Shown: one piece after another, positions 1 through 64,000 of the stretch
How positions within the stretch are numbered: position 1 is the stretch's first letter
Layout of the letters: the number at the start of each line of letters is the position of its first letter
Source of the DNA: Microbispora sp. NBC_01189
GTDB lineage: Bacteria > Actinomycetota > Actinomycetes > Streptosporangiales > Streptosporangiaceae
Length of the DNA: 64,000 bases
Assembly: GCF_036010665.1 (NCBI RefSeq)
Contig: NZ_CP108581.1
Coordinates: forward strand, 4,259,501-4,323,500
Direction of reading: 5' to 3'
Notes under the pieces: model-generated
Database searches by the model: none
What the model was told of the DNA's origin: nothing
Seen by the model: the letters and a program-made list of their open reading frames with translations, nothing else
Position numbers and translations under genes: made by a program

Positions 1-1
1 G

Positions 2-799
2 CTGATCATGGCCTTACGGGTGAGCACCCGCAGCGGCCGGGTGGCCGCCGCCGTCAAGGCCGTGCTCGGGGAGGGCCGGGGCGCCGACTGGCTGCCCGTC
101 GCCGCCGCCCCCGCCACCCGGGTCGTCGTCCCCGGCATCCCGGGCACCGCGGGGAAGCGCGAGCTGTACGTCGCCGCACCCGGGGAGACCGACACGGTCG
201 TACGGATCAAGGCGGTGCTGGAGGACGGCTCCTACGCGCTGAAGAACAAGGAGACGATCGAGGTCCCGGCCGGCTCGACGGCCTCACTCGACCTGTCCAC
301 CGGCATCGGCGGGCAGCCCGCCGCGCTGGTGCTGGAGTCCGACGTGCCGATCGTGGCGGGTCTGAAGATCACCGGAACCGGCGCCCGGCAGGACGTCGCC
401 TTCACGGCCGGCGCCGACTCCATCGATCTCGGCAGCGTCGTCGCGGACGCCCAGGCGACGGGAGGCAAGCAGGTCTCGCGGCTGGTGCTGTCGGCGCCCT
501 TCGCCCCGGCCACGGTGGAGGTGCGGCTGCTGCCCGCCAAGGGGGAGGCGCCGGCCCCCGTCGAGGTCAAGCTGGCCGCCGCCCACACCCAGGAGATCAG
601 GCTCACGCCGCGCGGAGGCAAGGACGCCTTCAGCGTCGTCGTGCGCCCGCTGCCCGGTTCCGGCCAGGTGTACGGCGGCCGGGTCCTGGACGAGACGACC
701 AAGGACGGCCAGCTCGTCACCGCGCAGCCGCTGGCCGTGGGCCGGATCTGGGCCCTGGTGCCCCCGGCCGTCGACGCACCGGGCGTCGTCCTCCCCTGA
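2..799 (+). CDS. DUF5719 family protein, C-terminal part
   Basis: The reading frame is open to the left edge (codons before the first ATG at 8 are in frame), so this is the C-terminal part of a longer protein. The visible 265 residues are rich in Ala, Val, Gly and Pro, with alternating short hydrophobic strands and no predicted membrane span, consistent with a beta-rich extracytoplasmic domain. The pattern fits actinobacterial DUF5719 proteins, which usually have an N-terminal signal or membrane anchor and lie just upstream of the small zincin-fold gene, as here. Function is unknown. The assignment rests on resemblance and neighbourhood. Confidence 0.65.
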   Translation: MIMALRVSTRSGRVAAAVKAVLGEGRGADWLPVAAAPATRVVVPGIPGTAGKRELYVAAPGETDTVVRIKAVLEDGSYALKNKETIEVPAGSTASLDLSTGIGGQPAALVLESDVPIVAGLKITGTGARQDVAFTAGADSIDLGSVVADAQATGGKQVSRLVLSAPFAPATVEVRLLPAKGEAPAPVEVKLAAAHTQEIRLTPRGGKDAFSVVVRPLPGSGQVYGGRVLDETTKDGQLVTAQPLAVGRIWALVPPAVDAPGVVLP

Positions 800-848
800 A
801 CGGCTGGACCCGGCTCCCGCGCCAGGGCGTGGTATCGGGAGCGTGGTC

Positions 849-1316
849 TCAGTGACGGTCGTCGTAGCCGGGGTCGATCGTCTCCGGGGTGAGGCCCAGC
901 AGGCTCGCCACCTGCTCGACCACCACGTCCAGCACCAGCGTGCCGAGCGTGTCCCGGTCGCGGGCCCGCGCCTCGAGCGGCCGGCGATACAGCACGACGG
1001 TCGCGGGGTCGTCCCCGGCGGCCGACTCCGCCCGTCCCAGCGGGATCGGGTCCGACGACAACCGGGCCGGGCCGTCCACCAGCTCGTCGGCCGGCGGCAC
1101 CTCCTCGACGGCGAACTCGACGGCGGCGAGCTGGGCGCCCCACCGGGGCTTGAGCCGGTCGACCGCGTCGAGCACCAGGTCGTCGAAACGCTCCCCGCGG
1201 GACTTGGCGATGGGGACGTGCGAGGGCGCGAGCGGGCCACGCATCCCGCGACCGTGCCGGTCGCGCCGGCGCACCCGCCGCCGGGGGTCCGGCCCGTCAC
1301 CGCTCCGATCGCTCAC
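849..1316 (-). CDS. metallopeptidase-fold (zincin-like) family protein lacking the zinc motif
   Basis: This 155-residue protein starts at GTG 1316. It resembles the small metallopeptidase family PF06262 (former DUF1025): a basic N-terminus, a segment FDDLVLDAVDRLKPRW and a C-terminal helix where family members carry HExxH. Here that helix reads VVVEQVASLLGL, so the Glu is kept while both zinc-binding His are gone. A peptidase activity is therefore unlikely unless metal is bound another way. It is convergent with the DUF5719 gene and divergent from DUF3499, separated from the latter by 200 bp that probably holds both promoters. Biological role is unknown. Confidence 0.7.
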   Translation of the reverse strand: MSDRSGDGPDPRRRVRRRDRHGRGMRGPLAPSHVPIAKSRGERFDDLVLDAVDRLKPRWGAQLAAVEFAVEEVPPADELVDGPARLSSDPIPLGRAESAAGDDPATVVLYRRPLEARARDRDTLGTLVLDVVVEQVASLLGLTPETIDPGYDDRH

Positions 1317-1516
1317 GCAGTCAGCTTAGGGCGTGCCGGCGTGATCCGCCGGACACCGCCTGAGCCGCTTCCGCGGGTACGACGGACCGCGTGGCGTTGT
1401 GTCCGCTTTGCCCGACAATCTCATGAGGACTTCTCAGAACGCTGAATTGTGGCGACACGCTCGATAAGAGCGGCGGGGTGGTGGCAATGTGAACGCGGAC
1501 CGGATACGGTCCCTCC

Positions 1517-1882
1517 GTGAGCCCCGTCCGCAGCTGTTCCCGTACCGCCTGCAGGCAGCCTGCCGTCTTCACACTCACGTATGTCTACGCCGACTCGACC
1601 GCCGTACTCGGCCCTCTGGCGACGTACGTCGAGCCCCATTGCTACGACCTGTGCGCGGAGCACGCGGAACGGCTCACCGCGCCCAGAGGCTGGGAGGTCG
1701 TGCGCCTTCCGTCCGAGTCCGTGTCCCCGAGCGGAGACGACCTGGAGGCGCTGGCGAACGCGGTCCGCGAGGCCGCCCGCCCCGCCCCCGCGGCGGGAGA
1801 GCCGGTCGGTCAGGCGGTCGAGGTGGGGCGCCGGGGTCATCTGCGCGTGCTCAAGTCGGCGCAGCCCAATCGGGAGCGCTGA
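1517..1882 (+). CDS. DUF3499 family protein
   Basis: A 121-residue actinobacteria-specific protein starting at GTG 1517. The N-terminus reads SPVRSCSRTACRQPAV and is followed by a strand-rich segment and a second pair of metal-type ligands (EPHCYDLCAEHAERL), so the two Cys/His clusters could form a small zinc-binding fold. The C-terminal third is disordered and rich in Ala, Pro and Arg. DUF3499 genes usually sit immediately upstream of phosphomannomutase in actinomycetes, as here (about 115 bp). No biochemical function is established. Confidence 0.85.
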   Translation: MSPVRSCSRTACRQPAVFTLTYVYADSTAVLGPLATYVEPHCYDLCAEHAERLTAPRGWEVVRLPSESVSPSGDDLEALANAVREAARPAPAAGEPVGQAVEVGRRGHLRVLKSAQPNRER

Positions 1883-1997
1883 AGCGTTCAGGCTCCGCGC
1901 GACGAGATCGCGCGCACCGCGTTGGATCGCCCGTTGTGGGGGCAATCAGGCGCTATAGGCTCAGGTGCGAAGACTTAACGACTTTTTAGGGGCTGCA

Positions 1998-3353
1998 GTG
2001 GCCGACCTCAGCAGGATCTTCAAGGCGTACGACGTGCGCGGTGTGGTGCCCGACGAGCTCGACGAGGAGATCGCGCAGGCCGTAGGGGCGGCGTTCGTGG
2101 AGCTGACCGGTGCGACGTCGGTGGTGACGGCCCACGACATGCGCACCTCCTCCGGCCCGCTGGCCGCGGCCTTCGCGCGGGGCGCGACCTCCCGCGGCGC
2201 CGACGTCGTCAACGCCGGCCTCGGCTCGACCGACATGCTCTACTACGCCAGCGGCAGCCTGAACCTGCCGGGCGTGATGTTCACGGCGAGCCACAACCCG
2301 GCCAAGTACAACGGCATGAAGATGTGCCGCGCCGGGGCCGTTCCCGTGGGCACCGACACCGGGCTGCTGGAGATCCGCGACCGCGCGGCCGAGCTGCTCG
2401 AAAGTGGGCTGGGCGGCACTCCCGGCGCGGGCACGGTGACGGAACGCAACCTGCTGGAGGGCTACGCCGCCCACCTCAAGACCCTGGTCGACCTGTCGGG
2501 AATCCGGCCGCTGAAGGTGGTCGTCGACGCCGGCAACGGGATGGGCGGCTACACGGTCCCCGAGGTCTTCAAGGGCCTGCCGATCGAGCTGACCCCGCTC
2601 TACTTCGAGCTCGACGGCAGCTTCCCCAACCACGAGGCCAACCCGATCGAGCCGGAGAACCTGCGCGACCTGCAGAAGGCGGTCGTCTCGCAGGGCGCCG
2701 ACATCGGCATCGCCTTCGACGGCGACGCCGACCGCTGCTGGGTCATCGACGAGCGGGGCGAGTCGGTGCCGCCGTCCACGATCACCGCGCTGGTCGCGGT
2801 GCGCGAGCTGGCCAAGGACCCCGGCGCGACGGTCATCCACAACCTGATCACGTCCAAGGGCGTGCCGGAGATCGTCGCCGAGCACGGCGGCAAGCCGGTC
2901 CGCACCCGCGTGGGCCACTCGTTCATCAAGGCCGAGATGGCCCGCACCGGCGCGGTCTTCGGCGGCGAGCACTCGGCCCACTACTACTTCCGCGACTTCT
3001 GGTTCGCCGATTCCGGCATGCTGGCCGCGCTGCACGTGCTCGCCGCGCTGGGCGAGCAGGACCGGCCGCTGTCGGAGGTGCTGTCGCGCTACTCGCGCTA
3101 CGCCGCCTCCGGGGAGATCAACAGCAGGGTGGACGACCAGACGGCGGCCCTGGCCCGCGTACGGGAGACCTTCGCGGCGCGTGAGGGTGTTACCTTCGAC
3201 GAGCTGGACGGACTCACCGTCAGCGGTCCGGACTGGTGGTTCAACCTGCGTCCGTCGAACACCGAGCCGCTGCTGCGGCTCAACGCGGAGGCCTCCGACG
3301 AGGAGAAGGTCGCCGCCGTCCGCGACGAAGTGCTCGCCGTCGTAAGGAGCTGA
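1998..3353 (+). CDS. manB: phosphomannomutase/phosphoglucomutase
   Basis: A 451-residue alpha-D-phosphohexomutase that interconverts mannose 6-phosphate and mannose 1-phosphate (and probably the glucose phosphates), feeding GDP-mannose for glycans and glycolipids. All four active-site loops are visible: the phosphoserine loop FTASHNPAKYNGMK, the magnesium loop AFDGDADRC, the sugar-binding loop GGEHSAHYYF and the phosphate-binding loop RPSNTEPLLRL. GTG 1998 is chosen because it gives the family N-terminus ADLSRIFKAYDVRG and follows an AGGGG ribosome site; the longer frame from 1965 has no such support. The Trm112-like and isomerase genes follow within a few bases, suggesting one operon. Confidence 0.95.
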   Translation: MADLSRIFKAYDVRGVVPDELDEEIAQAVGAAFVELTGATSVVTAHDMRTSSGPLAAAFARGATSRGADVVNAGLGSTDMLYYASGSLNLPGVMFTASHNPAKYNGMKMCRAGAVPVGTDTGLLEIRDRAAELLESGLGGTPGAGTVTERNLLEGYAAHLKTLVDLSGIRPLKVVVDAGNGMGGYTVPEVFKGLPIELTPLYFELDGSFPNHEANPIEPENLRDLQKAVVSQGADIGIAFDGDADRCWVIDERGESVPPSTITALVAVRELAKDPGATVIHNLITSKGVPEIVAEHGGKPVRTRVGHSFIKAEMARTGAVFGGEHSAHYYFRDFWFADSGMLAALHVLAALGEQDRPLSEVLSRYSRYAASGEINSRVDDQTAALARVRETFAAREGVTFDELDGLTVSGPDWWFNLRPSNTEPLLRLNAEASDEEKVAAVRDEVLAVVRS

Positions 3354-3357
3354 CGAC

Positions 3358-3531
3358 TTGAAGATCGACGACTGGCTGCTGGACATCCTCGCGTGCCCGG
3401 CGTGCAAGTCCCCCCTCCGCGCCGTGCCGGAGGCGGACGAGCTGGCCTGCACGTCCGAGTCGTGCGGCCTGGTCTATCCGGTGCGTGACGACATCCCGGT
3501 CCTCCTCGTCGACGAGGCCCGCCGGGCATGA
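3358..3531 (+). CDS. Trm112-family small zinc protein
   Basis: A 57-residue protein with a TTG start at 3358, four bases after the phosphomannomutase stop, and an ATGA overlap with the next gene. The sequence begins MKIDDWLLDILACPACKSPL and has a second Cys pair (CTSESCGLVYPVRDDIPVLL), the zinc-ribbon plan of Trm112/YcaR proteins. In eukaryotes and archaea Trm112 activates methyltransferases. The partner of the actinobacterial protein is not known; its fixed place between manB and the isomerase suggests a role near sugar-nucleotide metabolism, or simple co-expression. Confidence 0.88.
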   Translation: MKIDDWLLDILACPACKSPLRAVPEADELACTSESCGLVYPVRDDIPVLLVDEARRA

Positions 3532-4673
3532 CCGGTGCCGGTGGGGCCCGGTTCGAGCCCGACCGGCTCGACGACCAGGCATATCTGGTGGAGGGCGACC
3601 CCTCCGGCATGCTCCGTACGGTGGCCTCCTCGGCCGCCGAGGTGCGCACGGCGTACCGGGCGGCCGTGGAGAGCGGCCTCGCGCGGATCGGCCGCGACGG
3701 GCGTCCGCGGGCGATCGTGGTGGCGGGCATGGGCGCGAGCGGGCTCGCCGGCGAGGTGCTCGAGGCGCTGTGCCGGTACGGCTCCCCGGTTCCGGTCGTG
3801 ACGGTGCGCGGCTACCGGCTGCCCGGCTGGGTCGGCGCCGCCGATCTCGTCGTCGCCGTCTCCCGCTCGGGGACGACCGAGGAGACCGTCGCCGTGACCG
3901 CCGAGGCCCTACGGCGCGGCTGCGGGGTCGTCGGCGTGGGCGCGCCGGACACGCCGCTGGCCGCCCTGGTCGCGCGGGGCGGCGGGCCGTACGTGCCGGT
4001 CGGCGGGGAGGCCGGGCAGCCCGAGGCGACCCTGTGGTCGCTGATGGTGCCGCCGATCCTCGCGGCGGCGGCGTTCGGGCTGGTCCCCGTGGAGGAGGAC
4101 GAGTTCGAGGTGGTCGCGGGGCGGCTGGAGGACCTCGCGCACCGCTGCCGCCCGTCGAGCGAGTCGTTCATCAACCCCGGCAAGACGCTGGCCATGGAAC
4201 TGGCCGGCACGGTTCCGGTCGTCTGGGGCACCTCTCCGGTGGCCGCGGTGGCGGCCCACCTCCTGGCCACCCGGCTCGGCGCGCACGCGGGATATCCCGC
4301 GATCTGGGGCGAGCTGCCCGAGGCGGCGCACAACCAGATCGGGACGTTCGACGGCCCCCTCGCCGGGCGTGACATCTTCGCCGACCCTCATCTGGACGAG
4401 CCGGTAGGCGGCCCCCGGCTGCGCCTGTTCCTGCTGCGTGACGTGGAGGAACACCCGCAGGTGACCCGGTCCCGCACCGCCGCCGTACGGATGGCCGAGG
4501 ACCGCGGGGTGCCGGTGTCGGAGATCACGGCCGACGGCGTGCGCCCGCTGGAGCGGCTCGCCGCCCTCGCCGGGCTGTGCGACTACGCGACTGTCTACCT
4601 GGCTCTCGGGTACGGGATCGACCCGGCGTCGGTGGCCGTGTCCACGGAACTCCGGGCCAGGATTTCGCAGTAG
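3528..4673 (+). CDS. SIS-domain mannose/glucose-6-phosphate isomerase
   Basis: A 381-residue protein with tandem SIS domains. The first reads IVVAGMGASGLAGEVLEAL followed by VAVSRSGTTEETVAV, the phosphosugar-binding loop with the Ser/Thr pattern of phosphoglucose/phosphomannose isomerases (PMI/PGI type seen in archaea and actinobacteria). The C-terminal domain holds the helix ELPEAAHNQIGTFDG, matching the E-x-x-x-H-N active-site region of bifunctional enzymes. It would supply mannose 6-phosphate to the mutase encoded two genes upstream. Its ATG overlaps the Trm112 stop, which implies translational coupling. Cytoplasmic. Confidence 0.88.
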   Translation: MTGAGGARFEPDRLDDQAYLVEGDPSGMLRTVASSAAEVRTAYRAAVESGLARIGRDGRPRAIVVAGMGASGLAGEVLEALCRYGSPVPVVTVRGYRLPGWVGAADLVVAVSRSGTTEETVAVTAEALRRGCGVVGVGAPDTPLAALVARGGGPYVPVGGEAGQPEATLWSLMVPPILAAAAFGLVPVEEDEFEVVAGRLEDLAHRCRPSSESFINPGKTLAMELAGTVPVVWGTSPVAAVAAHLLATRLGAHAGYPAIWGELPEAAHNQIGTFDGPLAGRDIFADPHLDEPVGGPRLRLFLLRDVEEHPQVTRSRTAAVRMAEDRGVPVSEITADGVRPLERLAALAGLCDYATVYLALGYGIDPASVAVSTELRARISQ

Positions 4674-4716
4674 GGCACTAGGATCGCTTCGGCCTGTAGA
4701 CATCGAGGAGTTCAAC

Positions 4717-5658
4717 GTGAGTGCGGGTGGCGGTACCAAGGCGATCCTCGCGGCGCTCGGCGCCAACATGGCGATCGCGGTGGCGAAGTTCGTGGCGTTC
4801 CTCTTCACCGGGTCGTCCTCCATGCTCGCCGAGTCGGTCCACTCCGTGGCCGACTCCGGCAACCAGGCGCTGCTGATGCTGGGCGGCAAGCAGGCCACCA
4901 AGCGGAGCACCCGCAAACACCCGTTCGGCTACGGGCGCGAGCGGTACTTCTACGCGTTCGTCGTGGCGGTCGTGCTGTTCACGATCGGCGCACTGTTCTC
5001 GCTGTACGAGGGCTGGCACAAGATCTCCGACCCGCAGCCGGTGGAGTCGCCGCAGTGGGCGTTCGGCGTGCTGGTCTTCGCGATCGTCGCCGAGGGGTTC
5101 TCCTTCCGTACGGCGATCAAGGAATCGAGGGTGCACAAGGGCAAGGAGTCCTGGCTGTCCTTCATCCGGCGGTCCAAGGCGCCCGAGCTGCCCGTCGTGC
5201 TGCTGGAGGACTTCGGCGCGCTGCTCGGCCTGGTCTTCGCGCTGTCCGGCGTCGCGATGGCGGTGATCACCGGCAACGGCGCGTGGGACGGCGCGGGCAG
5301 CCTCGTGATCGGCCTGCTGCTCGCGGTGATCGCGGTCATCCTGGCCATCGAGACCAAGTCGCTGCTGATCGGGGAGAGCGCCGCCCCCGAGATGGAGAAG
5401 AAGATCTGCGCGGCACTGGAGTCGGCTCCCGAGGTCAGCCGGGTGATCCACCTGCGCACCCTGCACCTCGGCCCGGAGGAGCTGCTGGTCGCCGCCAAGA
5501 TCGCGGTCGAGCACGACGACACAGCGAGCGAGGTGGCCCGGGGCATCGACGAGGCCGAACGGCGCATCCGCGAGGCCGTGCCGATCGCCCGGGTGATCTA
5601 CCTGGAGCCGGACCTCTACCGGGCGGACGCCGCCTCGACGCAGCCCGCCGGTGCCTGA
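4717..5658 (+). CDS. cation diffusion facilitator family transporter (SLC30A9-like)
   Basis: A 313-residue membrane protein with about six hydrophobic segments, starting at GTG 4717. The TM2 signature is SMLAESVHSVADSGNQALL (CDF pattern HSxxD). In TM5 the usual HxxxD is replaced by LLEDFGALLGL, the ED form seen in the SLC30A9-like branch. A cytoplasmic C-terminal ferredoxin-like domain follows (from about residue 215). The likely role is efflux of zinc or another divalent metal by proton exchange; the metal cannot be told from sequence. It is the last gene of the manB run, 43 bp after the isomerase. Confidence 0.88.
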   Translation: MSAGGGTKAILAALGANMAIAVAKFVAFLFTGSSSMLAESVHSVADSGNQALLMLGGKQATKRSTRKHPFGYGRERYFYAFVVAVVLFTIGALFSLYEGWHKISDPQPVESPQWAFGVLVFAIVAEGFSFRTAIKESRVHKGKESWLSFIRRSKAPELPVVLLEDFGALLGLVFALSGVAMAVITGNGAWDGAGSLVIGLLLAVIAVILAIETKSLLIGESAAPEMEKKICAALESAPEVSRVIHLRTLHLGPEELLVAAKIAVEHDDTASEVARGIDEAERRIREAVPIARVIYLEPDLYRADAASTQPAGA

Positions 5659-5734
5659 TCGGCTTCTCGCTCGGTCACCTTCCCACTGCGCACCGTGATC
5701 GAAATGTGATCCCGGGTCACTTCAACCTCCCTGG

Positions 5735-5746
5735 TACCGGTCGGTA
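5735..5746. promoter_or_regulatory. near-palindromic operator candidate TACCGGTCGGTA
   Basis: TACCGGTCGGTA lies about 45 bp upstream of the DUF6230 start. The outer TACC/GGTA arms are perfect inverted repeats and the centre differs by one base pair from symmetry. A TAACTTTACT stretch follows directly and could hold the -10 element. The shape fits a TetR-type operator, but no regulator gene is nearby. Confidence 0.35.
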
Positions 5747-5791
5747 ACTTTACTCGTGCATCTGACCGGTTCCCCCCTCCGGAGGTGACTC

Positions 5792-6388
5792 ATGATCCAG
5801 CAGGGACGCGTGCGCTGGAAACGGTTCGCGCTCGTCTTCGTACCCGCGCTCGCGGTCGCCTCCGTGCTCGTCGGCGCGACCGCCGAGGGCGCCATCGGCG
5901 CGTCGTTCGTGGTCTCGGGCGACACGTTCAAGGTCTCCGCCGACAGGCTGCAGGGCCAGGGCTTCGTGCAGTACGGCAGCGTCACCGAGAACAAGAATGG
6001 CCGGAAGATCCCGGTCGCGGTCTCCGGCATCCGGAAGGCCACCCTGACGAACATGTGCCAGACCGTCCTGATGAAGTCGCCGGTCGGCGCGGTGACGCTC
6101 CGGATCACCGCGGGCACCGGCAAGGCCCCGGTGACCGCGGAAAACATGATCGTCGATGTCTCCCAGATCCAGGGCAACGCGGTCTTCACCGGCATCGAGG
6201 CCGGCCGCGACGCCGGCACGCTCGACCAGGTGCCGGAGGCGCAGGGCGCCGCGGGCATGTTCGGCCAGCAGGCGAGCGCGGTCTCCATCGAGAACTTCCG
6301 GCAGGTCTCCTGGTCGGTCAACGCGGCGACCTTCAAGCTTCCGGGCCTGAATTTGACCGTCGAACCCGGCGAGCACGAGTGCTTCTGA
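5792..6388 (+). CDS. DUF6230 family exported protein
   Basis: A 198-residue protein with a basic N-terminus (QGRVRWKRFA) followed by a hydrophobic segment of about 25 residues, an N-terminal membrane anchor or signal peptide. The rest is a beta-rich domain in the pattern of DUF6230 cholesterol-esterase-like proteins of actinomycetes, with two Cys at residues 88 and 197 that could pair outside the cell. A strong ribosome site GGAGG lies seven bases before ATG 5792. It is followed after 34 bp by a DUF6114 protein, the usual two-gene pairing. Function unknown. Confidence 0.82.
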   Translation: MIQQGRVRWKRFALVFVPALAVASVLVGATAEGAIGASFVVSGDTFKVSADRLQGQGFVQYGSVTENKNGRKIPVAVSGIRKATLTNMCQTVLMKSPVGAVTLRITAGTGKAPVTAENMIVDVSQIQGNAVFTGIEAGRDAGTLDQVPEAQGAAGMFGQQASAVSIENFRQVSWSVNAATFKLPGLNLTVEPGEHECF

Positions 6389-6422
6389 TGCGGCGGCCGG
6401 TCGAACCCCTCGGTGGGCGGCG

Positions 6423-7943
6423 ATGAACGGATCCTGGCGGAGGTCCAGGCCCTTCTGGGGCGGCCTGCTGGTGCTGCTCGCGGGCCTGGAGCTGCTGAGC
6501 ATCCCGTTCGCGACGAAGGCCCTGCCGCTCGTCATCCGGTCGGGCACGGTCGGGGCCACCTACCTCATCGCGCTCGTACTGGTCATCCTGGGCCTGATGA
6601 TCTGGCTCCAGCCCGGTCAGCGGGCCTTCCTCGGCGTCGTCGCCGTGCTGGTCTCGATCGCGTCGTTCGTATACGCCAACCTGGGCGGCTTCCTCGTCGG
6701 CATGCTGCTCGGCCTCGTCGGGGGCGCGCTCGCGGTCGCCTGGGCTCTGGAGGAGACGGCCCCCCGCGCCTCCGGGACGCCCGCCGAGCCCTCCGGCGCC
6801 GCCGCCCCGCCCGCCGAGCCCGCCGTCGCGGCCGCCCCGCCCGCGCCCGGCGGCGGAGAGATCACCTTCACCACCCGCCGGGTCGTCGGCCGCGACGAGC
6901 ACCTGCGGCCGGCGGGCGCCCAGGCCGGCCCGCGGACCCAGCCCCGGCCACCCGTCGCGCCGCCCACCGGAGACGGCCATCAGGTCCTCGTCGGCCGCAT
7001 CCGCCCCACTCCGCCCCCCGAGGACGCGGGCTCGCGGGGCGGCCCGGACGACGACAGTGACGACGACAGTGACGAGGGCGGTGACGGGGGTGGTGACGGG
7101 GGTGTGCGGGCGGGTTCGCCCGATGACGGGCCCCGCCCGCCCGCACGTCCGCCGGGGCGGTACGAAGGGGGGCCGGGCGCGGAGCGCAGGGCGCTGGCGA
7201 TCGCGGTGCTTCCCGTCCTCCTGGTGACGGGGACGGGCGTGTCACAGGAGGACCCCGGCGGATCCCTCCTGCACGGTGCCGTACCCAGCGCCGTCCCCAG
7301 CCTGCTCCCCGGTGCCGTCTCCGGGGCCGTGCCCAGCGCCGTCTCCGGCGTCGTCCCGGACCTGGTGCCCACGATCGTGCCCACCGACCTGCCGGGAGCA
7401 CTGGGGTCGGCGAACCCCCTGGCCCCTCTCACCGGCGGGAGGTCCCGTTCGCCCAGCGCGTCGCCGTCCCCGGGCATGGACGACCAGGAGGGCCAGGCCC
7501 CGCCCGCCGGACCCGCGGGCGGTCAGGTGAGGGTCGCGGTCGAGCCCGCCGCCGTACGCGCCCCCTCCCTCACCATGACCGGCATGAAGTTCACCGGGGT
7601 CGTGGAGATGCCCACCGCGACCGGCATGGTCAAGATGCTCCGCTTCACCATGCGGAAGGCCGTGCTGGAGCGGCCTCAGCAGACCATGGGCTCGACGACC
7701 CTCGTCGGCAGCACCTTCACCTTCGAGGGCGACGTGGTGATCTGCACGACGAAGATGACCGGCAAGCTCCTCGGCGTGCCCCAGCGGTTCACGGCCGAGC
7801 ACCCGAACATCCTGGTCAGGGCGCTCACGCTGGTGCCGTCGCTGAACGTGCCGCTGACGATGACCGACGTCGTCAGCGAGCAGCCGTACGTGACGGCCGA
7901 CTCCCTGCGCGCGGACGATCTCCACCTGGTGGCCGGCGCCTGA
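6423..7943 (+). CDS. DUF6114 membrane protein with long linker and extra C-terminal domain
   Basis: A 506-residue protein in three parts. Residues 10-110 hold four hydrophobic segments (for example WGGLLVLLAGLELLSIPF), the DUF6114 membrane domain. Residues 115-380 form a low-complexity linker with an Asp/Ser/Gly block (DDDSDDDSDEGGDGGGDGG) and repeated Ala-Val-Pro-Ser units, with another hydrophobic stretch near residue 260. Residues 385-506 form a beta-rich domain (SLTMTGMKFTGVVEMPTATG) with one Cys, resembling the exported domain of the upstream DUF6230 protein. DUF6114 proteins are usually only about 130-200 residues, so this is an extended form. The pair is probably an operon. Function unknown. 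Confidence 0.75.
   Translation: MNGSWRRSRPFWGGLLVLLAGLELLSIPFATKALPLVIRSGTVGATYLIALVLVILGLMIWLQPGQRAFLGVVAVLVSIASFVYANLGGFLVGMLLGLVGGALAVAWALEETAPRASGTPAEPSGAAAPPAEPAVAAAPPAPGGGEITFTTRRVVGRDEHLRPAGAQAGPRTQPRPPVAPPTGDGHQVLVGRIRPTPPPEDAGSRGGPDDDSDDDSDEGGDGGGDGGVRAGSPDDGPRPPARPPGRYEGGPGAERRALAIAVLPVLLVTGTGVSQEDPGGSLLHGAVPSAVPSLLPGAVSGAVPSAVSGVVPDLVPTIVPTDLPGALGSANPLAPLTGGRSRSPSASPSPGMDDQEGQAPPAGPAGGQVRVAVEPAAVRAPSLTMTGMKFTGVVEMPTATGMVKMLRFTMRKAVLERPQQTMGSTTLVGSTFTFEGDVVICTTKMTGKLLGVPQRFTAEHPNILVRALTLVPSLNVPLTMTDVVSEQPYVTADSLRADDLHLVAGA
7020..7430 (+). repeat. low-complexity coding repeats in the DUF6114 linker
   Basis: Two imperfect repeat blocks lie inside the gene: GACGACAGT and GGTGACGGG units near 7050-7105 encode the Asp/Ser/Gly tract, and GCCGTNCCCAGC-like units near 7275-7400 encode Ala-Val-Pro-Ser/Gly repeats. 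Both are in frame and probably vary in copy number between strains. Confidence 0.6.
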
Positions 7944-7979
7944 CCGGCCGCACACACCGCGCCGCACGGCCGGGAACGG

Positions 7980-8645
7980 TCAGTCGAGGTCTCCGGGCCG
8001 TACGAGCCCGGTCTCGTAGGCGTGGATGACGGCCTGAGTGCGGTCGCGCAGGCCGAGCTTCGCCAGGATCCGGGCGACGTGCGTCTTCACCGTGTGTTCG
8101 GTCACCACCAGGGCCGCCGCGATCTCGGCGTTGGACAGCCCCCGGGCCATGAGCCGCAGCACCTCGGACTCGCGCGCGGTCAGCGGCGCCTGCGCCCGCG
8201 ACGGTCCGGCCGGTGCGGGCTCGGCGGCCCGCCGCCGGGTGAACTCCGCGATGAGCCGCCGGGTGACCTTGGGCGCGAGCAGGGCGTCGCCGCGGGCCAC
8301 GATCCGTACGGATTCGGCCAGTTCCTCGGCCCGGATGTCCTTCAGCAGAAAGCCGCTCGCCCCCGCGAGGAGCGCCTGGTAGACGTACTCGTCCAGGTCG
8401 AAGGTCGTGATCATCAGAGCCTTGGCGCCGATCTCGGTGACGGTCCGGGCGGCCTCGATGCCGTTCAGCACCGGCATCCTGATGTCGAGCACGGCGACGT
8501 CCGGCCGTTCGGCCCTGGCCAGCCGTACGGCCTCCCGGCCGTCGGCTGCGGCGCCGACGACCTCGATGTCCGGCTGGGCGGCCAGCACGGCGGTGAACCC
8601 CCTGAGCACCACCGGCTGGTCGTCGGCCACGAGCACTCTGATCAT
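7980..8645 (-). CDS. LuxR-type response regulator (NarL family)
   Basis: A 221-residue regulator. The receiver domain (1-120) has the acidic pair in IRVLVADDQPVV, the phospho-Asp in VAVLDIRMPVLNG, the Thr/Ser switch in KALMITTFD and the Lys in GFLLKDI. A GerE/LuxR helix-turn-helix follows (LTARESEVLRLMARGLSNAE, residues about 155-205). Its ATG overlaps the stop of the kinase gene upstream, so the two form one transcription unit and almost certainly a cognate pair. Target genes are not evident from the surroundings. Confidence 0.95.
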   Translation of the reverse strand: MIRVLVADDQPVVLRGFTAVLAAQPDIEVVGAAADGREAVRLARAERPDVAVLDIRMPVLNGIEAARTVTEIGAKALMITTFDLDEYVYQALLAGASGFLLKDIRAEELAESVRIVARGDALLAPKVTRRLIAEFTRRRAAEPAPAGPSRAQAPLTARESEVLRLMARGLSNAEIAAALVVTEHTVKTHVARILAKLGLRDRTQAVIHAYETGLVRPGDLD

Positions 8646-9850
8646 TCGGCCGGCAGTCCCGCCTGGAGGAGGAAGCCGCCCTCCGGGCCCGGTCCGGCGA
8701 CGAACCAGCCGCCCAGGGCCGTGGCGCGCTCGCGCATGCCGATCAGCCCGTGTCCGCTCGCCTCCGGTGTCTTCTCGGCCGGGCCCGGTCCGTCGTCGGC
8801 GATGCGGAGCGCGAGCAGCGCCGGCCGGTAGGCGACCTCGATCGACACGCGGGCGCCCGGAGCGTGCTGCCTGGCGTTCGTGAGGGCCTCCTGGATGATC
8901 CGGTACGCCGAGATGTTCACGGCCTGCGGGAGCTCCCGCACCTCGCCGACGACGTCGAGGTCGACCTCCCCGCCGTGCTGCTCGATCAGCGCGGGCAGCC
9001 GCGCCAGGCCCGGTTGCGGCGCGGTCTCCGGCGGCGCCTCGGCGCGCAGGACGCCGAGGAGCCGGCGCATCTCGGTGAGCGTGCCGCGGGCCGTCGCGGC
9101 GATCTCCGCGAACTCCTTCCTGCCGTCGTCGCCCAGGTCGGCGAGCGTGTACGGCGCGGTCTCCGCCTGGACGGCGATCATCGAGATCGAGTGCGCCACG
9201 ATGTCGTGCATCTCCCTGGCGATGCGGGCGCGCTCCGCCATGGCCGCCTGCTCGCGCAGCGCCTCCAGGTTGTCCACCCGGGCTTCGCGCACCTCGTGCC
9301 GGCTTCGCCGCAGGTCGGCGAGGAGCGCCATCGCGACCGGCAGCGCCGCCCAGCCCAGGGCGGCATCGGGCCGCTGTGCTCCTGCCAGAAAGACGAGGAT
9401 GAAGGCCCCGGCAGCCGAGCCCGCCCCGAGGAGCCAGGCGGTCCTGCGGCCGACCATGCGGAAGACCGTGTAGGCGGACAGCAGTCCCGACACGTACACG
9501 GGATAGCCGAGGCCGAAGATGTTCCCGGCGATGGCGCCTTCGAAGACCAGCAGGGCGAGCGCCCCCACACCGGTCAGGGCCACGGCCCCGACGGGGTGAC
9601 GGTGGCGCACGGTGTGCGGCAGGGTCGCGAGCCCGGTGGCGAGTATCCCGATGGGACCGAGATCACCGCGGAACGCGCCGAGCTGGACCAGCGCGAGGAG
9701 GAACAGGCCGAGGCCGACGGCGATGTCGAGGAGCGGAGATTCGAGGGCTCTCCGGACGTCGAAGGCCGCCACCTGCCGCTCCATCGATCCGAGCTTCGAA
9801 GAGATGTCCACGGGGGAGAGTCTGTCTCCGATCGGAGGGAGGATCGTCAC
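8642..9850 (-). CDS. sensor histidine kinase (HisKA_3 family)
   Basis: A membrane kinase of up to 402 residues, with GTG 9850 the longest start; inner starts at the GTG for residue 14 or the Met at about 23 are possible because no clear ribosome site marks any of them. Five or so hydrophobic helices occupy residues 35-170. The phosphoacceptor helix is ARIAREMHDIVAHSISMIAV and the ATPase domain ends with LRIADDGPGPA and GHGLIGMRERATAL. This architecture is typical of actinobacterial DesK/NarX-like kinases with no large extracellular sensor. It pairs with the overlapping response regulator gene. Confidence 0.93.
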   Translation of the reverse strand: MTILPPIGDRLSPVDISSKLGSMERQVAAFDVRRALESPLLDIAVGLGLFLLALVQLGAFRGDLGPIGILATGLATLPHTVRHRHPVGAVALTGVGALALLVFEGAIAGNIFGLGYPVYVSGLLSAYTVFRMVGRRTAWLLGAGSAAGAFILVFLAGAQRPDAALGWAALPVAMALLADLRRSRHEVREARVDNLEALREQAAMAERARIAREMHDIVAHSISMIAVQAETAPYTLADLGDDGRKEFAEIAATARGTLTEMRRLLGVLRAEAPPETAPQPGLARLPALIEQHGGEVDLDVVGEVRELPQAVNISAYRIIQEALTNARQHAPGARVSIEVAYRPALLALRIADDGPGPAEKTPEASGHGLIGMRERATALGGWFVAGPGPEGGFLLQAGLPAE

Positions 9851-9872
9851 TCTGAGGAGTGAACTCAGGGGT

Positions 9873-10205
9873 TCATCGACGCCGCAGCAGGGCCAGGGCC
9901 TTCTCCTTCTCGAAGTCCAGCGCCCGGCGCGGCGCCTGGATCCGGCCGATGCGCACGCCGAGGTCCCGTACGGCCTGGGCCACCGCGGGCTCGGACAGCG
10001 CCCGGAGCGCGAAGGCCAGTTCCGCCGGCGAGACGTCGAAGCGGCGTTCCAGGTCCACCGCCTGCCGCACCGCCTCGATCTCGTCCGGGCCGAAGCGCCG
10101 GTGGGAGCCCCGGTCGCGTACGGGCGGCAGCAGGCCGAGCGCCTCCCGGTAGCGCAGCATGCGGGGGGACATGCCGAGCCGCCGTGCCGCCTCGGTGATG
10201 CGCAT
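9873..10205 (-). CDS. MerR family transcriptional regulator
   Basis: A 110-residue protein whose first 70 residues are a MerR winged helix-turn-helix (MRITEAARRLGMSPRMLRYR, then GSHRRFGPDEIEAV). The remaining 40 residues form a short dimerisation helix, with no effector domain and no cysteine metal site. It reads in the same direction as the two-component genes, 22 bp upstream of the kinase start, and diverges from ahcY with a 172-bp gap. It may regulate either the kinase operon or itself. Confidence 0.88.
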   Translation of the reverse strand: MRITEAARRLGMSPRMLRYREALGLLPPVRDRGSHRRFGPDEIEAVRQAVDLERRFDVSPAELAFALRALSEPAVAQAVRDLGVRIGRIQAPRRALDFEKEKALALLRRR

Positions 10206-10377
10206 GATGCCTCCGGTCCACGTTCCCGGACCCCACGCTAGACAGTCCCGGAGCCTTCCGGCACCCGTCGACGGCCGAATCTCACATTCTTGTGTCAGGT
10301 TCGTACTCCCGCGTATGCGTCCCGAGTCCCGCGACGCCTAAACTCGCACCGACGAGACAACGGAGAGGGACACACTC

Positions 10378-11805
<1,428 letters not shown>

Positions 11806-11816
11806 CGGCGGGACGG

Positions 11817-11841
11817 CCGCGGGGGCCAGAGGCCCCCGCGG
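11817..11841 (+). terminator. hairpin terminator after ahcY
   Basis: An 11-bp perfect GC stem (CCGCGGGGGCC) with an AGA loop lies 12 bp after the ahcY stop. No T-run follows, which is usual in actinomycetes. It separates ahcY from the second hydrolase gene, so that gene may depend on read-through or on its own promoter. Confidence 0.7.
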
Positions 11842-11878
11842 CGCGTACGAGAAGCTGCACGAAAGACGGAGGGCCGGC

Positions 11879-13123
11879 GTGATCCAGCCGGACATCGCGG
11901 AGGCCGGGGAGCGGCGCATCGAGTGGGCGGCCCGGTCGATGCCGGTCCTCCAGGCCATCGGCGCCGGGTTCGGCGCCGACCGGCCGCTCGACGGCCTGCG
12001 CATCGCCGCCTGCCTGCACGTGACGGCCGAGACGGCCGTGCTCATGGGCGCGCTGCGGCAGGGCGGCGCCGAGATCGCCCTGGCCGCCTCGAACCCCCTG
12101 TCCACGCAGGACGACGTCGCCGCGGCGCTGGGGGAGTACGGCATCGCCGTGCACGCCCGCGCCGGGGTGGACAGGGCGACCTACTACCGGCACATCAACC
12201 AGGCGCTCGACATCGCGCCGCACGTCGTCCTCGACGACGGCTGCGACCTCGTCAACATCCTGCACACCGAGCGGGTCCGGCTTCTCGACGGCGTGCTGGG
12301 CGGCTGCGAGGAGACCACCACGGGGATCATCCGGCTGCGCCAGATGGCCTCGGAGGGCGCGCTGCGCTTCCCGGTCGTCGCGGTCAACGACACCCGGACG
12401 AAGCGGATGTTCGACAACCGCTACGGCACCGGCCAGTCGACGCTCGACGGCATCATGCGGGCCACCAACGTGCTGCTCGCGGGCCGCACCGTCGTCGTCG
12501 CGGGCTTCGGCTTCTGCGGCAGGGGAGTCGCGGAGCGGGCCAAGGGCCTCGGCGCGCGGGTCGTCGTCACCGAGATCGACCCGGTCAAGGCCCTCGACGC
12601 CGCCCTGCAGGGCTACGACGTACGGCCGATGAGCCGGGCCGCCGAGATCGGCGACGTGTTCGTGACCGTCACCGGCAACCGCGACGTCATCCGCGCCGAG
12701 CACCTGGCCACCATGAAGGACGGCGCGATCCTCGCGAACGCGGGCCACTTCGACGTCGAGATCGACGTGCGGGCATTGGAGGGGATGGCCCGGGAGGTGC
12801 GCTTCGGCATCAGGCCCAACACCGACGAGTACGTCCTGGCGGACGGCCGCAGGCTACTCCTGCTCGCCGAGGGCCGCCTGGTGAACCTCACCGCCGCCGA
12901 GGGCCATCCGGCCGCGGTGATGGACATGTCGTTCTCCGCCCAGGCCCTCACCGTCGCCTGGCTGGTCGAGGAGCCGTCCCGGCTGCCGCCCGGCGTGTAC
13001 GACGTCCCGGCCGGCATCGACGTGGAGGTGGCCCGCCTGAAGCTCGCCGCCGCCGGGATCTCGATCGACGCCCTCACCGCCGAGCAGGAGGAGTATCTCC
13101 ACTCCTGGCGGCTCGGGTCCTGA
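11879..13123 (+). CDS. second S-adenosylhomocysteine hydrolase-like enzyme, archaeal/Thermotoga type
   Basis: A 414-residue protein starting at GTG 11879 after a CGGAGGG ribosome site. It has the same fold as AhcY but the short form: ASNPLSTQDDVAAAL replaces the bacterial [10 protein letters not shown] region, the core reads NRYGTGQSTLDGIMRATN, and the NAD loop is VAGFGFCGRGVAERAKGLGA. It lacks the bacterial insert and ends YLHSWRLGS instead of the KPDHYRY tail. The catalytic Lys and Asp (VNDTRTKRMFDN) are present. These are marks of archaeal and Thermotoga enzymes, some of which prefer S-inosylhomocysteine. It may act on a modified nucleoside thioether or simply add capacity. Transfer from a distant lineage is plausible. 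Confidence 0.88.
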   Translation: MIQPDIAEAGERRIEWAARSMPVLQAIGAGFGADRPLDGLRIAACLHVTAETAVLMGALRQGGAEIALAASNPLSTQDDVAAALGEYGIAVHARAGVDRATYYRHINQALDIAPHVVLDDGCDLVNILHTERVRLLDGVLGGCEETTTGIIRLRQMASEGALRFPVVAVNDTRTKRMFDNRYGTGQSTLDGIMRATNVLLAGRTVVVAGFGFCGRGVAERAKGLGARVVVTEIDPVKALDAALQGYDVRPMSRAAEIGDVFVTVTGNRDVIRAEHLATMKDGAILANAGHFDVEIDVRALEGMAREVRFGIRPNTDEYVLADGRRLLLLAEGRLVNLTAAEGHPAAVMDMSFSAQALTVAWLVEEPSRLPPGVYDVPAGIDVEVARLKLAAAGISIDALTAEQEEYLHSWRLGS

Positions 13124-13139
13124 CGCGCGGCCGGGACGA

Positions 13140-13679
13140 CTATTCCGGACGGCCGGGACCGGTCAGGTCGTCGATGGTCTCCCGGAGCCAGCGGATCTCC
13201 GTACGGCTGGTCGCCGTGGCGACGGTGAGCAGGCCCCTGCGGAACGGATCGTCGAAGTCCGCGGCCCGCAGCGGCCGGTCTCCCTCCCAGAAGAAGGACG
13301 CCGGCTGGGTCAGGAACGCGAGTCTGCGCCGAAGGACCGCGGCCTGCTGGGCGGGATCGCCGAGGTGACGGAGGAACGCCAGCACGGTGAACCAGCGGTT
13401 CTCGTCGGTGATGAAGAGATCGTCGGGTTCGCGTAGCCGCCGCAGGAGTTCGGCCCGGCCGTCCGGGGTCAGTATGAGGGCGTGCCTCGGGGCCGCGACG
13501 GACCCCGGCCGGGTCTCCCGGACGAGGAGACCGGCCCGCTCCAGCCTTTTGATCGCGGGATACAGCGTGCCGTCGGCGATCGGCCGCACATGGCCGGTCA
13601 GGGCGGCGAGCCGCGTACGGAGGTCGTAGCCGTGGAGCGCCTCCTCGTAGAGGAAACCGAGGATCGCGAGCTCCAGCAT
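13140..13679 (-). CDS. PadR family transcriptional regulator
   Basis: A 179-residue repressor. The N-terminal winged helix reads ELAILGFLYEEALHGYDLRT and then ADGTLYPAIKRLERAGLLV, the PadR signature. A C-terminal helical domain (residues 100-170) should form the dimer. The gene diverges from an alpha/beta hydrolase gene, and the 94-bp gap contains a GATAT inverted repeat. It probably represses itself and the hydrolase; the ligand is unknown. Confidence 0.92.
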   Translation of the reverse strand: MLELAILGFLYEEALHGYDLRTRLAALTGHVRPIADGTLYPAIKRLERAGLLVRETRPGSVAAPRHALILTPDGRAELLRRLREPDDLFITDENRWFTVLAFLRHLGDPAQQAAVLRRRLAFLTQPASFFWEGDRPLRAADFDDPFRRGLLTVATATSRTEIRWLRETIDDLTGPGRPE

Positions 13680-13744
13680 GTCCGTCCTTGTGCTCCGCCT
13701 GCCGTCGCGGGAACCCTACCAAGATGCAGTGCTACCCTTGGCCC

Positions 13745-13760
13745 GATATACCTCGATATC
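13745..13760. promoter_or_regulatory. candidate PadR operator (GATAT-6-ATATC)
   Basis: GATATACCTCGATATC carries perfect GATAT/ATATC arms six bases apart, an AT-rich palindrome in an otherwise GC-rich gap between the divergent PadR and hydrolase genes. It is 14 bp upstream of the hydrolase start, where a bound repressor would block initiation. Confidence 0.5.
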
Positions 13761-13773
13761 TGGGTAAGGAGCT

Positions 13774-14541
13774 GTGATGCGCGCTGCAGAGGTGCGTCCG
13801 GACGGCGCGGCCATCCGCTGGGTCGAGCTGCCAGGCGCCGAACCACCCCGCGTGTACGTGCACGGGCTGGGCTCCTCCTCCGCTCCCTACTACGCCGAAG
13901 CGGTGGCTCGTCCGGCGCTCGCCGGGTTCCGCAGCCTGCTGATCGACCTGCTCGGCTTCGGCGTCAGCGACCGGCCGGACGACGCCTCGTACACCCTCGA
14001 CGAGCACGCCGATCTGCTGGCGGAGGCGCTGACTCAGGCGAAGGCGGCCCCGGCCGACGTCATCGCCCACAGCATGGGCGGCGGGGTGGCCGTCCTCCTC
14101 GCGAGCCGGCACCCGCACCTGGTGGAGCGGCTGGTCCTGGTGGACAGCCACCTCGACCGGCACACCTACGATGCAGCATCGGCCTCGTGGGCGATGGCGC
14201 GCCAGAGCGAGGAGGAGTTCCTGTCCCGGGGGTGGGAGCGCGTCCTGGAGCTGGCCGGGCGGCACTGGGCCGCCACGATGCGGCTGGCCGGAAGAGAGGC
14301 ACTCCATCGCTCGGCGGTGGACATGCTGAACGACGCGCGCCCCACCATGCGTCAGACCCTGCTGGGCCTCCGGATCCCCCGGACGGTGCTGTATCCGGCC
14401 GCCGCCGGCCCCTACCCCGGCGAGGCCGAGCTGACCGGACAGGGGGTGCGGGTCGTGCCGATCCCGGACTGCGGGCACAACATCATGCTCGACAACGTCG
14501 ACGGCTTCGCCCGGGCGGTCGCGGCGGTCCTCGCTCGCTGA
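13774..14541 (+). CDS. alpha/beta hydrolase
   Basis: A 255-residue cytoplasmic hydrolase starting at ATG 13774 behind AAGGAG. The oxyanion region VYVHGLGSSSAPYY, the nucleophile elbow IAHSMGGGVAV (Ser in SMGGG), the acid region around residue 208 and the catalytic His in IPDCGHNIML are all present, so it is probably active. The substrate is unknown; esterase or lactonase activity is typical. Divergence from PadR suggests induction by a xenobiotic or aromatic compound. Confidence 0.9.
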   Translation: MMRAAEVRPDGAAIRWVELPGAEPPRVYVHGLGSSSAPYYAEAVARPALAGFRSLLIDLLGFGVSDRPDDASYTLDEHADLLAEALTQAKAAPADVIAHSMGGGVAVLLASRHPHLVERLVLVDSHLDRHTYDAASASWAMARQSEEEFLSRGWERVLELAGRHWAATMRLAGREALHRSAVDMLNDARPTMRQTLLGLRIPRTVLYPAAAGPYPGEAELTGQGVRVVPIPDCGHNIMLDNVDGFARAVAAVLAR

Positions 14542-14569
14542 CCGCCGGTGGAGGCCGGGACAACACGGA

Positions 14570-14620
14570 GGCGGGCACCGTCGGTGTGGCCTCTCCCTCA
14601 ACACACCGGCGGCGCCCGCC
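14570..14620. terminator. bidirectional hairpin terminator
   Basis: GGCGGGC and GCCCGCC close a long stem whose inner part pairs GGTGTG with CACACC around a pyrimidine-rich loop. It lies between the convergent hydrolase and RDD genes and can stop transcription from both sides. Confidence 0.65.
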
Positions 14621-14688
14621 TCAACCCCACTGCAGGATGCCCCATGACCTGCAATTGCCACAGGTGCCCCCCAATCGCGGGTCTACAC

Positions 14689-15639
14689 CTACGTCGGCGG
14701 AACAAATCCTCCGGATGTCGTCGCCGGCCCTTCCGGCGCCTCTCCGCGAGGGGTGCCAGGCGCGGCCTGCCGCGCCTCCACCTGACGGCTGACCAGGGCA
14801 TTTCCCCCGGGCGCGCCGTGCCCGCGCGGGCCGTGCCGCTGCGCGTCGTACCGCGTGCGATTTCTGTAGCGGGCGCGGTTCTCGCGGATTCCGGCGAGCC
14901 GCGCCTCCTCGCGACGCCTGCGCTCGGCCAGCACGGCGGCCAGATAGGCGTACGGCGGGACGCCGGGCGGTGGCGGCGGCGCGATCCGCGCGCTCACCTG
15001 ACCGGCCACCCGCATTCCCATCTCCTCCCGCATCGGCGGGCTGAGCTGATGCCACCGGACGAGGTACTGCCGGGCGGTGGCGGCGAGCTCGCCGGACAGG
15101 CCGGAGAGCTCCAGCGTGGCCGCCCACGACGCCAGCGCCGGCGGCATCTCGGGAGGCGGGGTCTCGCCCGGCCCGCGCTCGCCGATGACGATCGTCCCGG
15201 CGAACACGTCGCCCAGGCGTTTGCCGCGCGGGTTCAGCAGCGAGGTGATGAGCGCCGGGGCGCCGAAGAACGGCGTCCAGAACTCCAGGAACCCGGCGAG
15301 CCCGCGGAACAGCGCCTGCCGGAAGCGTTCCGGCCCGCCGTCGTCGCTCACCACCCGCAGGCCCAGCGCGAGCTTGCCCGGTGAGCGGCCCCGGGTGAGC
15401 GTTTCGAACGCGACCGGATAGCCCACGGTGACGAGCACGGTGAACAGGATGATCAGCGCGACGGACAGCGCGTCGTCGGTCAGCACCGAGGCGTTGGAGA
15501 CCAGCACGGCCGCCACGATGAGCACGGTCCACTGCGCGACGAAATCGATCAGGAAGGCCAGGGCGCGGCTGGGCAGCTGGGCCACGCGGACCTCGACGAC
15601 GACGGCCTCACCCGTCACGACTTCGGACACACTGCGCAC
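14689..15639 (-). CDS. RDD family membrane protein
   Basis: A 316-residue protein. Residues 20-180 form the RDD domain: RVAQLPSRALAFLIDFVAQ at the first helix, two or three membrane segments, and TRGRSPGKLALGLRVVSDDG, the conserved cytoplasmic motif. The C-terminal 100 residues are charged and proline/arginine-rich and probably lie in the cytoplasm. It diverges from the SpoIIM-like gene by about 30 bp; this RDD/SpoIIM head-to-head pair beside a MoxR-DUF58 operon is conserved in actinomycetes. Its function is not established; some RDD proteins are ion antiporters. Confidence 0.88.
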   Translation of the reverse strand: MRSVSEVVTGEAVVVEVRVAQLPSRALAFLIDFVAQWTVLIVAAVLVSNASVLTDDALSVALIILFTVLVTVGYPVAFETLTRGRSPGKLALGLRVVSDDGGPERFRQALFRGLAGFLEFWTPFFGAPALITSLLNPRGKRLGDVFAGTIVIGERGPGETPPPEMPPALASWAATLELSGLSGELAATARQYLVRWHQLSPPMREEMGMRVAGQVSARIAPPPPPGVPPYAYLAAVLAERRRREEARLAGIRENRARYRNRTRYDAQRHGPRGHGAPGGNALVSRQVEARQAAPGTPRGEAPEGPATTSGGFVPPT

Positions 15640-15671
15640 CCTACTGCGCCGTGGTCGATAGGGTCCGATCC

Positions 15672-16664
15672 GTGGACATCGATGCGTTCGTCGCCGCGAG
15701 CAAGCCGTCGTGGGACCGGCTGGACGACCTCGTACGGCGGCGGCGCTCGCTGCGCGGCGCGGAGATCGACGAACTGGTGGAGCTCTACCAGCAGGCGGCC
15801 ACGCACCTGTCCATCGTCCGGTCCGCGTCGACCGACGCGCTGCTCGCCGGCCGCCTGTCGTCGCTGGTCGCGCGGGCCCGCTCGGCCGTCACCGGCGCCC
15901 ACAGCCCGGCCTGGCGGGAGGTGGCCCGGTTCTTCACCGTGTCGTTCCCGGTCGTCGCCTACCGGGCCCGGCGCTGGTGGATCGGCGCCACGGTCGCCTC
16001 GCTCGTCGTGGCGTACGTCATGGGCGTGTGGGTGGCGACCGACCCGGCGGTGCAGGGCGTCGTCGGCACGCCGGAGGAGATCCGGCAGATGGTCGAGCAC
16101 GACTTCGCCGACTACTACTCCGAGAACCCGGCGGCGTCCTTCGCGGGCCATGTGTGGCTCAACAACGCCTGGCTGTCCATGCAGGTGGTGGTCTCGGCGA
16201 TCCTGCTCGGCCTGCCCATTCCGTGGATGCTGTGGCAGAACTCGGCCAACGTCGGGGTGCTCGGCGGGCTGATGCACGCACACGGCAAGGCCGACGTGTT
16301 CTGGGGGCTGATCCTGCCGCACGGCATGCTGGAGCTGACCGCGGTGTTCCTGGCGGCGGGGGCGGGCATGCGGCTGGGCTGGACGGTCGTCGACCCCGGC
16401 CCGAGGCGGCGGGCGGACGCGCTGGCCGAGCAGGGCAGGGCCGTGATGAGCGTCGCGCTCGGCCTCGTCGTGGTGCTGTTCGTCTCCGGGCTCATCGAGG
16501 CGGGGGTCACCCCCTCGGGCCTGCCGACCTGGGCGCGCATCACGATCGGCGCGCTCGCGGAGGCGCTGTTCCTCACCTACGTCGTCGTCTTCGGCCGCCG
16601 GGCGGAGCGCCGGAACGAGACGGGCGACATCGAACGCGCCCCCGACCTGGCCCCCACGGCCTGA
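15672..16664 (+). CDS. SpoIIM-like (stage II sporulation protein M family) membrane protein
   Basis: A 330-residue protein with GTG 15672 chosen because it gives the family start MDIDAFVAASKPSWDRLD; the frame is open further upstream but unsupported. A charged N-terminal helical domain of about 100 residues precedes four to five membrane segments (for example WIGATVASLVVAYVMGVWV). In Bacillus SpoIIM forms the DMP peptidoglycan-remodelling complex. Actinobacterial homologues are not tied to endospores and accompany MoxR/DUF58 genes, so a role in envelope or hyphal-wall assembly is possible but inferred. Confidence 0.85.
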   Translation: MDIDAFVAASKPSWDRLDDLVRRRRSLRGAEIDELVELYQQAATHLSIVRSASTDALLAGRLSSLVARARSAVTGAHSPAWREVARFFTVSFPVVAYRARRWWIGATVASLVVAYVMGVWVATDPAVQGVVGTPEEIRQMVEHDFADYYSENPAASFAGHVWLNNAWLSMQVVVSAILLGLPIPWMLWQNSANVGVLGGLMHAHGKADVFWGLILPHGMLELTAVFLAAGAGMRLGWTVVDPGPRRRADALAEQGRAVMSVALGLVVVLFVSGLIEAGVTPSGLPTWARITIGALAEALFLTYVVVFGRRAERRNETGDIERAPDLAPTA

Positions 16665-16682
16665 CGGGCCGCACCTGCCGGG

Positions 16683-18098
16683 TTACAGCCGGCCGGCGGC
16701 CTTGAGCGCGAGATAGGCGTCGGCGAGCGCGGGGGCGAAGTCCTCGGGCAGCGCGTCGACGACCTCCACGCCCTGGCGGCGCAGCGTCGCCGTGACCTCG
16801 CTCCGCTCGCCGCGCAGCCGTTCCGCGGCGGCGGCGTCGTACACCGCCTCGGCGCTGCCCCGCCCGGCCGCCATCTCGGCCACCCGCGGGTCGGCCACCG
16901 CGGCGACCAGGACCAGGTGACGCGCCGACAACTGGGGCAGCACGGGCAGCAGCCCCTCTTCCATGGCCGCCGTGTTCAGGTCGGTCAGCAGCACCACCAG
17001 GCAGCGCCGCCGGGCCCGGGACAGCACGGCCGCCGCCATCCCGGCCGCGTCGGCCTCGACCAGCTCCGCCTCGACCGGCGCCATCGCGTTCACCATCGAC
17101 GACAGCAGTTCGGTGCGCGACGCGCCGGACACCTGCGCCCGTACGGCCCGGTCGTAGGCGAGGAAGTCCACCCGGTCGCCGGCCCGCGCGGCGAGGGCCG
17201 CGAGGAGCAGCGCGGCGTCCATCGACCAGTCCAGCCGGGGCCACCCGGCGGCCCCCGAACCAGGCCCCGAACCGGCTCCCGAACCGGCTCGCGGACGTCG
17301 TCCGGGGCCCGCGGCCGCTTCCGGGCCCGGCGCGCCGGCGTCCGGTCCGAAGACGGGTGGCGCCGTCCCGATCCGGCCGGCCGAGGTGCGGCCGGTGTCG
17401 AGCACGATCAGCACACGGCGGTCGCGTTCCGGCCGCCAGGTGCGCACGACGACGTCGCTGCGCCGGGCGCTCGCCCGCCAGTCGATCGAGCGGACGTCGT
17501 CGCCGACCACGTACTCGCGCAGCGAGTCGAACTCGGTGCCCTGGCCGCGCACCAGGGCCGGGTGCCGTCCGTCCATCTCGCGCAGGCGGGCCAGCCGCGC
17601 CGGCAGATGCCTGCGGCTGAGGAACGGCGGCAGCACCCGGACGGTCCACGGCGCCTCGAACGTCCGCTGCCGCGCCGCCAGGCCCAGCGGCCCGACCGAG
17701 CGCACCGTCACGGCCACGGCCTCCCGGTCACCCCTGCGTACGGGCGTCAGCGTCGTGACCAGGCGCCGTCGCTCGCCGGGCGGCACGTCGAGCGCCTGCC
17801 GCCGTGGGGCGGCCCCGGCCGAGGGCTGCCAGGCGTCGCGCAGCACGCCCCGCAGCCGGCGCGGGCCGGGGTTGTCCACGACCAGCCCGATCGTGAGCGA
17901 CCCGCCGAGCCGTACGCGGCTCTCGCCGTCCCGGTGGAAGCGCAGCCCGCGTACGCCGCCCGCGAGCAGCAGGTCGGCCGTCACGAGCGCGGCCAGCACC
18001 AGCGCGGCGGCCGGCACGACCAGGCCGGGCTCGGGGGCGAGGAGCACCACGATCGCGGCGAGGGCGGCGAGCAGCCCCACGCGCCCCGTCAGCGCCAC
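16683..18098 (-). CDS. DUF58 domain-containing protein
   Basis: A 471-residue protein. Two hydrophobic segments lie near the N-terminus (residues 8-50), followed by a beta-rich region and the DUF58 core GTEFDSLREYVVGDDVRSID then WRASARRSDVVVRTW, and finally a von Willebrand A-like fold (VLIVLDTGRTS, LDWSMDAALLLAALAARAGD). A Gly/Ala/Pro-rich insert interrupts the domain near residues 250-290. DUF58 proteins act with MoxR AAA ATPases, whose gene lies 7 bp upstream, probably in metal insertion or complex assembly at the membrane. Confidence 0.9.
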   Translation of the reverse strand: MALTGRVGLLAALAAIVVLLAPEPGLVVPAAALVLAALVTADLLLAGGVRGLRFHRDGESRVRLGGSLTIGLVVDNPGPRRLRGVLRDAWQPSAGAAPRRQALDVPPGERRRLVTTLTPVRRGDREAVAVTVRSVGPLGLAARQRTFEAPWTVRVLPPFLSRRHLPARLARLREMDGRHPALVRGQGTEFDSLREYVVGDDVRSIDWRASARRSDVVVRTWRPERDRRVLIVLDTGRTSAGRIGTAPPVFGPDAGAPGPEAAAGPGRRPRAGSGAGSGPGSGAAGWPRLDWSMDAALLLAALAARAGDRVDFLAYDRAVRAQVSGASRTELLSSMVNAMAPVEAELVEADAAGMAAAVLSRARRRCLVVLLTDLNTAAMEEGLLPVLPQLSARHLVLVAAVADPRVAEMAAGRGSAEAVYDAAAAERLRGERSEVTATLRRQGVEVVDALPEDFAPALADAYLALKAAGRL

Positions 18099-18105
18099 GC
18101 GGCCC

Positions 18106-19196
<1,091 letters not shown>

Positions 19197-19200
<4 letters not shown>

Positions 19201-20351
19201 GAGTCTCGAACCTGCCTTTCCAATGTGTCCAGGTCGGCGGCGAGGGCCACCAGTGCGGCGTCGTCGGCCGGTTCGGGACCGCACAGCAGCGTCCGCACCG
19301 GTCCCGGGTCCTGCCCGGTACGCGCCGCCGCGGCGTCGGCCACCTCCTCGGCCGTCGCCGTACGCGGCACTCCCAGGAGAGGGGCGAGCCGGTCGGCGGC
19401 GGCGGCCCGCAGGGCGAGGGCGGCGCGGTCCCTGGCCCGGCGCGACCGGTAGAGCAGGCCCCGCCCCTCCACGGTCTCCGAGGCCCGTACGACCACGGGG
19501 AGGCGCTCGGTCACGACCGGCCCGAGGCGGCGCGCCCGCCATAGGGCGGTCACGGCCACCGCGACGACGAGCTGGAAGACCGCCCAGTTGACGCCGCCCG
19601 GGATGAGGTCGCCGAGCGACCTCGCCGGTTCGCCGTCCGCCCCTGTCGCGCCGTCGTCGGCGGGATCGCCGGCCTGGGCGAGCCAGATCAGCTTCGGCCG
19701 CGCACCGGCCAGGTTCAGCGCGAGCGCCGCGTTGCCGTCGTCCGCGAGCCACAGGTTGGTCATGAACGTCGCGTCGCCCAGCGCGGTCACCGTGTGCCCG
19801 TTCTCCGTGTAACGGACCAGCGTGTGGCCGTCGCCCGCCGGGTAGCAGCCCGTGGACCCGGGCGGGCTGGAGAAGGAGATTCCGCCGGTGAAGGCGTCAC
19901 CGGCCCGCACGGCCTCCCGCAGCGTGCACCGGGGCGGCCGGGAGCGGGCGCGCTCGACGCTCTCCCTGTTCAGGCCGGGGGCGAGGACGTCGAGGAAGGA
20001 CGCGTGTCCGGCGATGAGCCGGTCTCCGGGCGCCTCGGCCAGCCGGACGGCGGCGTCTCGGTCACCGAGCAGGCTCGCCTCGGTGATCAGCAGCAGGGTC
20101 TCGGGCCCCGCGGCGGCCACCGCCGCAGTGGGCGTCTCCACCCGGACGACCTCCACCCCGTGCGCTTCGAGCAGATGGGCGAGGGCGGCGCTCCCGAAGA
20201 CCGAGGTGTCGGCCGGGTCCAGGAGCCACCCGGCGGGCCGGTCCGGTGCGAGCAACGCGGGCAGCGCCGCCGCGCCCAGCACGAGCAGCACCACCAGCGC
20301 GCCCCAGGCCGTCCCCCGGCCCCGCCGCGCCCTCGTTGCGGTCTCGGTCAT
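19197..20351 (-). CDS. DUF4350 domain-containing membrane protein
   Basis: A 384-residue protein with one N-terminal membrane helix (WGALVVLLVLGAAALPALLA) and a second near residue 260 (NWAVFQLVVAVAVTALW). Between them is the extracytoplasmic DUF4350 domain, including NLWLADDGNAALALNLAG, with a class I glutamine amidotransferase-like fold that lacks a catalytic Cys. The cytoplasmic C-terminus has a helical bundle. It overlaps the MoxR gene by GTGA. Immediately upstream is a tiny reading frame that overlaps its ATG, so the start may be translationally coupled. Confidence 0.88.
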
Positions 20352-20428
20352 GGGGTCACGTCCGGCGCGACCGCCATCGGTGTGATCCTCGCCGTCCGCC
20401 GGCGTCGGAGGCTTGTGCGCGTGGTCAT
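20348..20428 (-). CDS. 26-residue bridging ORF between DUF4129 and DUF4350 genes
   Basis: ATG 20428 overlaps the DUF4129 stop as ATGA, and its own stop overlaps the DUF4350 start as ATGA. The peptide is basic (MTTRTSLRRRRTARITPMAV). Overlaps on both sides suggest that ribosomes pass through it to reach DUF4350. It is either a coupling peptide or the relic of an N-terminal extension of DUF4350 now out of frame. No homologue is recognised. Confidence 0.45.
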   Translation of the reverse strand: MTTRTSLRRRRTARITPMAVAPDVTP

Positions 20429-21084
20429 GCCGTCACGCCTGTGCGGGCCGATCGCAGGCGCTCGTCCAGGGCGGCGAGCGTCAGGTATTCCTCGCGGGTG
20501 CCGCCGGCCTCGCCGTACGTGACGTCGTCGAACAGGCGTGCCGCCGCGCGCAGGTCCGCCGCGTGGGACGGCAGCGCCTGCCCGGCGGCCTCGGCGAGCT
20601 CCATCGCCGTACGACCCGGCAGCGGGGCGACGACGGCGCGCTCCTCCAGGTCGCGGGCGACGGCGCGCAACCGTTCCCGGACGGCCCCGGCCCAGTCCTC
20701 CTCGGCCGCCAGGCGTTCGGCCTCCGACCTGTGCTCGGCGGCCGTCCGCTCGCGTCGTCCGAACACGGCACCCGGCTCCGCCCTCCCCGAGCCGGAGAAG
20801 CGGCGCAGGGCCCACAGGAGCAGCAGGGCGAGGACGACCAGGACGACGACGATCACCACGAGCGACAGCACGCCGCCCGTGCCCGTCCCGTCGCCGCTCA
20901 TCAGGTCACCGATGAACTGGAGGAACTCCCGCCGTAACCGGTCGAACAGCGGCTCGTGCTGGTAGGCCATCCTCGACAGCTCGCGCGCCGCCTCGCCTGC
21001 GGCCTGGTCGCGGCCGATGTCGACGGGCGAGGCGAACGACGGCACGAACGACGCGGCGAGCGGTGCGAACGGCACCGTCGTCAC
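20425..21084 (-). CDS. DUF4129 domain-containing membrane protein
   Basis: A 219-residue protein with GTG 21084 chosen because it overlaps the stop of the upstream membrane-protein gene as GTGA; longer frames lack support. The order is an extracytoplasmic N-terminal region, one strong membrane helix (LSLVVIVVVLVVLALLLLWA, residues 78-98) and a cytoplasmic DUF4129 helical domain (DWAGAVRERLRAVARDLEER then TAMELAEAAGQALP). DUF4129 domains are also found fused to transglutaminase-like proteins linked to MoxR/DUF58. Its role in the complex is unknown. Confidence 0.88.
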   Translation of the reverse strand: MTTVPFAPLAASFVPSFASPVDIGRDQAAGEAARELSRMAYQHEPLFDRLRREFLQFIGDLMSGDGTGTGGVLSLVVIVVVLVVLALLLLWALRRFSGSGRAEPGAVFGRRERTAAEHRSEAERLAAEEDWAGAVRERLRAVARDLEERAVVAPLPGRTAMELAEAAGQALPSHAADLRAAARLFDDVTYGEAGGTREEYLTLAALDERLRSARTGVTA

Positions 21085-22514
21085 CCCTGTGGTCCGTTCG
21101 GCGGGGTTCCGTAGTAGGGCGAGGCCCCGGGTGGGGTTCCGTAGTACGGCGAGGCTCCGGGTGGGGTCCCGTCGTAGGGCGGAGATCCGGGGCCGGGCGC
21201 CGGTCCCGCCGCGGCCGCGTGGCTCGGGTGCCACAGGTCGTCGACGCCGGTGTGGACCCAGCCCTGCGACTGGTTCTGCGCGGCCGCCGTCTGCAGCACG
21301 AGGTCGAACGCCTCGGCCCGCATCCGCCGGTCGGCGTAGAGGAGCCCGGCCACGCCCGCCTGGAAGGGATAGGTGATCATGGAGGCGACGACGCTGCCCG
21401 CGGCCAGGAGGACCGTGGTGAGCGCCGTGGCGGCGACCGTGCCGCCGCCGAACATCCCGATCAGGGAACCGCCGATCGTGAACGGGATGCCCAGCACGCT
21501 GGAGGTGATGCCCGCGAGCACGGCGGCGAGCACCAGGATGCCGAACACCCGCCAGCTGCCGCCCTTCACCAGCCGCCACGACCGGGCCATCGCGTCGGTG
21601 ACCCCGCGGCCCTCCAGCACGACGGCTGGGGCCGCCAGCGAGAAGCGGGTGTAGAAGAAGGCGGCGTACGGGATGTAGGCCAGGACGAACACCAGGCTGA
21701 CGGTCACGAAGGCGCCCGCCGTCGCGTCACCCAGCCCCAGGGCCACGAGGAGCGCGAGGAGAACGAGCAGCGGCGCCATGAGGATGAGGGCCTGCAGCAA
21801 AGCCAGCCCCAGCAGGGCGAGCACCCGCGACCGCGCGAGCCGCCAGGCCTCACCCACCGTGATCCGGCCGCCGAACACCGCGCGGCCGAGCACCCGGGTG
21901 AGGATGCCCGTGAGGATCATCGTGCCCAGGAACGTCATGATGTAGGTGATGATCGCGCCGACGTACTGCGCGGCCACGCCGACGACCGGGAGCGCGGATG
22001 AGGTGGTCGTCCCGTAGGAACCGGAGCCGAAGCCTTCCAGCGTTGTCCCGAACATGCCGAGGCCGACCGCCTGGCCGAGCGCGCCCGGGATCGAGGCGAC
22101 GGCAGCCACGATCGCCGACAGGCCGAGCGTGGCCTTCGGGTTCGAGCGGATCAGCTTGATCGTGCCGTCGAAGATGTCGCCGAGCGTCAGCGGGCGCAGC
22201 GGGATGATCCCCGGACGGGGCGCGTCGGGCGGGCGCTGTCCGTAGGGGCCCTGGGCGTACGGGCCGGAAGGGCCGGGCTGTCCGGGCTGACCAGGGTGTC
22301 CGGGCTGACCGGGCTGGCCGTATGGGCCGGGCTGACCATAGGAAATGGGCTGGCCGTACGGGCCGGTCTGGGGGCCGGCGGGGCCTTCCCGGCCGCCGGG
22401 GGCGGCCCAGGATTCGCCCGTACCACCGGTCCCGGCGGCTCCGCCGTACGGCGGAGGTTGCTCGGCCGCCCAGCCGGAGGGCACGTCGGGGGAGGAGCCG
22501 GGGCCGTCAGTCAT
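21081..22514 (-). CDS. polytopic membrane protein with Pro/Gly-rich tails (glycerophosphoryl diester phosphodiesterase membrane-domain-like)
   Basis: A 477-residue protein from ATG 22514. Residues 1-125 are a disordered tail with QPG/PYGQ repeats. Residues 130-420 hold six or more membrane helices, starting at IIPLRPLTLGDIFDGTIKLI, a motif typical of this actinobacterial family and of the membrane domain seen in some glycerophosphodiesterases. The C-terminus is repetitive (GASPYYGTPP twice). No catalytic domain is present. It is the first gene of the operon leading to DUF4129, DUF4350, MoxR and DUF58, and diverges from mtrA. Confidence 0.85.
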   Translation of the reverse strand: MTDGPGSSPDVPSGWAAEQPPPYGGAAGTGGTGESWAAPGGREGPAGPQTGPYGQPISYGQPGPYGQPGQPGHPGQPGQPGPSGPYAQGPYGQRPPDAPRPGIIPLRPLTLGDIFDGTIKLIRSNPKATLGLSAIVAAVASIPGALGQAVGLGMFGTTLEGFGSGSYGTTTSSALPVVGVAAQYVGAIITYIMTFLGTMILTGILTRVLGRAVFGGRITVGEAWRLARSRVLALLGLALLQALILMAPLLVLLALLVALGLGDATAGAFVTVSLVFVLAYIPYAAFFYTRFSLAAPAVVLEGRGVTDAMARSWRLVKGGSWRVFGILVLAAVLAGITSSVLGIPFTIGGSLIGMFGGGTVAATALTTVLLAAGSVVASMITYPFQAGVAGLLYADRRMRAEAFDLVLQTAAAQNQSQGWVHTGVDDLWHPSHAAAAGPAPGPGSPPYDGTPPGASPYYGTPPGASPYYGTPPNGPQG

Positions 22515-22836
22515 GTCCCAATCCTGGCATGATGTACGCGCGTGTGCCGCGTGATCACCAAGCGTCCCTTCGCAGGCGGAAGCGAGCCGACAACGGGGAT
22601 GGCCGAAAACGGGACGCGGGCGCACACTTGGAACGTGACCGCACCACGGGATTCCCGCCGGTGTGACCGCATCTGGTCAGATAATCCCGCCCATGGTCTG
22701 CTGCGCTCAAGCTCCATCCCGCCTAAACTCCAACCTCTGTCATGGTCGTGTAACACCCGAGCGGCGGCCACCGGTAGCCTGCGGGGGTACCTGTGACAAA
22801 CGCCCAAATCTCCCAAACGCGTACGAATGAGGGGCC
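22515..22836. promoter_or_regulatory. divergent intergenic region upstream of mtrA
   Basis: This 322-bp gap separates the membrane operon from mtrA. Candidate -10 elements for mtrA are TAAACT at 22724 and TAGCCT at 22775, but neither has a convincing -35. A GTAAC at 22749 matches half of the MtrA recognition repeat, and a second half-site at proper spacing is not evident. The ribosome site GAGGGG precedes ATG 22837. No RNA gene or ORF is supported. Confidence 0.4.
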
Positions 22837-23514
22837 ATGAAAGGACGCGTGCTCGTCGTCGACGACGACGCAGCTCTCGCCGAGATGCTCGGCATCGTCT
22901 TGCGCGGGGAGGGTTTCGAACCGTCATTCGTGTCCGACGGCGACAAGGCGCTCGACGCGTTCCGGGACACCCGGCCGGATCTCGTCCTGCTCGACCTGAT
23001 GCTCCCCGGCGCCGACGGCATCGACGTCTGCCGCCGCATCCGGGCCGAGTCCGGGGTCCCCATCGTCATGCTGACGGCCAAGAGCGACACCATCGACGTG
23101 GTCCTCGGCCTGGAGTCCGGCGCCGACGACTACATCGTCAAGCCGTTCAAGCCGAAGGAACTCGTCGCCCGGGTGCGCGCCCGCCTGCGCCGCACCGACG
23201 AGCCCACCCCCGAGATCCTCCAGATCGGCGACATCACGATCGACGTGGCCGGTCACTCGGTCAAGCGCGGCGAGGAGGCCATCAACCTCACGCCGCTGGA
23301 GTTCGACCTGCTGGTCGCGCTGGCGCGCAAGCCCCGCCAGGTCTTCACCCGCGAGGTGCTGCTGGAGCAGGTCTGGGGTTACCGGCACGCCGCCGACACC
23401 CGCCTCGTGAACGTGCACGTCCAGCGCCTGCGCGCGAAGATCGAGAAGGACCCCGAGCACCCGGAGATCGTGGTCACGGTGCGCGGGGTGGGTTACAAGG
23501 CCGGCCCCGCGTAG
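22837..23514 (+). CDS. mtrA: two-component response regulator MtrA
   Basis: A 225-residue OmpR-type regulator that in actinobacteria controls cell division, wall remodelling and, in streptomycetes, development and antibiotic genes. The receiver shows VLVVDDDAALAEML, the phospho-Asp in LVLLDLMLPGADGID, VMLTAKSDTIDVV and the Lys in DDYIVKPFKPKE. The winged helix carries NLTPLEFDLLVALARKPRQV and LVNVHVQRLRAKIEKDP. It is followed after 15 bp by mtrB and then lpqB, the conserved operon. Confidence 0.97.
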   Translation: MKGRVLVVDDDAALAEMLGIVLRGEGFEPSFVSDGDKALDAFRDTRPDLVLLDLMLPGADGIDVCRRIRAESGVPIVMLTAKSDTIDVVLGLESGADDYIVKPFKPKELVARVRARLRRTDEPTPEILQIGDITIDVAGHSVKRGEEAINLTPLEFDLLVALARKPRQVFTREVLLEQVWGYRHAADTRLVNVHVQRLRAKIEKDPEHPEIVVTVRGVGYKAGPA

Positions 23515-23529
23515 GCGCCCGCTCCCACC

Positions 23530-25281
23530 ATGCCGGCACCCGCGAGAAAGTCCCGCCGCCGGACCCCCGGTCAGATCGCCCGTGGGGTCCGCAGACGCGC
23601 GCGCCGTCTCGCTGGCCGGCTCCGGAGGGTCTGGCGGCGCTCGCTCCAGCTCCGCGTCGTCACCAGCACGCTGGTGCTGTCGATGGCCGTCGTGGTCGTC
23701 CTCGGCGTGTTCCTGATGCAGTCGATCTACGCGTCGGTGCACAAGGCCAGCGAGGTGTCCGCGGTCGCGGAGTCGCAGGCCAACAACGCCACCGCGAGCG
23801 GTTACCTGAGCCAGCTCTCCGACATCGGCGACACCGGGCAGGACGGTACGGCGCCCGGCCCGGTGGGCGACCCCGCCGACACGGCGGCCCAGGCGCTGGC
23901 GGACCGCTCCGGCGGCCGCTACGACGTCGTCATCTACAACACGAGCATGGTCGGGCAGGGCAGGGTCTCCGGCCAGATCGACCCGCTGAGCATCCCCGCG
24001 TCCCTCCGGGCGGACGTCCGGAACAGCGACGAGGACCACCCTCTGTGGCACCAGACAGTGACGGTGCGCTACATCGGCGCCAAGCAGCCCGAGCCCGCCC
24101 TGGTTGTCGGCGCCATGGTCAACGGGACCTACGAGATCTACCACGTCTTCCCGCTGGGCGACGAGGAGAAGACCTTCCAGGCGGTCCAGCGGATGCTGAT
24201 CGGCGCGGGCGCCGCGCTCGTGCTGCTGCTCGCGGGCGTCGCCTCGCTCGTCACCCGCCAGGTGGTGATCCCCGTACGGCTCGCGCGTCAGGCGGCGGAA
24301 CGGCTGGCGGCCGGCCGCCTGGAGGAGCGGCTCAAGGTGCGCGGTGAGGACGACCTCGCCCGGCTGGCCACCTCGTTCAACGAGATGGCCTCCAACCTGG
24401 CCGTGAAGATCCACCAGCTGGAGGAGCTCTCCCAGGTGCAGCGCCAGTTCGTCTCCGACGTCTCGCACGAGCTGCGTACGCCGCTGACGACCGTCCGCAT
24501 GGCCGCCGACCTGTTGTACGAGGGCCGCGAGGACTTCGACCCCTCGTCGGCGCGGGCGGCCGAGCTGATGCAGAACCAGCTCGAACGCTTCGAGTCCATG
24601 CTCGCCGACCTGCTGGAGATCAGCCGGTACGACGCGGGGGCCGCGACCCTCGACCTGGACCCCGTCGACATGCGCGACGTGGTGCTGCGCGCGGTGGGCG
24701 ACTCCGAGACGCTGGCGGAGCGCCAGGCCACCCGGTTCGAGCTGCGCCTGCCCAACGAGCCCTGCATGGCCGAGGTGGACAGCCGCAGGGTCGAGCGCAT
24801 CCTGCGCAACCTGCTGTTCAACGCCATCGAGCACGGAGAGGGCCGCGAGATCGTGGTCACGCTCGGCGCCGACCGCGACGCCGTGGCCGTGGCCGTACGC
24901 GACCACGGGGTCGGCCTGAAGCCGGGCGAGGAGACCATGGTCTTCGACCGCTTCTGGCGGGCCGATCCCTCGCGTGCCCGCACCATCGGCGGCACGGGTC
25001 TCGGGCTGGCGATCTCGCGGGAGGACGCGATGCTGCACGGGGGCTGGCTCCAGGCGTGGGGCGTCGCGGGCGAGGGCAGCCAGTTCCGCCTGTCGCTGCC
25101 GCGCGTCGCGGGGGCGCCGCTGCGCGGATCGCCGCTCCCGCTGGTCCCGCCGGAGGTGGAGATGCGGCGCACCTGGCGCGGCCACACCACGCCGGTCCTG
25201 ACCCCCGCCGTCGGCGCGATCTCCGAGGCCGGGCCCCGCGTGCGGGAGAGCGCCGAGGCGGGCGGTTTCGATGCCGACTGA
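23530..25281 (+). CDS. mtrB: sensor histidine kinase MtrB
   Basis: A 583-residue membrane kinase. A basic N-tail precedes TM1 (STLVLSMAVVVVLGVFLM, residues 50-68). An extracytoplasmic sensor region of about 155 residues follows, then TM2 near residue 220, HAMP (residues 240-295), the phosphoacceptor helix SDVSHELRTPLTTVRMAADL and an ATPase domain with FNAIEHGEGRE, DRFWRADPSRAR and GTGLGLAISRED. It phosphorylates MtrA. The C-terminal tail is disordered. The end overlaps the start of lpqB by 11 bp, indicating coupling. Confidence 0.97.
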   Translation: MPAPARKSRRRTPGQIARGVRRRARRLAGRLRRVWRRSLQLRVVTSTLVLSMAVVVVLGVFLMQSIYASVHKASEVSAVAESQANNATASGYLSQLSDIGDTGQDGTAPGPVGDPADTAAQALADRSGGRYDVVIYNTSMVGQGRVSGQIDPLSIPASLRADVRNSDEDHPLWHQTVTVRYIGAKQPEPALVVGAMVNGTYEIYHVFPLGDEEKTFQAVQRMLIGAGAALVLLLAGVASLVTRQVVIPVRLARQAAERLAAGRLEERLKVRGEDDLARLATSFNEMASNLAVKIHQLEELSQVQRQFVSDVSHELRTPLTTVRMAADLLYEGREDFDPSSARAAELMQNQLERFESMLADLLEISRYDAGAATLDLDPVDMRDVVLRAVGDSETLAERQATRFELRLPNEPCMAEVDSRRVERILRNLLFNAIEHGEGREIVVTLGADRDAVAVAVRDHGVGLKPGEETMVFDRFWRADPSRARTIGGTGLGLAISREDAMLHGGWLQAWGVAGEGSQFRLSLPRVAGAPLRGSPLPLVPPEVEMRRTWRGHTTPVLTPAVGAISEAGPRVRESAEAGGFDAD

Positions 25282-27043
25282 GCGTCGCCGCGGCGCGGTG
25301 ACCCGCCGCCTCGCGGCGTTCGCGGGCGTGGTCCTCGTGCTGGCCGGCGGCGGGGCGGGCTGCGCCACCGTGCCGACGAGCGGCCCCCGCCTCGCCCAGG
25401 AGGACAAGACCAAGGACACGCTCAGCGAGCCGTACGTGCGGATCATCGCGGAGCCGCCGAAGCAGGGCGCGTCGCCCGACGACATCGTCAAGGGCTTCCA
25501 GGCCGCCATGGCCTCCTTCGACGACGCCGAGTTGCGGATCGCCAAGCAGTACCTCACCCAGGGCGCGGCCCAGCGCTGGAACCCCAGGCGGCAGACCCGC
25601 GTCTACGAGGGCAAGATCGAGCCGGACCGTACGCAGGACCTCGAGCACGCCACCCGGACGACGGTGACGCTGAAGGGGACGAAGGTCGCCACGATCGACT
25701 CCGAGGGCGGGTACACCCCCGCGACCGGCGCCCTGGTCGAGCCGTTCACCCTGGTCAAGGTGGGCGCCGAGTGGCGGATCGACATCCCGCCGGACGCTCG
25801 TCTGCTGTCGAGCGACGACGTGCGGCGGGCCTACCGGCGGGTGGATCTGTACTATCCCCCGGCCATTCCGGCGACGGGGCTGGTGGCCGACCGGGTGTGG
25901 GTGCCCATCGAGCCGAGCAGGGGGGTGCCCGAGACGCGGGTCCGCCGCCTGCTCGCCGGGCCGACCTCGTCGATCGCGAGCGCGGTGCGCAGCGCCTTCC
26001 CGGCCGGCACCGACCTCAACCGGATCACCGTCGAGGGCGACACGGTCGTGGTCGACTTCACCTCCCAGGTGGACACGGTGCCGGTCGACCGCCTCGACGC
26101 GCTCAAGGCGCAACTCGTGTGGACGCTCGGCGACCTGGTGACCGGCCGTACCGTGGAGATCCGCGTCAACGGCAGCAGCCCCGGCGTCCGGTTCCGGCCC
26201 GCCGACTACCACGCCTACGACCCGAACGTGCTGACCGGTTCGCCGCAGGCCTACTACATGCAGGGCGGCAGGCTGCTGCAGTACAAGGAGAAGGGCACCG
26301 GCACCCCCGTGCCGGGCGCGGCGGGCGAGCAGGCCGGGAAGTTCACCGAGCCGGCCGTCCTGACCCAGTATCCGGTCTCGGTGGCGGCCCTGGTCAACGG
26401 CGACGGCGTCTACGTCGCGCCGATGACGCCGGGCAGCGCCTGGCAGCGGTGGATCGCCGGCCGGAACATGAGCCCGCCCTCCTGGGACCGGTACGGCGCC
26501 GTCTGGTCGGCCGAGAAGGTGAGCGCGCACGAGAGCCGCGTCTGGACGGCGGTCGCCGGCCAGCCCCGCAGGGTGGAGATCTCCGAGGAGCTGTCGTACG
26601 GGCGCATCATCAAGCTGCGGGTCTCCCGCGACGGGGCGAGGGTCGCCGCCATCCTCGACGACGGGCTCGGCACCTCTGTGCGGGTCGGCACGATTCTCCG
26701 CCTCGGCGAGCAGGTGCGGATCGACGACGTGCGGACGCTCATCGACTCGCGCGACGACCAGCAGATCGAGGACATCGCCTGGCAGGACGCCACCGATCTG
26801 CTCGTGCTGTCCAAGGTCAAGAGCGGCCAGGAGCTGACCCCGTGGTCGGTGATGGAGGGCAGGACGGACCCGGACGCCGGGCCCATCAAGCTGGATTCGA
26901 AGATCGAGTCGATCGCCGCCGCCCCCGACCACGTGATCGCCGCGGCCGACGAGGGCCAGGTGATCAGCTACAGCACCGACAAGCAGGCCTGGAACCAGCT
27001 CGCCAAGGAGGGCGCCACCAATCCGGTCTATCCCCTCGGCTGA
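25271..27043 (+). CDS. lpqB: lipoprotein LpqB
   Basis: A 590-residue exported lipoprotein that interacts with the MtrB sensor region in mycobacteria and tunes its signalling. The signal sequence ends with the lipobox LAGGGAGC (Cys 34). A GerMN domain sits near residues 195-300 (RRLLAGPTSSIASAVRSAFP then DTVVVDFTSQVDTVPVDRLD), followed by a beta-propeller-like C-terminal domain with repeated hydrophobic strands. It overlaps mtrB by 11 bp, completing mtrA-mtrB-lpqB. Confidence 0.95.
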   Translation: MPTERRRGAVTRRLAAFAGVVLVLAGGGAGCATVPTSGPRLAQEDKTKDTLSEPYVRIIAEPPKQGASPDDIVKGFQAAMASFDDAELRIAKQYLTQGAAQRWNPRRQTRVYEGKIEPDRTQDLEHATRTTVTLKGTKVATIDSEGGYTPATGALVEPFTLVKVGAEWRIDIPPDARLLSSDDVRRAYRRVDLYYPPAIPATGLVADRVWVPIEPSRGVPETRVRRLLAGPTSSIASAVRSAFPAGTDLNRITVEGDTVVVDFTSQVDTVPVDRLDALKAQLVWTLGDLVTGRTVEIRVNGSSPGVRFRPADYHAYDPNVLTGSPQAYYMQGGRLLQYKEKGTGTPVPGAAGEQAGKFTEPAVLTQYPVSVAALVNGDGVYVAPMTPGSAWQRWIAGRNMSPPSWDRYGAVWSAEKVSAHESRVWTAVAGQPRRVEISEELSYGRIIKLRVSRDGARVAAILDDGLGTSVRVGTILRLGEQVRIDDVRTLIDSRDDQQIEDIAWQDATDLLVLSKVKSGQELTPWSVMEGRTDPDAGPIKLDSKIESIAAAPDHVIAAADEGQVISYSTDKQAWNQLAKEGATNPVYPLG

Positions 27044-27089
27044 CCGGCCGTCCCGCCGGAATGTCGGTGGCGGGCGGGATGCTGGGCGC

Positions 27090-28073
27090 GTGGTGCCGGC
27101 GCTGCTCGACCTGATTTTCCCGCCCCGCTGCGCCGGATGCGGCGCGTGGGGCGCGACGGCCTGCCCGTCCTGCCTGGCGAGGCTGCTCGGGGAGCCGGCT
27201 CCACGACCGCCGGACCCGGCGCCGCCGGGCCTGCCGGACTGCTGGTCGGCCACCGCCTACGAGGGCGCGGCCCGCCGGATGATCCTCGCCTGCAAGGAAC
27301 GCGGCCGAACGGCTCTGGTGCCGGTCCTGGCCGCCTGCGTGGCGACCTGCGTCGCCGCCTGGCAGGCCGAAGCCGAGGCGGCGACGGAGCGCGCGGAGGG
27401 CCCGGCGGGCGGGAGCCGGGCAGGAGCGGGGCCGGCGTCCGGAGTCCTGGCGGGCGGGGGCCGGGCAGGAGCGGGGCCGGCAGGTCCAGGGGTGGTGACG
27501 TGGCTGGTGCCGGTGCCGAGCGCCCGGGCCGCCGTCCGCCGCCGGGGGCACGACCCGGTGCGGGCCGTCGCGACGGCCGCCGCCCGGGAGTTGCGCGAGC
27601 GGGGCCGCCCCGCCGTGCTCGCGCCGCTGCTGCGGCAGCGCCGGCGGGTGGCCGACCAGGCGGGCCTCGGCTCGCTGCAGCGAGCCGCCAACCTCTCCGG
27701 CGCCTTCGACGTCGATCTCCGCGCCCTGGAACCCCGGACACTCGCGCTCCGCGCTCCGCAGCCCCTTGGCGCGCTCCGCGCTCTGTGGCGGACGGAGCGG
27801 GCCGACGGCCTGCCGGGGGGCTCCCGGGCGGATCTTCGCGCCGCGGGGACGCTGGGGCCGTCTCACAGCGGCACAGGGCGTGGTGTGGGGTTCCGGGTCG
27901 TCCTGGTGGACGACGTCGTCACGACCGGGGCGACGCTGGCGGAGGCGGCGCGGGCGCTGCGCGCGGCGGGCGTCGCACCGTCGGCGGCGGTGACGATCGC
28001 CGCCACCCCCCGGCGTGTCCCGTATGGCGCGACACGCCGGAAGCGCCACATTGCCGATAATCACGGATGGTAA
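27090..28073 (+). CDS. ComF family phosphoribosyltransferase-like protein
   Basis: A 327-residue protein from GTG 27090. The N-terminal zinc finger is FPPRCAGCGAWGATACPSCL. The core has YEGAARRMILACKERGR and the PRPP-binding loop VVLVDDVVTTGATLAEAARA. ComF helps DNA uptake in competent bacteria; in actinomycetes its role is unproven. It is longer than usual (about 230-260) because of two low-complexity inserts, one holding a duplicated 22-bp DNA segment (near residues 109-131) and one near residues 210-265. It follows lpqB by 46 bp and is probably in the same transcript. Confidence 0.88.
   Translation: MVPALLDLIFPPRCAGCGAWGATACPSCLARLLGEPAPRPPDPAPPGLPDCWSATAYEGAARRMILACKERGRTALVPVLAACVATCVAAWQAEAEAATERAEGPAGGSRAGAGPASGVLAGGGRAGAGPAGPGVVTWLVPVPSARAAVRRRGHDPVRAVATAAARELRERGRPAVLAPLLRQRRRVADQAGLGSLQRAANLSGAFDVDLRALEPRTLALRAPQPLGALRALWRTERADGLPGGSRADLRAAGTLGPSHSGTGRGVGFRVVLVDDVVTTGATLAEAARALRAAGVAPSAAVTIAATPRRVPYGATRRKRHIADNHGW
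27415..27481 (+). repeat. 22-bp direct repeat inside comF
   Basis: Two identical 22-bp copies (27415-27436 and 27460-27481), beginning GCCGGGCAGGAGC, are 45 bp apart start to start. That distance is 15 codons, so frame is kept and the peptide GRAGAGPA-like unit is duplicated. Confidence 0.75.
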
Positions 28074-28221
28074 AGCTTGAGGCGGATTCGCCCCTCGCCG
28101 CCGAGGAGACGGCGAGGCGGAGGATTCGGCGAGCCACCTGCTCGGTGGAGGTGTGGACACCGGATCTGCGGGGATTCCAGGAATATGACCGCGAGTTTTC
28201 CAAGGGTGAGACGGCAACCCG

Positions 28222-28238
28222 GATCACGCAAAGTGATC
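28222..28238. promoter_or_regulatory. GATCAC-5-GTGATC inverted repeat downstream of comF
   Basis: Perfect six-base arms five bases apart lie in a lower-GC part of the gap between comF and hpf, about 70 bp upstream of the structured RNA. It could be an operator for the RNA/hpf promoter or a weak hairpin ending the comF transcript. Confidence 0.35.
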
Positions 28239-28299
28239 GTCCGGCTCTCCTCTTGGCTGACATCCGTGTCGGCAGCGACTAGCGTTCAGACATGGCACC

Positions 28300-28490
28300 C
28301 GTCCGGGTCCGTGGTTGCGCCGGGCCGACTCCCTCGTGGGGTCCGGCCTGGCAAGCCGATGCCAGCCGCAGGCGAAACGGTCCACGTAAGGCGACTCTTG
28401 GTCGACCGATCACGGTGCGGCTTAGAGGTAAGTCCTGCCCTCCCGGGGGTCCAGATGTCCCCCGCCAGAGGAGAAGGGCAGTAGTGGCGA
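28300..28490 (+). ncRNA. probable raiA-motif RNA upstream of hpf
   Basis: About 190 bases with dense base-pairing and no supported ORF lie in the 525-bp gap before hpf. CGTGG (28310) pairs with CCACG (28382) and encloses two hairpins: GGCCGAC/GTCCGGCC-type (28323-28348, tetraloop TCGT) and TGGCA/TGCCA (28349-28364). A second module has the outer stem CTGCCCT (28435) with AGGGCAG (28475) around the stem GGGGG/CCCCC (28445-28463). The raiA motif is a large conserved RNA of Firmicutes and Actinobacteria found upstream of raiA/hpf, so position, size and structure all fit. I cannot run the covariance model, so the family name is inferred. Remaining gap sequence holds nothing else recognisable. Confidence 0.6.
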
Positions 28491-28598
28491 CTGAGCTGCG
28501 AACCCCTCAGCAGGCGGATGTGGGGACGAAGACCAGGTCGGCCGGACGGGTGCTCCGAAAGCCGTGCACCGCAGTCGATGTGCGAAGGGAGGCTTTGC

Positions 28599-29303
28599 GT
28601 GGAAATCATCGTCAAGGGACGGCACACCACAGTGAGTGACCGTTTCCGTGATCACGTGACGTCCAAGCTGGCCAGAATCCAACGACTGGACAACAAGCTC
28701 ATCCAGGCCGATGTGGAGGTCTCCAAGGAGTCCAACCACCGGCAGAGCGGGCAACGCGAACGGGTGGAGCTCACCATCCACTCACGTGGCCCCGTCATCC
28801 GCGCCGAGGCGTGCGCGGACGACCGCTTCTCGGCCCTGGACATCGCCATCGGCAAGCTCGAAGAGCGGCTGAGGCGGCTTGCCGACCGACGCAAGATCCA
28901 CCACGGGAAGAACTGCCCGCCCTCGACGGCCGAGCTCACGGCGGTGATGGAGGACGCCCGAGGGGTGGTCCGCACCGCCCGGGAGGAGCCCGGGCCGGTC
29001 GCGGAGGTCGCGGCGGTGCGGGCGGCCCCGGCGGCCCCGGCGTTCGCCGAGTGGGAGCGGGAGCCGGAGCGGGTCGAGGATTCCGGGCCGATCGTCCCCA
29101 TCGAGATGGACGGCGACGGACCACTGATCGTGCGCGAGAAGTTCCACAAGGCCGACCCCATGACGATCGACCAGGCGCTCCTCGAGATGGAGCTGGTGGG
29201 TCACGACTTCTACCTCTTCCGTGACAAGGAGGGGGGACTGCCCAGCGTCGTCTACCGGCGGCGGGGCTACGACTACGGTCTCCTCAGGCTCGTCGAGCCC
29301 TGA
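28599..29303 (+). CDS. hpf: ribosome hibernation promoting factor, long form
   Basis: A 234-residue protein that stabilises inactive 100S ribosomes under stress. GTG 28599 is chosen because it follows GAAGGGAGG and gives the family start MEIIVKGRHTTVSDRFRDHV. Residues 1-100 form the S30AE/RaiA domain that sits in the decoding channel. A variable linker of about 65 residues follows. The C-terminal domain (IVREKFHKADPMTIDQALLE then HDFYLFRDKEGGLPSVVYRR) mediates ribosome dimerisation. The structured RNA upstream is probably part of, or processed from, the same transcript. Confidence 0.95.
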   Translation: MEIIVKGRHTTVSDRFRDHVTSKLARIQRLDNKLIQADVEVSKESNHRQSGQRERVELTIHSRGPVIRAEACADDRFSALDIAIGKLEERLRRLADRRKIHHGKNCPPSTAELTAVMEDARGVVRTAREEPGPVAEVAAVRAAPAAPAFAEWEREPERVEDSGPIVPIEMDGDGPLIVREKFHKADPMTIDQALLEMELVGHDFYLFRDKEGGLPSVVYRRRGYDYGLLRLVEP

Positions 29304-29461
29304 GGCAGGTCCTCGTGCGGTCCCCGGCCCCGACGGACGCGGGCCGGGGCACCGCGCGATCCCTCGGAGGAGGCCCGGTCCGGCGCGACGAAGATCCCTA
29401 ACACTCCGGAACCCGTGTCATGATGGCGATCCAGCGTCCTTGGCCCCCGCAAGGAGGTTCC

Positions 29462-30166
29462 GTGACCCGACCCGACGAGGCGGCTCGAGCAGCCGGTAGA
29501 AGCGAGCCGATCCGTGTCCTGATCGTCGACGATCACGCACTGATCCGCCGCAGCCTGGAGCTCGCGCTGGCCGCGGAGGCGGACATCGAGGTGGTAGGCG
29601 AGGCCGGCGACGGCCAGGAGGCGGTGGAGCTCGCCGACCGGCTGATGCCGGACGTGGTCCTGATGGACGTCCGGATGCCGAAGCTGGACGGCATCGGAGC
29701 GACCCGGAAGATCAAGGAGTCGGTGCCGAGCACCCGGATCATCATGCTGACCGTCAGCGACGAGGAGGAGGACCTCTTCGAAGCGATCAAGGCGGGCGCG
29801 ACCGGGTATCTGCTCAAGGACGTCCAGATCGACGAGGTGCCCGACGCGGTGCGCGGGGTGCACGAGGGGCAGTCGCTCATCAACCCGGCCATGGCGGCCA
29901 AGCTGATCACCGAGTTCGCGAACATGAGCCGCAAGGAGGCCGAGCGGCCCCCGCAGCTTCCCGTCCCCCGCCTGACCGAGCGCGAGATGGAGGTCCTGCG
30001 GCTGGTCGCGAAGGGCATGAACAACCGCGAGATCGCCAAGGACCTGTTCATCTCCGAGAACACGGTGAAGAACCACGTCCGCAACATCCTGGAGAAGCTG
30101 CAACTGCACTCCCGGATGGAGGCGGTCGTCTACGCGGTGCGTGAGCGCCTGCTGGAGATCACCTGA
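29462..30166 (+). CDS. orphan LuxR-type response regulator
   Basis: A 234-residue regulator with GTG 29462 behind a perfect AAGGAGG. The receiver has [18 protein letters not shown], the phospho-Asp in [14 protein letters not shown], the switch in [12 protein letters not shown] and [14 protein letters not shown]. The GerE helix-turn-helix reads [20 protein letters not shown] and [16 protein letters not shown]. No kinase gene is adjacent. This gene lies between hpf and secA in many actinomycetes. It may be phosphorylated by a distant kinase; targets are unknown. Confidence 0.95.
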
Positions 30167-30201
30167 GCCGCTGAGCCGGTGCGGTGGTCAGTGCGGGTCG
30201 G

Positions 30202-31434
30202 TCAGTGCGGGTCGCGGGCCACGGCGGCGCGCAGCGGGGCCTCCAGCTCGGGCGTCCCGACCCGCTCGACGCGTACGTCGGCGCAGCCGGCCCAGCTCGC
30301 GGCCTCCCACAGCGCGTCGCTCATCGCCGTCACGTCCCCGGCCCGCGCCCCGGGCTCGAACCCGACCTGGCGGGCGACCAGGGTGGCGCCCTCGCGGGCC
30401 GGGTCGACCCGGCCGATGATCCGGCCGCCCGCGAGCACGGGCATCGCGAAGTAGCCGTGGACCCGCTTGTCCCTCGGCACATAGGCCTCCAGCCGGTGAC
30501 TGAGGCCGAAGACGCGCTCGGCCCGCGCCCGCTCCCAGATCAGCGAGTCGAACGGTGACAGCGGCGTCGTGCGGTGCCGCCCGCGCGGCTCGCCGTCCAG
30601 CGCCGCGGGGTCGGCCCAGGCGTTGGGCCCACCGGCGCCCCCACCGCGCCGGGCGGGCCAGCCCGACACCCGTACGGGGACCAAGCCGGCCGCTCCGCTG
30701 CGCAGGGCCTCGTCGAGCAGGGCACCGTGAGCGCCCCTGACGCGGGTGAAGTCGGCCAGGTCGGCCCGGGTGGCCACGCCCAGCGCGCGCCCGGCGATGC
30801 CGGTCAGCCGGGTCACGCACTCGGCGTCGGACAGGTCCCGGCCGAGCAGCTCCGCCGGGACCGCGCGCTCGGCGAGCTCGTAGACCCGCCGCCAGCCGAC
30901 GCGGCGGGTGCAGACGACCTCGCCGATGTCGAGCAGCCACTCAATGGCGATCTTGGTGTCCGACCAGTCCCACCATTCACCCGCCTGTGTCGAGCCGGAG
31001 GCGCGCCGGTCAACACGGGATCCGCCGATGTCGGCGGTGGTCAGCGGGCCGTCGGAGCGCACCTGCTCCAGCACCTTGTCGACCACGGGCGGCACCTCGT
31101 GCCAACGGAACCGCCGTTCCCGGAACGCGCGGCGGCGGAAGTCGTACAGCGGCCACTGCTCGATGGGCAGGACGCAGGCGGCGTGGCACCAGTATTCGAA
31201 GGCGCGGGCGGGGGAGTCCCAGTAGGCGCGCTCGACCGCGTCCCGGCCGACCGCCCCGAGCCTCGCGTACGCGACGAGCTCGTGGGAGCGGGCCAGGACG
31301 GAGATGGTGTCGAGCTGGACGGCGCCGACGCGCCGCAGCATGGCGGGAACCCCGCCGCCGCGCGCGGCGGCGCCGAGGAAACCCTGGGCCCGGAGGATGA
31401 TCCTGCGGGCCTCGTCGGCGGTCAGGTCGGTCAC
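30202..31434 (-). CDS. YcaQ/AlkZ-like DNA glycosylase family protein
   Basis: A 410-residue protein of the winged-helix HTH_42 family, starting at GTG 31434. The conserved beginning LTADEARRIILRAQGFLG and the catalytic-type motif GAVQLDTISVLARSHELV (Q-L-D, as in YcaQ rather than Q-x-Q of AlkZ) are present, as are WEVPPV-like and SPFDSLIWERAR segments near residue 295. Such proteins unhook interstrand crosslinks or protect DNA from the producer's own alkylating metabolite. Whether this one is a housekeeping repair enzyme or a self-resistance gene cannot be told; it is not next to the biosynthetic cluster. Confidence 0.88.
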   Translation of the reverse strand: MTDLTADEARRIILRAQGFLGAAARGGGVPAMLRRVGAVQLDTISVLARSHELVAYARLGAVGRDAVERAYWDSPARAFEYWCHAACVLPIEQWPLYDFRRRAFRERRFRWHEVPPVVDKVLEQVRSDGPLTTADIGGSRVDRRASGSTQAGEWWDWSDTKIAIEWLLDIGEVVCTRRVGWRRVYELAERAVPAELLGRDLSDAECVTRLTGIAGRALGVATRADLADFTRVRGAHGALLDEALRSGAAGLVPVRVSGWPARRGGGAGGPNAWADPAALDGEPRGRHRTTPLSPFDSLIWERARAERVFGLSHRLEAYVPRDKRVHGYFAMPVLAGGRIIGRVDPAREGATLVARQVGFEPGARAGDVTAMSDALWEAASWAGCADVRVERVGTPELEAPLRAAVARDPH

Positions 31435-31536
31435 AGGAGGAGATGGTAGACGCGGTGACCGACAAAACGCCTACGGCGGTTCAGGGCCGGGTCTCCCGGG
31501 CGGGCCGGTGAAAGCTTCAGCGGCCTCGTGCCTGTT

Positions 31537-31809
31537 TCAGGAACCGATGGACCGGTGTTCGAACGGGGAGTGGTGCTCCTGCACCTGGATGTCCCGGGGC
31601 GCGTCCACGATCACGTCCGAGAAGATGTCGAACGCGAGGGCGAGCAGTCCGCCCACCGCGCAGATGCCCGCGCCGATCCACACGAACAGCCAGTTCGGGC
31701 CGAGGGTCAGCGCCACGCCCCCGATCGTGAAGCCGATGAGGATGATGCTGACGGCGAGCCACGATTTGGCGCTTCCCGCGTGGCTGCCCTGGTGTCCGCT
31801 CTGTGCCAT
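31537..31809 (-). CDS. small membrane protein (HGxxPAAW family-like)
   Basis: A 90-residue protein from ATG 31809. The N-terminus MAQSGHQGSHAGSAKSWLAV resembles the HGxxPAAW family of actinobacteria, with AKSW in place of PAAW. Two membrane helices follow (residues 17-38 and 44-66), then a charged tail with several His. The gene diverges from secA by about 220 bp. Function unknown. Confidence 0.75.
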   Translation of the reverse strand: MAQSGHQGSHAGSAKSWLAVSIILIGFTIGGVALTLGPNWLFVWIGAGICAVGGLLALAFDIFSDVIVDAPRDIQVQEHHSPFEHRSIGS

Positions 31810-31980
31810 ACCCCGTTTTCTACCTGATGGCCCGGGCGGTCGGGACATCGGGGAACCCCCTGGGCGGTTTTCTCCCTATGGGCAAGGAGATTGTGCCGCG
31901 GCGCTCCGTCGTTTGCGGGTGGCTGTGTCTGGTGATGGAACCGCCTACGATGGTTAGCGGGGAAGTATGTCTCGTCCTCA

Positions 31981-32003
31981 CACCCCGGTGGTCGGCCGGG
32001 GTG
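31981..32003 (+). promoter_or_regulatory. secA: hairpin in the secA leader with upstream TACGAT -10 candidate
   Basis: CACCCCGG and CCGGGGTG form an 8-bp stem just upstream of the GAGGAG ribosome site of secA. A TACGAT hexamer at 31946-31951 could be the -10 element, though its -35 region is weak. In E. coli secA is controlled through its leader by SecM; no SecM-like ORF is seen here, so the hairpin is only a candidate control element. Confidence 0.4.
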
Positions 32004-32028
32004 AGACCTGCGAGGAGCTTTACTAAAA

Positions 32029-34830
<2,802 letters not shown>

Positions 34831-34854
34831 CCGTCAGGCGTGACCTGAGCTGAG

Positions 34855-34888
34855 AAGGACCCCGCCGGACATGTCCGGCGGGGTCCTT
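34855..34888 (+). terminator. secA terminator
   Basis: A perfect 34-bp palindrome beginning AAGGACCCCGCCGGAC lies 24 bp after the secA stop, with no T-run, the usual actinomycete form. It can also serve the convergent Rv3235-like gene. Confidence 0.85.
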
Positions 34889-34935
34889 CCATGACCGGGG
34901 AAAGAGCCGGTAAAGGGGGCCGGGGGCCCGCGGGG

Positions 34936-35406
34936 TCAGGCGGTCTCGAAGTCGGTGACCAGCCACTGCATGCCCTGCCGCTCCAGCCGTACGGCGAGCA
35001 CCCGGCTGCGCGGACCACAGTTGACCAGCAGGCACATCTCGATGACCCCGTCCAGGGGCCGTTGCACGTGCGGCAGGCCGGTCAGCGGCGGCCGCTCGGT
35101 GTCGATCATCTTTCCGGCCCGGACCAGTTCGCGGTAGGCCCGCTCGGTGAGCCGGCCGGCCACCGTCTCCGGCGGCCGGCGGCCGGCCAGGATCTCCGCC
35201 AGCGCCTGGCCGAGCCCTCGCAGGCGGCGCTCGTCGGTGAGCGAGCCCCCCGGCCGTCCGTACGGGTACGACACGGGCGGCGCCGGGAGGGTGGCCGGGG
35301 CGAGGGCGAGCGCGCCGTACGTCACGGGACCGCCGTCCCGCTCGTCGTAGGGAGGGTCCGCCGGGGGGACGGCCGCGAGCCGTGGCAGGGGGACGGGCTT
35401 GGGCAT
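34936..35406 (-). CDS. Rv3235 family protein
   Basis: A 156-residue protein from ATG 35406, chosen for its GGAG ribosome site; ATG 35460 would add 18 residues. A proline-rich N-terminal third is followed by a helix (RLRGLGQALAEILAGRRPPE) and a beta-rich end (RSRVLAVRLERQGMQWLVTD). Members of this family lie beside secA in mycobacteria and other actinobacteria. The fold of the end resembles small NTF2-like domains. Function unknown. Confidence 0.8.
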   Translation of the reverse strand: MPKPVPLPRLAAVPPADPPYDERDGGPVTYGALALAPATLPAPPVSYPYGRPGGSLTDERRLRGLGQALAEILAGRRPPETVAGRLTERAYRELVRAGKMIDTERPPLTGLPHVQRPLDGVIEMCLLVNCGPRSRVLAVRLERQGMQWLVTDFETA

Positions 35407-35613
35407 CGGGACTCCGCTCTCGCGCGCCAGGATCTGACGCCTAATAGAGGTTGCGGTCATCCCGCCTGATACCGGGCTCGCCAACTTTGCCGAGAATCGC
35501 CGCTGCGTGCCGCCATTCGTCCGGGAAGATCCGGCCGAGCTGGGGGGAACATCCCCCATTAGTGGAACATGGCGAAGGGCCTTGAGGTCATCCGGAATTC
35601 GCGGAGAACGCGA

Positions 35614-35644
35614 CAGGGGCGCCCGGGATCGCCGGGCGCCCCTG
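35614..35644 (-). terminator. terminator of the GntR-EIIC operon
   Basis: CAGGGGCGCCCGG pairs with CCGGGCGCCCCTG in a 13-bp perfect stem 25 bp beyond the EIIC stop. The rest of the 262-bp gap to the Rv3235-like gene shows nothing further. Confidence 0.8.
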
Positions 35645-35668
35645 TTCCCCGCAAGGGGGCGTGACGCG

Positions 35669-36997
35669 TCAGGCGCGGGCGCGCGCCGTTTCGGCGCTCT
35701 CCCCGGAGTCCACATCGGGCTCGGGTTCCCGGCCGGGCGTCATGATGTTCAGCTTCTTGATGAGGAAGCTGAAGATCACGTAATAGAGGACGAAGTACAC
35801 GACACCGATCAGCATGATCAGCCAGAAATTGTGCGTGTTGTCCTTCGTCGCGTTCAATGCGGCGTCGATGGCTCCGGCGGAGAACCCGAAGCCGAGGCGT
35901 CCGTCGAGGAACGCGACCAGGGCCATCGAGACGCCGGTGAGCAGCGCGTGCACCGCGAACAGCACCGGCGCCACGAAGATGAACGCGAACTCGATCGGCT
36001 CGGTGATGCCGGTGACGAAGGAGATCAGCGCAGAGGAGATCATGATGCCGCCGACGGTGGCGCGGCGGTGCGGCGGGGCGGCCCGCCACATCGCGATGGC
36101 GGCGGCCGGCAGACCGAACATCATGATTGGGAAGAAGCCCGCCATGAACGCGCCGGCGCCGTCCTGCCCGGCGAAGTAGCAGTTCAGGTCCCCCCCGGTG
36201 TGGAGGGTGTCGCATGGCGGCACCTGGAACCAGACGATCGAGTTGACGAAGTGGTGCAGGCCGAAGGGGATGAGGCCCCGGTTCACGATCCCGTAGATGC
36301 CCGCGCCGAGCGTCGAGTGGCGGGCCAGCCAGTCGCCGAAGTTGGTCAGCCCCTCACCGATCGGCGACCAGATCAGGCCGAAGACGACGCCGAGGACGAG
36401 CCCGGCCAGCGCCGTGAGGATCGGCACGAAGCGCCGGCCGCCGAAGAAGGCCAGGTAGGCGGGCAGCTTCGTCCGGTAGTACCGCTGCCACAGGACGGCC
36501 GCGACGAGGCCCATGAGGATGCCGCCGAGCACTCCGGTCGGGTTGGCCGACGCCAGGTTGAGCGCCTCGGCCGGCTTGCCGTCCGCCCCCAGGACGGACT
36601 GCGCCACCTTCTTGTGTACGGCCGCGTCCGCGGCGGCGTCGAAGAACATCAGGTGGGTGACCCGGTCCCAGACGAGGTAGCCGACCACGGCCGCCAGGGC
36701 GGTCGAGCCGTCGGACCGCCGGGCGAAGCCGACCGCGACGCCCACCGCGAACAGCAGCGGCAGCGCGTCGAACAGGGCGCCGCCCGCGCCGCCGACGACC
36801 TGCGCGATCTTGTCCAGGGTCGCGTTGTCCGTACGGCCGAGCAGGTCGTCCTGGCCGATCCGGAGGAGGAGCGCCGCGGCGGGCAGCGCCGCGATCGGAA
36901 GCATCAGGGAGCGGCCGATCCGGGACAGCGCGGTCAGCAGCGCGTTCTGGCCCGAGGGTGCGGCCGGCAGGCCCGCGTCGGCGGAGGTGGAACTCAT
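35669..36997 (-). CDS. PTS sugar permease EIIC, glucose/N-acetylglucosamine family
   Basis: A 442-residue membrane permease with about ten hydrophobic segments. The N-terminus RIGRSLMLPIAALPAAALLL and the segments PFGLHHFVNSIVWFQVPPC and TGITEPIEFAFIFVAPVLFA are hallmarks of the glucose/GlcNAc EIIC superfamily; the Glu of ITEPIEF binds the sugar. It is EIIC alone, with EIIB and EIIA encoded separately across the divergent promoter, as for NagE2 of streptomycetes. GlcNAc is the likely substrate, judged from the regulator, the SIS enzyme and the downstream NagZ-like gene. It follows the GntR gene by 27 bp. Confidence 0.9.
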   Translation of the reverse strand: MSSTSADAGLPAAPSGQNALLTALSRIGRSLMLPIAALPAAALLLRIGQDDLLGRTDNATLDKIAQVVGGAGGALFDALPLLFAVGVAVGFARRSDGSTALAAVVGYLVWDRVTHLMFFDAAADAAVHKKVAQSVLGADGKPAEALNLASANPTGVLGGILMGLVAAVLWQRYYRTKLPAYLAFFGGRRFVPILTALAGLVLGVVFGLIWSPIGEGLTNFGDWLARHSTLGAGIYGIVNRGLIPFGLHHFVNSIVWFQVPPCDTLHTGGDLNCYFAGQDGAGAFMAGFFPIMMFGLPAAAIAMWRAAPPHRRATVGGIMISSALISFVTGITEPIEFAFIFVAPVLFAVHALLTGVSMALVAFLDGRLGFGFSAGAIDAALNATKDNTHNFWLIMLIGVVYFVLYYVIFSFLIKKLNIMTPGREPEPDVDSGESAETARARA

Positions 36998-37024
36998 CGG
37001 CTTGTTCCTCCAGGATGGGGGTTG

Positions 37025-37765
37025 CTAGAGGCGTCTGGCAGGCGCTCCGAGGAGCGTCCGGAGTTGGTAGCGGTCGGCCCGGTAGGTCGAGACGCCGAGT
37101 TCGGCGCAGACCCCGCCGGCGAAGGACCGGCGCTGCAGCAGCAGCACGGCCCCGCCCCGGGGCAGTTTGAGCAGGTCGGCGTCGCTCGGATCGGCGACGC
37201 CGCCGTCGATGGTCAGCTCCCCGGCGTCCATCACGAGCGCGTAGCGCGACTCGAGCAGGGCGTAGAGGGATCGTCCCGTCAGGTCGAACTCATCGAGGCC
37301 GGGCGCGAGCTTGACCGGGATGTGGGCCCGTTCGATGCTCAGCGGTTCCCCGTCCGCCGTGCGCAGCCGCTCGATGAAGTGGACGGCGTCGCCCGGCTGG
37401 ATGCCGAGCTGCCGCGCGAGGTGGGCACTGGCCCGGACCACCCGCCGGTCCAGGTCGCGGGAGCCCGGCTCCATGCCGCGCGCCCGCATGTCGTCGGTGA
37501 AGGAGGTGAGCTGGAGGGCCAGCTCGATCTTCGGCCGGGCCACGAACGTGCCCTTGCCCGGCACCCGGTGCAGCCGCCCCTCGGACACCAGGTGGTCGAC
37601 GGCCTGCCGTACCGTCATACGAGACAGGTCGAAGCGCTGGCTCAAGTCGCGTTCGGAGGGGATCGCCGCGCCGATCGGCAGCTCGTTGTTCTCGATGAGA
37701 TCGAGCAGGATCTCCCGTAGCTGGAAATACTTCGGCACCGGGCTGTCCGGATCGATCTGGGCCAC
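37025..37765 (-). CDS. GntR/HutC-family regulator, DasR-like
   Basis: A 246-residue repressor. The winged helix covers residues 10-75 (PVPKYFQLREILLDLIENNE, PSERDLSQRFDLSRMTVRQA, GKGTFVARPK), and the UTRA effector domain follows (LQLTSFTDDMRARGMEPGS, then IERLRTADGEPLSIERAHIP). The sequence around LQLTS-T-DMRA-G closely resembles DasR/NagR, which bind GlcN-6-P or GlcNAc-6-P and release dre sites. A dre-like palindrome lies 50 bp upstream in the divergent promoter. It probably represses its own operon and the PTS genes on the other strand. Confidence 0.92.
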   Translation of the reverse strand: MAQIDPDSPVPKYFQLREILLDLIENNELPIGAAIPSERDLSQRFDLSRMTVRQAVDHLVSEGRLHRVPGKGTFVARPKIELALQLTSFTDDMRARGMEPGSRDLDRRVVRASAHLARQLGIQPGDAVHFIERLRTADGEPLSIERAHIPVKLAPGLDEFDLTGRSLYALLESRYALVMDAGELTIDGGVADPSDADLLKLPRGGAVLLLQRRSFAGGVCAELGVSTYRADRYQLRTLLGAPARRL

Positions 37766-37814
37766 TGATCCCCCCTTCTCGCTCCGGATCGTGTGGATAA
37801 GTTAAGGTTCTTAC

Positions 37815-37836
37815 TGGTCTAGTCCGGACTAGACCA
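37815..37836. promoter_or_regulatory. DasR-type operator (dre) palindrome
   Basis: TGGTCTAGTCCGGACTAGACCA forms a perfect 22-bp palindrome in the promoter region shared by the GntR-EIIC operon and the SIS-EIIB-EIIA run (in the window as two 11-base halves, TGGTCTAGTCC and GGACTAGACCA). The streptomycete dre core is TGGTCTAGACCA; here two such cores seem to overlap end to end. A DasR-like dimer bound here could shut off both directions. Confidence 0.8.
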
Positions 37837-37917
37837 CAGCCGGGAAATATGTGTCAATGTATGGGCCGGCGACGGATCCATAACAGACAAATCTCGTCAA
37901 GCGGGGGATGATCACTC

Positions 37918-38952
37918 ATGACGACCAGAATGCGCGGTGAGATCGCCGAGCAGCCCGCGGCGATCCGGGCGACGCTGGACGCCCTGCTCCCGCGGACCGG
38001 CGAGGTCGAGGCCGTCGCCCGCGGCACCCGGCACCTGCTGTTCGTCGCCCGGGGGACGTCGGACAACGCGGCGGTCTACGGCCGCTACCTGATCGAGGCG
38101 CGGGCCGGCCGGATGGCCGCGATGGGCGCCCCCTCGATCGCCACCACCTACCGCCGCAGACTCGACCTCGACGGCGTGCTGGCCGTGGGCCTGTCCCAGT
38201 CGGGCCGTACGGAGGAGATCGTCGAGACCCTCCAGTGGGCGAAGGACTGCGGCGCGCGGACCGTCGCCGTCACCAACGGCGGCGAGGAATCGCCGCTGGC
38301 CCAGGCGGCCGACCTCGCGCTGTGCACGCTCGCCGGCGAGGAGAAGGCCGTCCCGGCCACGAAGACCTACACGACCCAGCTCGCCGCGCTGGCCGTGCTC
38401 GCCATCGGCCTCGGCGCCGACGTCGACCCCGACGACCTGCGCCTGGTGCCGGACGCCGTGGAGAAGCTCGTCTCCGACCCCGGCGACCTCGACGCGGTGG
38501 TCGAGGGCCTGGCCGACAAGCCCGGCGTCGTCGTCTCCGGCCGCGGCCTGGCGTTCTCGACCGCGCTGGAGCTCGCGCTCAAGCTCAAGGAGGCGTGCTA
38601 CCTGCACGCGATGGGCCTCTCGTACGCCGACCTGCTGCACGGCCCGATCGCGGTCGTGGACGCCGACACCCCGGCGATCCTGGTCGCGTCCGGGCAGGGC
38701 CCCACCCTCGCGGGCACCGTCGCGCTGGCCGAGCGGGTCACCGGCGCGGGCGCCGCCGCGTACGGCGTCGGGGGCGGCGAGCGGCTCGCCGCGGCCTCGA
38801 CCGCCGCGCTGAACGGTCCGGACCTGCCCGAGTGGGTGGCGCCGTTGGGACTCATCGTCCCGGGGCAGTTGCTCACCGAGGCGCTCGCGCGCAGGCTCGG
38901 TATCGACCCCGATTCCCCCCGCGGTCTGAAGAAGGTCACCCAGACCGACTGA
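37918..38952 (+). CDS. SIS-domain sugar isomerase/deaminase (GlmS-like, without glutaminase)
   Basis: A 344-residue protein with two SIS domains, about residues 25-165 and 190-330, showing FVARGTSDNAAVYGRYLIEA, GLSQSGRTEEIVETLQWAK and SGRGLAFSTALELALKLKEA. The C-terminus of GlmS is matched but the N-terminal glutamine amidotransferase domain is absent, so it should not make GlcN-6-P from glutamine. Such proteins deaminate and isomerise GlcN-6-P to fructose 6-phosphate, the catabolic step after PTS uptake and deacetylation. It starts just past the dre operator and leads the PTS run. Confidence 0.85.
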   Translation: MTTRMRGEIAEQPAAIRATLDALLPRTGEVEAVARGTRHLLFVARGTSDNAAVYGRYLIEARAGRMAAMGAPSIATTYRRRLDLDGVLAVGLSQSGRTEEIVETLQWAKDCGARTVAVTNGGEESPLAQAADLALCTLAGEEKAVPATKTYTTQLAALAVLAIGLGADVDPDDLRLVPDAVEKLVSDPGDLDAVVEGLADKPGVVVSGRGLAFSTALELALKLKEACYLHAMGLSYADLLHGPIAVVDADTPAILVASGQGPTLAGTVALAERVTGAGAAAYGVGGGERLAAASTAALNGPDLPEWVAPLGLIVPGQLLTEALARRLGIDPDSPRGLKKVTQTD

Positions 38953-38984
38953 ACGACGGGCCGATCGAACACAGGAGGACCCCC

Positions 38985-39221
38985 ATGGCTGCAGACGCCG
39001 AGGCGATCATCGCCGGGCTCGGTGGCGCCGACAACATCATCGAGGTGGAGCCGTGCATCACGCGGCTGCGCACCGAGGTGCACGACACGTCGAAGGTGAA
39101 CCAGGCCGCGCTCAAGGCGGCCGGCGCCCACGGAGTGATGGCCGCGGGCAACGTCGTCCAGGTCGTGGTGGGCCCCGAGGCCGACACCATCGCCAGCGAC
39201 ATCGAGGACATCATCGGCTAG
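38985..39221 (+). CDS. PTS EIIB component, glucose/GlcNAc family
   Basis: A 78-residue phosphocarrier. ATG 38985 has an AGGAGG ribosome site. The phosphorylated Cys sits in EVEPCITRLRTEVHD, followed by the conserved GVMAAGNVVQVVVGPEAD. It receives phosphate from EIIA and passes it to the sugar at EIIC. Streptomyces NagF is the equivalent stand-alone EIIB. It is in the same run as the SIS and EIIA genes; a partial dre-like CTAGACC overlaps its stop codon. Confidence 0.93.
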   Translation: MAADAEAIIAGLGGADNIIEVEPCITRLRTEVHDTSKVNQAALKAAGAHGVMAAGNVVQVVVGPEADTIASDIEDIIG

Positions 39222-39323
39222 ACCGGCAGGTCACGACGGGTCCGCCGGTCCCTCGCCCGTCCCTCACGGGCTTCCGGCGGCCCCCGGCGTGACGCCTGCC
39301 CGGATCACCAGGGAGGCCCTTCA

Positions 39324-39770
39324 TTGACGACTGTTCTCGCCCCTGTCGCGGGGGCGGCCATCGGGCTGTCCGCCGTGCCCGATCCGGTGTTCTCCCAGGC
39401 GATGGTCGGCCCCGGCGCCGCGATCGATCCCCGCAGGGAGCCCGTCGAGGCCCTGGCCCCGATCGACGGCACGATCGTGAAACTGCACCCCCACGCATAC
39501 GTCGTGGTGGGCGACGACGGCAGGGGAGTGCTGGTGCATCTCGGCATCGACACCGTCCAGCTCAAGGGGGAGGGCTTCGGCCTGCTCGCCGCCGAGGGCG
39601 ACCGCGTACGGGCCGGTCAGCCGGTGGTGGCGTGGGACCCCGCGGCCGTGGAGGCGGGCGGCCGGTCGCCGGTCTGCCCGGTGGTGGCGCTCGACGCGGT
39701 GCGGGACGCGGTCGGCGGGATCGCCGAGGGCAGCGTGAACGCGGGCGACACGTTGTTCGAGTGGTCGTGA
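39324..39770 (+). CDS. crr: PTS EIIA component, glucose family
   Basis: A 148-residue phosphocarrier starting at TTG 39324 behind GGGAGG. It shows the glucose-type EIIA fold with the first His region DGTIVKLHPHAYVVVGDDG and the phosphorylated His in VLVHLGIDTVQLKGEGF. It relays phosphate from HPr to EIIB. In the same operon as EIIB, SIS, HAD, HPr and EI, so the whole relay is encoded within 5 kb. Confidence 0.93.
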   Translation: MTTVLAPVAGAAIGLSAVPDPVFSQAMVGPGAAIDPRREPVEALAPIDGTIVKLHPHAYVVVGDDGRGVLVHLGIDTVQLKGEGFGLLAAEGDRVRAGQPVVAWDPAAVEAGGRSPVCPVVALDAVRDAVGGIAEGSVNAGDTLFEWS

Positions 39771-39777
39771 TGGCGTC

Positions 39778-40413
39778 ATGAAGGCCGCGCTCTTCGACCT
39801 CGACGGCACTCTGATCAACACGGAGATACGCAGCCGGGCCCTGTGGCGGATGCTCCTGGACAACCACGGGATCGCCCACGACGAGACGCTGCTGCGGCGC
39901 TTCATGGGCCGCCGCGGCTCCGACGTCATCCCCGAGGTGTTCCCCGACATGGACGTGCGGACGTTGATGGACGAGATCTCCTCCTATTACGGGCAGCCGG
40001 GTCTACCGGACATCGTGCCGGTGCCGGGGGCGGCCGACCTGGTCCTGCGGGTCGCCGGGCACGGGTCGCCGCTCGCGCTGGTGACCTCGGCGGATCGGGA
40101 CTGGGCGGTGGCCCGGCTGACCGAGATCGGGGTCCTGGAGGTGGTCCGGACCATTGTGTCCGCCGAGGACGTGATCGTGGGCAAGCCCGATCCGTCCGGC
40201 TATCTCCTGGCCGCGGACCTGCTCGGGGTGAACCCCGCCGCGTGCGTGGTGTTCGAGGACTCGCTCGCCGGCATCGAGGCGGCCCGGACGGCGGGTATGA
40301 CCTGCGTCGCGGTGGCGACCACGCATCACCCGGATGAACTGTCGCATGCAGATCTGGTAATCCCCGACATGTCGGGTATTGACTGGCCTTTGACGGAAGC
40401 ACCGGCGGTCTAG
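39778..40413 (+). CDS. HAD superfamily sugar-phosphatase-like protein
   Basis: A 211-residue HAD subfamily IA enzyme. Motif I is ALFDLDGTLINTE, motif II is LVTSADRDWAV, motif III Lys lies in VIVGKPDPSGYLLAA, and motif IV is VVFEDSLAGIEAA. These match beta-phosphoglucomutase-like or sugar-phosphate phosphatases; a role in trimming excess hexose phosphate fits its place between EIIA and HPr. Its stop TAG lies inside a dre-type palindrome ahead of ptsH. Confidence 0.9.
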   Translation: MKAALFDLDGTLINTEIRSRALWRMLLDNHGIAHDETLLRRFMGRRGSDVIPEVFPDMDVRTLMDEISSYYGQPGLPDIVPVPGAADLVLRVAGHGSPLALVTSADRDWAVARLTEIGVLEVVRTIVSAEDVIVGKPDPSGYLLAADLLGVNPAACVVFEDSLAGIEAARTAGMTCVAVATTHHPDELSHADLVIPDMSGIDWPLTEAPAV

Positions 40414-40419
40414 ACCACC
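40404..40419. promoter_or_regulatory. second DasR-type operator (dre) upstream of ptsH
   Basis: The core GGTCTAGACC (40407-40416) is a perfect palindrome and matches the dre core, with ACC after it. The central TAG is also the stop codon of the HAD gene. It ends 19 bp before the ptsH start, where regulator binding would directly control ptsH-ptsI. Confidence 0.75.
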
Positions 40420-40437
40420 GCCCACAGAGGAGGAAAC

Positions 40438-40695
40438 GTGGCCGAACGTAGAGTCAGCGTCACGTCGGAGGTCGGGCTGCACGCCCGCCCGGCGGCGACG
40501 TTCGTGCAGACCGCGGCGAAGGCGTCGTACGAGATCACCATCGCCAAGGCGGGCGGCACGCCGGTGAGCGCGAAGAGCATCCTGTCGGTGCTGGCGCTCG
40601 ACGTACGGCAGGGGGAGGCGATCGTCATCAGCGCGGAGGGCGAGGGGGCCGACGCGCTGCTCGACGAACTCGCCCAGATCGCCGCGGCCCCCTGA
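40438..40695 (+). CDS. ptsH: PTS phosphocarrier HPr
   Basis: An 85-residue protein from GTG 40438 with an AGGAGG ribosome site. The phosphorylated His is in EVGLHARPAATFVQTA. The Ser46 region reads SAKSILSVLALD, so the regulatory Ser is present even though actinobacterial HPr is not always a kinase target. It takes phosphate from EI and hands it to EIIA. EI follows after 16 bp. Confidence 0.96.
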   Translation: MAERRVSVTSEVGLHARPAATFVQTAAKASYEITIAKAGGTPVSAKSILSVLALDVRQGEAIVISAEGEGADALLDELAQIAAAP

Positions 40696-40711
40696 CGCCG
40701 GCGGACGCGCG

Positions 40712-42493
40712 ATGAACACGCGGCGGACGCCGGCGGGCGGCAAGGCGACGGGCCCGGGAGAAACGGCGACCGGCACAGGGTCGCTCACCGGCACGGGGTC
40801 GCCTATCCGCATGGGGTCGCTCACCGGTACGGCGGTCAGCCCCGGCGCCGGATACGGCCCGGCCCACGTGCTGGCGGGAGAGATCCCCGAGCCCGACAAG
40901 GAGTCGCGGCACGGCGGCGACGCCGCCGCCGAGCGGGCCCGTGCCGAGCGGGCGGTCGAGGAGGTGGCCGCCGACCTCGAGGCGCGCGGCGCCAGGGCGG
41001 GCGGGGAGGCCGAGGAGGTGCTCGGAGCGCAGGCGCTGATGGCCCGCGATCCCAGCCTGGCCGCGGAGGTCGGCGCGCTGATCGACCGGGGCGTGGCCGC
41101 CCCGCGCGCCGTCTTCGACGCCTTCGGCAAATATCGCGACCTGCTCGCCGCGGCCGGAGGCTACCTCGCCGAGCGGGTGACCGACCTCGACGACATCCGC
41201 GACCGGACGATCGCCGTGCTCACCGGCCGGCCCATGCCCGGCGTGCCGGCGAGCGCCGCCGAGCCGTTCGTGCTCGTCGCCAGGGACCTCGCCCCGGCCG
41301 ACACCGCACTGCTGTCGAAGGACGTGGTCGCCGCGTTCGTCACCGAGCAGGGCGGGCCGACCAGCCACACCGCGATCCTCGCCCGCGCGATGGGCGTGCC
41401 CGCCGTCGTCGGCTGCGCGGGCGCCACCGCGATCACCCCCGGCACGCCCGTGCTGGTGGACGGAGGCTCGGGCGAGGTGCTGTTCGCCCCCGGCCCGGAC
41501 CGGGTCGCGGCGGCCCGCCGGGCCGTCGAGGCGCGGCGCGCGGCGTTGTCGGCGGCAGACGGCCCGGGCGCGACCGCCGACGGTCACGCCGTGCCGCTGC
41601 TCGCCAACATCGGCGGCCCGCGCGACCTGCCGGACGCCCTCGATCACGGCGCCGAGGGCGTCGGTCTCTACCGCACCGAGTTCCTCTTCCTCGACCGCGC
41701 GTCGGCGCCGTCCGCGAAGGAGCAGGAGGAGGCCTACCGCGCGGTGTTCGAGGCGTTCCCGGGCGGCCGGGTGGTGGTGCGCACGCTCGACTCCGGGGCC
41801 GACAAGCCGCTCGCGTTCCTGCCGCCGCCGGAGGAGGAGCCGAACCCGGCGCTCGGGGAGCGCGGCCTGCGGATGTTCCGCCGGTATCCCGAGATCATGG
41901 CGGCCCAGCTCGGCGCGCTGGCCGCCGCTGCGGCGCGCGCCTCCGCCGAGGTCCAGGTCATGGCGCCGATGGTGGCCACGGCCGAGGAGGCCGAGTGGTT
42001 CGCCGAGGCGTGCCGCACGGCGGGGCTGGACAGCGCGGGAATCATGATCGAGGTGCCGTCGGCGGCGCTGCGGGCGGCGGACCTCATCCGGGCCGCCGAC
42101 TTCTTCTCGATCGGCACCAACGACCTCACGCAGTACGCGCTCGCGGCGGACCGCCAGGTCAGCGCCGTCGCCGGGCTGCAGGACCCGTGGCATCCGGCGG
42201 TGCTCGACCTGATCGCGATGGCGGCCTCGGCCGCCTCGGAGGCGGGCAAGGGCTGCGGCGTCTGCGGCGAGGCGGCGGCCGATCCGGTGCTCGCCTGCGT
42301 GCTCGTCGGCATGGGGGTGACGTCGCTGTCGATGGGCGCTCCCGCGCTCCCGTGGGTGCGCGCCGCGCTGGCCCGGCACACGCTCGACGAGTGCCGTTCC
42401 GCCACTGTGGCGGCCCGCTCCGCCGTCTCCGCACGGGACGCCAAGGCCGCCGCGCGCACGATGCTCCCCGGCCTGGCGGACCTCGGCCTCTGA
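40712..42493 (+). CDS. ptsI: PTS enzyme I (phosphoenolpyruvate-protein phosphotransferase)
   Basis: A protein of up to 593 residues. The phosphorylated His is in GGPTSHTAILARAMGVPAVV. The PEP-binding domain shows GVGLYRTEFLFLDR, RTLDSGADKPLAFL, PMVATAEEAEWFAEA and FFSIGTNDLTQYALAADR. The N-terminal 30 residues carry imperfect GSLTGTG repeats and no clear ribosome site, so translation may begin later, for example at ATG 40811. It starts the phosphorelay for the EII proteins here and probably for others in the genome. Confidence 0.95.
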   Translation: MNTRRTPAGGKATGPGETATGTGSLTGTGSPIRMGSLTGTAVSPGAGYGPAHVLAGEIPEPDKESRHGGDAAAERARAERAVEEVAADLEARGARAGGEAEEVLGAQALMARDPSLAAEVGALIDRGVAAPRAVFDAFGKYRDLLAAAGGYLAERVTDLDDIRDRTIAVLTGRPMPGVPASAAEPFVLVARDLAPADTALLSKDVVAAFVTEQGGPTSHTAILARAMGVPAVVGCAGATAITPGTPVLVDGGSGEVLFAPGPDRVAAARRAVEARRAALSAADGPGATADGHAVPLLANIGGPRDLPDALDHGAEGVGLYRTEFLFLDRASAPSAKEQEEAYRAVFEAFPGGRVVVRTLDSGADKPLAFLPPPEEEPNPALGERGLRMFRRYPEIMAAQLGALAAAAARASAEVQVMAPMVATAEEAEWFAEACRTAGLDSAGIMIEVPSAALRAADLIRAADFFSIGTNDLTQYALAADRQVSAVAGLQDPWHPAVLDLIAMAASAASEAGKGCGVCGEAAADPVLACVLVGMGVTSLSMGAPALPWVRAALARHTLDECRSATVAARSAVSARDAKAAARTMLPGLADLGL

Positions 42494-42516
42494 CCCGTAC
42501 GGATCCATCCGTACGG

Positions 42517-42550
42517 CGTGGGCGGCGGGCGCCTCGTCCCGCCGCCCACG
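42517..42550 (+). terminator. terminator of the PTS operon
   Basis: CGTGGGCGGCGGG pairs with CCCGCCGCCCACG across an 8-base loop. It is preceded by a smaller perfect hairpin (CCGTACGGAT/ATCCGTACGG, 42495-42516). Together they form a strong double stop after ptsI. Confidence 0.85.
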
Positions 42551-42684
42551 CCGGTCCGGGAGCCGGTCTGAGCACGGCTCCGGGAGCGGTCTGCGAGCCG
42601 GTGCCCAGCGGGTCGAGGAGTCGGTTCACCGCGGGGTCACAGCCGGTGGGTGAGCAGGCCCGAGGTGCGGTTACGGTAAAAGGC

Positions 42685-44052
42685 GTGCCAGCACTCAGAC
42701 AAGGCGTGGTCATGCTCGCCGCCCTCCTCGTGGCCGGATGCTCGTCCGGAACCGGCGCCGTGGGCGCGCAGACCTCGCCGGGTGCGTCCGCGCCGGTGTC
42801 CGCGTCCGCGGCGGCCTCCTCCGCCGCTTCCACCGCAGGCTCCGCCGCCTCTACCGACACCACCCCGGCTACGTCGTCATCGGGCGGGTCGTCGGGCGGG
42901 TCGTCGAAGGGGCTGCCCGAGCGGACGCTCGCCGCGATGAGCCTGCGGGACAAGGTCGCGCAGTTGTTCACCGTCGTGGTGTGGGGCCCGAAGGCCGCGG
43001 CGCCGAGCAAGGAGAACCAGGCGCGGTACGGCGTGGCGACGCCGGCGGAGGTCGTGGAGAGGTTCCGGCCTGGCGGAGTGATCCTTTTCGACTGGGCGGG
43101 CAACGTGTCGGGGGCCGGGCAGGTGGCGGCGCTCACGACCGGCCTACGCGAGGCCGCCCGCGCGGACGGTGGTGCGCCGCTCGTGATCGGCGTTGACCAG
43201 GAGAACGGCATCGTCTCCCGGCTCCGGGCCCTGGTCACCAAGCTTCCCGGCGCGGCGCAGATCGGCGCGACCGGCCAGACGGCCAACGCGCGGGACGTCG
43301 CCCGGGTCACCGGTGAGGAACTGCGCGCTCTCGGCATCTCCCTCGACTTCGCGCCGGTCGCCGACGTCAACGTCAACCCGCGCAACCCGGTCATCGGGCC
43401 GCGCGCCTACGGCTCCGACCCGAAGAAGGTGGCGCCGATGGTCGGCGCGGCCGTCGACGGCTTCCACGCCGCGAAGGTGGCCTCCGTCGCCAAGCACTTC
43501 CCCGGCCACGGCGACACCTCCGTCGACAGCCACACCGGCCTCCCGGTCATCAAGCACACGATGTCCAAGTGGCGGACGCTGGACGCGCCGCCGTTCCGTA
43601 CGGCCATCGCCCACGGCGTGGACGTCGTCATGTCGGCGCACGTGGTGATGCCGGAGCTGGACCCGTCCGGAGACCCGGCGACGCTGTCGCACCGCATCCT
43701 CACCGGCCTGCTCCGCGACGAACTCGGCTTCGGCGGCGTGATCAGCACCGACGCGCTGGATATGGCCGGGGTGCGCGAGAAGTACGGCGACAGCGAGGTG
43801 GTCGTGCGGGCCGTCCTCGCCGGAGCCGACATGCTCCTCATGCCGCCGAACCTCCCCAAGGCGTACGACGCCATCCTCAAGGCGGTCAAGTCGGGGCGGA
43901 TCTCCGAAAGCAGGATCAACGAGTCGGTGCTGCGGATCCTGCGGCTGAAGGAGAGACGCGGCCTCTTCGGGCCGATCCGCACCGACCCCGGCGCACTGCG
44001 GTCCCCCGAGCACCTCAAGGTGGCCCAGCGCGTCTTCGCCCAGTCCCGCTGA
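42685..44052 (+). CDS. glycoside hydrolase family 3 lipoprotein, NagZ-like beta-N-acetylhexosaminidase
   Basis: A 455-residue exported lipoprotein from GTG 42685. The signal peptide ends with the lipobox LLVAGC, followed by a Ser/Ala-rich linker of about 50 residues. The GH3 domain contains the NagZ signature VAKHFPGHGDTSVDSHTGLP (general acid His and Asp) and the nucleophile in GVISTDALDMAGV. It would release GlcNAc from muropeptides or chitooligomers at the cell surface. It is next to the PTS operon, so liberated sugar can be imported and phosphorylated by the same unit. Confidence 0.92.
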   Translation: MPALRQGVVMLAALLVAGCSSGTGAVGAQTSPGASAPVSASAAASSAASTAGSAASTDTTPATSSSGGSSGGSSKGLPERTLAAMSLRDKVAQLFTVVVWGPKAAAPSKENQARYGVATPAEVVERFRPGGVILFDWAGNVSGAGQVAALTTGLREAARADGGAPLVIGVDQENGIVSRLRALVTKLPGAAQIGATGQTANARDVARVTGEELRALGISLDFAPVADVNVNPRNPVIGPRAYGSDPKKVAPMVGAAVDGFHAAKVASVAKHFPGHGDTSVDSHTGLPVIKHTMSKWRTLDAPPFRTAIAHGVDVVMSAHVVMPELDPSGDPATLSHRILTGLLRDELGFGGVISTDALDMAGVREKYGDSEVVVRAVLAGADMLLMPPNLPKAYDAILKAVKSGRISESRINESVLRILRLKERRGLFGPIRTDPGALRSPEHLKVAQRVFAQSR

Positions 44053-44143
44053 CCCCGCCCCACGCTGCACGACGGGCTCAAGTCCGAGGGCTCACCGTCT
44101 GCGGCGCACAGGCCCAGCTCGGTGAGGTCTTCCGGGCCGCGGG

Positions 44144-44779
44144 TCACGGCTGCAGACGCCGCGCCGTCCAGCGGCCATCGGTCAGCTGGTAGGCGAGCCG
44201 CCGGTGCAGCCGGTCCGGGCTGCCGTGCCAGAACTCGATCCGGTGCGGGACCAGGCGATACCCACCCCAGCCGGCCGGACGGGCCACCGGCGCGTCCCCG
44301 GCGGCCAGCTTCTCGGCCCGGTCGCGCAGCGCCTGGGCATCGTCGAGCGGGTGGCTCTGCTGCGAGGCGGCCGTGGTCGCCTGCGCGGCCCTCGGGCGAG
44401 CATGGAAGAGTTCGTCGGACTCCTCGTCGCTGATCTGCTCGACCGGCCCGTCGATGACGATCTGCTGCAGCGTCTCGCGCCAGTAGAACGTCATCGCACC
44501 CCAGGGGCGCTCGGCGAAGTCCCGGCCCTTGCGGCTGCCGCGGTGCGAACCGAACAGCAGACCGCGCTCGCTGACTCCCTTGAGGAGGATCATCCGGCTC
44601 GACGGGCGCCCGTCGGCGTCGGCCGACGACAGGCTGACCACCAGAGGCTCGCGCACCTGGCGTTCGACGGCGGAGTCGAACCACTCGGTCAGCAGCGCGA
44701 TCGGGTCGGCGGGCGGTGCGTCGAACTCCGGCAGGGCCAGGCCGGCGTCGCCACTGAGGGTGTTGGCGTGTGCGGTCAT
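44144..44779 (-). CDS. pdxH: pyridoxamine 5'-phosphate oxidase
   Basis: A 211-residue flavoprotein that oxidises pyridoxamine or pyridoxine 5'-phosphate to pyridoxal phosphate. ATG 44779 is chosen for its GAGGAG ribosome site. Conserved parts include DPIALLTEWFDSAVERQVRE, ASSRMILLKGVSERGLLFGS (FMN binding), WRETLQQIVIDGPVEQISDE and a C-terminal RLAYQLTDGRWTARRLQP. It is convergent with the NagZ-like gene, 91 bp away. Confidence 0.93.
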   Translation of the reverse strand: MTAHANTLSGDAGLALPEFDAPPADPIALLTEWFDSAVERQVREPLVVSLSSADADGRPSSRMILLKGVSERGLLFGSHRGSRKGRDFAERPWGAMTFYWRETLQQIVIDGPVEQISDEESDELFHARPRAAQATTAASQQSHPLDDAQALRDRAEKLAAGDAPVARPAGWGGYRLVPHRIEFWHGSPDRLHRRLAYQLTDGRWTARRLQP

Positions 44780-44946
44780 GTGCTCCTCTTCGTTCCGTGA
44801 CCCGCAGCGGGCCCCGGGCGTGTGCGGCAGGTGACCGCCGACGTGTCCCCGGCTCCAAGTCCTCACCACGAGCAGGACCACCGACCTCCACGCCTGCGAT
44901 GTCCCAGCAGAAGCTTATATTTGAGGCACGTCGGCTGGGAGGCGCG

Positions 44947-45642
44947 GTGCTCAAGGGTGTGCTGATCGACTGGGGCGGGGTTCTGACGACGAGCCTCACC
45001 GAGTCCATCGTGGAGTGGATCGAGGCCGACCGGATCGACCCCCGGCACTACCGGGAGGTCATGCGCGCGCTGGTCGCCCAAGCGTACGGGGCCGGTGCCG
45101 AGCCCGGTGCCGGGTCGGTCGTCGAGAACCCGATCCACGCGCTGGAGCGCGGCGAGATCCCCATCCTGGAGTTCGAGCGCGACCTGGCCGCCCGCCTGTT
45201 GACCCTCGACGGCGGCCCGCCCGAGGCCGGCGGCCTGCTGACCCGGATGTTCGCCGGGTTCCGGCCGGTCGAGGAGATGAACGAGATGCTGCGCCTCGCC
45301 CGCGTCGCGGGGCTGAGCACCTGCCTGGTGTCGAACTCGTGGGGCGACCACTACACGCGCGAGGGCTGGGAGGCCATCTTCGACGCCGTCGTCATCTCCG
45401 GCGAGGTCGGCATGCGCAAGCCGGAGGAGCGCATCTTCCACCACGCGCTCGGGCTGCTCGCGCTGGAGCCGGGGCAGTGCGTGTTCGTCGACGACATCGA
45501 GGAGAACATCACGGCGGCGCGGGCCGTCGGGCTGGTCGGCGTCCACCACACCGATCCCGTGGCGACCATCGCCGAGATGGAGCGCCTGTTCGGCCTGCCG
45601 CTGCGCGCGGCACGGTCCACGCAGCAGCCGCCCGGCCGGTAA
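44947..45642 (+). CDS. HAD family hydrolase (epoxide-hydrolase-N-like subgroup)
   Basis: A 231-residue protein starting at GTG 44947 behind GGGAGG; ATG 44899 would add 16 residues. Motif I is VLIDWGGVLTTSL, in which the usual first Asp-x-Asp is D-W-G, a variant shared with HAD proteins resembling the soluble epoxide hydrolase N-domain. Motif II is CLVSNSWGDHYT, motif III contains GEVGMRKPEERIFHHALG and motif IV is CVFVDDIEENITAA. Likely a phosphatase or a dehalogenase-type enzyme; substrate unknown. Confidence 0.85.
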   Translation: MLKGVLIDWGGVLTTSLTESIVEWIEADRIDPRHYREVMRALVAQAYGAGAEPGAGSVVENPIHALERGEIPILEFERDLAARLLTLDGGPPEAGGLLTRMFAGFRPVEEMNEMLRLARVAGLSTCLVSNSWGDHYTREGWEAIFDAVVISGEVGMRKPEERIFHHALGLLALEPGQCVFVDDIEENITAARAVGLVGVHHTDPVATIAEMERLFGLPLRAARSTQQPPGR

Positions 45643-45703
45643 ATTCAGCCGCAGGGACGGGCCGGGGGTGTCCCGGCCGCACCGATATCGAGTCGAGGAA
45701 CGC

Positions 45704-46213
45704 ATGCGCGTGTATCTGCCGTCGACGCTGCCCGCGCTGGCGCGCGTCGTCGCCGCCGGTGAGCTGGGCCCGGCTCCGCTGGACGGTTTCGCGGTCACCC
45801 CCTCGTTGATCGAGTGGTACGCCTCGGGGGACACCGAGGAACTGGAGTACGTCGCGCTCACCGAGGCCGCCCGCGCCTCGCTGCGCCTGCTCGCCGCCGG
45901 ATCGGCCGCCGGCCACGAAGAAGGTGCCGCCCGGCGGGTGGTCCTCGCGGCCGAGGTACCGGACGAGACCGTGAAGGCCGGTGCCGGCCTGGAGGAGCGC
46001 GCCCGTGTCCGGGTGGTCGAGCCGGTCCCGCTGAAGCTGCTCGCCGCGGTGCACGTGGACGACCCGGCCGCCGTACGGGACGTCGAGGCGGCGATCGCGG
46101 TGCTGTCCGCGGCCGACGGCGGGGACGACGACGCCCGGTTCGTCGTGGACGGCGTGGAAGACCACGAACTGCTCTGGTACGCCACGCAGGAGGTCCCCGA
46201 TCTGCTGAGCTGA
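45704..46213 (+). CDS. DUF6912 family protein
   Basis: A 169-residue protein from ATG 45704 with a GAGGAA ribosome site. The start MRVYLPSTLPALARVVAAGE and the segment FAVTPSLIEWYASGDTEELE are typical of this actinobacteria-restricted family. It has alternating alpha/beta structure with no Cys and no recognised catalytic motif. It is followed after about 50 bp by a HAD hydrolase, a common pairing. Function unknown. Confidence 0.85.
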   Translation: MRVYLPSTLPALARVVAAGELGPAPLDGFAVTPSLIEWYASGDTEELEYVALTEAARASLRLLAAGSAAGHEEGAARRVVLAAEVPDETVKAGAGLEERARVRVVEPVPLKLLAAVHVDDPAAVRDVEAAIAVLSAADGGDDDARFVVDGVEDHELLWYATQEVPDLLS

Positions 46214-46263
46214 CCGGCGCCGTTCACGATTTCGTCACAGGCCCCGTCTAAGCTTGGGACGAG

Positions 46264-46896
46264 ATGACACACATAGTTTGGGACTGGAACGGGACGCTCT
46301 TCCACGACGTCGACGCCGTCATCGGCGCAACCAACGAGCTCTTCCAGTCGTACGGCCTCGGGCCGTACGACGTGGAGGGCTTCCGCGAGGTCTACACTCG
46401 GCCGATCTGGGTGGCGTACGAGCGCATGCTCGGCCGGCCGCTGCGCGAGGGTGAGTGGGAACAGCTCGACACGGGTTTCCACGAGCACTATCACCGGCTG
46501 ATGGAGGTCTGCAATCTCGCCGAGGGGGCGCAGTCGAGCCTGCGCGCCTGGGACGAGTCGGGCCGCACGCAGTCGCTGCTGTCCATGTGGGGCCACGAGC
46601 GGCTGGTCCGCAAGGTCGGCGAGTTCGGCATCGACGGTCACTTCCGCCGGGTCGACGGGCTGCGCTCCGCCGCCGGGGGCCACAAGGCCGAGCACATGGT
46701 CGAGCACCTGAGTGCGCTGGGCATCGACTCGGCCAAGGTCGTCGTCATCGGCGACAGCGTCGACGACGCCCACGCCGCCCTGCACGTCGGGGCCCGCGCG
46801 ATCCTCTACACGGGTGGCATGACGCGACGGTCCGACCTGGAGGGCGTCGGCGTCCCCGTGGTGGACTCGCTGGCCGACGCCCTCGACTTCGTCTGA
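46264..46896 (+). CDS. HAD family hydrolase (subfamily IA)
   Basis: A 210-residue phosphatase-like enzyme. Motif I is VWDWNGTLFHDVDAVIG, motif II lies in TQSLLSMWGHERL, motif III Lys in AAGGHKAEHMVEHL and motif IV is VVVIGDSVDDAHAA. The Trp within motif I and the length match phosphoglycolate phosphatase-like HADs of actinobacteria. Substrate not predictable. Confidence 0.88.
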   Translation: MTHIVWDWNGTLFHDVDAVIGATNELFQSYGLGPYDVEGFREVYTRPIWVAYERMLGRPLREGEWEQLDTGFHEHYHRLMEVCNLAEGAQSSLRAWDESGRTQSLLSMWGHERLVRKVGEFGIDGHFRRVDGLRSAAGGHKAEHMVEHLSALGIDSAKVVVIGDSVDDAHAALHVGARAILYTGGMTRRSDLEGVGVPVVDSLADALDFV

Positions 46897-46917
46897 CGGT
46901 CCCCCCTGGCCGCCACC

Positions 46918-46944
46918 CGGCGGCCGCCCGAGGGCGGGCCGCCG
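46918..46944. terminator. hairpin between convergent genes
   Basis: CGGCGGCCGCCC and GGGCGGGCCGCCG pair with one bulge around a short GA-containing loop. It sits between the HAD gene and the membrane-protein gene reading towards it. Confidence 0.6.
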
Positions 46945-46959
46945 GACAGGCGCCCGGGC

Positions 46960-47409
46960 TCACGCGCCCCGGCGGGCCTGGCGTTCCTCCTCGTCGAGGA
47001 GCCACCGGGGCTTGACCCTGCGCGGCGGCCGGTAGAGCCGCTTGATCGCGACACCGCCGAAGACGAACGACGCGAACAGGAACAGGCCCATGACCGCGTC
47101 CCAGGTCTCCTGGCCGGAGACCCGGGTGTAGGCGAGCATCACGGCCCACATCGCGAGCATGACCGCCCCCGGGAGCTGCGCGAACGGCAGGTTGCGCAGC
47201 TCCTTGGGGTTGTCGGTGTCGAAGTAGCGGGCCGCCCAGGTGCTGTCCGGCCCGCTCCGGACGAATCTCACATGGTTGACGACGCCGAGGATCGCGAGCA
47301 CGGCGGCGGCGAGCACCGCCCACACCGGCGCGTGCGGGTAGCCCGCGACCTCGGCCAGGGCGGCCGCGAGACCGGCCGGTCCGGACAGAGCGCCCGTCAC
47401 ACCAGCCAA
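46960..47409 (-). CDS. small polytopic membrane protein of unknown family
   Basis: A 149-residue protein with TTG 47409 as start; GGAG five bases upstream supports it. Four hydrophobic segments are visible (for example APVWAVLAAAVLAILGVVNH and MLAMWAVMLAYTRV), with a cytoplasmic linker SGPDSTWAARYFDTDN and a basic C-terminal tail. I do not recognise the family. The gene stands alone between two convergent and divergent HAD genes. Confidence 0.7.
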   Translation of the reverse strand: MAGVTGALSGPAGLAAALAEVAGYPHAPVWAVLAAAVLAILGVVNHVRFVRSGPDSTWAARYFDTDNPKELRNLPFAQLPGAVMLAMWAVMLAYTRVSGQETWDAVMGLFLFASFVFGGVAIKRLYRPPRRVKPRWLLDEEERQARRGA

Positions 47410-47508
47410 AGAAACTCCATCCTTTCTTGATACCGGACCGCACCGGCGTGACGGCCTTGATCAGCGGGGTGTCGCGCCGGTTCCGGTCGCGTACCCGGCG
47501 CCGCCGGT

Positions 47509-48309
47509 ATGCCGGCCGCGGCATCGTGTGTGCAGCCTGTGGGCCGTACGCTGGGCACGATCCCCGACGCACCCCCTACGGAGGCCGCGATCAACCGCCT
47601 CGTTCTCTGGAACGTCGACCTCACGCTCGTCGACGTCGCCATCGTCACCCGCGACGCCTACGCGGCCGCCTTCCGGATGGTGACGGGACGGCCGCTGGTG
47701 AAACTCGCGCCGGCGGCGGGCCGCCCCGACTCCGAGATCGTCTTCGAGACCCTGGCCGTCAACGGCATCGCCGTCGAGGACCAGCACCTGCCGAGGTTCC
47801 TCGACGCGCTGGCCGTCTGCTTCGCCGAACGGCGCGACCGCCTGACCAGGGAAGGGCGGGCGATGCCGGGGGCCAAGGACGCGCTGAAGGCCGTCTCGCG
47901 CCTCGACGGCGTCGTGCAGTCGGTGCTCACCGGGACCGTCAAGAGCAACGCGATCCTCAAGCTCAAGGCCTTCGGCCTGGACAGGTGGATGGATTCCGAG
48001 GTGGGCGGGTACGGCGAGGAGGTCTATCCGAAGGCCACCCTGCTGCAGGTCGCCCAGAGCCGGGCCAGGGAGCGGCACGGCGCCGTCTTCACGGCGGGCA
48101 ACACCGTGCTGGTCGGCGACTCCGCCCGCGACGTCCAGGCCGCGCGGATCGGCGGCGCGGCGATGATCGCCGTGGCCTCGGGCCGGTCCACCCCGGCCGA
48201 ACTGCACGAGGCGGGCGCCGACATCGTGCTACCCGACCTCACCAACCCCTCCGAGGTCGTCGCCGCCGTCGCCCGCCTCACCACCCCCGCCGGCCGCGCC
48301 CCCCGATAG
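47509..48309 (+). CDS. HAD family hydrolase, start uncertain (possible ATC start at 47590)
   Basis: A phosphatase-like HAD: motif I is LVLWNVDLTLVDVA (W-N-V-D-L-T-L, with Asn in the first Asp position), motif II is QSVLTGTVKSNAILK, motif III Lys is in EVYPKATLLQVAQ and motif IV is VLVGDSARDVQAA. Homology should begin at INRLVLWNVD, which is exactly codon ATC 47590, five bases after a perfect GGAGG. The nearest standard starts in frame are GTG 47539, GTG 47530 and ATG 47509, none with a ribosome site. The listed start is the longest ATG; the true start may be the rare ATC, giving 239 residues. Confidence 0.82.
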   Translation: MPAAASCVQPVGRTLGTIPDAPPTEAAINRLVLWNVDLTLVDVAIVTRDAYAAAFRMVTGRPLVKLAPAAGRPDSEIVFETLAVNGIAVEDQHLPRFLDALAVCFAERRDRLTREGRAMPGAKDALKAVSRLDGVVQSVLTGTVKSNAILKLKAFGLDRWMDSEVGGYGEEVYPKATLLQVAQSRARERHGAVFTAGNTVLVGDSARDVQAARIGGAAMIAVASGRSTPAELHEAGADIVLPDLTNPSEVVAAVARLTTPAGRAPR

Positions 48310-48346
48310 CCCTCCCGGTGCCCGGCGTACTGGATCCATTAATGTC

Positions 48347-48934
48347 ATGACCATGTCCTCTGACGCCTCTATGCCGCTGCCGTCCGAGCAGGAACTTGTG
48401 GCCACGAGTACCAAGACCGTCTATGCGAACAAATGGATGACTGTCAGGGAGGACGAAACGCTCGGTTCTGACGGCAGTAAGGGAATTTACGGTGTTGTCG
48501 AGAAACCTGATTTCGCGCTCATCATTCCGTACGAGCACAATGGGTTCCATCTTGTCGAGCAGTACCGCTACCCCGTCAAGGGGCGATATTGGGAGTTTCC
48601 GCAGGGCTCCTGGGAGGATCAGACCGGTGTGGATGCGTTGATGCTGGCACGCGGTGAGCTCGCCGAGGAGACAGGACTGACCGCTGCGACGTTGACTCCA
48701 CTCGGGCATCTGTTCGAGGCCTATGGGTACTGCAACCAAGGTTTCCACGTCATCCTTGCGACGGACCTCACAAGCGGCCAACCCGACCTCGCTCCAGAGG
48801 AGGCAGGCCTTATCACCCGCTGGTTTTCCGAGGCTCAGGTCTGGCGATTGATCAGCACTGGCGCGTTGAAGGACGCACCCTCGATCGCCGCGCTGGCGCT
48901 CTTTCAGCGTTATCGGGGAGAGCAGGGAGGGTAG
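48347..48934 (+). CDS. Nudix hydrolase (ADP-ribose pyrophosphatase-like)
   Basis: A 195-residue protein. The Nudix box is seen as GSWEDQTGVDALMLARGELA followed by EETGL, with the catalytic R-E-x-x-E-E pattern present as RGELAEETG. The preceding FALIIPYEHNGFHLVEQYRY matches the ADP-ribose/sugar-nucleotide group. The gene has clearly lower GC and more A/T third positions than its neighbours, including AAA, AAT and TAT codons, which suggests recent acquisition. ATG 48353 is an alternative start. Confidence 0.9.
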   Translation: MTMSSDASMPLPSEQELVATSTKTVYANKWMTVREDETLGSDGSKGIYGVVEKPDFALIIPYEHNGFHLVEQYRYPVKGRYWEFPQGSWEDQTGVDALMLARGELAEETGLTAATLTPLGHLFEAYGYCNQGFHVILATDLTSGQPDLAPEEAGLITRWFSEAQVWRLISTGALKDAPSIAALALFQRYRGEQGG

Positions 48935-49132
48935 GAGATCGCCCTGTCTCGACCAGCCGCAACTTCTCCTGCTGACCACGGCCGCCTGCGTTCTGCTGCC
49001 GGCATCCTCTTCTCGCGGGTGCGGCCACATTCTGTACGCCTCATCCGCATACTGGGCATGAACGGTGCGCGCTTCCTTGAAAGGGCGAGGGCCGACCACG
49101 CCGGGCATCCGGCGGGAGGAGAGGGCAGGCCG

Positions 49133-49755
49133 ATGACCCGGTGGAGTGACTATACGACTGGCGAGCGGATCAAATCTCTGCGCGCGGGGATGACCCAGGA
49201 GCAGCTGGCCGAGGCGACTGAGCTGTCGGTCGCGACGATCCGCAAAGTCGAGCGAGATTTAGGGATCGGCCTTCCGTCCCTTCTGAGGATCTCGGCCGCG
49301 CTGCACACGGACGTGTCGGTGGTGCTCGGCCAGCAGGAGCCCCGTCGAGCGATGCGCCGAGATGACCGGGCGATGCTGCGAGAGCTGTCGAGGGCTGTCC
49401 ACGACACCGCGGCCGGGGTCGGTGACGGCCTTGAACACGTGTCCTCCAGCGAGATGACGGCCGGACTCGTAGCCGCTTGGGACCGGTACCGCGCCGGGCA
49501 GTACGCCAAGGCGGGTGCGTTGGTGGCCGTCGCCGTCCGGCAGGCCGCGGCCGTCACTCATGCGATGCCCACGGAGAGGAAGGGGGACGCCGCGTCACTG
49601 ATGGCCGACGCCTACCGGCTGGCGTCCTACGTCGCCAACCAGTTCGGCGCGCGCGACCTGGCCTATGCCGGAATTGGGCACGCCGCCGCACAGGCCGATC
49701 TCGCAGGCGATGAGGTGCGGTCGGCGATGGTCGCTTCGGTCGCGACGAGCGAGGC
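49133..49755 (+). pseudogene. truncated helix-turn-helix (XRE-type) regulator
   Basis: The frame from ATG 49133 (GGAGG upstream) encodes an XRE helix-turn-helix (GERIKSLRAGMTQEQLAEAT, then LSVATIRKVERDLGIGLPSL) and the beginning of a TPR-like region (AAWDRYRAGQYAKAGALVAV, ADAYRLASYVANQFGARDLA). Intact relatives are about 390-410 residues. Here similarity stops near 49755 after SAMVASVATSEA, and the reading frame continues into antisense of a different gene and then LysR sequence. The regulator is therefore cut at its middle. Confidence 0.8.
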
Positions 49756-50019
49756 GGGTTTGTCCACGCCCTCCAGGGCCCGCGCCCCCGCCCGGTGCAC
49801 CCGCAGGTCGAGCGTGGTCCGCAGCGGCTCCCCGGGTTTCGCCCCGCCCTCGGCGAGGGTGACGACCTTCGGACCCGTCCGCGTGTCGACGAGGTCGGCC
49901 CGTGCGGAGGCCGTGCCGTCCAGGCGGGAGCCGTACTGCTCGCGCAGCGCCTCCACGAGCTGTTGCACGGAGCCGGGAGTGTCCGGCGTGTCGATGCGGG
50001 TGCCGTCCGCGGCGGTCAT
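49741..50019 (-). pseudogene. internal fragment of a penicillin-binding transpeptidase gene
   Basis: On the minus strand a frame of about 93 codons reads AADGTRIDTPDTPGSVQQLV, KVVTLAEGGAKPGEPLRTTL, DLRVHRAGARALEGVDKPAS and LVA. The GxPLRTTLDxRVxxAxxxAL-x-KPAxLVA pattern is the segment just before the transpeptidase domain of class B penicillin-binding proteins. Both ends stop abruptly, at the HTH fragment on one side and at the LysR fragment on the other. No transpeptidase motifs remain. Confidence 0.7.
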
Positions 50020-50743
50020 CAGGCGGCTGGAGGAGGAGCTGGGCATGCGCCTGTTCGAGCGGTCGAGCCGCCGGGTCGCGCTGACCGAGGCGGGCCGGCT
50101 GCTGGTGCCCGAGGCCCGCGAGATCGTCGCCAGGGTGGAGCGGATGCGCGACCTCATGGCCGACCTGGCGCGCGGCGACGCGGCGGTCGTGCGCGCGGGC
50201 GTGCCCGCCGACCTGGGCGCCCCCGTGCTCGCCGCGCTCATCGCGGGGTTCCGCGACCTCCGCCCCGACGTACGGCTGGCGCCGGTCGAGATGGGCACGG
50301 CCGCGCAGGTCGCCGCGTTGCTGGAGGGCAGGCTCGACGTCGGGCTGCTGCGGCATCCGGTCGCCGCGGACGGGCTCGCCTACGGGCCCGTGCTCGTCCG
50401 GCACCCGGGCGTCCTGCTGGCCGAGGACGACGAGCTGACCGCCTGGGCGACCGTGCACCTCGGCGACCTCGCCGGGCGGGAACTGGTCCTGTTCCCCCGG
50501 GACGCCGAGCCCGGCCTGTACGACGACACGCTGGCCTCCTGCCGCCGCGGCGGCTTCGTGCCCACCGCGATCACCTGCACCGACCGCGCGGAGTTCGCCC
50601 TCGGCCTGGTCCTGTCCGGCACCGCCGTCGCGTTCGGCGCCCCCGCCGAGATGCCGGGGGTGGTGTGGCGGCCCCTCGCGGGCACGCCCCTCGCCTGGCG
50701 CTGCCTCCCGGCCTGGCGGGCCGAGCCGGGGCCGTACGTGCAA
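50012..50743 (+). pseudogene. LysR regulator lacking its N-terminus
   Basis: The sequence starts inside the LysR helix-turn-helix (RRLEEELGMRLFERSSRRVA, then LTEAGRLLVPEAREIVARVE) and continues through most of the substrate-binding domain (ALLEGRLDVGLLRHPVAADG, GLVLSGTAVAFGAPAEMPGV). The first 35-40 residues with the first DNA-binding helices are missing. It happens to be in frame with the HTH fragment upstream, so a hybrid protein could be made, but it would contain antisense-coded nonsense in the middle. Its C-terminus runs into the serine hydrolase. Confidence 0.78.
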
Positions 50744-50763
50744 GACTTCACGCCGGGGAGCCG

Positions 50764-51534
50764 GTGGTGCTCGCGTCGGTCTTCAAGCTGCCCCTGCTGC
50801 TGGAACTGCACCGCCAGGCCGAGCGCGGGCTGCTCGACCTCGCCGGGCTCGTCCGCGTGCCGGCGGAGGGCCGTACGAGTGGAGGCACCGGGCTGGCGGC
50901 GATGCTGGACGACGCCACGCTGTCGCTGCGCGACCTGGCGTACCTGATGATGACGGTGAGCGACAACGCGGCGGCCGACGTGCTGCTGGCCCGGGTGGGC
51001 CGGGAGGCGGTCAACGCGCTGCTCGACGGCCTCGGGCTCGCGGAGACGCGGGTGGTGCACGACTGCCGCGACATGCTCACCAGCCTGTGGGAGGACGCGG
51101 GCGCGGCGGACCAGTCCGACGTGACGCAGGCGTGCGCCGATCCCGAGGTGGTGGCGCGGCTGTGCGCGCTCGACCCGGGGCGGAGCAACCGGAGCACGCC
51201 CCGCGAGATGACCCGGCTGCTGGCCATGATCTGGCGGGACGAGGCGGCGGGCGCGGCCTCCTGCGCGGCGATCCGCCGCCTCATGGCCCTGCAGGTGTGG
51301 CCGCACCGGCTGGCCTCGGGCTTCCCGTTCGACGACGTCGCGGTGAGCGGCAAGACGGGCACGCTGCCCACGCTCCGCAACGAGGTCGGGGTGGTCGAGT
51401 ATCCCGACGGCGGGCGCTACGCCGTGGCGGTCTTCACCCGGTCGCTCAGCACGGCGCAGAACCAGCCGCGGGCCGACGCCGCGATCGGGGCCGCCGCCCG
51501 CGTCGCGATCGACCAGCTCAGAACCCACATATGA
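50764..51534 (+). CDS. serine hydrolase (class A beta-lactamase-like), N-terminally truncated
   Basis: The domain keeps all three active-site elements: SVFK (Ser-x-x-Lys), SDN in LMMTVSDNAAADVLLARV, and KTG in VSGKTGTLPTLRN. The preceding beta-strand and start are lost: the first in-frame start is GTG 50764, which leaves only four residues before the catalytic Ser. Family members have about 25-30 more residues. GGGGAG just upstream could still drive translation, giving 256 residues of doubtful stability. It probably was a LysR-controlled beta-lactamase-like enzyme, and may now be a pseudogene. Confidence 0.65.
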   Translation: MVLASVFKLPLLLELHRQAERGLLDLAGLVRVPAEGRTSGGTGLAAMLDDATLSLRDLAYLMMTVSDNAAADVLLARVGREAVNALLDGLGLAETRVVHDCRDMLTSLWEDAGAADQSDVTQACADPEVVARLCALDPGRSNRSTPREMTRLLAMIWRDEAAGAASCAAIRRLMALQVWPHRLASGFPFDDVAVSGKTGTLPTLRNEVGVVEYPDGGRYAVAVFTRSLSTAQNQPRADAAIGAAARVAIDQLRTHI

Positions 51535-51596
51535 CAGGGGCGTTCTGTGTGGGCCGCGAGGGTGACACGTGGCCCGGGCATGGCGAAGATGGGGGG

Positions 51597-53510
51597 ATGG
51601 TCGAGGAAGGCGCTCTGCTCTGGGAACCCACGCCCGACGTCGTGCGTGCCGCCCGGATCACCCGATACATGGAACGGCTGGGCCACACCGGAGAGTACGA
51701 GGACGTGTGGAAGTGGTCGGTCGAGTCTCCGGCCGACTTCTGGACGTCGATATGGGACTACTTCGGCGTGATCGGCACGCGTGGCGACGGGCCCGTCATC
51801 CAGGGAACGATGCCGGACGCCGAATGGTTCGTCGGCTCGGCCCTCAACTACGCCGAGAACGCGCTGCGCGGCCACCCCGGCCGTACGGCGGTGGTCTTCC
51901 GCGACGAGTCGGGCAGCCGCTGGCAGTACTCGCTCGGCGAGATCCGCGAGGAGGTCGCCCGGGTCCGGGCGGGGCTGGTGCGGCTCGGCGTCGGACGCGG
52001 CGACCGGGTCGCGGCCTATGTCCCGAACATCCCCGAGGCGCTCATCGCCTTCCTCGCCACCGCCTCGCTCGGGGCGATCTGGTCCTCCTGCTCGCCCGAC
52101 TTCGGCGCGCCCAGCGTGACCGACCGGTTCGCCCAGATCGAGCCGAAGGTGCTGATCGCGGTGGACGGCTACCGCTACGGCGGCAAGGCGTACGACCGGT
52201 CGGAGGTGGTGCGGGAGATCGCCGGGAAGCTGCCGGGGCTGCGGGCGACCGTCTGGATCCCCCGGCTCGGCGCGGGAGCGCCCGACGGCGCGCCGAGCTG
52301 GGACGACCTGCGCGCCGAGTCCGCGCCGCTGGAGTTCGAGCGGGTGCCGTTCGGCCATCCGCTGTGGGTGCTCTACTCCTCGGGCACCACCGGCCTGCCC
52401 AAGCCGATCGTCCACGGCCACGGCGGGATCGTCCTGGAGCATCTCAAGTCGCTGTCCTTCCATCAGGACCTCGGCGAGGGGGACGTGTTCTTCTGGTACA
52501 CCACCACCGGCTGGATGATGTGGAACTACCTCATCGGCGGCCTGCTGGCGGGCGCCACCGTCCTGCTGTACGACGGCAGCGCGGCCCATCCCGGCACCGA
52601 GGCCCTGTGGCGGCTCGCCGCCGAGGAGGGCGTGACCTACTTCGGCACGGGCGCGCCGTACATCGTGGCGTCGATGAAGGCCGGGCTGAGGCCGGAGGGC
52701 CTCGACCGGCTGCGCGGCATCGGCTCGACCGGCTCGCCGCTGCCGCCGGAGGGGTTCGCCTGGGTCTACTCCGAGGTCGGGCCCGGCGTGCAACTCGGTT
52801 CGTTCTCCGGCGGCACCGACGTGTGCACCGGGTTCGTCGGGCCGGTGCCGCTGCTGCCGATCAGGGCCGGCGTCATCCCGTGCCGCTGCCTCGGCGCGTC
52901 CGTTGAGTCGTTCGACGCCTCCGGCGCCTCGATCGTCGGCGAGGTGGGCGAACTCGTCATCACCCGGCCCATGCCGTCCATGCCGGTCATGTTCTGGAAC
53001 GACCCCTCCGGCGACCGGTACCGGGAGTCGTACTTCGCCGACTATCCGGGCGTCTGGCGGCACGGCGACTGGATCAAGATCCTCCCCGACGGCGGCTGCG
53101 TCATCTACGGCCGGTCCGACTCCACCCTGAACCGCGGCGGGGTGCGCATGGGCACCAGCGAGTTCTACCGGGTCGTGGAGCGCTTCGAGGAGATCGCCGA
53201 CAGCCTGGTCATCGACACCGGGCAACTCGGCCAGGAGGGCAGGCTTCTGCTCTACGTCACGCTCGCCGACGGCGCGGCCCTGTCCGACGACCTGGTCTCC
53301 CGGCTGCGTACGGCCCTGCGCACCGAGCTGTCGCCCCGGCACGTGCCCGACGAGATCCACGAGGTCCCCGGCATCCCCCGCACGCTGTCGGGCAAGAAGC
53401 TGGAGGTCCCCGTACGGAAGATCCTGCTCGGCACGCCGGTTGACCGGGCCGCCAACACCGACGCCATGGCCAACCCCGAGGTCCTCTCCCACTTCGCGCC
53501 GGACCACTGA
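51597..53510 (+). CDS. acetoacetyl-CoA synthetase (acetoacetate-CoA ligase)
   Basis: A 637-residue ATP-dependent acyl-CoA ligase from ATG 51597. The ACS-type N-terminal part is present (ENALRGHPGRTAVVFRDESG), with the AMP-binding loop LYSSGTTGLPKPIVHGHGG, GWMMWNYLIGGLLAGATVLL, the A5-like YSEVGPGVQLGSFSGGTDVC and the C-terminal NRGGVRMGTSEFYRVVERFE and LSGKKLEVPVRKILLG with the catalytic Lys. The length and GG-TD-C variant fit acetoacetate rather than acetate as substrate. It would activate acetoacetate for polyester, ketone-body or isoprenoid use. Confidence 0.9.
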   Translation: MVEEGALLWEPTPDVVRAARITRYMERLGHTGEYEDVWKWSVESPADFWTSIWDYFGVIGTRGDGPVIQGTMPDAEWFVGSALNYAENALRGHPGRTAVVFRDESGSRWQYSLGEIREEVARVRAGLVRLGVGRGDRVAAYVPNIPEALIAFLATASLGAIWSSCSPDFGAPSVTDRFAQIEPKVLIAVDGYRYGGKAYDRSEVVREIAGKLPGLRATVWIPRLGAGAPDGAPSWDDLRAESAPLEFERVPFGHPLWVLYSSGTTGLPKPIVHGHGGIVLEHLKSLSFHQDLGEGDVFFWYTTTGWMMWNYLIGGLLAGATVLLYDGSAAHPGTEALWRLAAEEGVTYFGTGAPYIVASMKAGLRPEGLDRLRGIGSTGSPLPPEGFAWVYSEVGPGVQLGSFSGGTDVCTGFVGPVPLLPIRAGVIPCRCLGASVESFDASGASIVGEVGELVITRPMPSMPVMFWNDPSGDRYRESYFADYPGVWRHGDWIKILPDGGCVIYGRSDSTLNRGGVRMGTSEFYRVVERFEEIADSLVIDTGQLGQEGRLLLYVTLADGAALSDDLVSRLRTALRTELSPRHVPDEIHEVPGIPRTLSGKKLEVPVRKILLGTPVDRAANTDAMANPEVLSHFAPDH

Positions 53511-53530
53511 GATCGCCATCTGTATAAGTA

Positions 53531-53570
53531 CACTTCTAAGAAGTCCACTTATAAGAAGCGCACTTATACT
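53531..53570 (+). repeat. 15-bp AT-rich palindromic repeats with embedded -10 element
   Basis: Units starting CACTT recur at 53531, 53546 and 53561: CACTTCTAAGAAGTC, CACTTATAAGAAGCG and CACTTATACT. The first holds the palindrome ACTTCTAAGAAGT, the second CTTATAAG. TATAAGTAC at 53523 is a further inverted half-unit. TATACT at 53565 fits a -10 box, so the repeats overlap the promoter of the ATPase gene starting at 53581. They are strikingly AT-rich for this genome and look like multiple operator sites. Confidence 0.65.
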
Positions 53571-53580
53571 GGGAGGGGTC

Positions 53581-55023
53581 ATGAAGCCCGCCCACATCTT
53601 CGACCGCGATCGCGAATGGGCCGCCCTCAGGGCCTTCGCCGAGTCGCCGAGCCCGGAGATGCGGCTGGCGGTGGTGAGCGGCCGCCGCCGCCAGGGCAAG
53701 ACGTTCCTCCTGCAGGCGCTCGCCGACGTGTACGGCGGCTTCTACTTCGTGGCGGTCGAGTCCACGTCGGCCGACGCACTCCGGCAGTTCGGCACGGCCG
53801 TCGCGGCCTACCTGGGGGTGCCGGGCACGCTGGCGTTCGCCAACTGGGACGAGGCGATCGTCCACCTGCTGGACCACTGCGGTGACCGGCTGATCGTCCT
53901 CGACGAGTTTCCGTACTTGACGAAGGCCGATCCCTCGATCCCCTCGATCCTGCAGCGGGAGATCGACGGGCGGGGCGCCCATCGGGCTGCCGGCAGCCGG
54001 GTGCGGCTGGTGCTCGCCGGGTCCGCGATGTCGGTGATGGGGAGGCTCCTCGCCGGGCAGGCGCCGCTGCGTGGGCGGGCCTCGCTCGACCTGGTGGTGC
54101 AGCCCTTCGACCATCGTCTCGCCCGGCGGTTCTGGGGGATCGAGGACACCCGGCTGGCGCTCCAGGTGAACGCCATCGTGGGCGGGACGCCGGCGTACCG
54201 GACCGGCTTCGTCGACCACGAGGCGCCGGGCGACGACCTCGACGACTGGGTGGTCAGACGGGTGCTCGACCCCGCGGTGCCGCTCTTCCGCGAGGCCCGA
54301 TATCTGCTGACCAACGAGATGGAGATCCGCGACGAGGCGCTTTACCACGCCGTGCTCGGCGCGATCGCGGCCGGGAACAACACGCGGGGCGGCATCGCCG
54401 GGCACATGGAGCGCAAGGCGACCGACATCGCCCATCCGCTCGCCGTCCTGGAGGACTGCCGGCTCATCCGCAGGGAGATCGACCCCATCCGCAAGCGCTC
54501 GCTCTATCGCGTCGCCGAGCCGCTCGTCACGTTCTACGAGTCGATCATGCGGCCGGCCTGGAGCCTGCTGGAGCGGGGATGGGCCGACCGGGTGTGGCGG
54601 GGCGCCGGGGCCAGGTTCGCGGCGCAGGTGGTGGGCCCGCACTTCGAGCATGTGTGCCGGGAGTTCGCGCTCGCCCACGACTGGAACGGCGGGTACGCGA
54701 CTGAGGTCGCCGCGGGGATCGCCCCCGGCGGCGGCAGGGGGCAGAACATCGAGGTCGACGTGATCGCCCTCGCGCCGCAGGACGACCACCCGCGCCGGCT
54801 CCTGTCGGTCGGCGAGGCGAAGTGGTCGCAGACCATGAACGCCGGTCACCTGAAGCGCCTGGAGCAGGCCAGAGATCAGCTGCACACGCGGGGGCTCGAC
54901 ACCCGTGACACGGTGCTCGCCCTCTACAGCGGCGCCGGGTTCGACCCCGCGCTCACCGAGGCCGCCGCCCGCGACCCCCGCGTCCTCCTCGTCGATCTCC
55001 CCCTGCTGTACGGCGCCCCGTGA
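53581..55023 (+). CDS. AAA ATPase with DUF234/PD-(D/E)XK-like C-terminal domain
   Basis: A 480-residue protein from ATG 53581 (GGGAGGGG upstream). Residues 1-210 form an archaeal-type ATPase: Walker A VSGRRRQGKTFLLQAL, Walker B LIVLDEFPYLTKAD and sensor LVLAGSAMSVMGRLL. A winged-helix part lies around residues 255-320. The C-terminal DUF234-type domain has NIEVDVIALAPQ and LLSVGEAKWSQ, which together match the E-x-D and E-x-K spacing of PD-(D/E)XK nucleases. Role unknown; such genes are patchily distributed and sometimes act in stress or defence. The repeats in front suggest tight control. Confidence 0.85.
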   Translation: MKPAHIFDRDREWAALRAFAESPSPEMRLAVVSGRRRQGKTFLLQALADVYGGFYFVAVESTSADALRQFGTAVAAYLGVPGTLAFANWDEAIVHLLDHCGDRLIVLDEFPYLTKADPSIPSILQREIDGRGAHRAAGSRVRLVLAGSAMSVMGRLLAGQAPLRGRASLDLVVQPFDHRLARRFWGIEDTRLALQVNAIVGGTPAYRTGFVDHEAPGDDLDDWVVRRVLDPAVPLFREARYLLTNEMEIRDEALYHAVLGAIAAGNNTRGGIAGHMERKATDIAHPLAVLEDCRLIRREIDPIRKRSLYRVAEPLVTFYESIMRPAWSLLERGWADRVWRGAGARFAAQVVGPHFEHVCREFALAHDWNGGYATEVAAGIAPGGGRGQNIEVDVIALAPQDDHPRRLLSVGEAKWSQTMNAGHLKRLEQARDQLHTRGLDTRDTVLALYSGAGFDPALTEAAARDPRVLLVDLPLLYGAP

Positions 55024-55030
55024 GCCATTC

Positions 55031-55645
55031 TCACGACATGAGCCCGAAGTCTCGGGCGAGGTCCGCGCCGGCCTCCGGATCTCCGTCGTCGGCGATGTCG
55101 ATCAGCCCCTTCAGGGAACCTCTGCCACGCCGCAGCGCGGGCGGGTCCGGCTGTCCCTCCGCCAGGACGCGTTCGTACGCCTCCTGGAGGAGCCGGGACG
55201 CGCGGGGGCGGGCGGGGTCCGGGCGGGGGATGCCCAGGTGCGCCTCGCGCAACTCGTCCATCAGGTCCTCCCAGAGAGGCGGCCCGCCCTCCTCCAGCAA
55301 CCGTGCCCGTACGGCCAGCTCCGGTGTCGCCGGGAGGTGGCGCAGGCCCCAGGAGCCCAGCGCGACCATGATCGGGACCGTCTGGATGCCCGCCTCGGTG
55401 AGGCTGTAGGTCCCTCGGCGTCCTCGCCCCGCCTCCTCGTGGGTCAGGAGCCCCTTGGCGACGAGGGCCTTGAGGCGGCTGCTGAGGATGTTCGACGCGA
55501 TCCCCTCCATGGAGCCCGCGAGCAGGTCACGGAAGTGGCGGCGCCCACCGAAGATCATGTCGCGCAGCACGATGAGGCTCCACCTGTCTCCGAGCGCCTC
55601 CACCGACCCGTTGATCGGGCAGCCCGACCGTGGCTCGTCCCGCAT
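55031..55645 (-). CDS. HxlR family transcriptional regulator
   Basis: A 204-residue regulator. The winged helix starts GCPINGSVEALGDRWSLIVL (with the conserved Cys at residue 9 and D-R-W-S) and continues GIASNILSSRLKALVAKGLL. The C-terminal half is an added helical domain, making it longer than the usual 110-150 residues. It diverges from a reductase-like gene; the 98-bp gap carries repeated GGTTG/CAACC elements. A redox or electrophile sensor role through Cys9 is known for some family members and is only a possibility here. Confidence 0.9.
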   Translation of the reverse strand: MRDEPRSGCPINGSVEALGDRWSLIVLRDMIFGGRRHFRDLLAGSMEGIASNILSSRLKALVAKGLLTHEEAGRGRRGTYSLTEAGIQTVPIMVALGSWGLRHLPATPELAVRARLLEEGGPPLWEDLMDELREAHLGIPRPDPARPRASRLLQEAYERVLAEGQPDPPALRRGRGSLKGLIDIADDGDPEAGADLARDFGLMS

Positions 55646-55660
55646 GCCCGACCTCCGGCT

Positions 55661-55677
55661 GGTTGCGTTTTACAACC
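55661..55677. promoter_or_regulatory. candidate HxlR operator GGTTG-7-CAACC
   Basis: Perfect arms GGTTG and CAACC flank a CGTTTTA spacer within the divergent promoter gap. A second related element, GATTGCAATC followed by TGCAACC, lies at 55702-55717, so two regulator dimers could bind. Confidence 0.55.
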
Positions 55678-55743
55678 ACCTACTTTACACTCTTTCCCAG
55701 TGATTGCAATCTGCAACCACTTCTGCGGATCGGGAGATCATCC

Positions 55744-56388
55744 ATGTCGCGTGTCAGGGTGCACAACTTCGCCGTCTCCCTGGACGGCTTCGCCACCGGA
55801 AAGGGCCAGAGCCTTGAGGAGCCGTTCGGCCACGCGGGCGGGCGGCTGCACGAGTGGTTCTTCGAGACGCGGACCTTCCAGGCCATGCAGGGGAAGACCG
55901 GCGGGAGCACCGGGGTCGAGGACGCCATAGCCCGTACGTGGGACACGGGCATCGGGGCGGAGATCATGGGCCGCAACAAGTTCGGGCCGCAGCGGGGCCC
56001 GTGGGAGAACCACGACTGGAACGGCTGGTGGGGGCCGAACCCGCCGTTCCACACGCCGGTCTTCGTCCTGACCCACCATCCCCGGCCCTCCGTGGAGATG
56101 GAAGGGGGCACCACCTTCCACTTCGTGGACGCCGCCCCCGAGGAGGCGCTGCGTCAGGCCCGCGAGGCGGCGGGCGACCTCGACGTGCGCATCGGCGGCG
56201 GGCCGAGCACCGTCCGCCGGTTCCTGGCCGCCGACCTGGTCGACCACCTGCACGTCGCCGTCGTCCCGATCGTCCTGGGCCGCGGCGAACGACTGTGGGA
56301 CGGGCTGGAGGAACTCGAGAAGCGCTTCCGCATCGAGTCGGTGTCCACCCCCAGCGGCGTCACCCACATCACCTTCACCCGCCCGTGA
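55744..56388 (+). CDS. dihydrofolate reductase-fold (RibD C-terminal-like) reductase
   Basis: A 214-residue protein from ATG 55744. It shows the fold of the RibD reductase domain: VRVHNFAVSLDGFATG at the start, TGIGAEIMGRNKFGPQRGPW for NADPH and LDVRIGGGPSTVRRFLAADL, then DHLHVAVVPIVLGRGERLW. Stand-alone proteins of this type reduce unidentified small carbonyl or pteridine-like substrates. Divergent from the HxlR regulator, which probably controls it. Confidence 0.9.
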   Translation: MSRVRVHNFAVSLDGFATGKGQSLEEPFGHAGGRLHEWFFETRTFQAMQGKTGGSTGVEDAIARTWDTGIGAEIMGRNKFGPQRGPWENHDWNGWWGPNPPFHTPVFVLTHHPRPSVEMEGGTTFHFVDAAPEEALRQAREAAGDLDVRIGGGPSTVRRFLAADLVDHLHVAVVPIVLGRGERLWDGLEELEKRFRIESVSTPSGVTHITFTRP

Positions 56389-56565
56389 GCCCAGCCCGTG
56401 AGCCCAGCCGGCGAACCAGCCCGCGAACCCCGGCCCGAACTCCTGGCCCGAACTCCTGGCACGGGCGCCGGAAGGTGCGGAACGCTCCCGGCGGGGCAGG
56501 CGTTCTTGGTCCAGTACGATGCGGCGGAGGGAATCCACGAGGCTGTGGAGCGGAGGGGACCCCCG

Positions 56566-57786
56566 GTGCCACCGACGGATGTCGACCTGCTGGATCCGCG
56601 GATGTTTCGTAATGGGCCGCCGCACGACACCTTCGCCCTGCTGCGGCGCGAGGCTCCGGTGTTCCTGCACCGCCGCCCGAACCGGCCGCCGTTCTGGGTG
56701 CTGACCCGGCACGAGGACGTCGTACGGGTGTCGCGTGACTGGGCGTCGTTCTCCTCGCGGGCCAACGGAGCCCTGCTGGACGAGCAGCCGCCGCCACGCC
56801 AGGGCGCGTCCCCGCTGCTGAGCATGGACCCGCCGGAGCACACGGCGCTGCGCGGCCTGGTGGGCGAGGGTTTCACGCCGCCCGCGGCCGACCGGCTCGC
56901 CCGCAGGGCCCGGACGTTGTGCGGCATCGTCCTCGACCGGGTGAGCGAGCGCGGCGAGTGCGACTTCGTGAGCGACATCGCCGCGGAGTTCTCGCTCGCG
57001 CCCCTGGCCGAGCTGCTCGGGTTCCCCGACGCCGACGAGCGCCGCCGGGTCGCCCGCCTGGCCCGCGTGCTGAGCGACCCCCTGGAGCAACTGGTCCCGG
57101 AGGCGGCCGCAGGCGCCACCATGGAGATCTTCCGGTTCGCGGGCGAGCTGGCGTCGTCGGGAGGCGGCGGGGCCGGCGACGTCCTGCTGAAGCTGCTCGC
57201 CGGCGGACACGAGGACGGCGAGGGCCTGACGCGGCGGCAGTTCGAGCTGTTCTTCCTGCTCCTGGTCACCGCGGGCCACGTCACCACCCAGCACCTCATG
57301 TCGGGGGGCATGCTGGCGCTCCTGCAGAACCCCTGGGAGTGGCTGCGGCTCGTGGAGAACCCCGGGGTCCTGGAGACCGGCGTGGACGAGCTGATGCGGT
57401 GGGTGTCGCCCGTGATGCAGCTCCAGCGGACGGCCACCCGCGACGTGGAGATCGCCGGCCGGCCCGTCGCCCGGGACGACCGGATCGCGCTCTACTACGT
57501 CGCCGCCAACCGGGACGAGGCGGTGTTCGAGGACGCCGACCGCCTCGACCTCGGCCGCGCCCCCAATCCCCACATCGCGTTCGGCGGCGGAGGGCCCCAC
57601 AACTGCCTGGGCGAGCACATGGCGCGGCTGCTGACCCGCACGCTGTTCGAGGAGATCGCGCGGCGGATGCCCGACATCGCGCCGGTGGACCACCCCGATC
57701 ACCTCGGCTCCACCTTCCTCAACGGCGTCAGGTCGATGCCCGTACGGTTCACGCCGACGCCGGCCCTGCGCGGGCGGAGCGCCTGA
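56566..57786 (+). CDS. cytochrome P450
   Basis: A 406-residue P450 from GTG 56566 with GGAGGGG upstream. Heme ligand loop: AFGGGGPHNCLGEHMARL (Cys 355 by count, with one more Gly between Phe and Cys than the minimal pattern, as in CYP125/142-type enzymes). ExxR lies in DELMRWVSP. In the I-helix the usual acid-Thr pair (G-x-E/D-T-T) reads AGHVTTQH, with Val in place of the acid. It may use a different proton relay or act as a peroxygenase or rearranging enzyme. It converges with the carrier protein gene of the NRPS cluster and may modify its product. Confidence 0.9.
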   Translation: MPPTDVDLLDPRMFRNGPPHDTFALLRREAPVFLHRRPNRPPFWVLTRHEDVVRVSRDWASFSSRANGALLDEQPPPRQGASPLLSMDPPEHTALRGLVGEGFTPPAADRLARRARTLCGIVLDRVSERGECDFVSDIAAEFSLAPLAELLGFPDADERRRVARLARVLSDPLEQLVPEAAAGATMEIFRFAGELASSGGGGAGDVLLKLLAGGHEDGEGLTRRQFELFFLLLVTAGHVTTQHLMSGGMLALLQNPWEWLRLVENPGVLETGVDELMRWVSPVMQLQRTATRDVEIAGRPVARDDRIALYYVAANRDEAVFEDADRLDLGRAPNPHIAFGGGGPHNCLGEHMARLLTRTLFEEIARRMPDIAPVDHPDHLGSTFLNGVRSMPVRFTPTPALRGRSA

Positions 57787-57818
57787 GCCTCCGCCCGCCG
57801 CCATGTCAGGCCGCCATA

Positions 57819-58049
57819 TCAGGCCGGTGCGACGCCTTTGCCCGCGAGCAGCCGCCGTGCCGCGCCGACGCTGGTCAGGGCCTTGATCTCGGCCACCGAC
57901 AGCGACACGCGGTAGATCTCCTCGATCGCCACCACGAGCTGGATGTGCGCCTTGCTGGTCCACTCTCCGGTGCTGTGCGGCGCGGTCTCGTCCGTGATCT
58001 CGCTCGCCGGAACCTCCAGCACGGCCGCGACCAGATCTTCGAGCCTCAC
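57819..58049 (-). CDS. stand-alone acyl/peptidyl carrier protein
   Basis: A 76-residue carrier protein whose GTG 58049 overlaps the NRPS stop as GTGA, so it is translated from the same message. The core reads HSTGEWTSKAHIQLVVAIEE followed by IYRVSLSVAEIKALTSVGAA. The phosphopantetheine Ser is in W-T-S-K instead of the common D-S-L; W-T-S variants are typical of small carrier proteins that serve FkbH-like enzymes. It probably supplies the missing second carrier site of the upstream NRPS, which ends with a C domain and a FkbH-like domain. Confidence 0.82.
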   Translation of the reverse strand: MRLEDLVAAVLEVPASEITDETAPHSTGEWTSKAHIQLVVAIEEIYRVSLSVAEIKALTSVGAARRLLAGKGVAPA

Positions 58050-61000
58050 TGTGACTCTCCTCTCCACCACGCCGGGCCCGGGATCGGCCTCCCGGGTTCG
58101 TCGAACAACCACGTGTGCTCCAGGAAGGCGGCGAGCTCGGACGCCTCCTCCGGACAGGTCAGGGCGACGACACCGGGCCGGCTTTCCCGTACGACGGCGC
58201 ACGCGGACGCATCGCCGCTCAAAAACAGGCAGTCGTCGTACGACAGGCCCCTGCCGAGCACCTCCTCGTCCAGGACGTCGAGGAGCGGGCGGCCACCCGC
58301 CCCGACGGTCACCACCCGGCGCCCGCGCGCGGACAGGGCCCCGCGGGCCGCCTCCATCAGCCGCCGCACGGGTTCGGCGGGACCGGTGGCGAGACGGTCG
58401 CCGTCGACGAGGACGACGCCCGGGTTCTCGGTCGTCAGCGCCGAGATCTGGCGGGCGAGACAGGTGCCGAGCACCGCGAAGCACTCCTGCGTGTACGGGA
58501 TGCCGCCCGCCGCGTCGCTGACCGGGTCCAGTGGGTCGCCGACGCCGTACTGGTCGAGCACGGCCGTCAGGTCGAGGCAGACGACGCCCTTGACGCCGCC
58601 GAGCTCCGCCGCGAGCCGGGCCCGGGACGCGGGGTCGTCCTCGGGAGAGGGACAGAGCACGACGACGAAGGGAGCCTGGCGTCCGTCCTGGAACGCCGCC
58701 AGCGCCCGCGCGAACTCCCGGCCCGCCTCATCCCGCCCCGGCCCGCGGCCCCAGTCGTCCGGCCGTAGCAGCACGACGTTGACGCCGTCGTGGTTGACGG
58801 CCATCGCGCTCGACGGCGTGAGCACCTGCTGGAAGACCTGGCTGTACGGCGCGAGCTCCACCTTCAGGGGCAGCCCGGCCTGGTCGGACCAGTACGCCAA
58901 CGACGTCAGCACGGGATCGGCGGTGAACGTGGCCCCGAGCACCACCGGGACGGCCTCGTCCCTCTCCGCCATTTCGCCGATCTCACCGATCTCGCCGACG
59001 GCCGGGAGGGCGTCCGTCGAGGCGGAGGTGGAGGCAGGGGAAGAGGCCGGGACCGGGCGCCCGGCGGCGAGGGGCAGGTCGGCGATCGGGGCGCCGGGGT
59101 CGGCGAGCACGCCCTCCAGCACCTGCCGGAAGCCGCGCAGCAGCCACTCCACCGTCGTCTCGTCGAACAGCTCGGTGCTGTAGTCGAGCGTCCCCCGCAG
59201 TCCGTCGGGTCCGTCCTCCATCGCCATGTTGAGGTCCATGAAGACCGAGCCGGGGTGGACCTCGACCGGGCTCACCTCCAGCCCGCCGAGGACCGGCGAC
59301 AGCGCCAGGTCGTTCGTGTAGACGAACATCACCTGGAACAGCGGGTTGTACGCCGGGTCGCGCCGTACGCCGAGATCCTCGACGAGCTTCTCCACCGGCA
59401 GGTCCTGGTGGTCGTACGCGCTGACCACCCGGTCGCGGACCCGGCGCAGCACCTCGGCGAAGCTCGGCCCGCCGGTGAGGTCGACGTTGAGCACGGTGAT
59501 GTTGGCGAAGAAGCCGATGAGCGGTTCGAGCTCGGGGACGTTGCGGCCGCCGACGGGCACGCCGAGCACGATCCGCTCCTCGTCCGCCCAGCGGTGCAGC
59601 AGCACCGCGAAGGCCGCCAGCAGCGTCACGAACACGGTCACGCCGTGACCGGCGCTGAGTGCCTCGACCCGCTCGGACATCCCGTCGGGCAGCCGGAAGA
59701 CGGCCTGCTCCCCGCTGTGGGCGGGCGTCTCCGGCCGGGGCCGGTCGTACGGCAGGGCGAGCACCCCGGGCGCGTCCGCGAGGGTCTCCCGCCAGAACTC
59801 CAACTGCCTGGCGACGACCTCGCCGCCGAGCCACTCCTGCTGCCAGAGCGTGAAGTCGGCGTACTGCACCTCCAGCTCTGGCAGCGGCGACGGGGTCCCG
59901 GTGCGGTAGGCGTCGTAGAGGATCCCGAGCTCGCGTGCCATCACCCCGATCGACCAGCTGTCGGCGACGATGTGGTGGGTTGTCAGCAGCAGCACGTGCT
60001 CGGTCTCGCCCAGCCGCACCAGGGTGGTGCGCAGCAGCGTGTCCCGGGCCAGGTCGAACGGCCGGCGGGCCTCGTCGCGCGCCAGCCGCAGCATCACGGC
60101 CTCGCGGGTGGCCGCGTCGAGTCCGCCGAGGTCGATCCGGGGGAGCGGGACGTCCCCGGCCGGGACGACGACCTGCATCGGCAGCCCGTCGATCTCCGTG
60201 AAACGGGTCCGCAGGATCTCGTGACGCCGCACGACTACCTCGAACGCGCGGCGCAGATGCGCCGCACGCAGCGGACCCCGCAGGCGCAGCGCGGCGGACA
60301 GGTGGTAGGCGGCGGCACCCGGGTTCATCAGCTCGAAGAACCACATGCGCTGCTGGGCGAAGGACAGCGGCACCGCGCCCTCGCGCGGCATCGGCACCAG
60401 CGGCGGGATCCCCGCGCCGACGGGGGCGGTGCCGGTCTCCCGTACCCGCCGGGCGAGCTCCGCCACCGTGCCGGACTCGAACACGGTGCGCAGCGTCACC
60501 TCCGTGCCGAGCGCGGCGCGCAGCCGCGAGACCATCTGGACGGCCATCAGCGAGTGCCCGCCGAGTTCGAAGAAGTCGTCGGCCGTCCCGATCTCCTCGA
60601 CGTGCAGCACGTCCTGCCAGACCTCGGCGATGATCCGCTCGGTGTCGTCGCGGGGCGGCACGTGTCCCCGCCGGCCCGCGGACGCACGTCCGGCCCGGGG
60701 CCGGGGGACGGCGTCAGGGGCGGGAAGCGCGTGGTGGTCGACCTTCCCGCTCGTGTTCAGCGGCAGCTCGTCCAGCCAGACGTACACGGCCGGGAGCATG
60801 ATCTCCGGCAGCCTCCGGCGCAGTGACTCGCGCAGCTCCGGCGGCTCGGGCCGGGCGTCGCCGCCGACGAGGTAGGCGGCGAGGTAACGGTGCCCGCCGG
60901 AGTCCTCGCGGGTGACCACCGCCGCGTGCCGTACGGCGGGCAGCTCGGCCAGGGCGCTCTCGATCTCGCCGAGCTCGATGCGGTGCCCGCCGAGCTTGAT

Positions 61001-64000
61001 CTGCCGGTCCACCCGGCCGAGGAACTCCAGCGTGCCGTCCGGGCGATAGCGCACCCGGTCGCCGGTGCGGTAGATCCGCTCACCCTCGGCGAACGGCGAG
61101 GCGGCGAACCGCGCGGAGGTGAGCTCGGGACGGTTCAGGTAGCCGCGGGCGACGCCCTCGCCGCCGATCCACAGCTCGCCGGGTACGCCGGCCGGGACCG
61201 GCTCCCGGTTCGCGTCGAGGACGTACAGCGTCGTGTTGGCGACGGGCCTGCCGATGGACACGCCCGCCTCGGCGTCCGCGACCTGCCAGGCGGTGGACCA
61301 GATGGTCGTCTCCGTGGGGCCGTACATGTTGAGCACCCGGCCCCGGGCCGTGGCGGCGAGGCGGCTCGCGAGCGTGCCGGTCAGCGCCTCGCCGCCGACC
61401 AGGATCGTGTCCACCTCGGCCAGCGCCCGCGCGGTCGCCGGGTCGGCCAGCAGGACGCTCGCCAGCGAGGGGGTGAACTGCACGTGGGTCACGCGGTGGC
61501 GCCCGATCTGCGCGGCGACGCCGTAGCTCTCGCCGCCCCCCGCGGCGGAGGCGGCGACGTCGACGTCGACGTCGAACCCGCGCCGTACGCCGTCGAGCCG
61601 CGGCAGGGAGGCGAGCACCTCGGCGGTGGGCACGCCGAAGTCGACCAGGCAGGCGACCTCGTCGACCCCGGCGTCCCTGATGTGCCCGGCCATCGCGGCG
61701 CACTCCTCGGCGGTGCCCATCAGCGCCCCGCCGTCGTAGTAGTACTCGAATCCGTGGTCGAGTAGCGCCTCGACGTCCTCCTCGGTCGGCTCGCCGTCGA
61801 TGCCGAGGCTCGGCGCGAGAGACCGGACCAGACCGAACGACCTCCGCAGGTATTCGCGGAAGGGCGAGCGCACCAGCTCGCGCACCTCCCGCGCGTCGGT
61901 GCCGACAAAGGTGTGCGCCATGAGCGTGACGTGGCCGTCGCCCTCGTGCCCGGCGTCCCGCCACGCCCGCCGGTAGACCTCGGCCTTGCCGGCCAGCTCG
62001 CCGAGGCTCTGTCCGAGCAGGTGGGTGAGCAGGCCCGCGCCGAGCTCGCCGGCCAGCCGGAAGGTCTCCGGGCTGCCCGCCGCCGCCAGCCACACGGGCA
62101 GCTCGGGCCGGACCGGACGCGGGAAGGTGCGCACCTCGATCTCCCGGCCGGCCCCGTTGCGCACGCGCGTCGTCTCGCCGCGCCACAGGCGCCTGACGGT
62201 CTCGATCCCCTCGCGCATGATCTCCCGGCGCCGCTCGTACGCGTCCGGGGCCAGGGCGAAGTCGTCGGCGTGCCAGCCGGAGGCGAAGGACAGGCCCGCC
62301 CGCCCGCCGGACAGGTTGTCCACGACCGCCCACTCCTCGGCCACCCGGATCGGGTCGTGCAGCGGCAGGACCACGCTGCCGGCCCGCAGCTCGACGCGTT
62401 CGGTGATCGCCGCCAGCGCGGCGGATGTCACGGCCGGGTTGGGATACAGGCCGCCGAACGGGTCGAAGTGCCGTTCCGGGGTCCAGACGGCCGAGAAGCC
62501 GTTGCGGTCGGCGAACCGCGCGCCCTCCAGCAGCAGCCGGTACCGGTCCTCCGGGTCCCCGTCCTCGCTGCTGACCGCGAAGTAGAACAGCCCGAAGCCG
62601 AGGCGGCGGCGGGCCGCGGGGACGCGTGCGGCGCCGCCGGGCAGTACGTCGCCGTCGTCCTGCAGCACGACCTTCCAGCCGTGCGTCAGCGGCCACAGCA
62701 GTTCGAGCGCGGCGATGTCGAACGTCACGCCGGTGACCGCCAGCCAGACGCCATCGTCGCGGTCGCCGAGCAGGCCGTCCATGGCCGACATGAAGTTGGC
62801 CAGGGCCGCGTGCCCGACCACGACCCCCTTGGGCCGTCCGGTGGAGCCCGACGTGTAGATGACGTACGCCATGTCGTCCGCCGTTCCACCCCGACCGGCG
62901 TCGTGCGGCCCCGGCTCCGACGGGCCGGGCCCGGCGTCGTCCACGAGCACCTGGCGCAGCGGCCGGGAGCCGAACAGGTGCCGTTGCGACCGGGTGGTCA
63001 CGACGACCTCCGCCGCCGCGTCGTCCAGGATGTAGGCCAGCCGGTCCGGCGGGAGGGACGGGTCGAGAGGCAGGTAGCCGTTGCCGGACCGGAGCACGCC
63101 GAGCAGGCTCACGATCATGTCGGGTGAACGCTCGACGCAGACGGCGACGGGCCGGCCCGGGGTGATCCTTTCCCCGCGGAGCCGGTGGGCCAGCGCCGCG
63201 GACCGGGCGTCGAGCTCGGCGTAGGACAGCGTCCCGTCGCGGAAGGCGACGGCGGTGGCGTCCGGCGTGCGGGCCGCCTGCCGCGTCACCCGCTCGTGGA
63301 CGGGCGCGTGGTCGTGGTCCCTCGCCGTACGGTTCCACTCGCCGAGCAGCAGGTCGCGCTCCCCGGCGGTGAGCATGGGCAGCTCGCCGACCCGCCGTCC
63401 GGGGCCGGCGACCATGCCCTCCAGCAGCACCCGCCAGTGGCCGAGCAGGCGGCGCATCGAGTCGCCGCCGAAGACGTCGGCGTTGTAGAGCACGGCGGCC
63501 GTCGGCTCGGTCCCCGGGCCCGAGCCGCGCGGATCGACGAACTCCAGGGTCAGGTCGAACTCGGTGGCCGGCCGCCCGCTGGGCAGCGGCTCGACCCGCA
63601 GCCCCGGCAGGTCCAGCGTGGACATCGAGGTGTTCTGCACCACGAACAACGCCTGGAACAGCGGAGACCGGGCCGGGTCCCGGCGCGGACGCAGCGCCTC
63701 CACCAGGTGTTCGACCGGCGTGTCCTGGTTCTCGAAGGCGTCCAGGGCGCTGTCGCGCACACGCCGGAGGAGGTCGAGGACGGTGGGGTCGTCCGACAGG
63801 TCCGCGCGCAGGACGAGGGTATTGACGAAGAACCCGATGAGGTTCTCCACCTCGCCCCGGGTTCGGTTGGCCACCGGCGTGCCGACCAGGGTGTCGCTCT
63901 CGCCGGAGTACCGCGACAGCAGGATGTGGAAGGCGGCGAGGAGCACCATGAACCTGGTGGCCCCCTCGCGCCGGGCGAGCGCGTCGACCGCGTCGACCAG
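58046..64000 (-). CDS. non-ribosomal peptide synthetase, partial: C-A(LLM)-PCP-C-FkbH-like
   Basis: The frame is open to the right edge; 1984 residues are visible. Order from the N-terminal side: second half of a condensation domain (IGFFVNTLVLRADLSDDP, NQDTPVEHLVEALR); an adenylation domain with YTSGSTGRPKGVVVGH, NMYGPTETTIW, YRTGDRVRYRPDG and NTSGKVDHHALP; inside it a luciferase-like monooxygenase; a carrier domain (FFELGGHSLMAVQM); a second condensation domain (LSFAQQRMWFFELMN, HHIVADSWS); and a 300-residue FkbH-like end. There is no second A domain, no thioesterase and no epimerase in view. It is co-translated with the carrier protein gene. Upstream modules lie outside the window. Confidence 0.95.
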   Translation of the reverse strand: MVDAVDALARREGATRFMVLLAAFHILLSRYSGESDTLVGTPVANRTRGEVENLIGFFVNTLVLRADLSDDPTVLDLLRRVRDSALDAFENQDTPVEHLVEALRPRRDPARSPLFQALFVVQNTSMSTLDLPGLRVEPLPSGRPATEFDLTLEFVDPRGSGPGTEPTAAVLYNADVFGGDSMRRLLGHWRVLLEGMVAGPGRRVGELPMLTAGERDLLLGEWNRTARDHDHAPVHERVTRQAARTPDATAVAFRDGTLSYAELDARSAALAHRLRGERITPGRPVAVCVERSPDMIVSLLGVLRSGNGYLPLDPSLPPDRLAYILDDAAAEVVVTTRSQRHLFGSRPLRQVLVDDAGPGPSEPGPHDAGRGGTADDMAYVIYTSGSTGRPKGVVVGHAALANFMSAMDGLLGDRDDGVWLAVTGVTFDIAALELLWPLTHGWKVVLQDDGDVLPGGAARVPAARRRLGFGLFYFAVSSEDGDPEDRYRLLLEGARFADRNGFSAVWTPERHFDPFGGLYPNPAVTSAALAAITERVELRAGSVVLPLHDPIRVAEEWAVVDNLSGGRAGLSFASGWHADDFALAPDAYERRREIMREGIETVRRLWRGETTRVRNGAGREIEVRTFPRPVRPELPVWLAAAGSPETFRLAGELGAGLLTHLLGQSLGELAGKAEVYRRAWRDAGHEGDGHVTLMAHTFVGTDAREVRELVRSPFREYLRRSFGLVRSLAPSLGIDGEPTEEDVEALLDHGFEYYYDGGALMGTAEECAAMAGHIRDAGVDEVACLVDFGVPTAEVLASLPRLDGVRRGFDVDVDVAASAAGGGESYGVAAQIGRHRVTHVQFTPSLASVLLADPATARALAEVDTILVGGEALTGTLASRLAATARGRVLNMYGPTETTIWSTAWQVADAEAGVSIGRPVANTTLYVLDANREPVPAGVPGELWIGGEGVARGYLNRPELTSARFAASPFAEGERIYRTGDRVRYRPDGTLEFLGRVDRQIKLGGHRIELGEIESALAELPAVRHAAVVTREDSGGHRYLAAYLVGGDARPEPPELRESLRRRLPEIMLPAVYVWLDELPLNTSGKVDHHALPAPDAVPRPRAGRASAGRRGHVPPRDDTERIIAEVWQDVLHVEEIGTADDFFELGGHSLMAVQMVSRLRAALGTEVTLRTVFESGTVAELARRVRETGTAPVGAGIPPLVPMPREGAVPLSFAQQRMWFFELMNPGAAAYHLSAALRLRGPLRAAHLRRAFEVVVRRHEILRTRFTEIDGLPMQVVVPAGDVPLPRIDLGGLDAATREAVMLRLARDEARRPFDLARDTLLRTTLVRLGETEHVLLLTTHHIVADSWSIGVMARELGILYDAYRTGTPSPLPELEVQYADFTLWQQEWLGGEVVARQLEFWRETLADAPGVLALPYDRPRPETPAHSGEQAVFRLPDGMSERVEALSAGHGVTVFVTLLAAFAVLLHRWADEERIVLGVPVGGRNVPELEPLIGFFANITVLNVDLTGGPSFAEVLRRVRDRVVSAYDHQDLPVEKLVEDLGVRRDPAYNPLFQVMFVYTNDLALSPVLGGLEVSPVEVHPGSVFMDLNMAMEDGPDGLRGTLDYSTELFDETTVEWLLRGFRQVLEGVLADPGAPIADLPLAAGRPVPASSPASTSASTDALPAVGEIGEIGEMAERDEAVPVVLGATFTADPVLTSLAYWSDQAGLPLKVELAPYSQVFQQVLTPSSAMAVNHDGVNVVLLRPDDWGRGPGRDEAGREFARALAAFQDGRQAPFVVVLCPSPEDDPASRARLAAELGGVKGVVCLDLTAVLDQYGVGDPLDPVSDAAGGIPYTQECFAVLGTCLARQISALTTENPGVVLVDGDRLATGPAEPVRRLMEAARGALSARGRRVVTVGAGGRPLLDVLDEEVLGRGLSYDDCLFLSGDASACAVVRESRPGVVALTCPEEASELAAFLEHTWLFDEPGRPIPGPAWWRGESQ
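58075..58960 (-). other. degenerate FkbH-like (HAD-IIIC) domain at the NRPS C-terminus
   Basis: An SGNH-like first part (AVPVVLGATFTADPV, YWSDQAGLPLKVELAPYSQV, YTQECFAVLGTCLARQISAL) precedes a shortened HAD part. Motif I survives as VVLVDGDRLATG (D-x-D kept, Thr lost). Motif II is GAGG instead of SKN, the W..K segment of motif III is deleted, and motif IV reads FLSGDASACAVV instead of FxDDNPxE-like. The family end VVALTCPEEASELAAFLEHT then WLFDEP is well kept. The domain is probably non-catalytic and may act as a docking site for the carrier protein. Confidence 0.75.
61560..62620 (-). other. luciferase-like monooxygenase domain embedded in the NRPS A domain
   Basis: Between A-domain motifs A4 (VTFDIAALELLWPLTHG) and A5 (NMYGPTETT) lies an insert of about 350 residues. 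It starts RLGFGLFYFAVSSEDG and contains WTPERHFDPFGGLYPNPAV, LPLHDPIRVAEEWAVVDNLS, GRAGLSFASGWHADDFALAP and ALMGTAEECAAMAGHIRDAG. This is the bacterial luciferase fold that binds reduced flavin, in the subgroup found within NRPS and PKS proteins. Adenylation motifs on both sides are intact. It probably hydroxylates the activated or carrier-bound building block. Confidence 0.88.

What the first reader, a model, noticed from the sequence alone, without database searches (positions are those of the whole stretch)
61535..62680. Monooxygenase embedded in an NRPS adenylation domain between A4 and A5
The A domain is split after VTFDIAALELLWPLTHG by about 380 residues containing a complete luciferase-like monooxygenase, and resumes with the A5 motif NMYGPTETT. 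Motifs A3, A5, A7, A8 and A10 are all intact, so the host domain should still activate its substrate. Embedded LLM domains are known as a subgroup, but their chemistry is established in few systems. The pocket residues I read by alignment to GrsA (about D-I-L-F-I-V-M-I-W-K) do not match a code I recognise, so the substrate is open.
Basis: partly seen in the sequence, partly recalled or inferred. Interest (0 to 1): 0.8.

Follow-up and report, generated by a model that had tools for sequence, protein, structure and literature searches.

The report
Glycine-loading domain with built-in oxygenase
A peptide-making enzyme of this bacterium carries a flavin-dependent oxygenase inserted inside the domain that selects its building block; the selecting domain reads as glycine-specific, so this is a further example of a known glycine-oxidising module, here in an unusual place in its assembly line.

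Summary
On the minus strand, a 2285-aa NRPS (C1:4317546-4324403; its last 1984 aa lie in the window) has an adenylation domain interrupted between A4 and A5 by a complete MupA/Atu3671-family luciferase-like monooxygenase (TIGR04020, 486-491 bits, cut-off 244), without stop or frameshift. Aligned, it is D-I-L-Q-L-G-M-I-W-K, the string that a 2025 survey gives for all four of its monooxygenase-bearing glycine domains. I extended this: 25 of 25 A4/A5-interrupted hosts (Streptomyces, the window's own class, Alpha- and Betaproteobacteria, Nostoc, Deinococcus) fit D[IM][LV]Q.GM[IV]W, against 1 of 56 uninterrupted A domains. The substrate is very probably glycine, and the likely chemistry is alpha-hydroxylation of carrier-bound glycine, as proposed for myxothiazol and melithiazol. 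A flavin reductase gene lies in the cluster. Unusual is the position: a C domain and a diverged FkbH-like region follow in the same protein, with no carrier or thioesterase. Of the 25, only the window and one other were seen to have a C domain next. Whether the hydroxyglycine is kept or cleaved to an amide is undecided. New member of a known kind.

The parts
58046..64000 (-). NRPS gene, 3' 1984 codons plus stop; the gene starts about 0.9 kb beyond the window (2285 aa in all: TubC_N docking - C - A(N) - LLM - A(C) - PCP - C - FkbH-like region)
62639..63328 (-). A domain, N-terminal part (A3 at 62825-62866, A4 at 62678-62728)
   Evidence: Pfam AMP-binding, best stretch residues 239-453 of P0001; motif positions and coordinates
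61586..62596 (-). Embedded MupA/Atu3671-family FMN-dependent luciferase-like monooxygenase
   Evidence: TIGR04020 486.1 bits, model 1-340/341; closest solved structure by sequence 6ket (PuwE), 1.5e-108
61532..61585 (-). Linker between LLM and the resumed A domain (RRGFDVDVDVAASAAGGG)
60722..61531 (-). A domain, C-terminal part: Q at position 278 (HVQFTPS), A5, A7, A8, A10
60443..60631 (-). PCP (GGHSL motif)
   Evidence: Pfam PP-binding 6.5e-17; coordinates
59069..60382 (-). Second C domain, downstream of the interrupted module (HHIVADS)
   Evidence: Pfam Condensation, best stretch residues 1207-1644 of P0001; motif and coordinates
58049..59038 (-). C-terminal region, diverged FkbH-like; no Pfam or NCBIfam hit
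   Evidence: 29% identity, E 1e-15 to the FkbH-like part of g53 in the same cluster, which scores 86.6 bits with TIGR01686 against a cut-off of 146.65; 58049-59020 gave no family hit at E up to 10

Best explanation
This is a glycine-incorporating NRPS module whose A domain carries an FMN-dependent monooxygenase between A4 and A5. The split A domain still works as one enzyme and loads glycine onto the PCP (inferred from intact motifs and the code). The upstream C domain joins it to the chain, probably delivered from the preceding KS-AT-ACP protein. The LLM domain then hydroxylates the alpha carbon of the PCP-bound acyl-glycine, using FMNH2 that could come from the flavin reductase encoded in the cluster (inferred from relatives). 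The N-acyl alpha-hydroxyglycine is then either passed on through the C domain that follows, or splits into a primary amide and a glyoxylyl thioester as proposed for myxothiazol. I favour onward passage slightly, because the next domain is a C domain with its HHxxxD motif and not a thioesterase. The confidence given is for glycine alpha-hydroxylation, whichever the fate.
For: Complete LLM, 486-491 bits. Intact A motifs and PCP. Code DILQLGMIW plus K, identical to that of four MOX-bearing Gly domains in PMC12283262 (passages). 25 of 25 interrupted hosts match D[IM][LV]Q.GM[IV]W against 1 of 56 plain A domains. Precedent for Gly alpha-hydroxylation by an A4-A5 insert in myxothiazol and melithiazol (PMC10204066 passages; also PMC11342130 passages). 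Flavin reductase PF01613 4.3e-37 inside the cluster, C1:4336059-4336502. Nearest solved structure by sequence is the PuwE LLM, 6ket; its cluster paper credits the aminotransferase and monooxygenase of PuwE with making a 3-amino-2-hydroxy acyl chain (PMC4219810 passages).
Against: No biochemistry was done. The flavin reductase may serve the neighbouring tryptophan halogenase instead. Relatives were found with a query that included the host A flanks, so hosts with other codes are somewhat less likely to be found. The code is not the only glycine code: the second A domain of LgrA, recalled as Gly-specific, differs at several of these positions in the alignment. No product is known to me for this cluster, so the fate of the hydroxyglycine is not shown.
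Confidence: 0.8

Rival explanations
1. Oxidative release (a fate, so it overlaps with the best explanation): the module is functionally terminal. Alpha-hydroxylation of the glycyl residue leads to cleavage of the N-C(alpha) bond, freeing the chain as a primary amide; the following C and FkbH-like regions are vestigial or act in another step.
For: This is the fate proposed for myxothiazol and melithiazol. The gene is the last of its strand run, no carrier follows the last C domain, and Pfam shows no thioesterase in the ten frames or in g55-g58; my gene caller missed some genes, so a thioesterase is not excluded. Of the 25 interrupted proteins, 20 end 68-93 residues after the PCP motif and 2 have a thioesterase-like motif.
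Against: The window protein continues with a full C domain whose HHxxxD motif is present. In S. cellulosae the same order runs MOX module - C - A, followed by further carrier sequence in the next annotated gene, so the line goes on there. Several of the 20 that end after the PCP are followed by a PKS or NRPS gene, so ending there does not by itself mean termination.
Confidence: 0.4
2. The LLM hydroxylates the methylene of the polyketide extender added just before glycine (between its beta-keto group and the amide), as related LLMs are assigned to do on polyketides, and not glycine itself.
For: The preceding protein g46 is KS-AT-ACP with no reductase hit, so a beta-keto acyl chain could reach this module. 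An LLM in a PKS module is assigned an alpha-hydroxylation in palmerolide (PMC8739492 passages).
Against: The pairing of the insert with the Gly code in 25 of 25 hosts, and the published glycine assignments.
Confidence: 0.1
3. The inserted LLM is catalytically dead or the A domain is inactive.
For: Nothing positive; activity is untested.
Against: Full-length TIGR04020 match, 6ket aligned over query residues 2-336 with 366 bits, the core A motifs looked for are present.
Confidence: 0.07

Closest known systems
MtaG / MelG type, myxothiazol and melithiazol synthetases (monooxygenase between A4 and A5 of a Gly A domain; protein names recalled)
   Same: Same insertion point, same kind of host (Gly), flavin monooxygenase insert (PMC10204066 passages; PMC11342130 passages).
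   Different: There a thioesterase follows and the chain leaves as an amide; here a C domain and a diverged FkbH-like region follow and no thioesterase was seen. Their sequences were not on hand and not compared.
The four MOX-bearing Gly A domains of PMC12283262
   Same: Identical ten-residue code DILQLGMIWK (passage).
   Different: Which four systems these are was not seen in the passages read.
SolF, solanimycin synthetase
   Same: Flavin monooxygenase inside an A domain predicted to activate Gly; alpha-hydroxyglycine retained in an internal position of solanimycin B.
   Different: Insert lies between A8 and A9.
MOx-bearing A2 of corallorazine-like clusters (Serratia, Pseudomonas)
   Same: MOx within a Gly A domain (PMC11342130 passages).
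   Different: Host clusters differ; sequences not compared.
Streptomyces cellulosae plasmid cluster (L107, CP109198.1)
   Same: PKS protein, then C-A(Gly,MOX)-PCP-C; a second, plain glycine-like A domain (DILQLGLIW); a tryptophan 7-halogenase gene; tblastn of g45 gives 41.7% identity over 1913 positions.
   Different: After that C comes an ordinary A domain; the cluster also has a type III PKS and enoyl-CoA hydratases, and tblastn with the FkbH-like region found nothing there at 1e-5.
PuwE LLM domain (PDB 6ket)
   Same: Closest solved structure by sequence, 366 bits.
   Different: In PuwE the monooxygenase lies between PKS and NRPS modules, not inside an A domain (PMC4219810 passages).

Membership tests
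MupA/Atu3671 family FMN-dependent LLM (TIGR04020) | Score above the curated cut-off (244.45 bits) over the whole model | tested here: met
   486.1 bits, positions 1-340 of 341; 491.4 bits; the other 16 matches in this genome stay below the cut-off
MOX-interrupted A domain of the myxothiazol/melithiazol kind | Insert lies between A4 and A5 | tested here: met
MOX-interrupted A domain of the myxothiazol/melithiazol kind | Host A domain has a glycine code | tested here: met
   DILQLGMIW plus K in A10; same string in PMC12283262
MOX-interrupted A domain of the myxothiazol/melithiazol kind | A thioesterase follows and the chain leaves as an amide | tested here: not met
   PCP is followed by C and an FkbH-like region, no thioesterase hit. 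This lowers the claim of myxothiazol-like termination, not of myxothiazol-like oxidation; release itself is not testable here
MOX-interrupted A domain of the myxothiazol/melithiazol kind | Alpha-hydroxylation of PCP-bound glycine | not testable with these tools
   needs an assay or a product
FkbH (TIGR01686) for the C-terminal region | Match to TIGR01686 or FkbH_N | tested here: not met
   no hit at E up to 10; only similarity to the FkbH-like part of g53, itself below cut-off

The most novel reading that the evidence does not exclude
The module is a non-terminal member of the A4/A5 MOX-Gly kind: alpha-hydroxyglycine (or the N-acylimine derived from it) is made in mid-line and handed by the following C domain to a partner held by an FkbH-type carrier, for instance the FkbH-like-PCP protein g53 of the same cluster, giving an oxidised glycine joined to a glyceryl-type unit in a product that may also bear a halogenated residue.
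Probability: 0.35. Interest if true: 0.55.

Novelty: new member of a known kind. Interest (0 to 1): 0.36.

Why it matters
It suggests that the A4/A5 monooxygenase insert can be read as a glycine signature: in all 25 cases examined here the host carries a glycine-type code, across Actinomycetota, Alpha- and Betaproteobacteria, a cyanobacterium and Deinococcus. That would make oxidised glycine, or a terminal amide, a direct structure prediction for clusters with this insert. In this cluster the position of the module makes the fate of the hydroxyglycine a testable question.

Tried and rejected
A first automatic read of position 278 gave 12 of 25 interrupted and 0 of 44 plain domains fitting a looser pattern, because it took the wrong TP motif in the other 13; I discarded it and read the columns from MAFFT alignments of the A halves, which also kept more plain domains (56). 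Host halves against the PDB put linear gramicidin synthetase LgrA first, which looked like glycine support because LgrA's second A domain is recalled as Gly-specific; the alignments show that the score is the sum of two domains, and that LgrA domain has different residues at several code positions, so I dropped it. A single-sequence fold of the C-terminal region gave mean pLDDT 43.5 and was not used. Colibrimycin was considered as the product from memory; its paper is not held and the passages read in another paper do not bear on it, so nothing is claimed. Passages of PMC10127204 and PMC12144821 (an LLM gene of the ichizinone cluster credited with a possible alpha-carbon oxidation) were read and not used further; a search for MtaG and MelG by name listed only unrelated papers. 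One origin of the insert: LLM tree of 69 rows, 25 interrupted, fewest changes 4 (left out before the tree: second copies of the same loci, the distant own-genome hits L002-L008, and matches covering under 290 query residues); the AU test, p 0.096, does not reject one clade and does not show one. In the quick host tree the 25 MOX hosts share a branch with 3 of 56 plain rows, 2 nested and 1 long-branched at the base. A search for the C-terminal region in viral contigs found no relative. One search was run in the wrong frame and gave no match; repeat it in frame.
Full report
What is there. The minus-strand frame 58046-64000 is open for 1984 codons to its stop and continues 0.9 kb past the window, giving 2285 aa. 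Pfam shows TubC_N, two C stretches, AMP-binding in two stretches with Bac_luciferase between them, AMP-binding_C and PP-binding. NCBIfam TIGR04020 scores 486.1 bits over positions 1-340 of 341; the whole-genome search gives 491.4 bits with no stop inside, the only one of 17 matches in this genome above the cut-off of 244.45. The insert lies after A4 and before A5 and counts 371 residues between the words QDDGDV and ESYGV. The same junction occurs in 24 further loci, which speaks against an assembly join.

The pocket code. That paper says that four of its Gly-activating domains carry a MOX domain and all share DILQLGMIWK, which is this code.

Is the pairing general? I searched with the A3-to-A5 stretch including the insert. 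In the order set, 52 of 345 genomes had a match at 1e-60, but in only 2 of 345 (own and G044) did it run through both A flanks. In an even sample of the class, 3 genomes of 394 besides the own one held five such matches at E up to 1e-100. The 15 genomes of the genus, own included, held no other TIGR04020 match at 1e-70. Searches scored only a few candidates a genome, so they are lower bounds. Among plasmid records, 29 of 81 with a match cover at least 80% of the query. I fetched 18 of those 29; the 11 left out belong to species already fetched or to their genera. With six loci from genomes and the window this gives 25 interrupted domains. All 25 fit D[IM][LV]Q.GM[IV]W; of 56 uninterrupted A domains in the fetched loci 1 fits. 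That one is g47 of this very cluster; a further plain glycine-like code, DILQLGLIW, is in the S. cellulosae cluster. The rows are related and were found with a query that contains host flanks, so the contrast is not a count of independent events; but the hosts include Streptomyces and genomes of the window's own class, Alpha- and Betaproteobacteria, a cyanobacterium and Deinococcus.

Position in the line. Of the 25, 20 end 68-93 residues after the PCP motif, 2 have a thioesterase-like motif, 2 (window and S. cellulosae) go on with a C domain, and in 1 (B. glumae) no PCP motif was found by the pattern used. Several that end after the PCP are followed by PKS or NRPS genes (Streptomyces KN37; Nostoc; Deinococcus; Aliiroseovarius; Methylobacterium, by a KS motif), while four alphaproteobacterial ones are followed by a phosphopantetheinyl transferase gene. 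So internal and terminal use both look likely within the kind.

The cluster. Upstream in the genome lie g46 KS-AT-ACP, g47 C-A-PCP, g48 C-PCP-C, g49 A-PCP, g50 tryptophan halogenase, g52 MFS transporter and g53 with a PCP and a C-type domain and an FkbH-like part below the family cut-off; then g55 E1-type dehydrogenase, g56 with a Trp dioxygenase match, g57 carbamoyltransferase and g58 A-PCP-C. A flavin reductase gene missed by my gene caller lies between g49 and g50 at C1:4336059-4336502. It could reduce flavin for the halogenase, the LLM or both. The C-terminal part of g45 (58049-59020) has no Pfam or NCBIfam match but the region is 29% identical, E 1e-15, to the FkbH-like part of g53; 7 of 120 family genomes, own included, hold something similar at 1e-8. 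g45's last C domain has no carrier after it, and g53 has an FkbH-like part and carrier with no C before it in the frame read, so a split module between them is conceivable; this is inference.

Mechanism. Shown: a full LLM in a Gly-coded A domain with intact motifs, in a cluster with a flavin reductase. Inferred from precedent: alpha-hydroxylation of PCP-bound glycine, as proposed for myxothiazol and melithiazol with an A4-A5 insert, and for solanimycin with an A8-A9 insert, where solanimycin B keeps the alpha-hydroxyglycine (PMC10204066 passages; PMC11342130 passages). Undecided: whether this product keeps the hydroxyglycine or is released as an amide. Passages of two further papers name monooxygenases among A-domain inserts (PMC8949500), one with A4-A5 as an insertion site (PMC8097286).

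Verdict. A real, intact member of a described kind of interrupted A domain. The added value is the corrected code, the generality of the glycine pairing, and the unusual C-FkbH-like continuation.

Noticed in passing
C1:4336059-4336502 minus (outside the window, region coordinate 76559-77002): Flavin reductase gene (PF01613, 4.3e-37) inside the cluster between the tryptophan halogenase and an A-PCP gene.
   Followed up: partly
L009 10519-13719 minus (g47, outside the window): A second, uninterrupted A domain in the same cluster with the identical code DILQLGMIW; in the host tree it pairs with a plain glycine-like domain of the S. cellulosae cluster, nested among the MOX hosts, which could mean loss of the insert.
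   Followed up: partly
L010 about 7300-10568 minus (outside the window): E1-type dehydrogenase gene (g55) followed by frames that by eye look like E1-beta and a lipoyl E2 acyltransferase, next to the FkbH-like-PCP gene g53; the two-carbon-unit systems of naphthyridinomycin and quinocarcin are recalled as similar.
   Followed up: no
L107 (CP109198.1 375192-406775): Streptomyces cellulosae plasmid cluster with the same PKS to MOX-Gly-module to C order, a tryptophan 7-halogenase, an aspartyl/asparaginyl beta-hydroxylase and a type III PKS with enoyl-CoA hydratases.
   Followed up: partly
L114, L116, L117, L118, L120, L121, L122: Alphaproteobacterial plasmids share a small locus: a PKS gene, in five of these seven a glycosyltransferase gene, an NRPS with the MOX-Gly module, and in four of seven a phosphopantetheinyl transferase, with glycosyltransferase or other sugar genes near in most.
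   Followed up: no
G316:C2:26702-30115 minus (L138, L144): A 2372-codon open frame holds two matches to the FkbH-like region seen at the C-terminus of g45.
   Followed up: no
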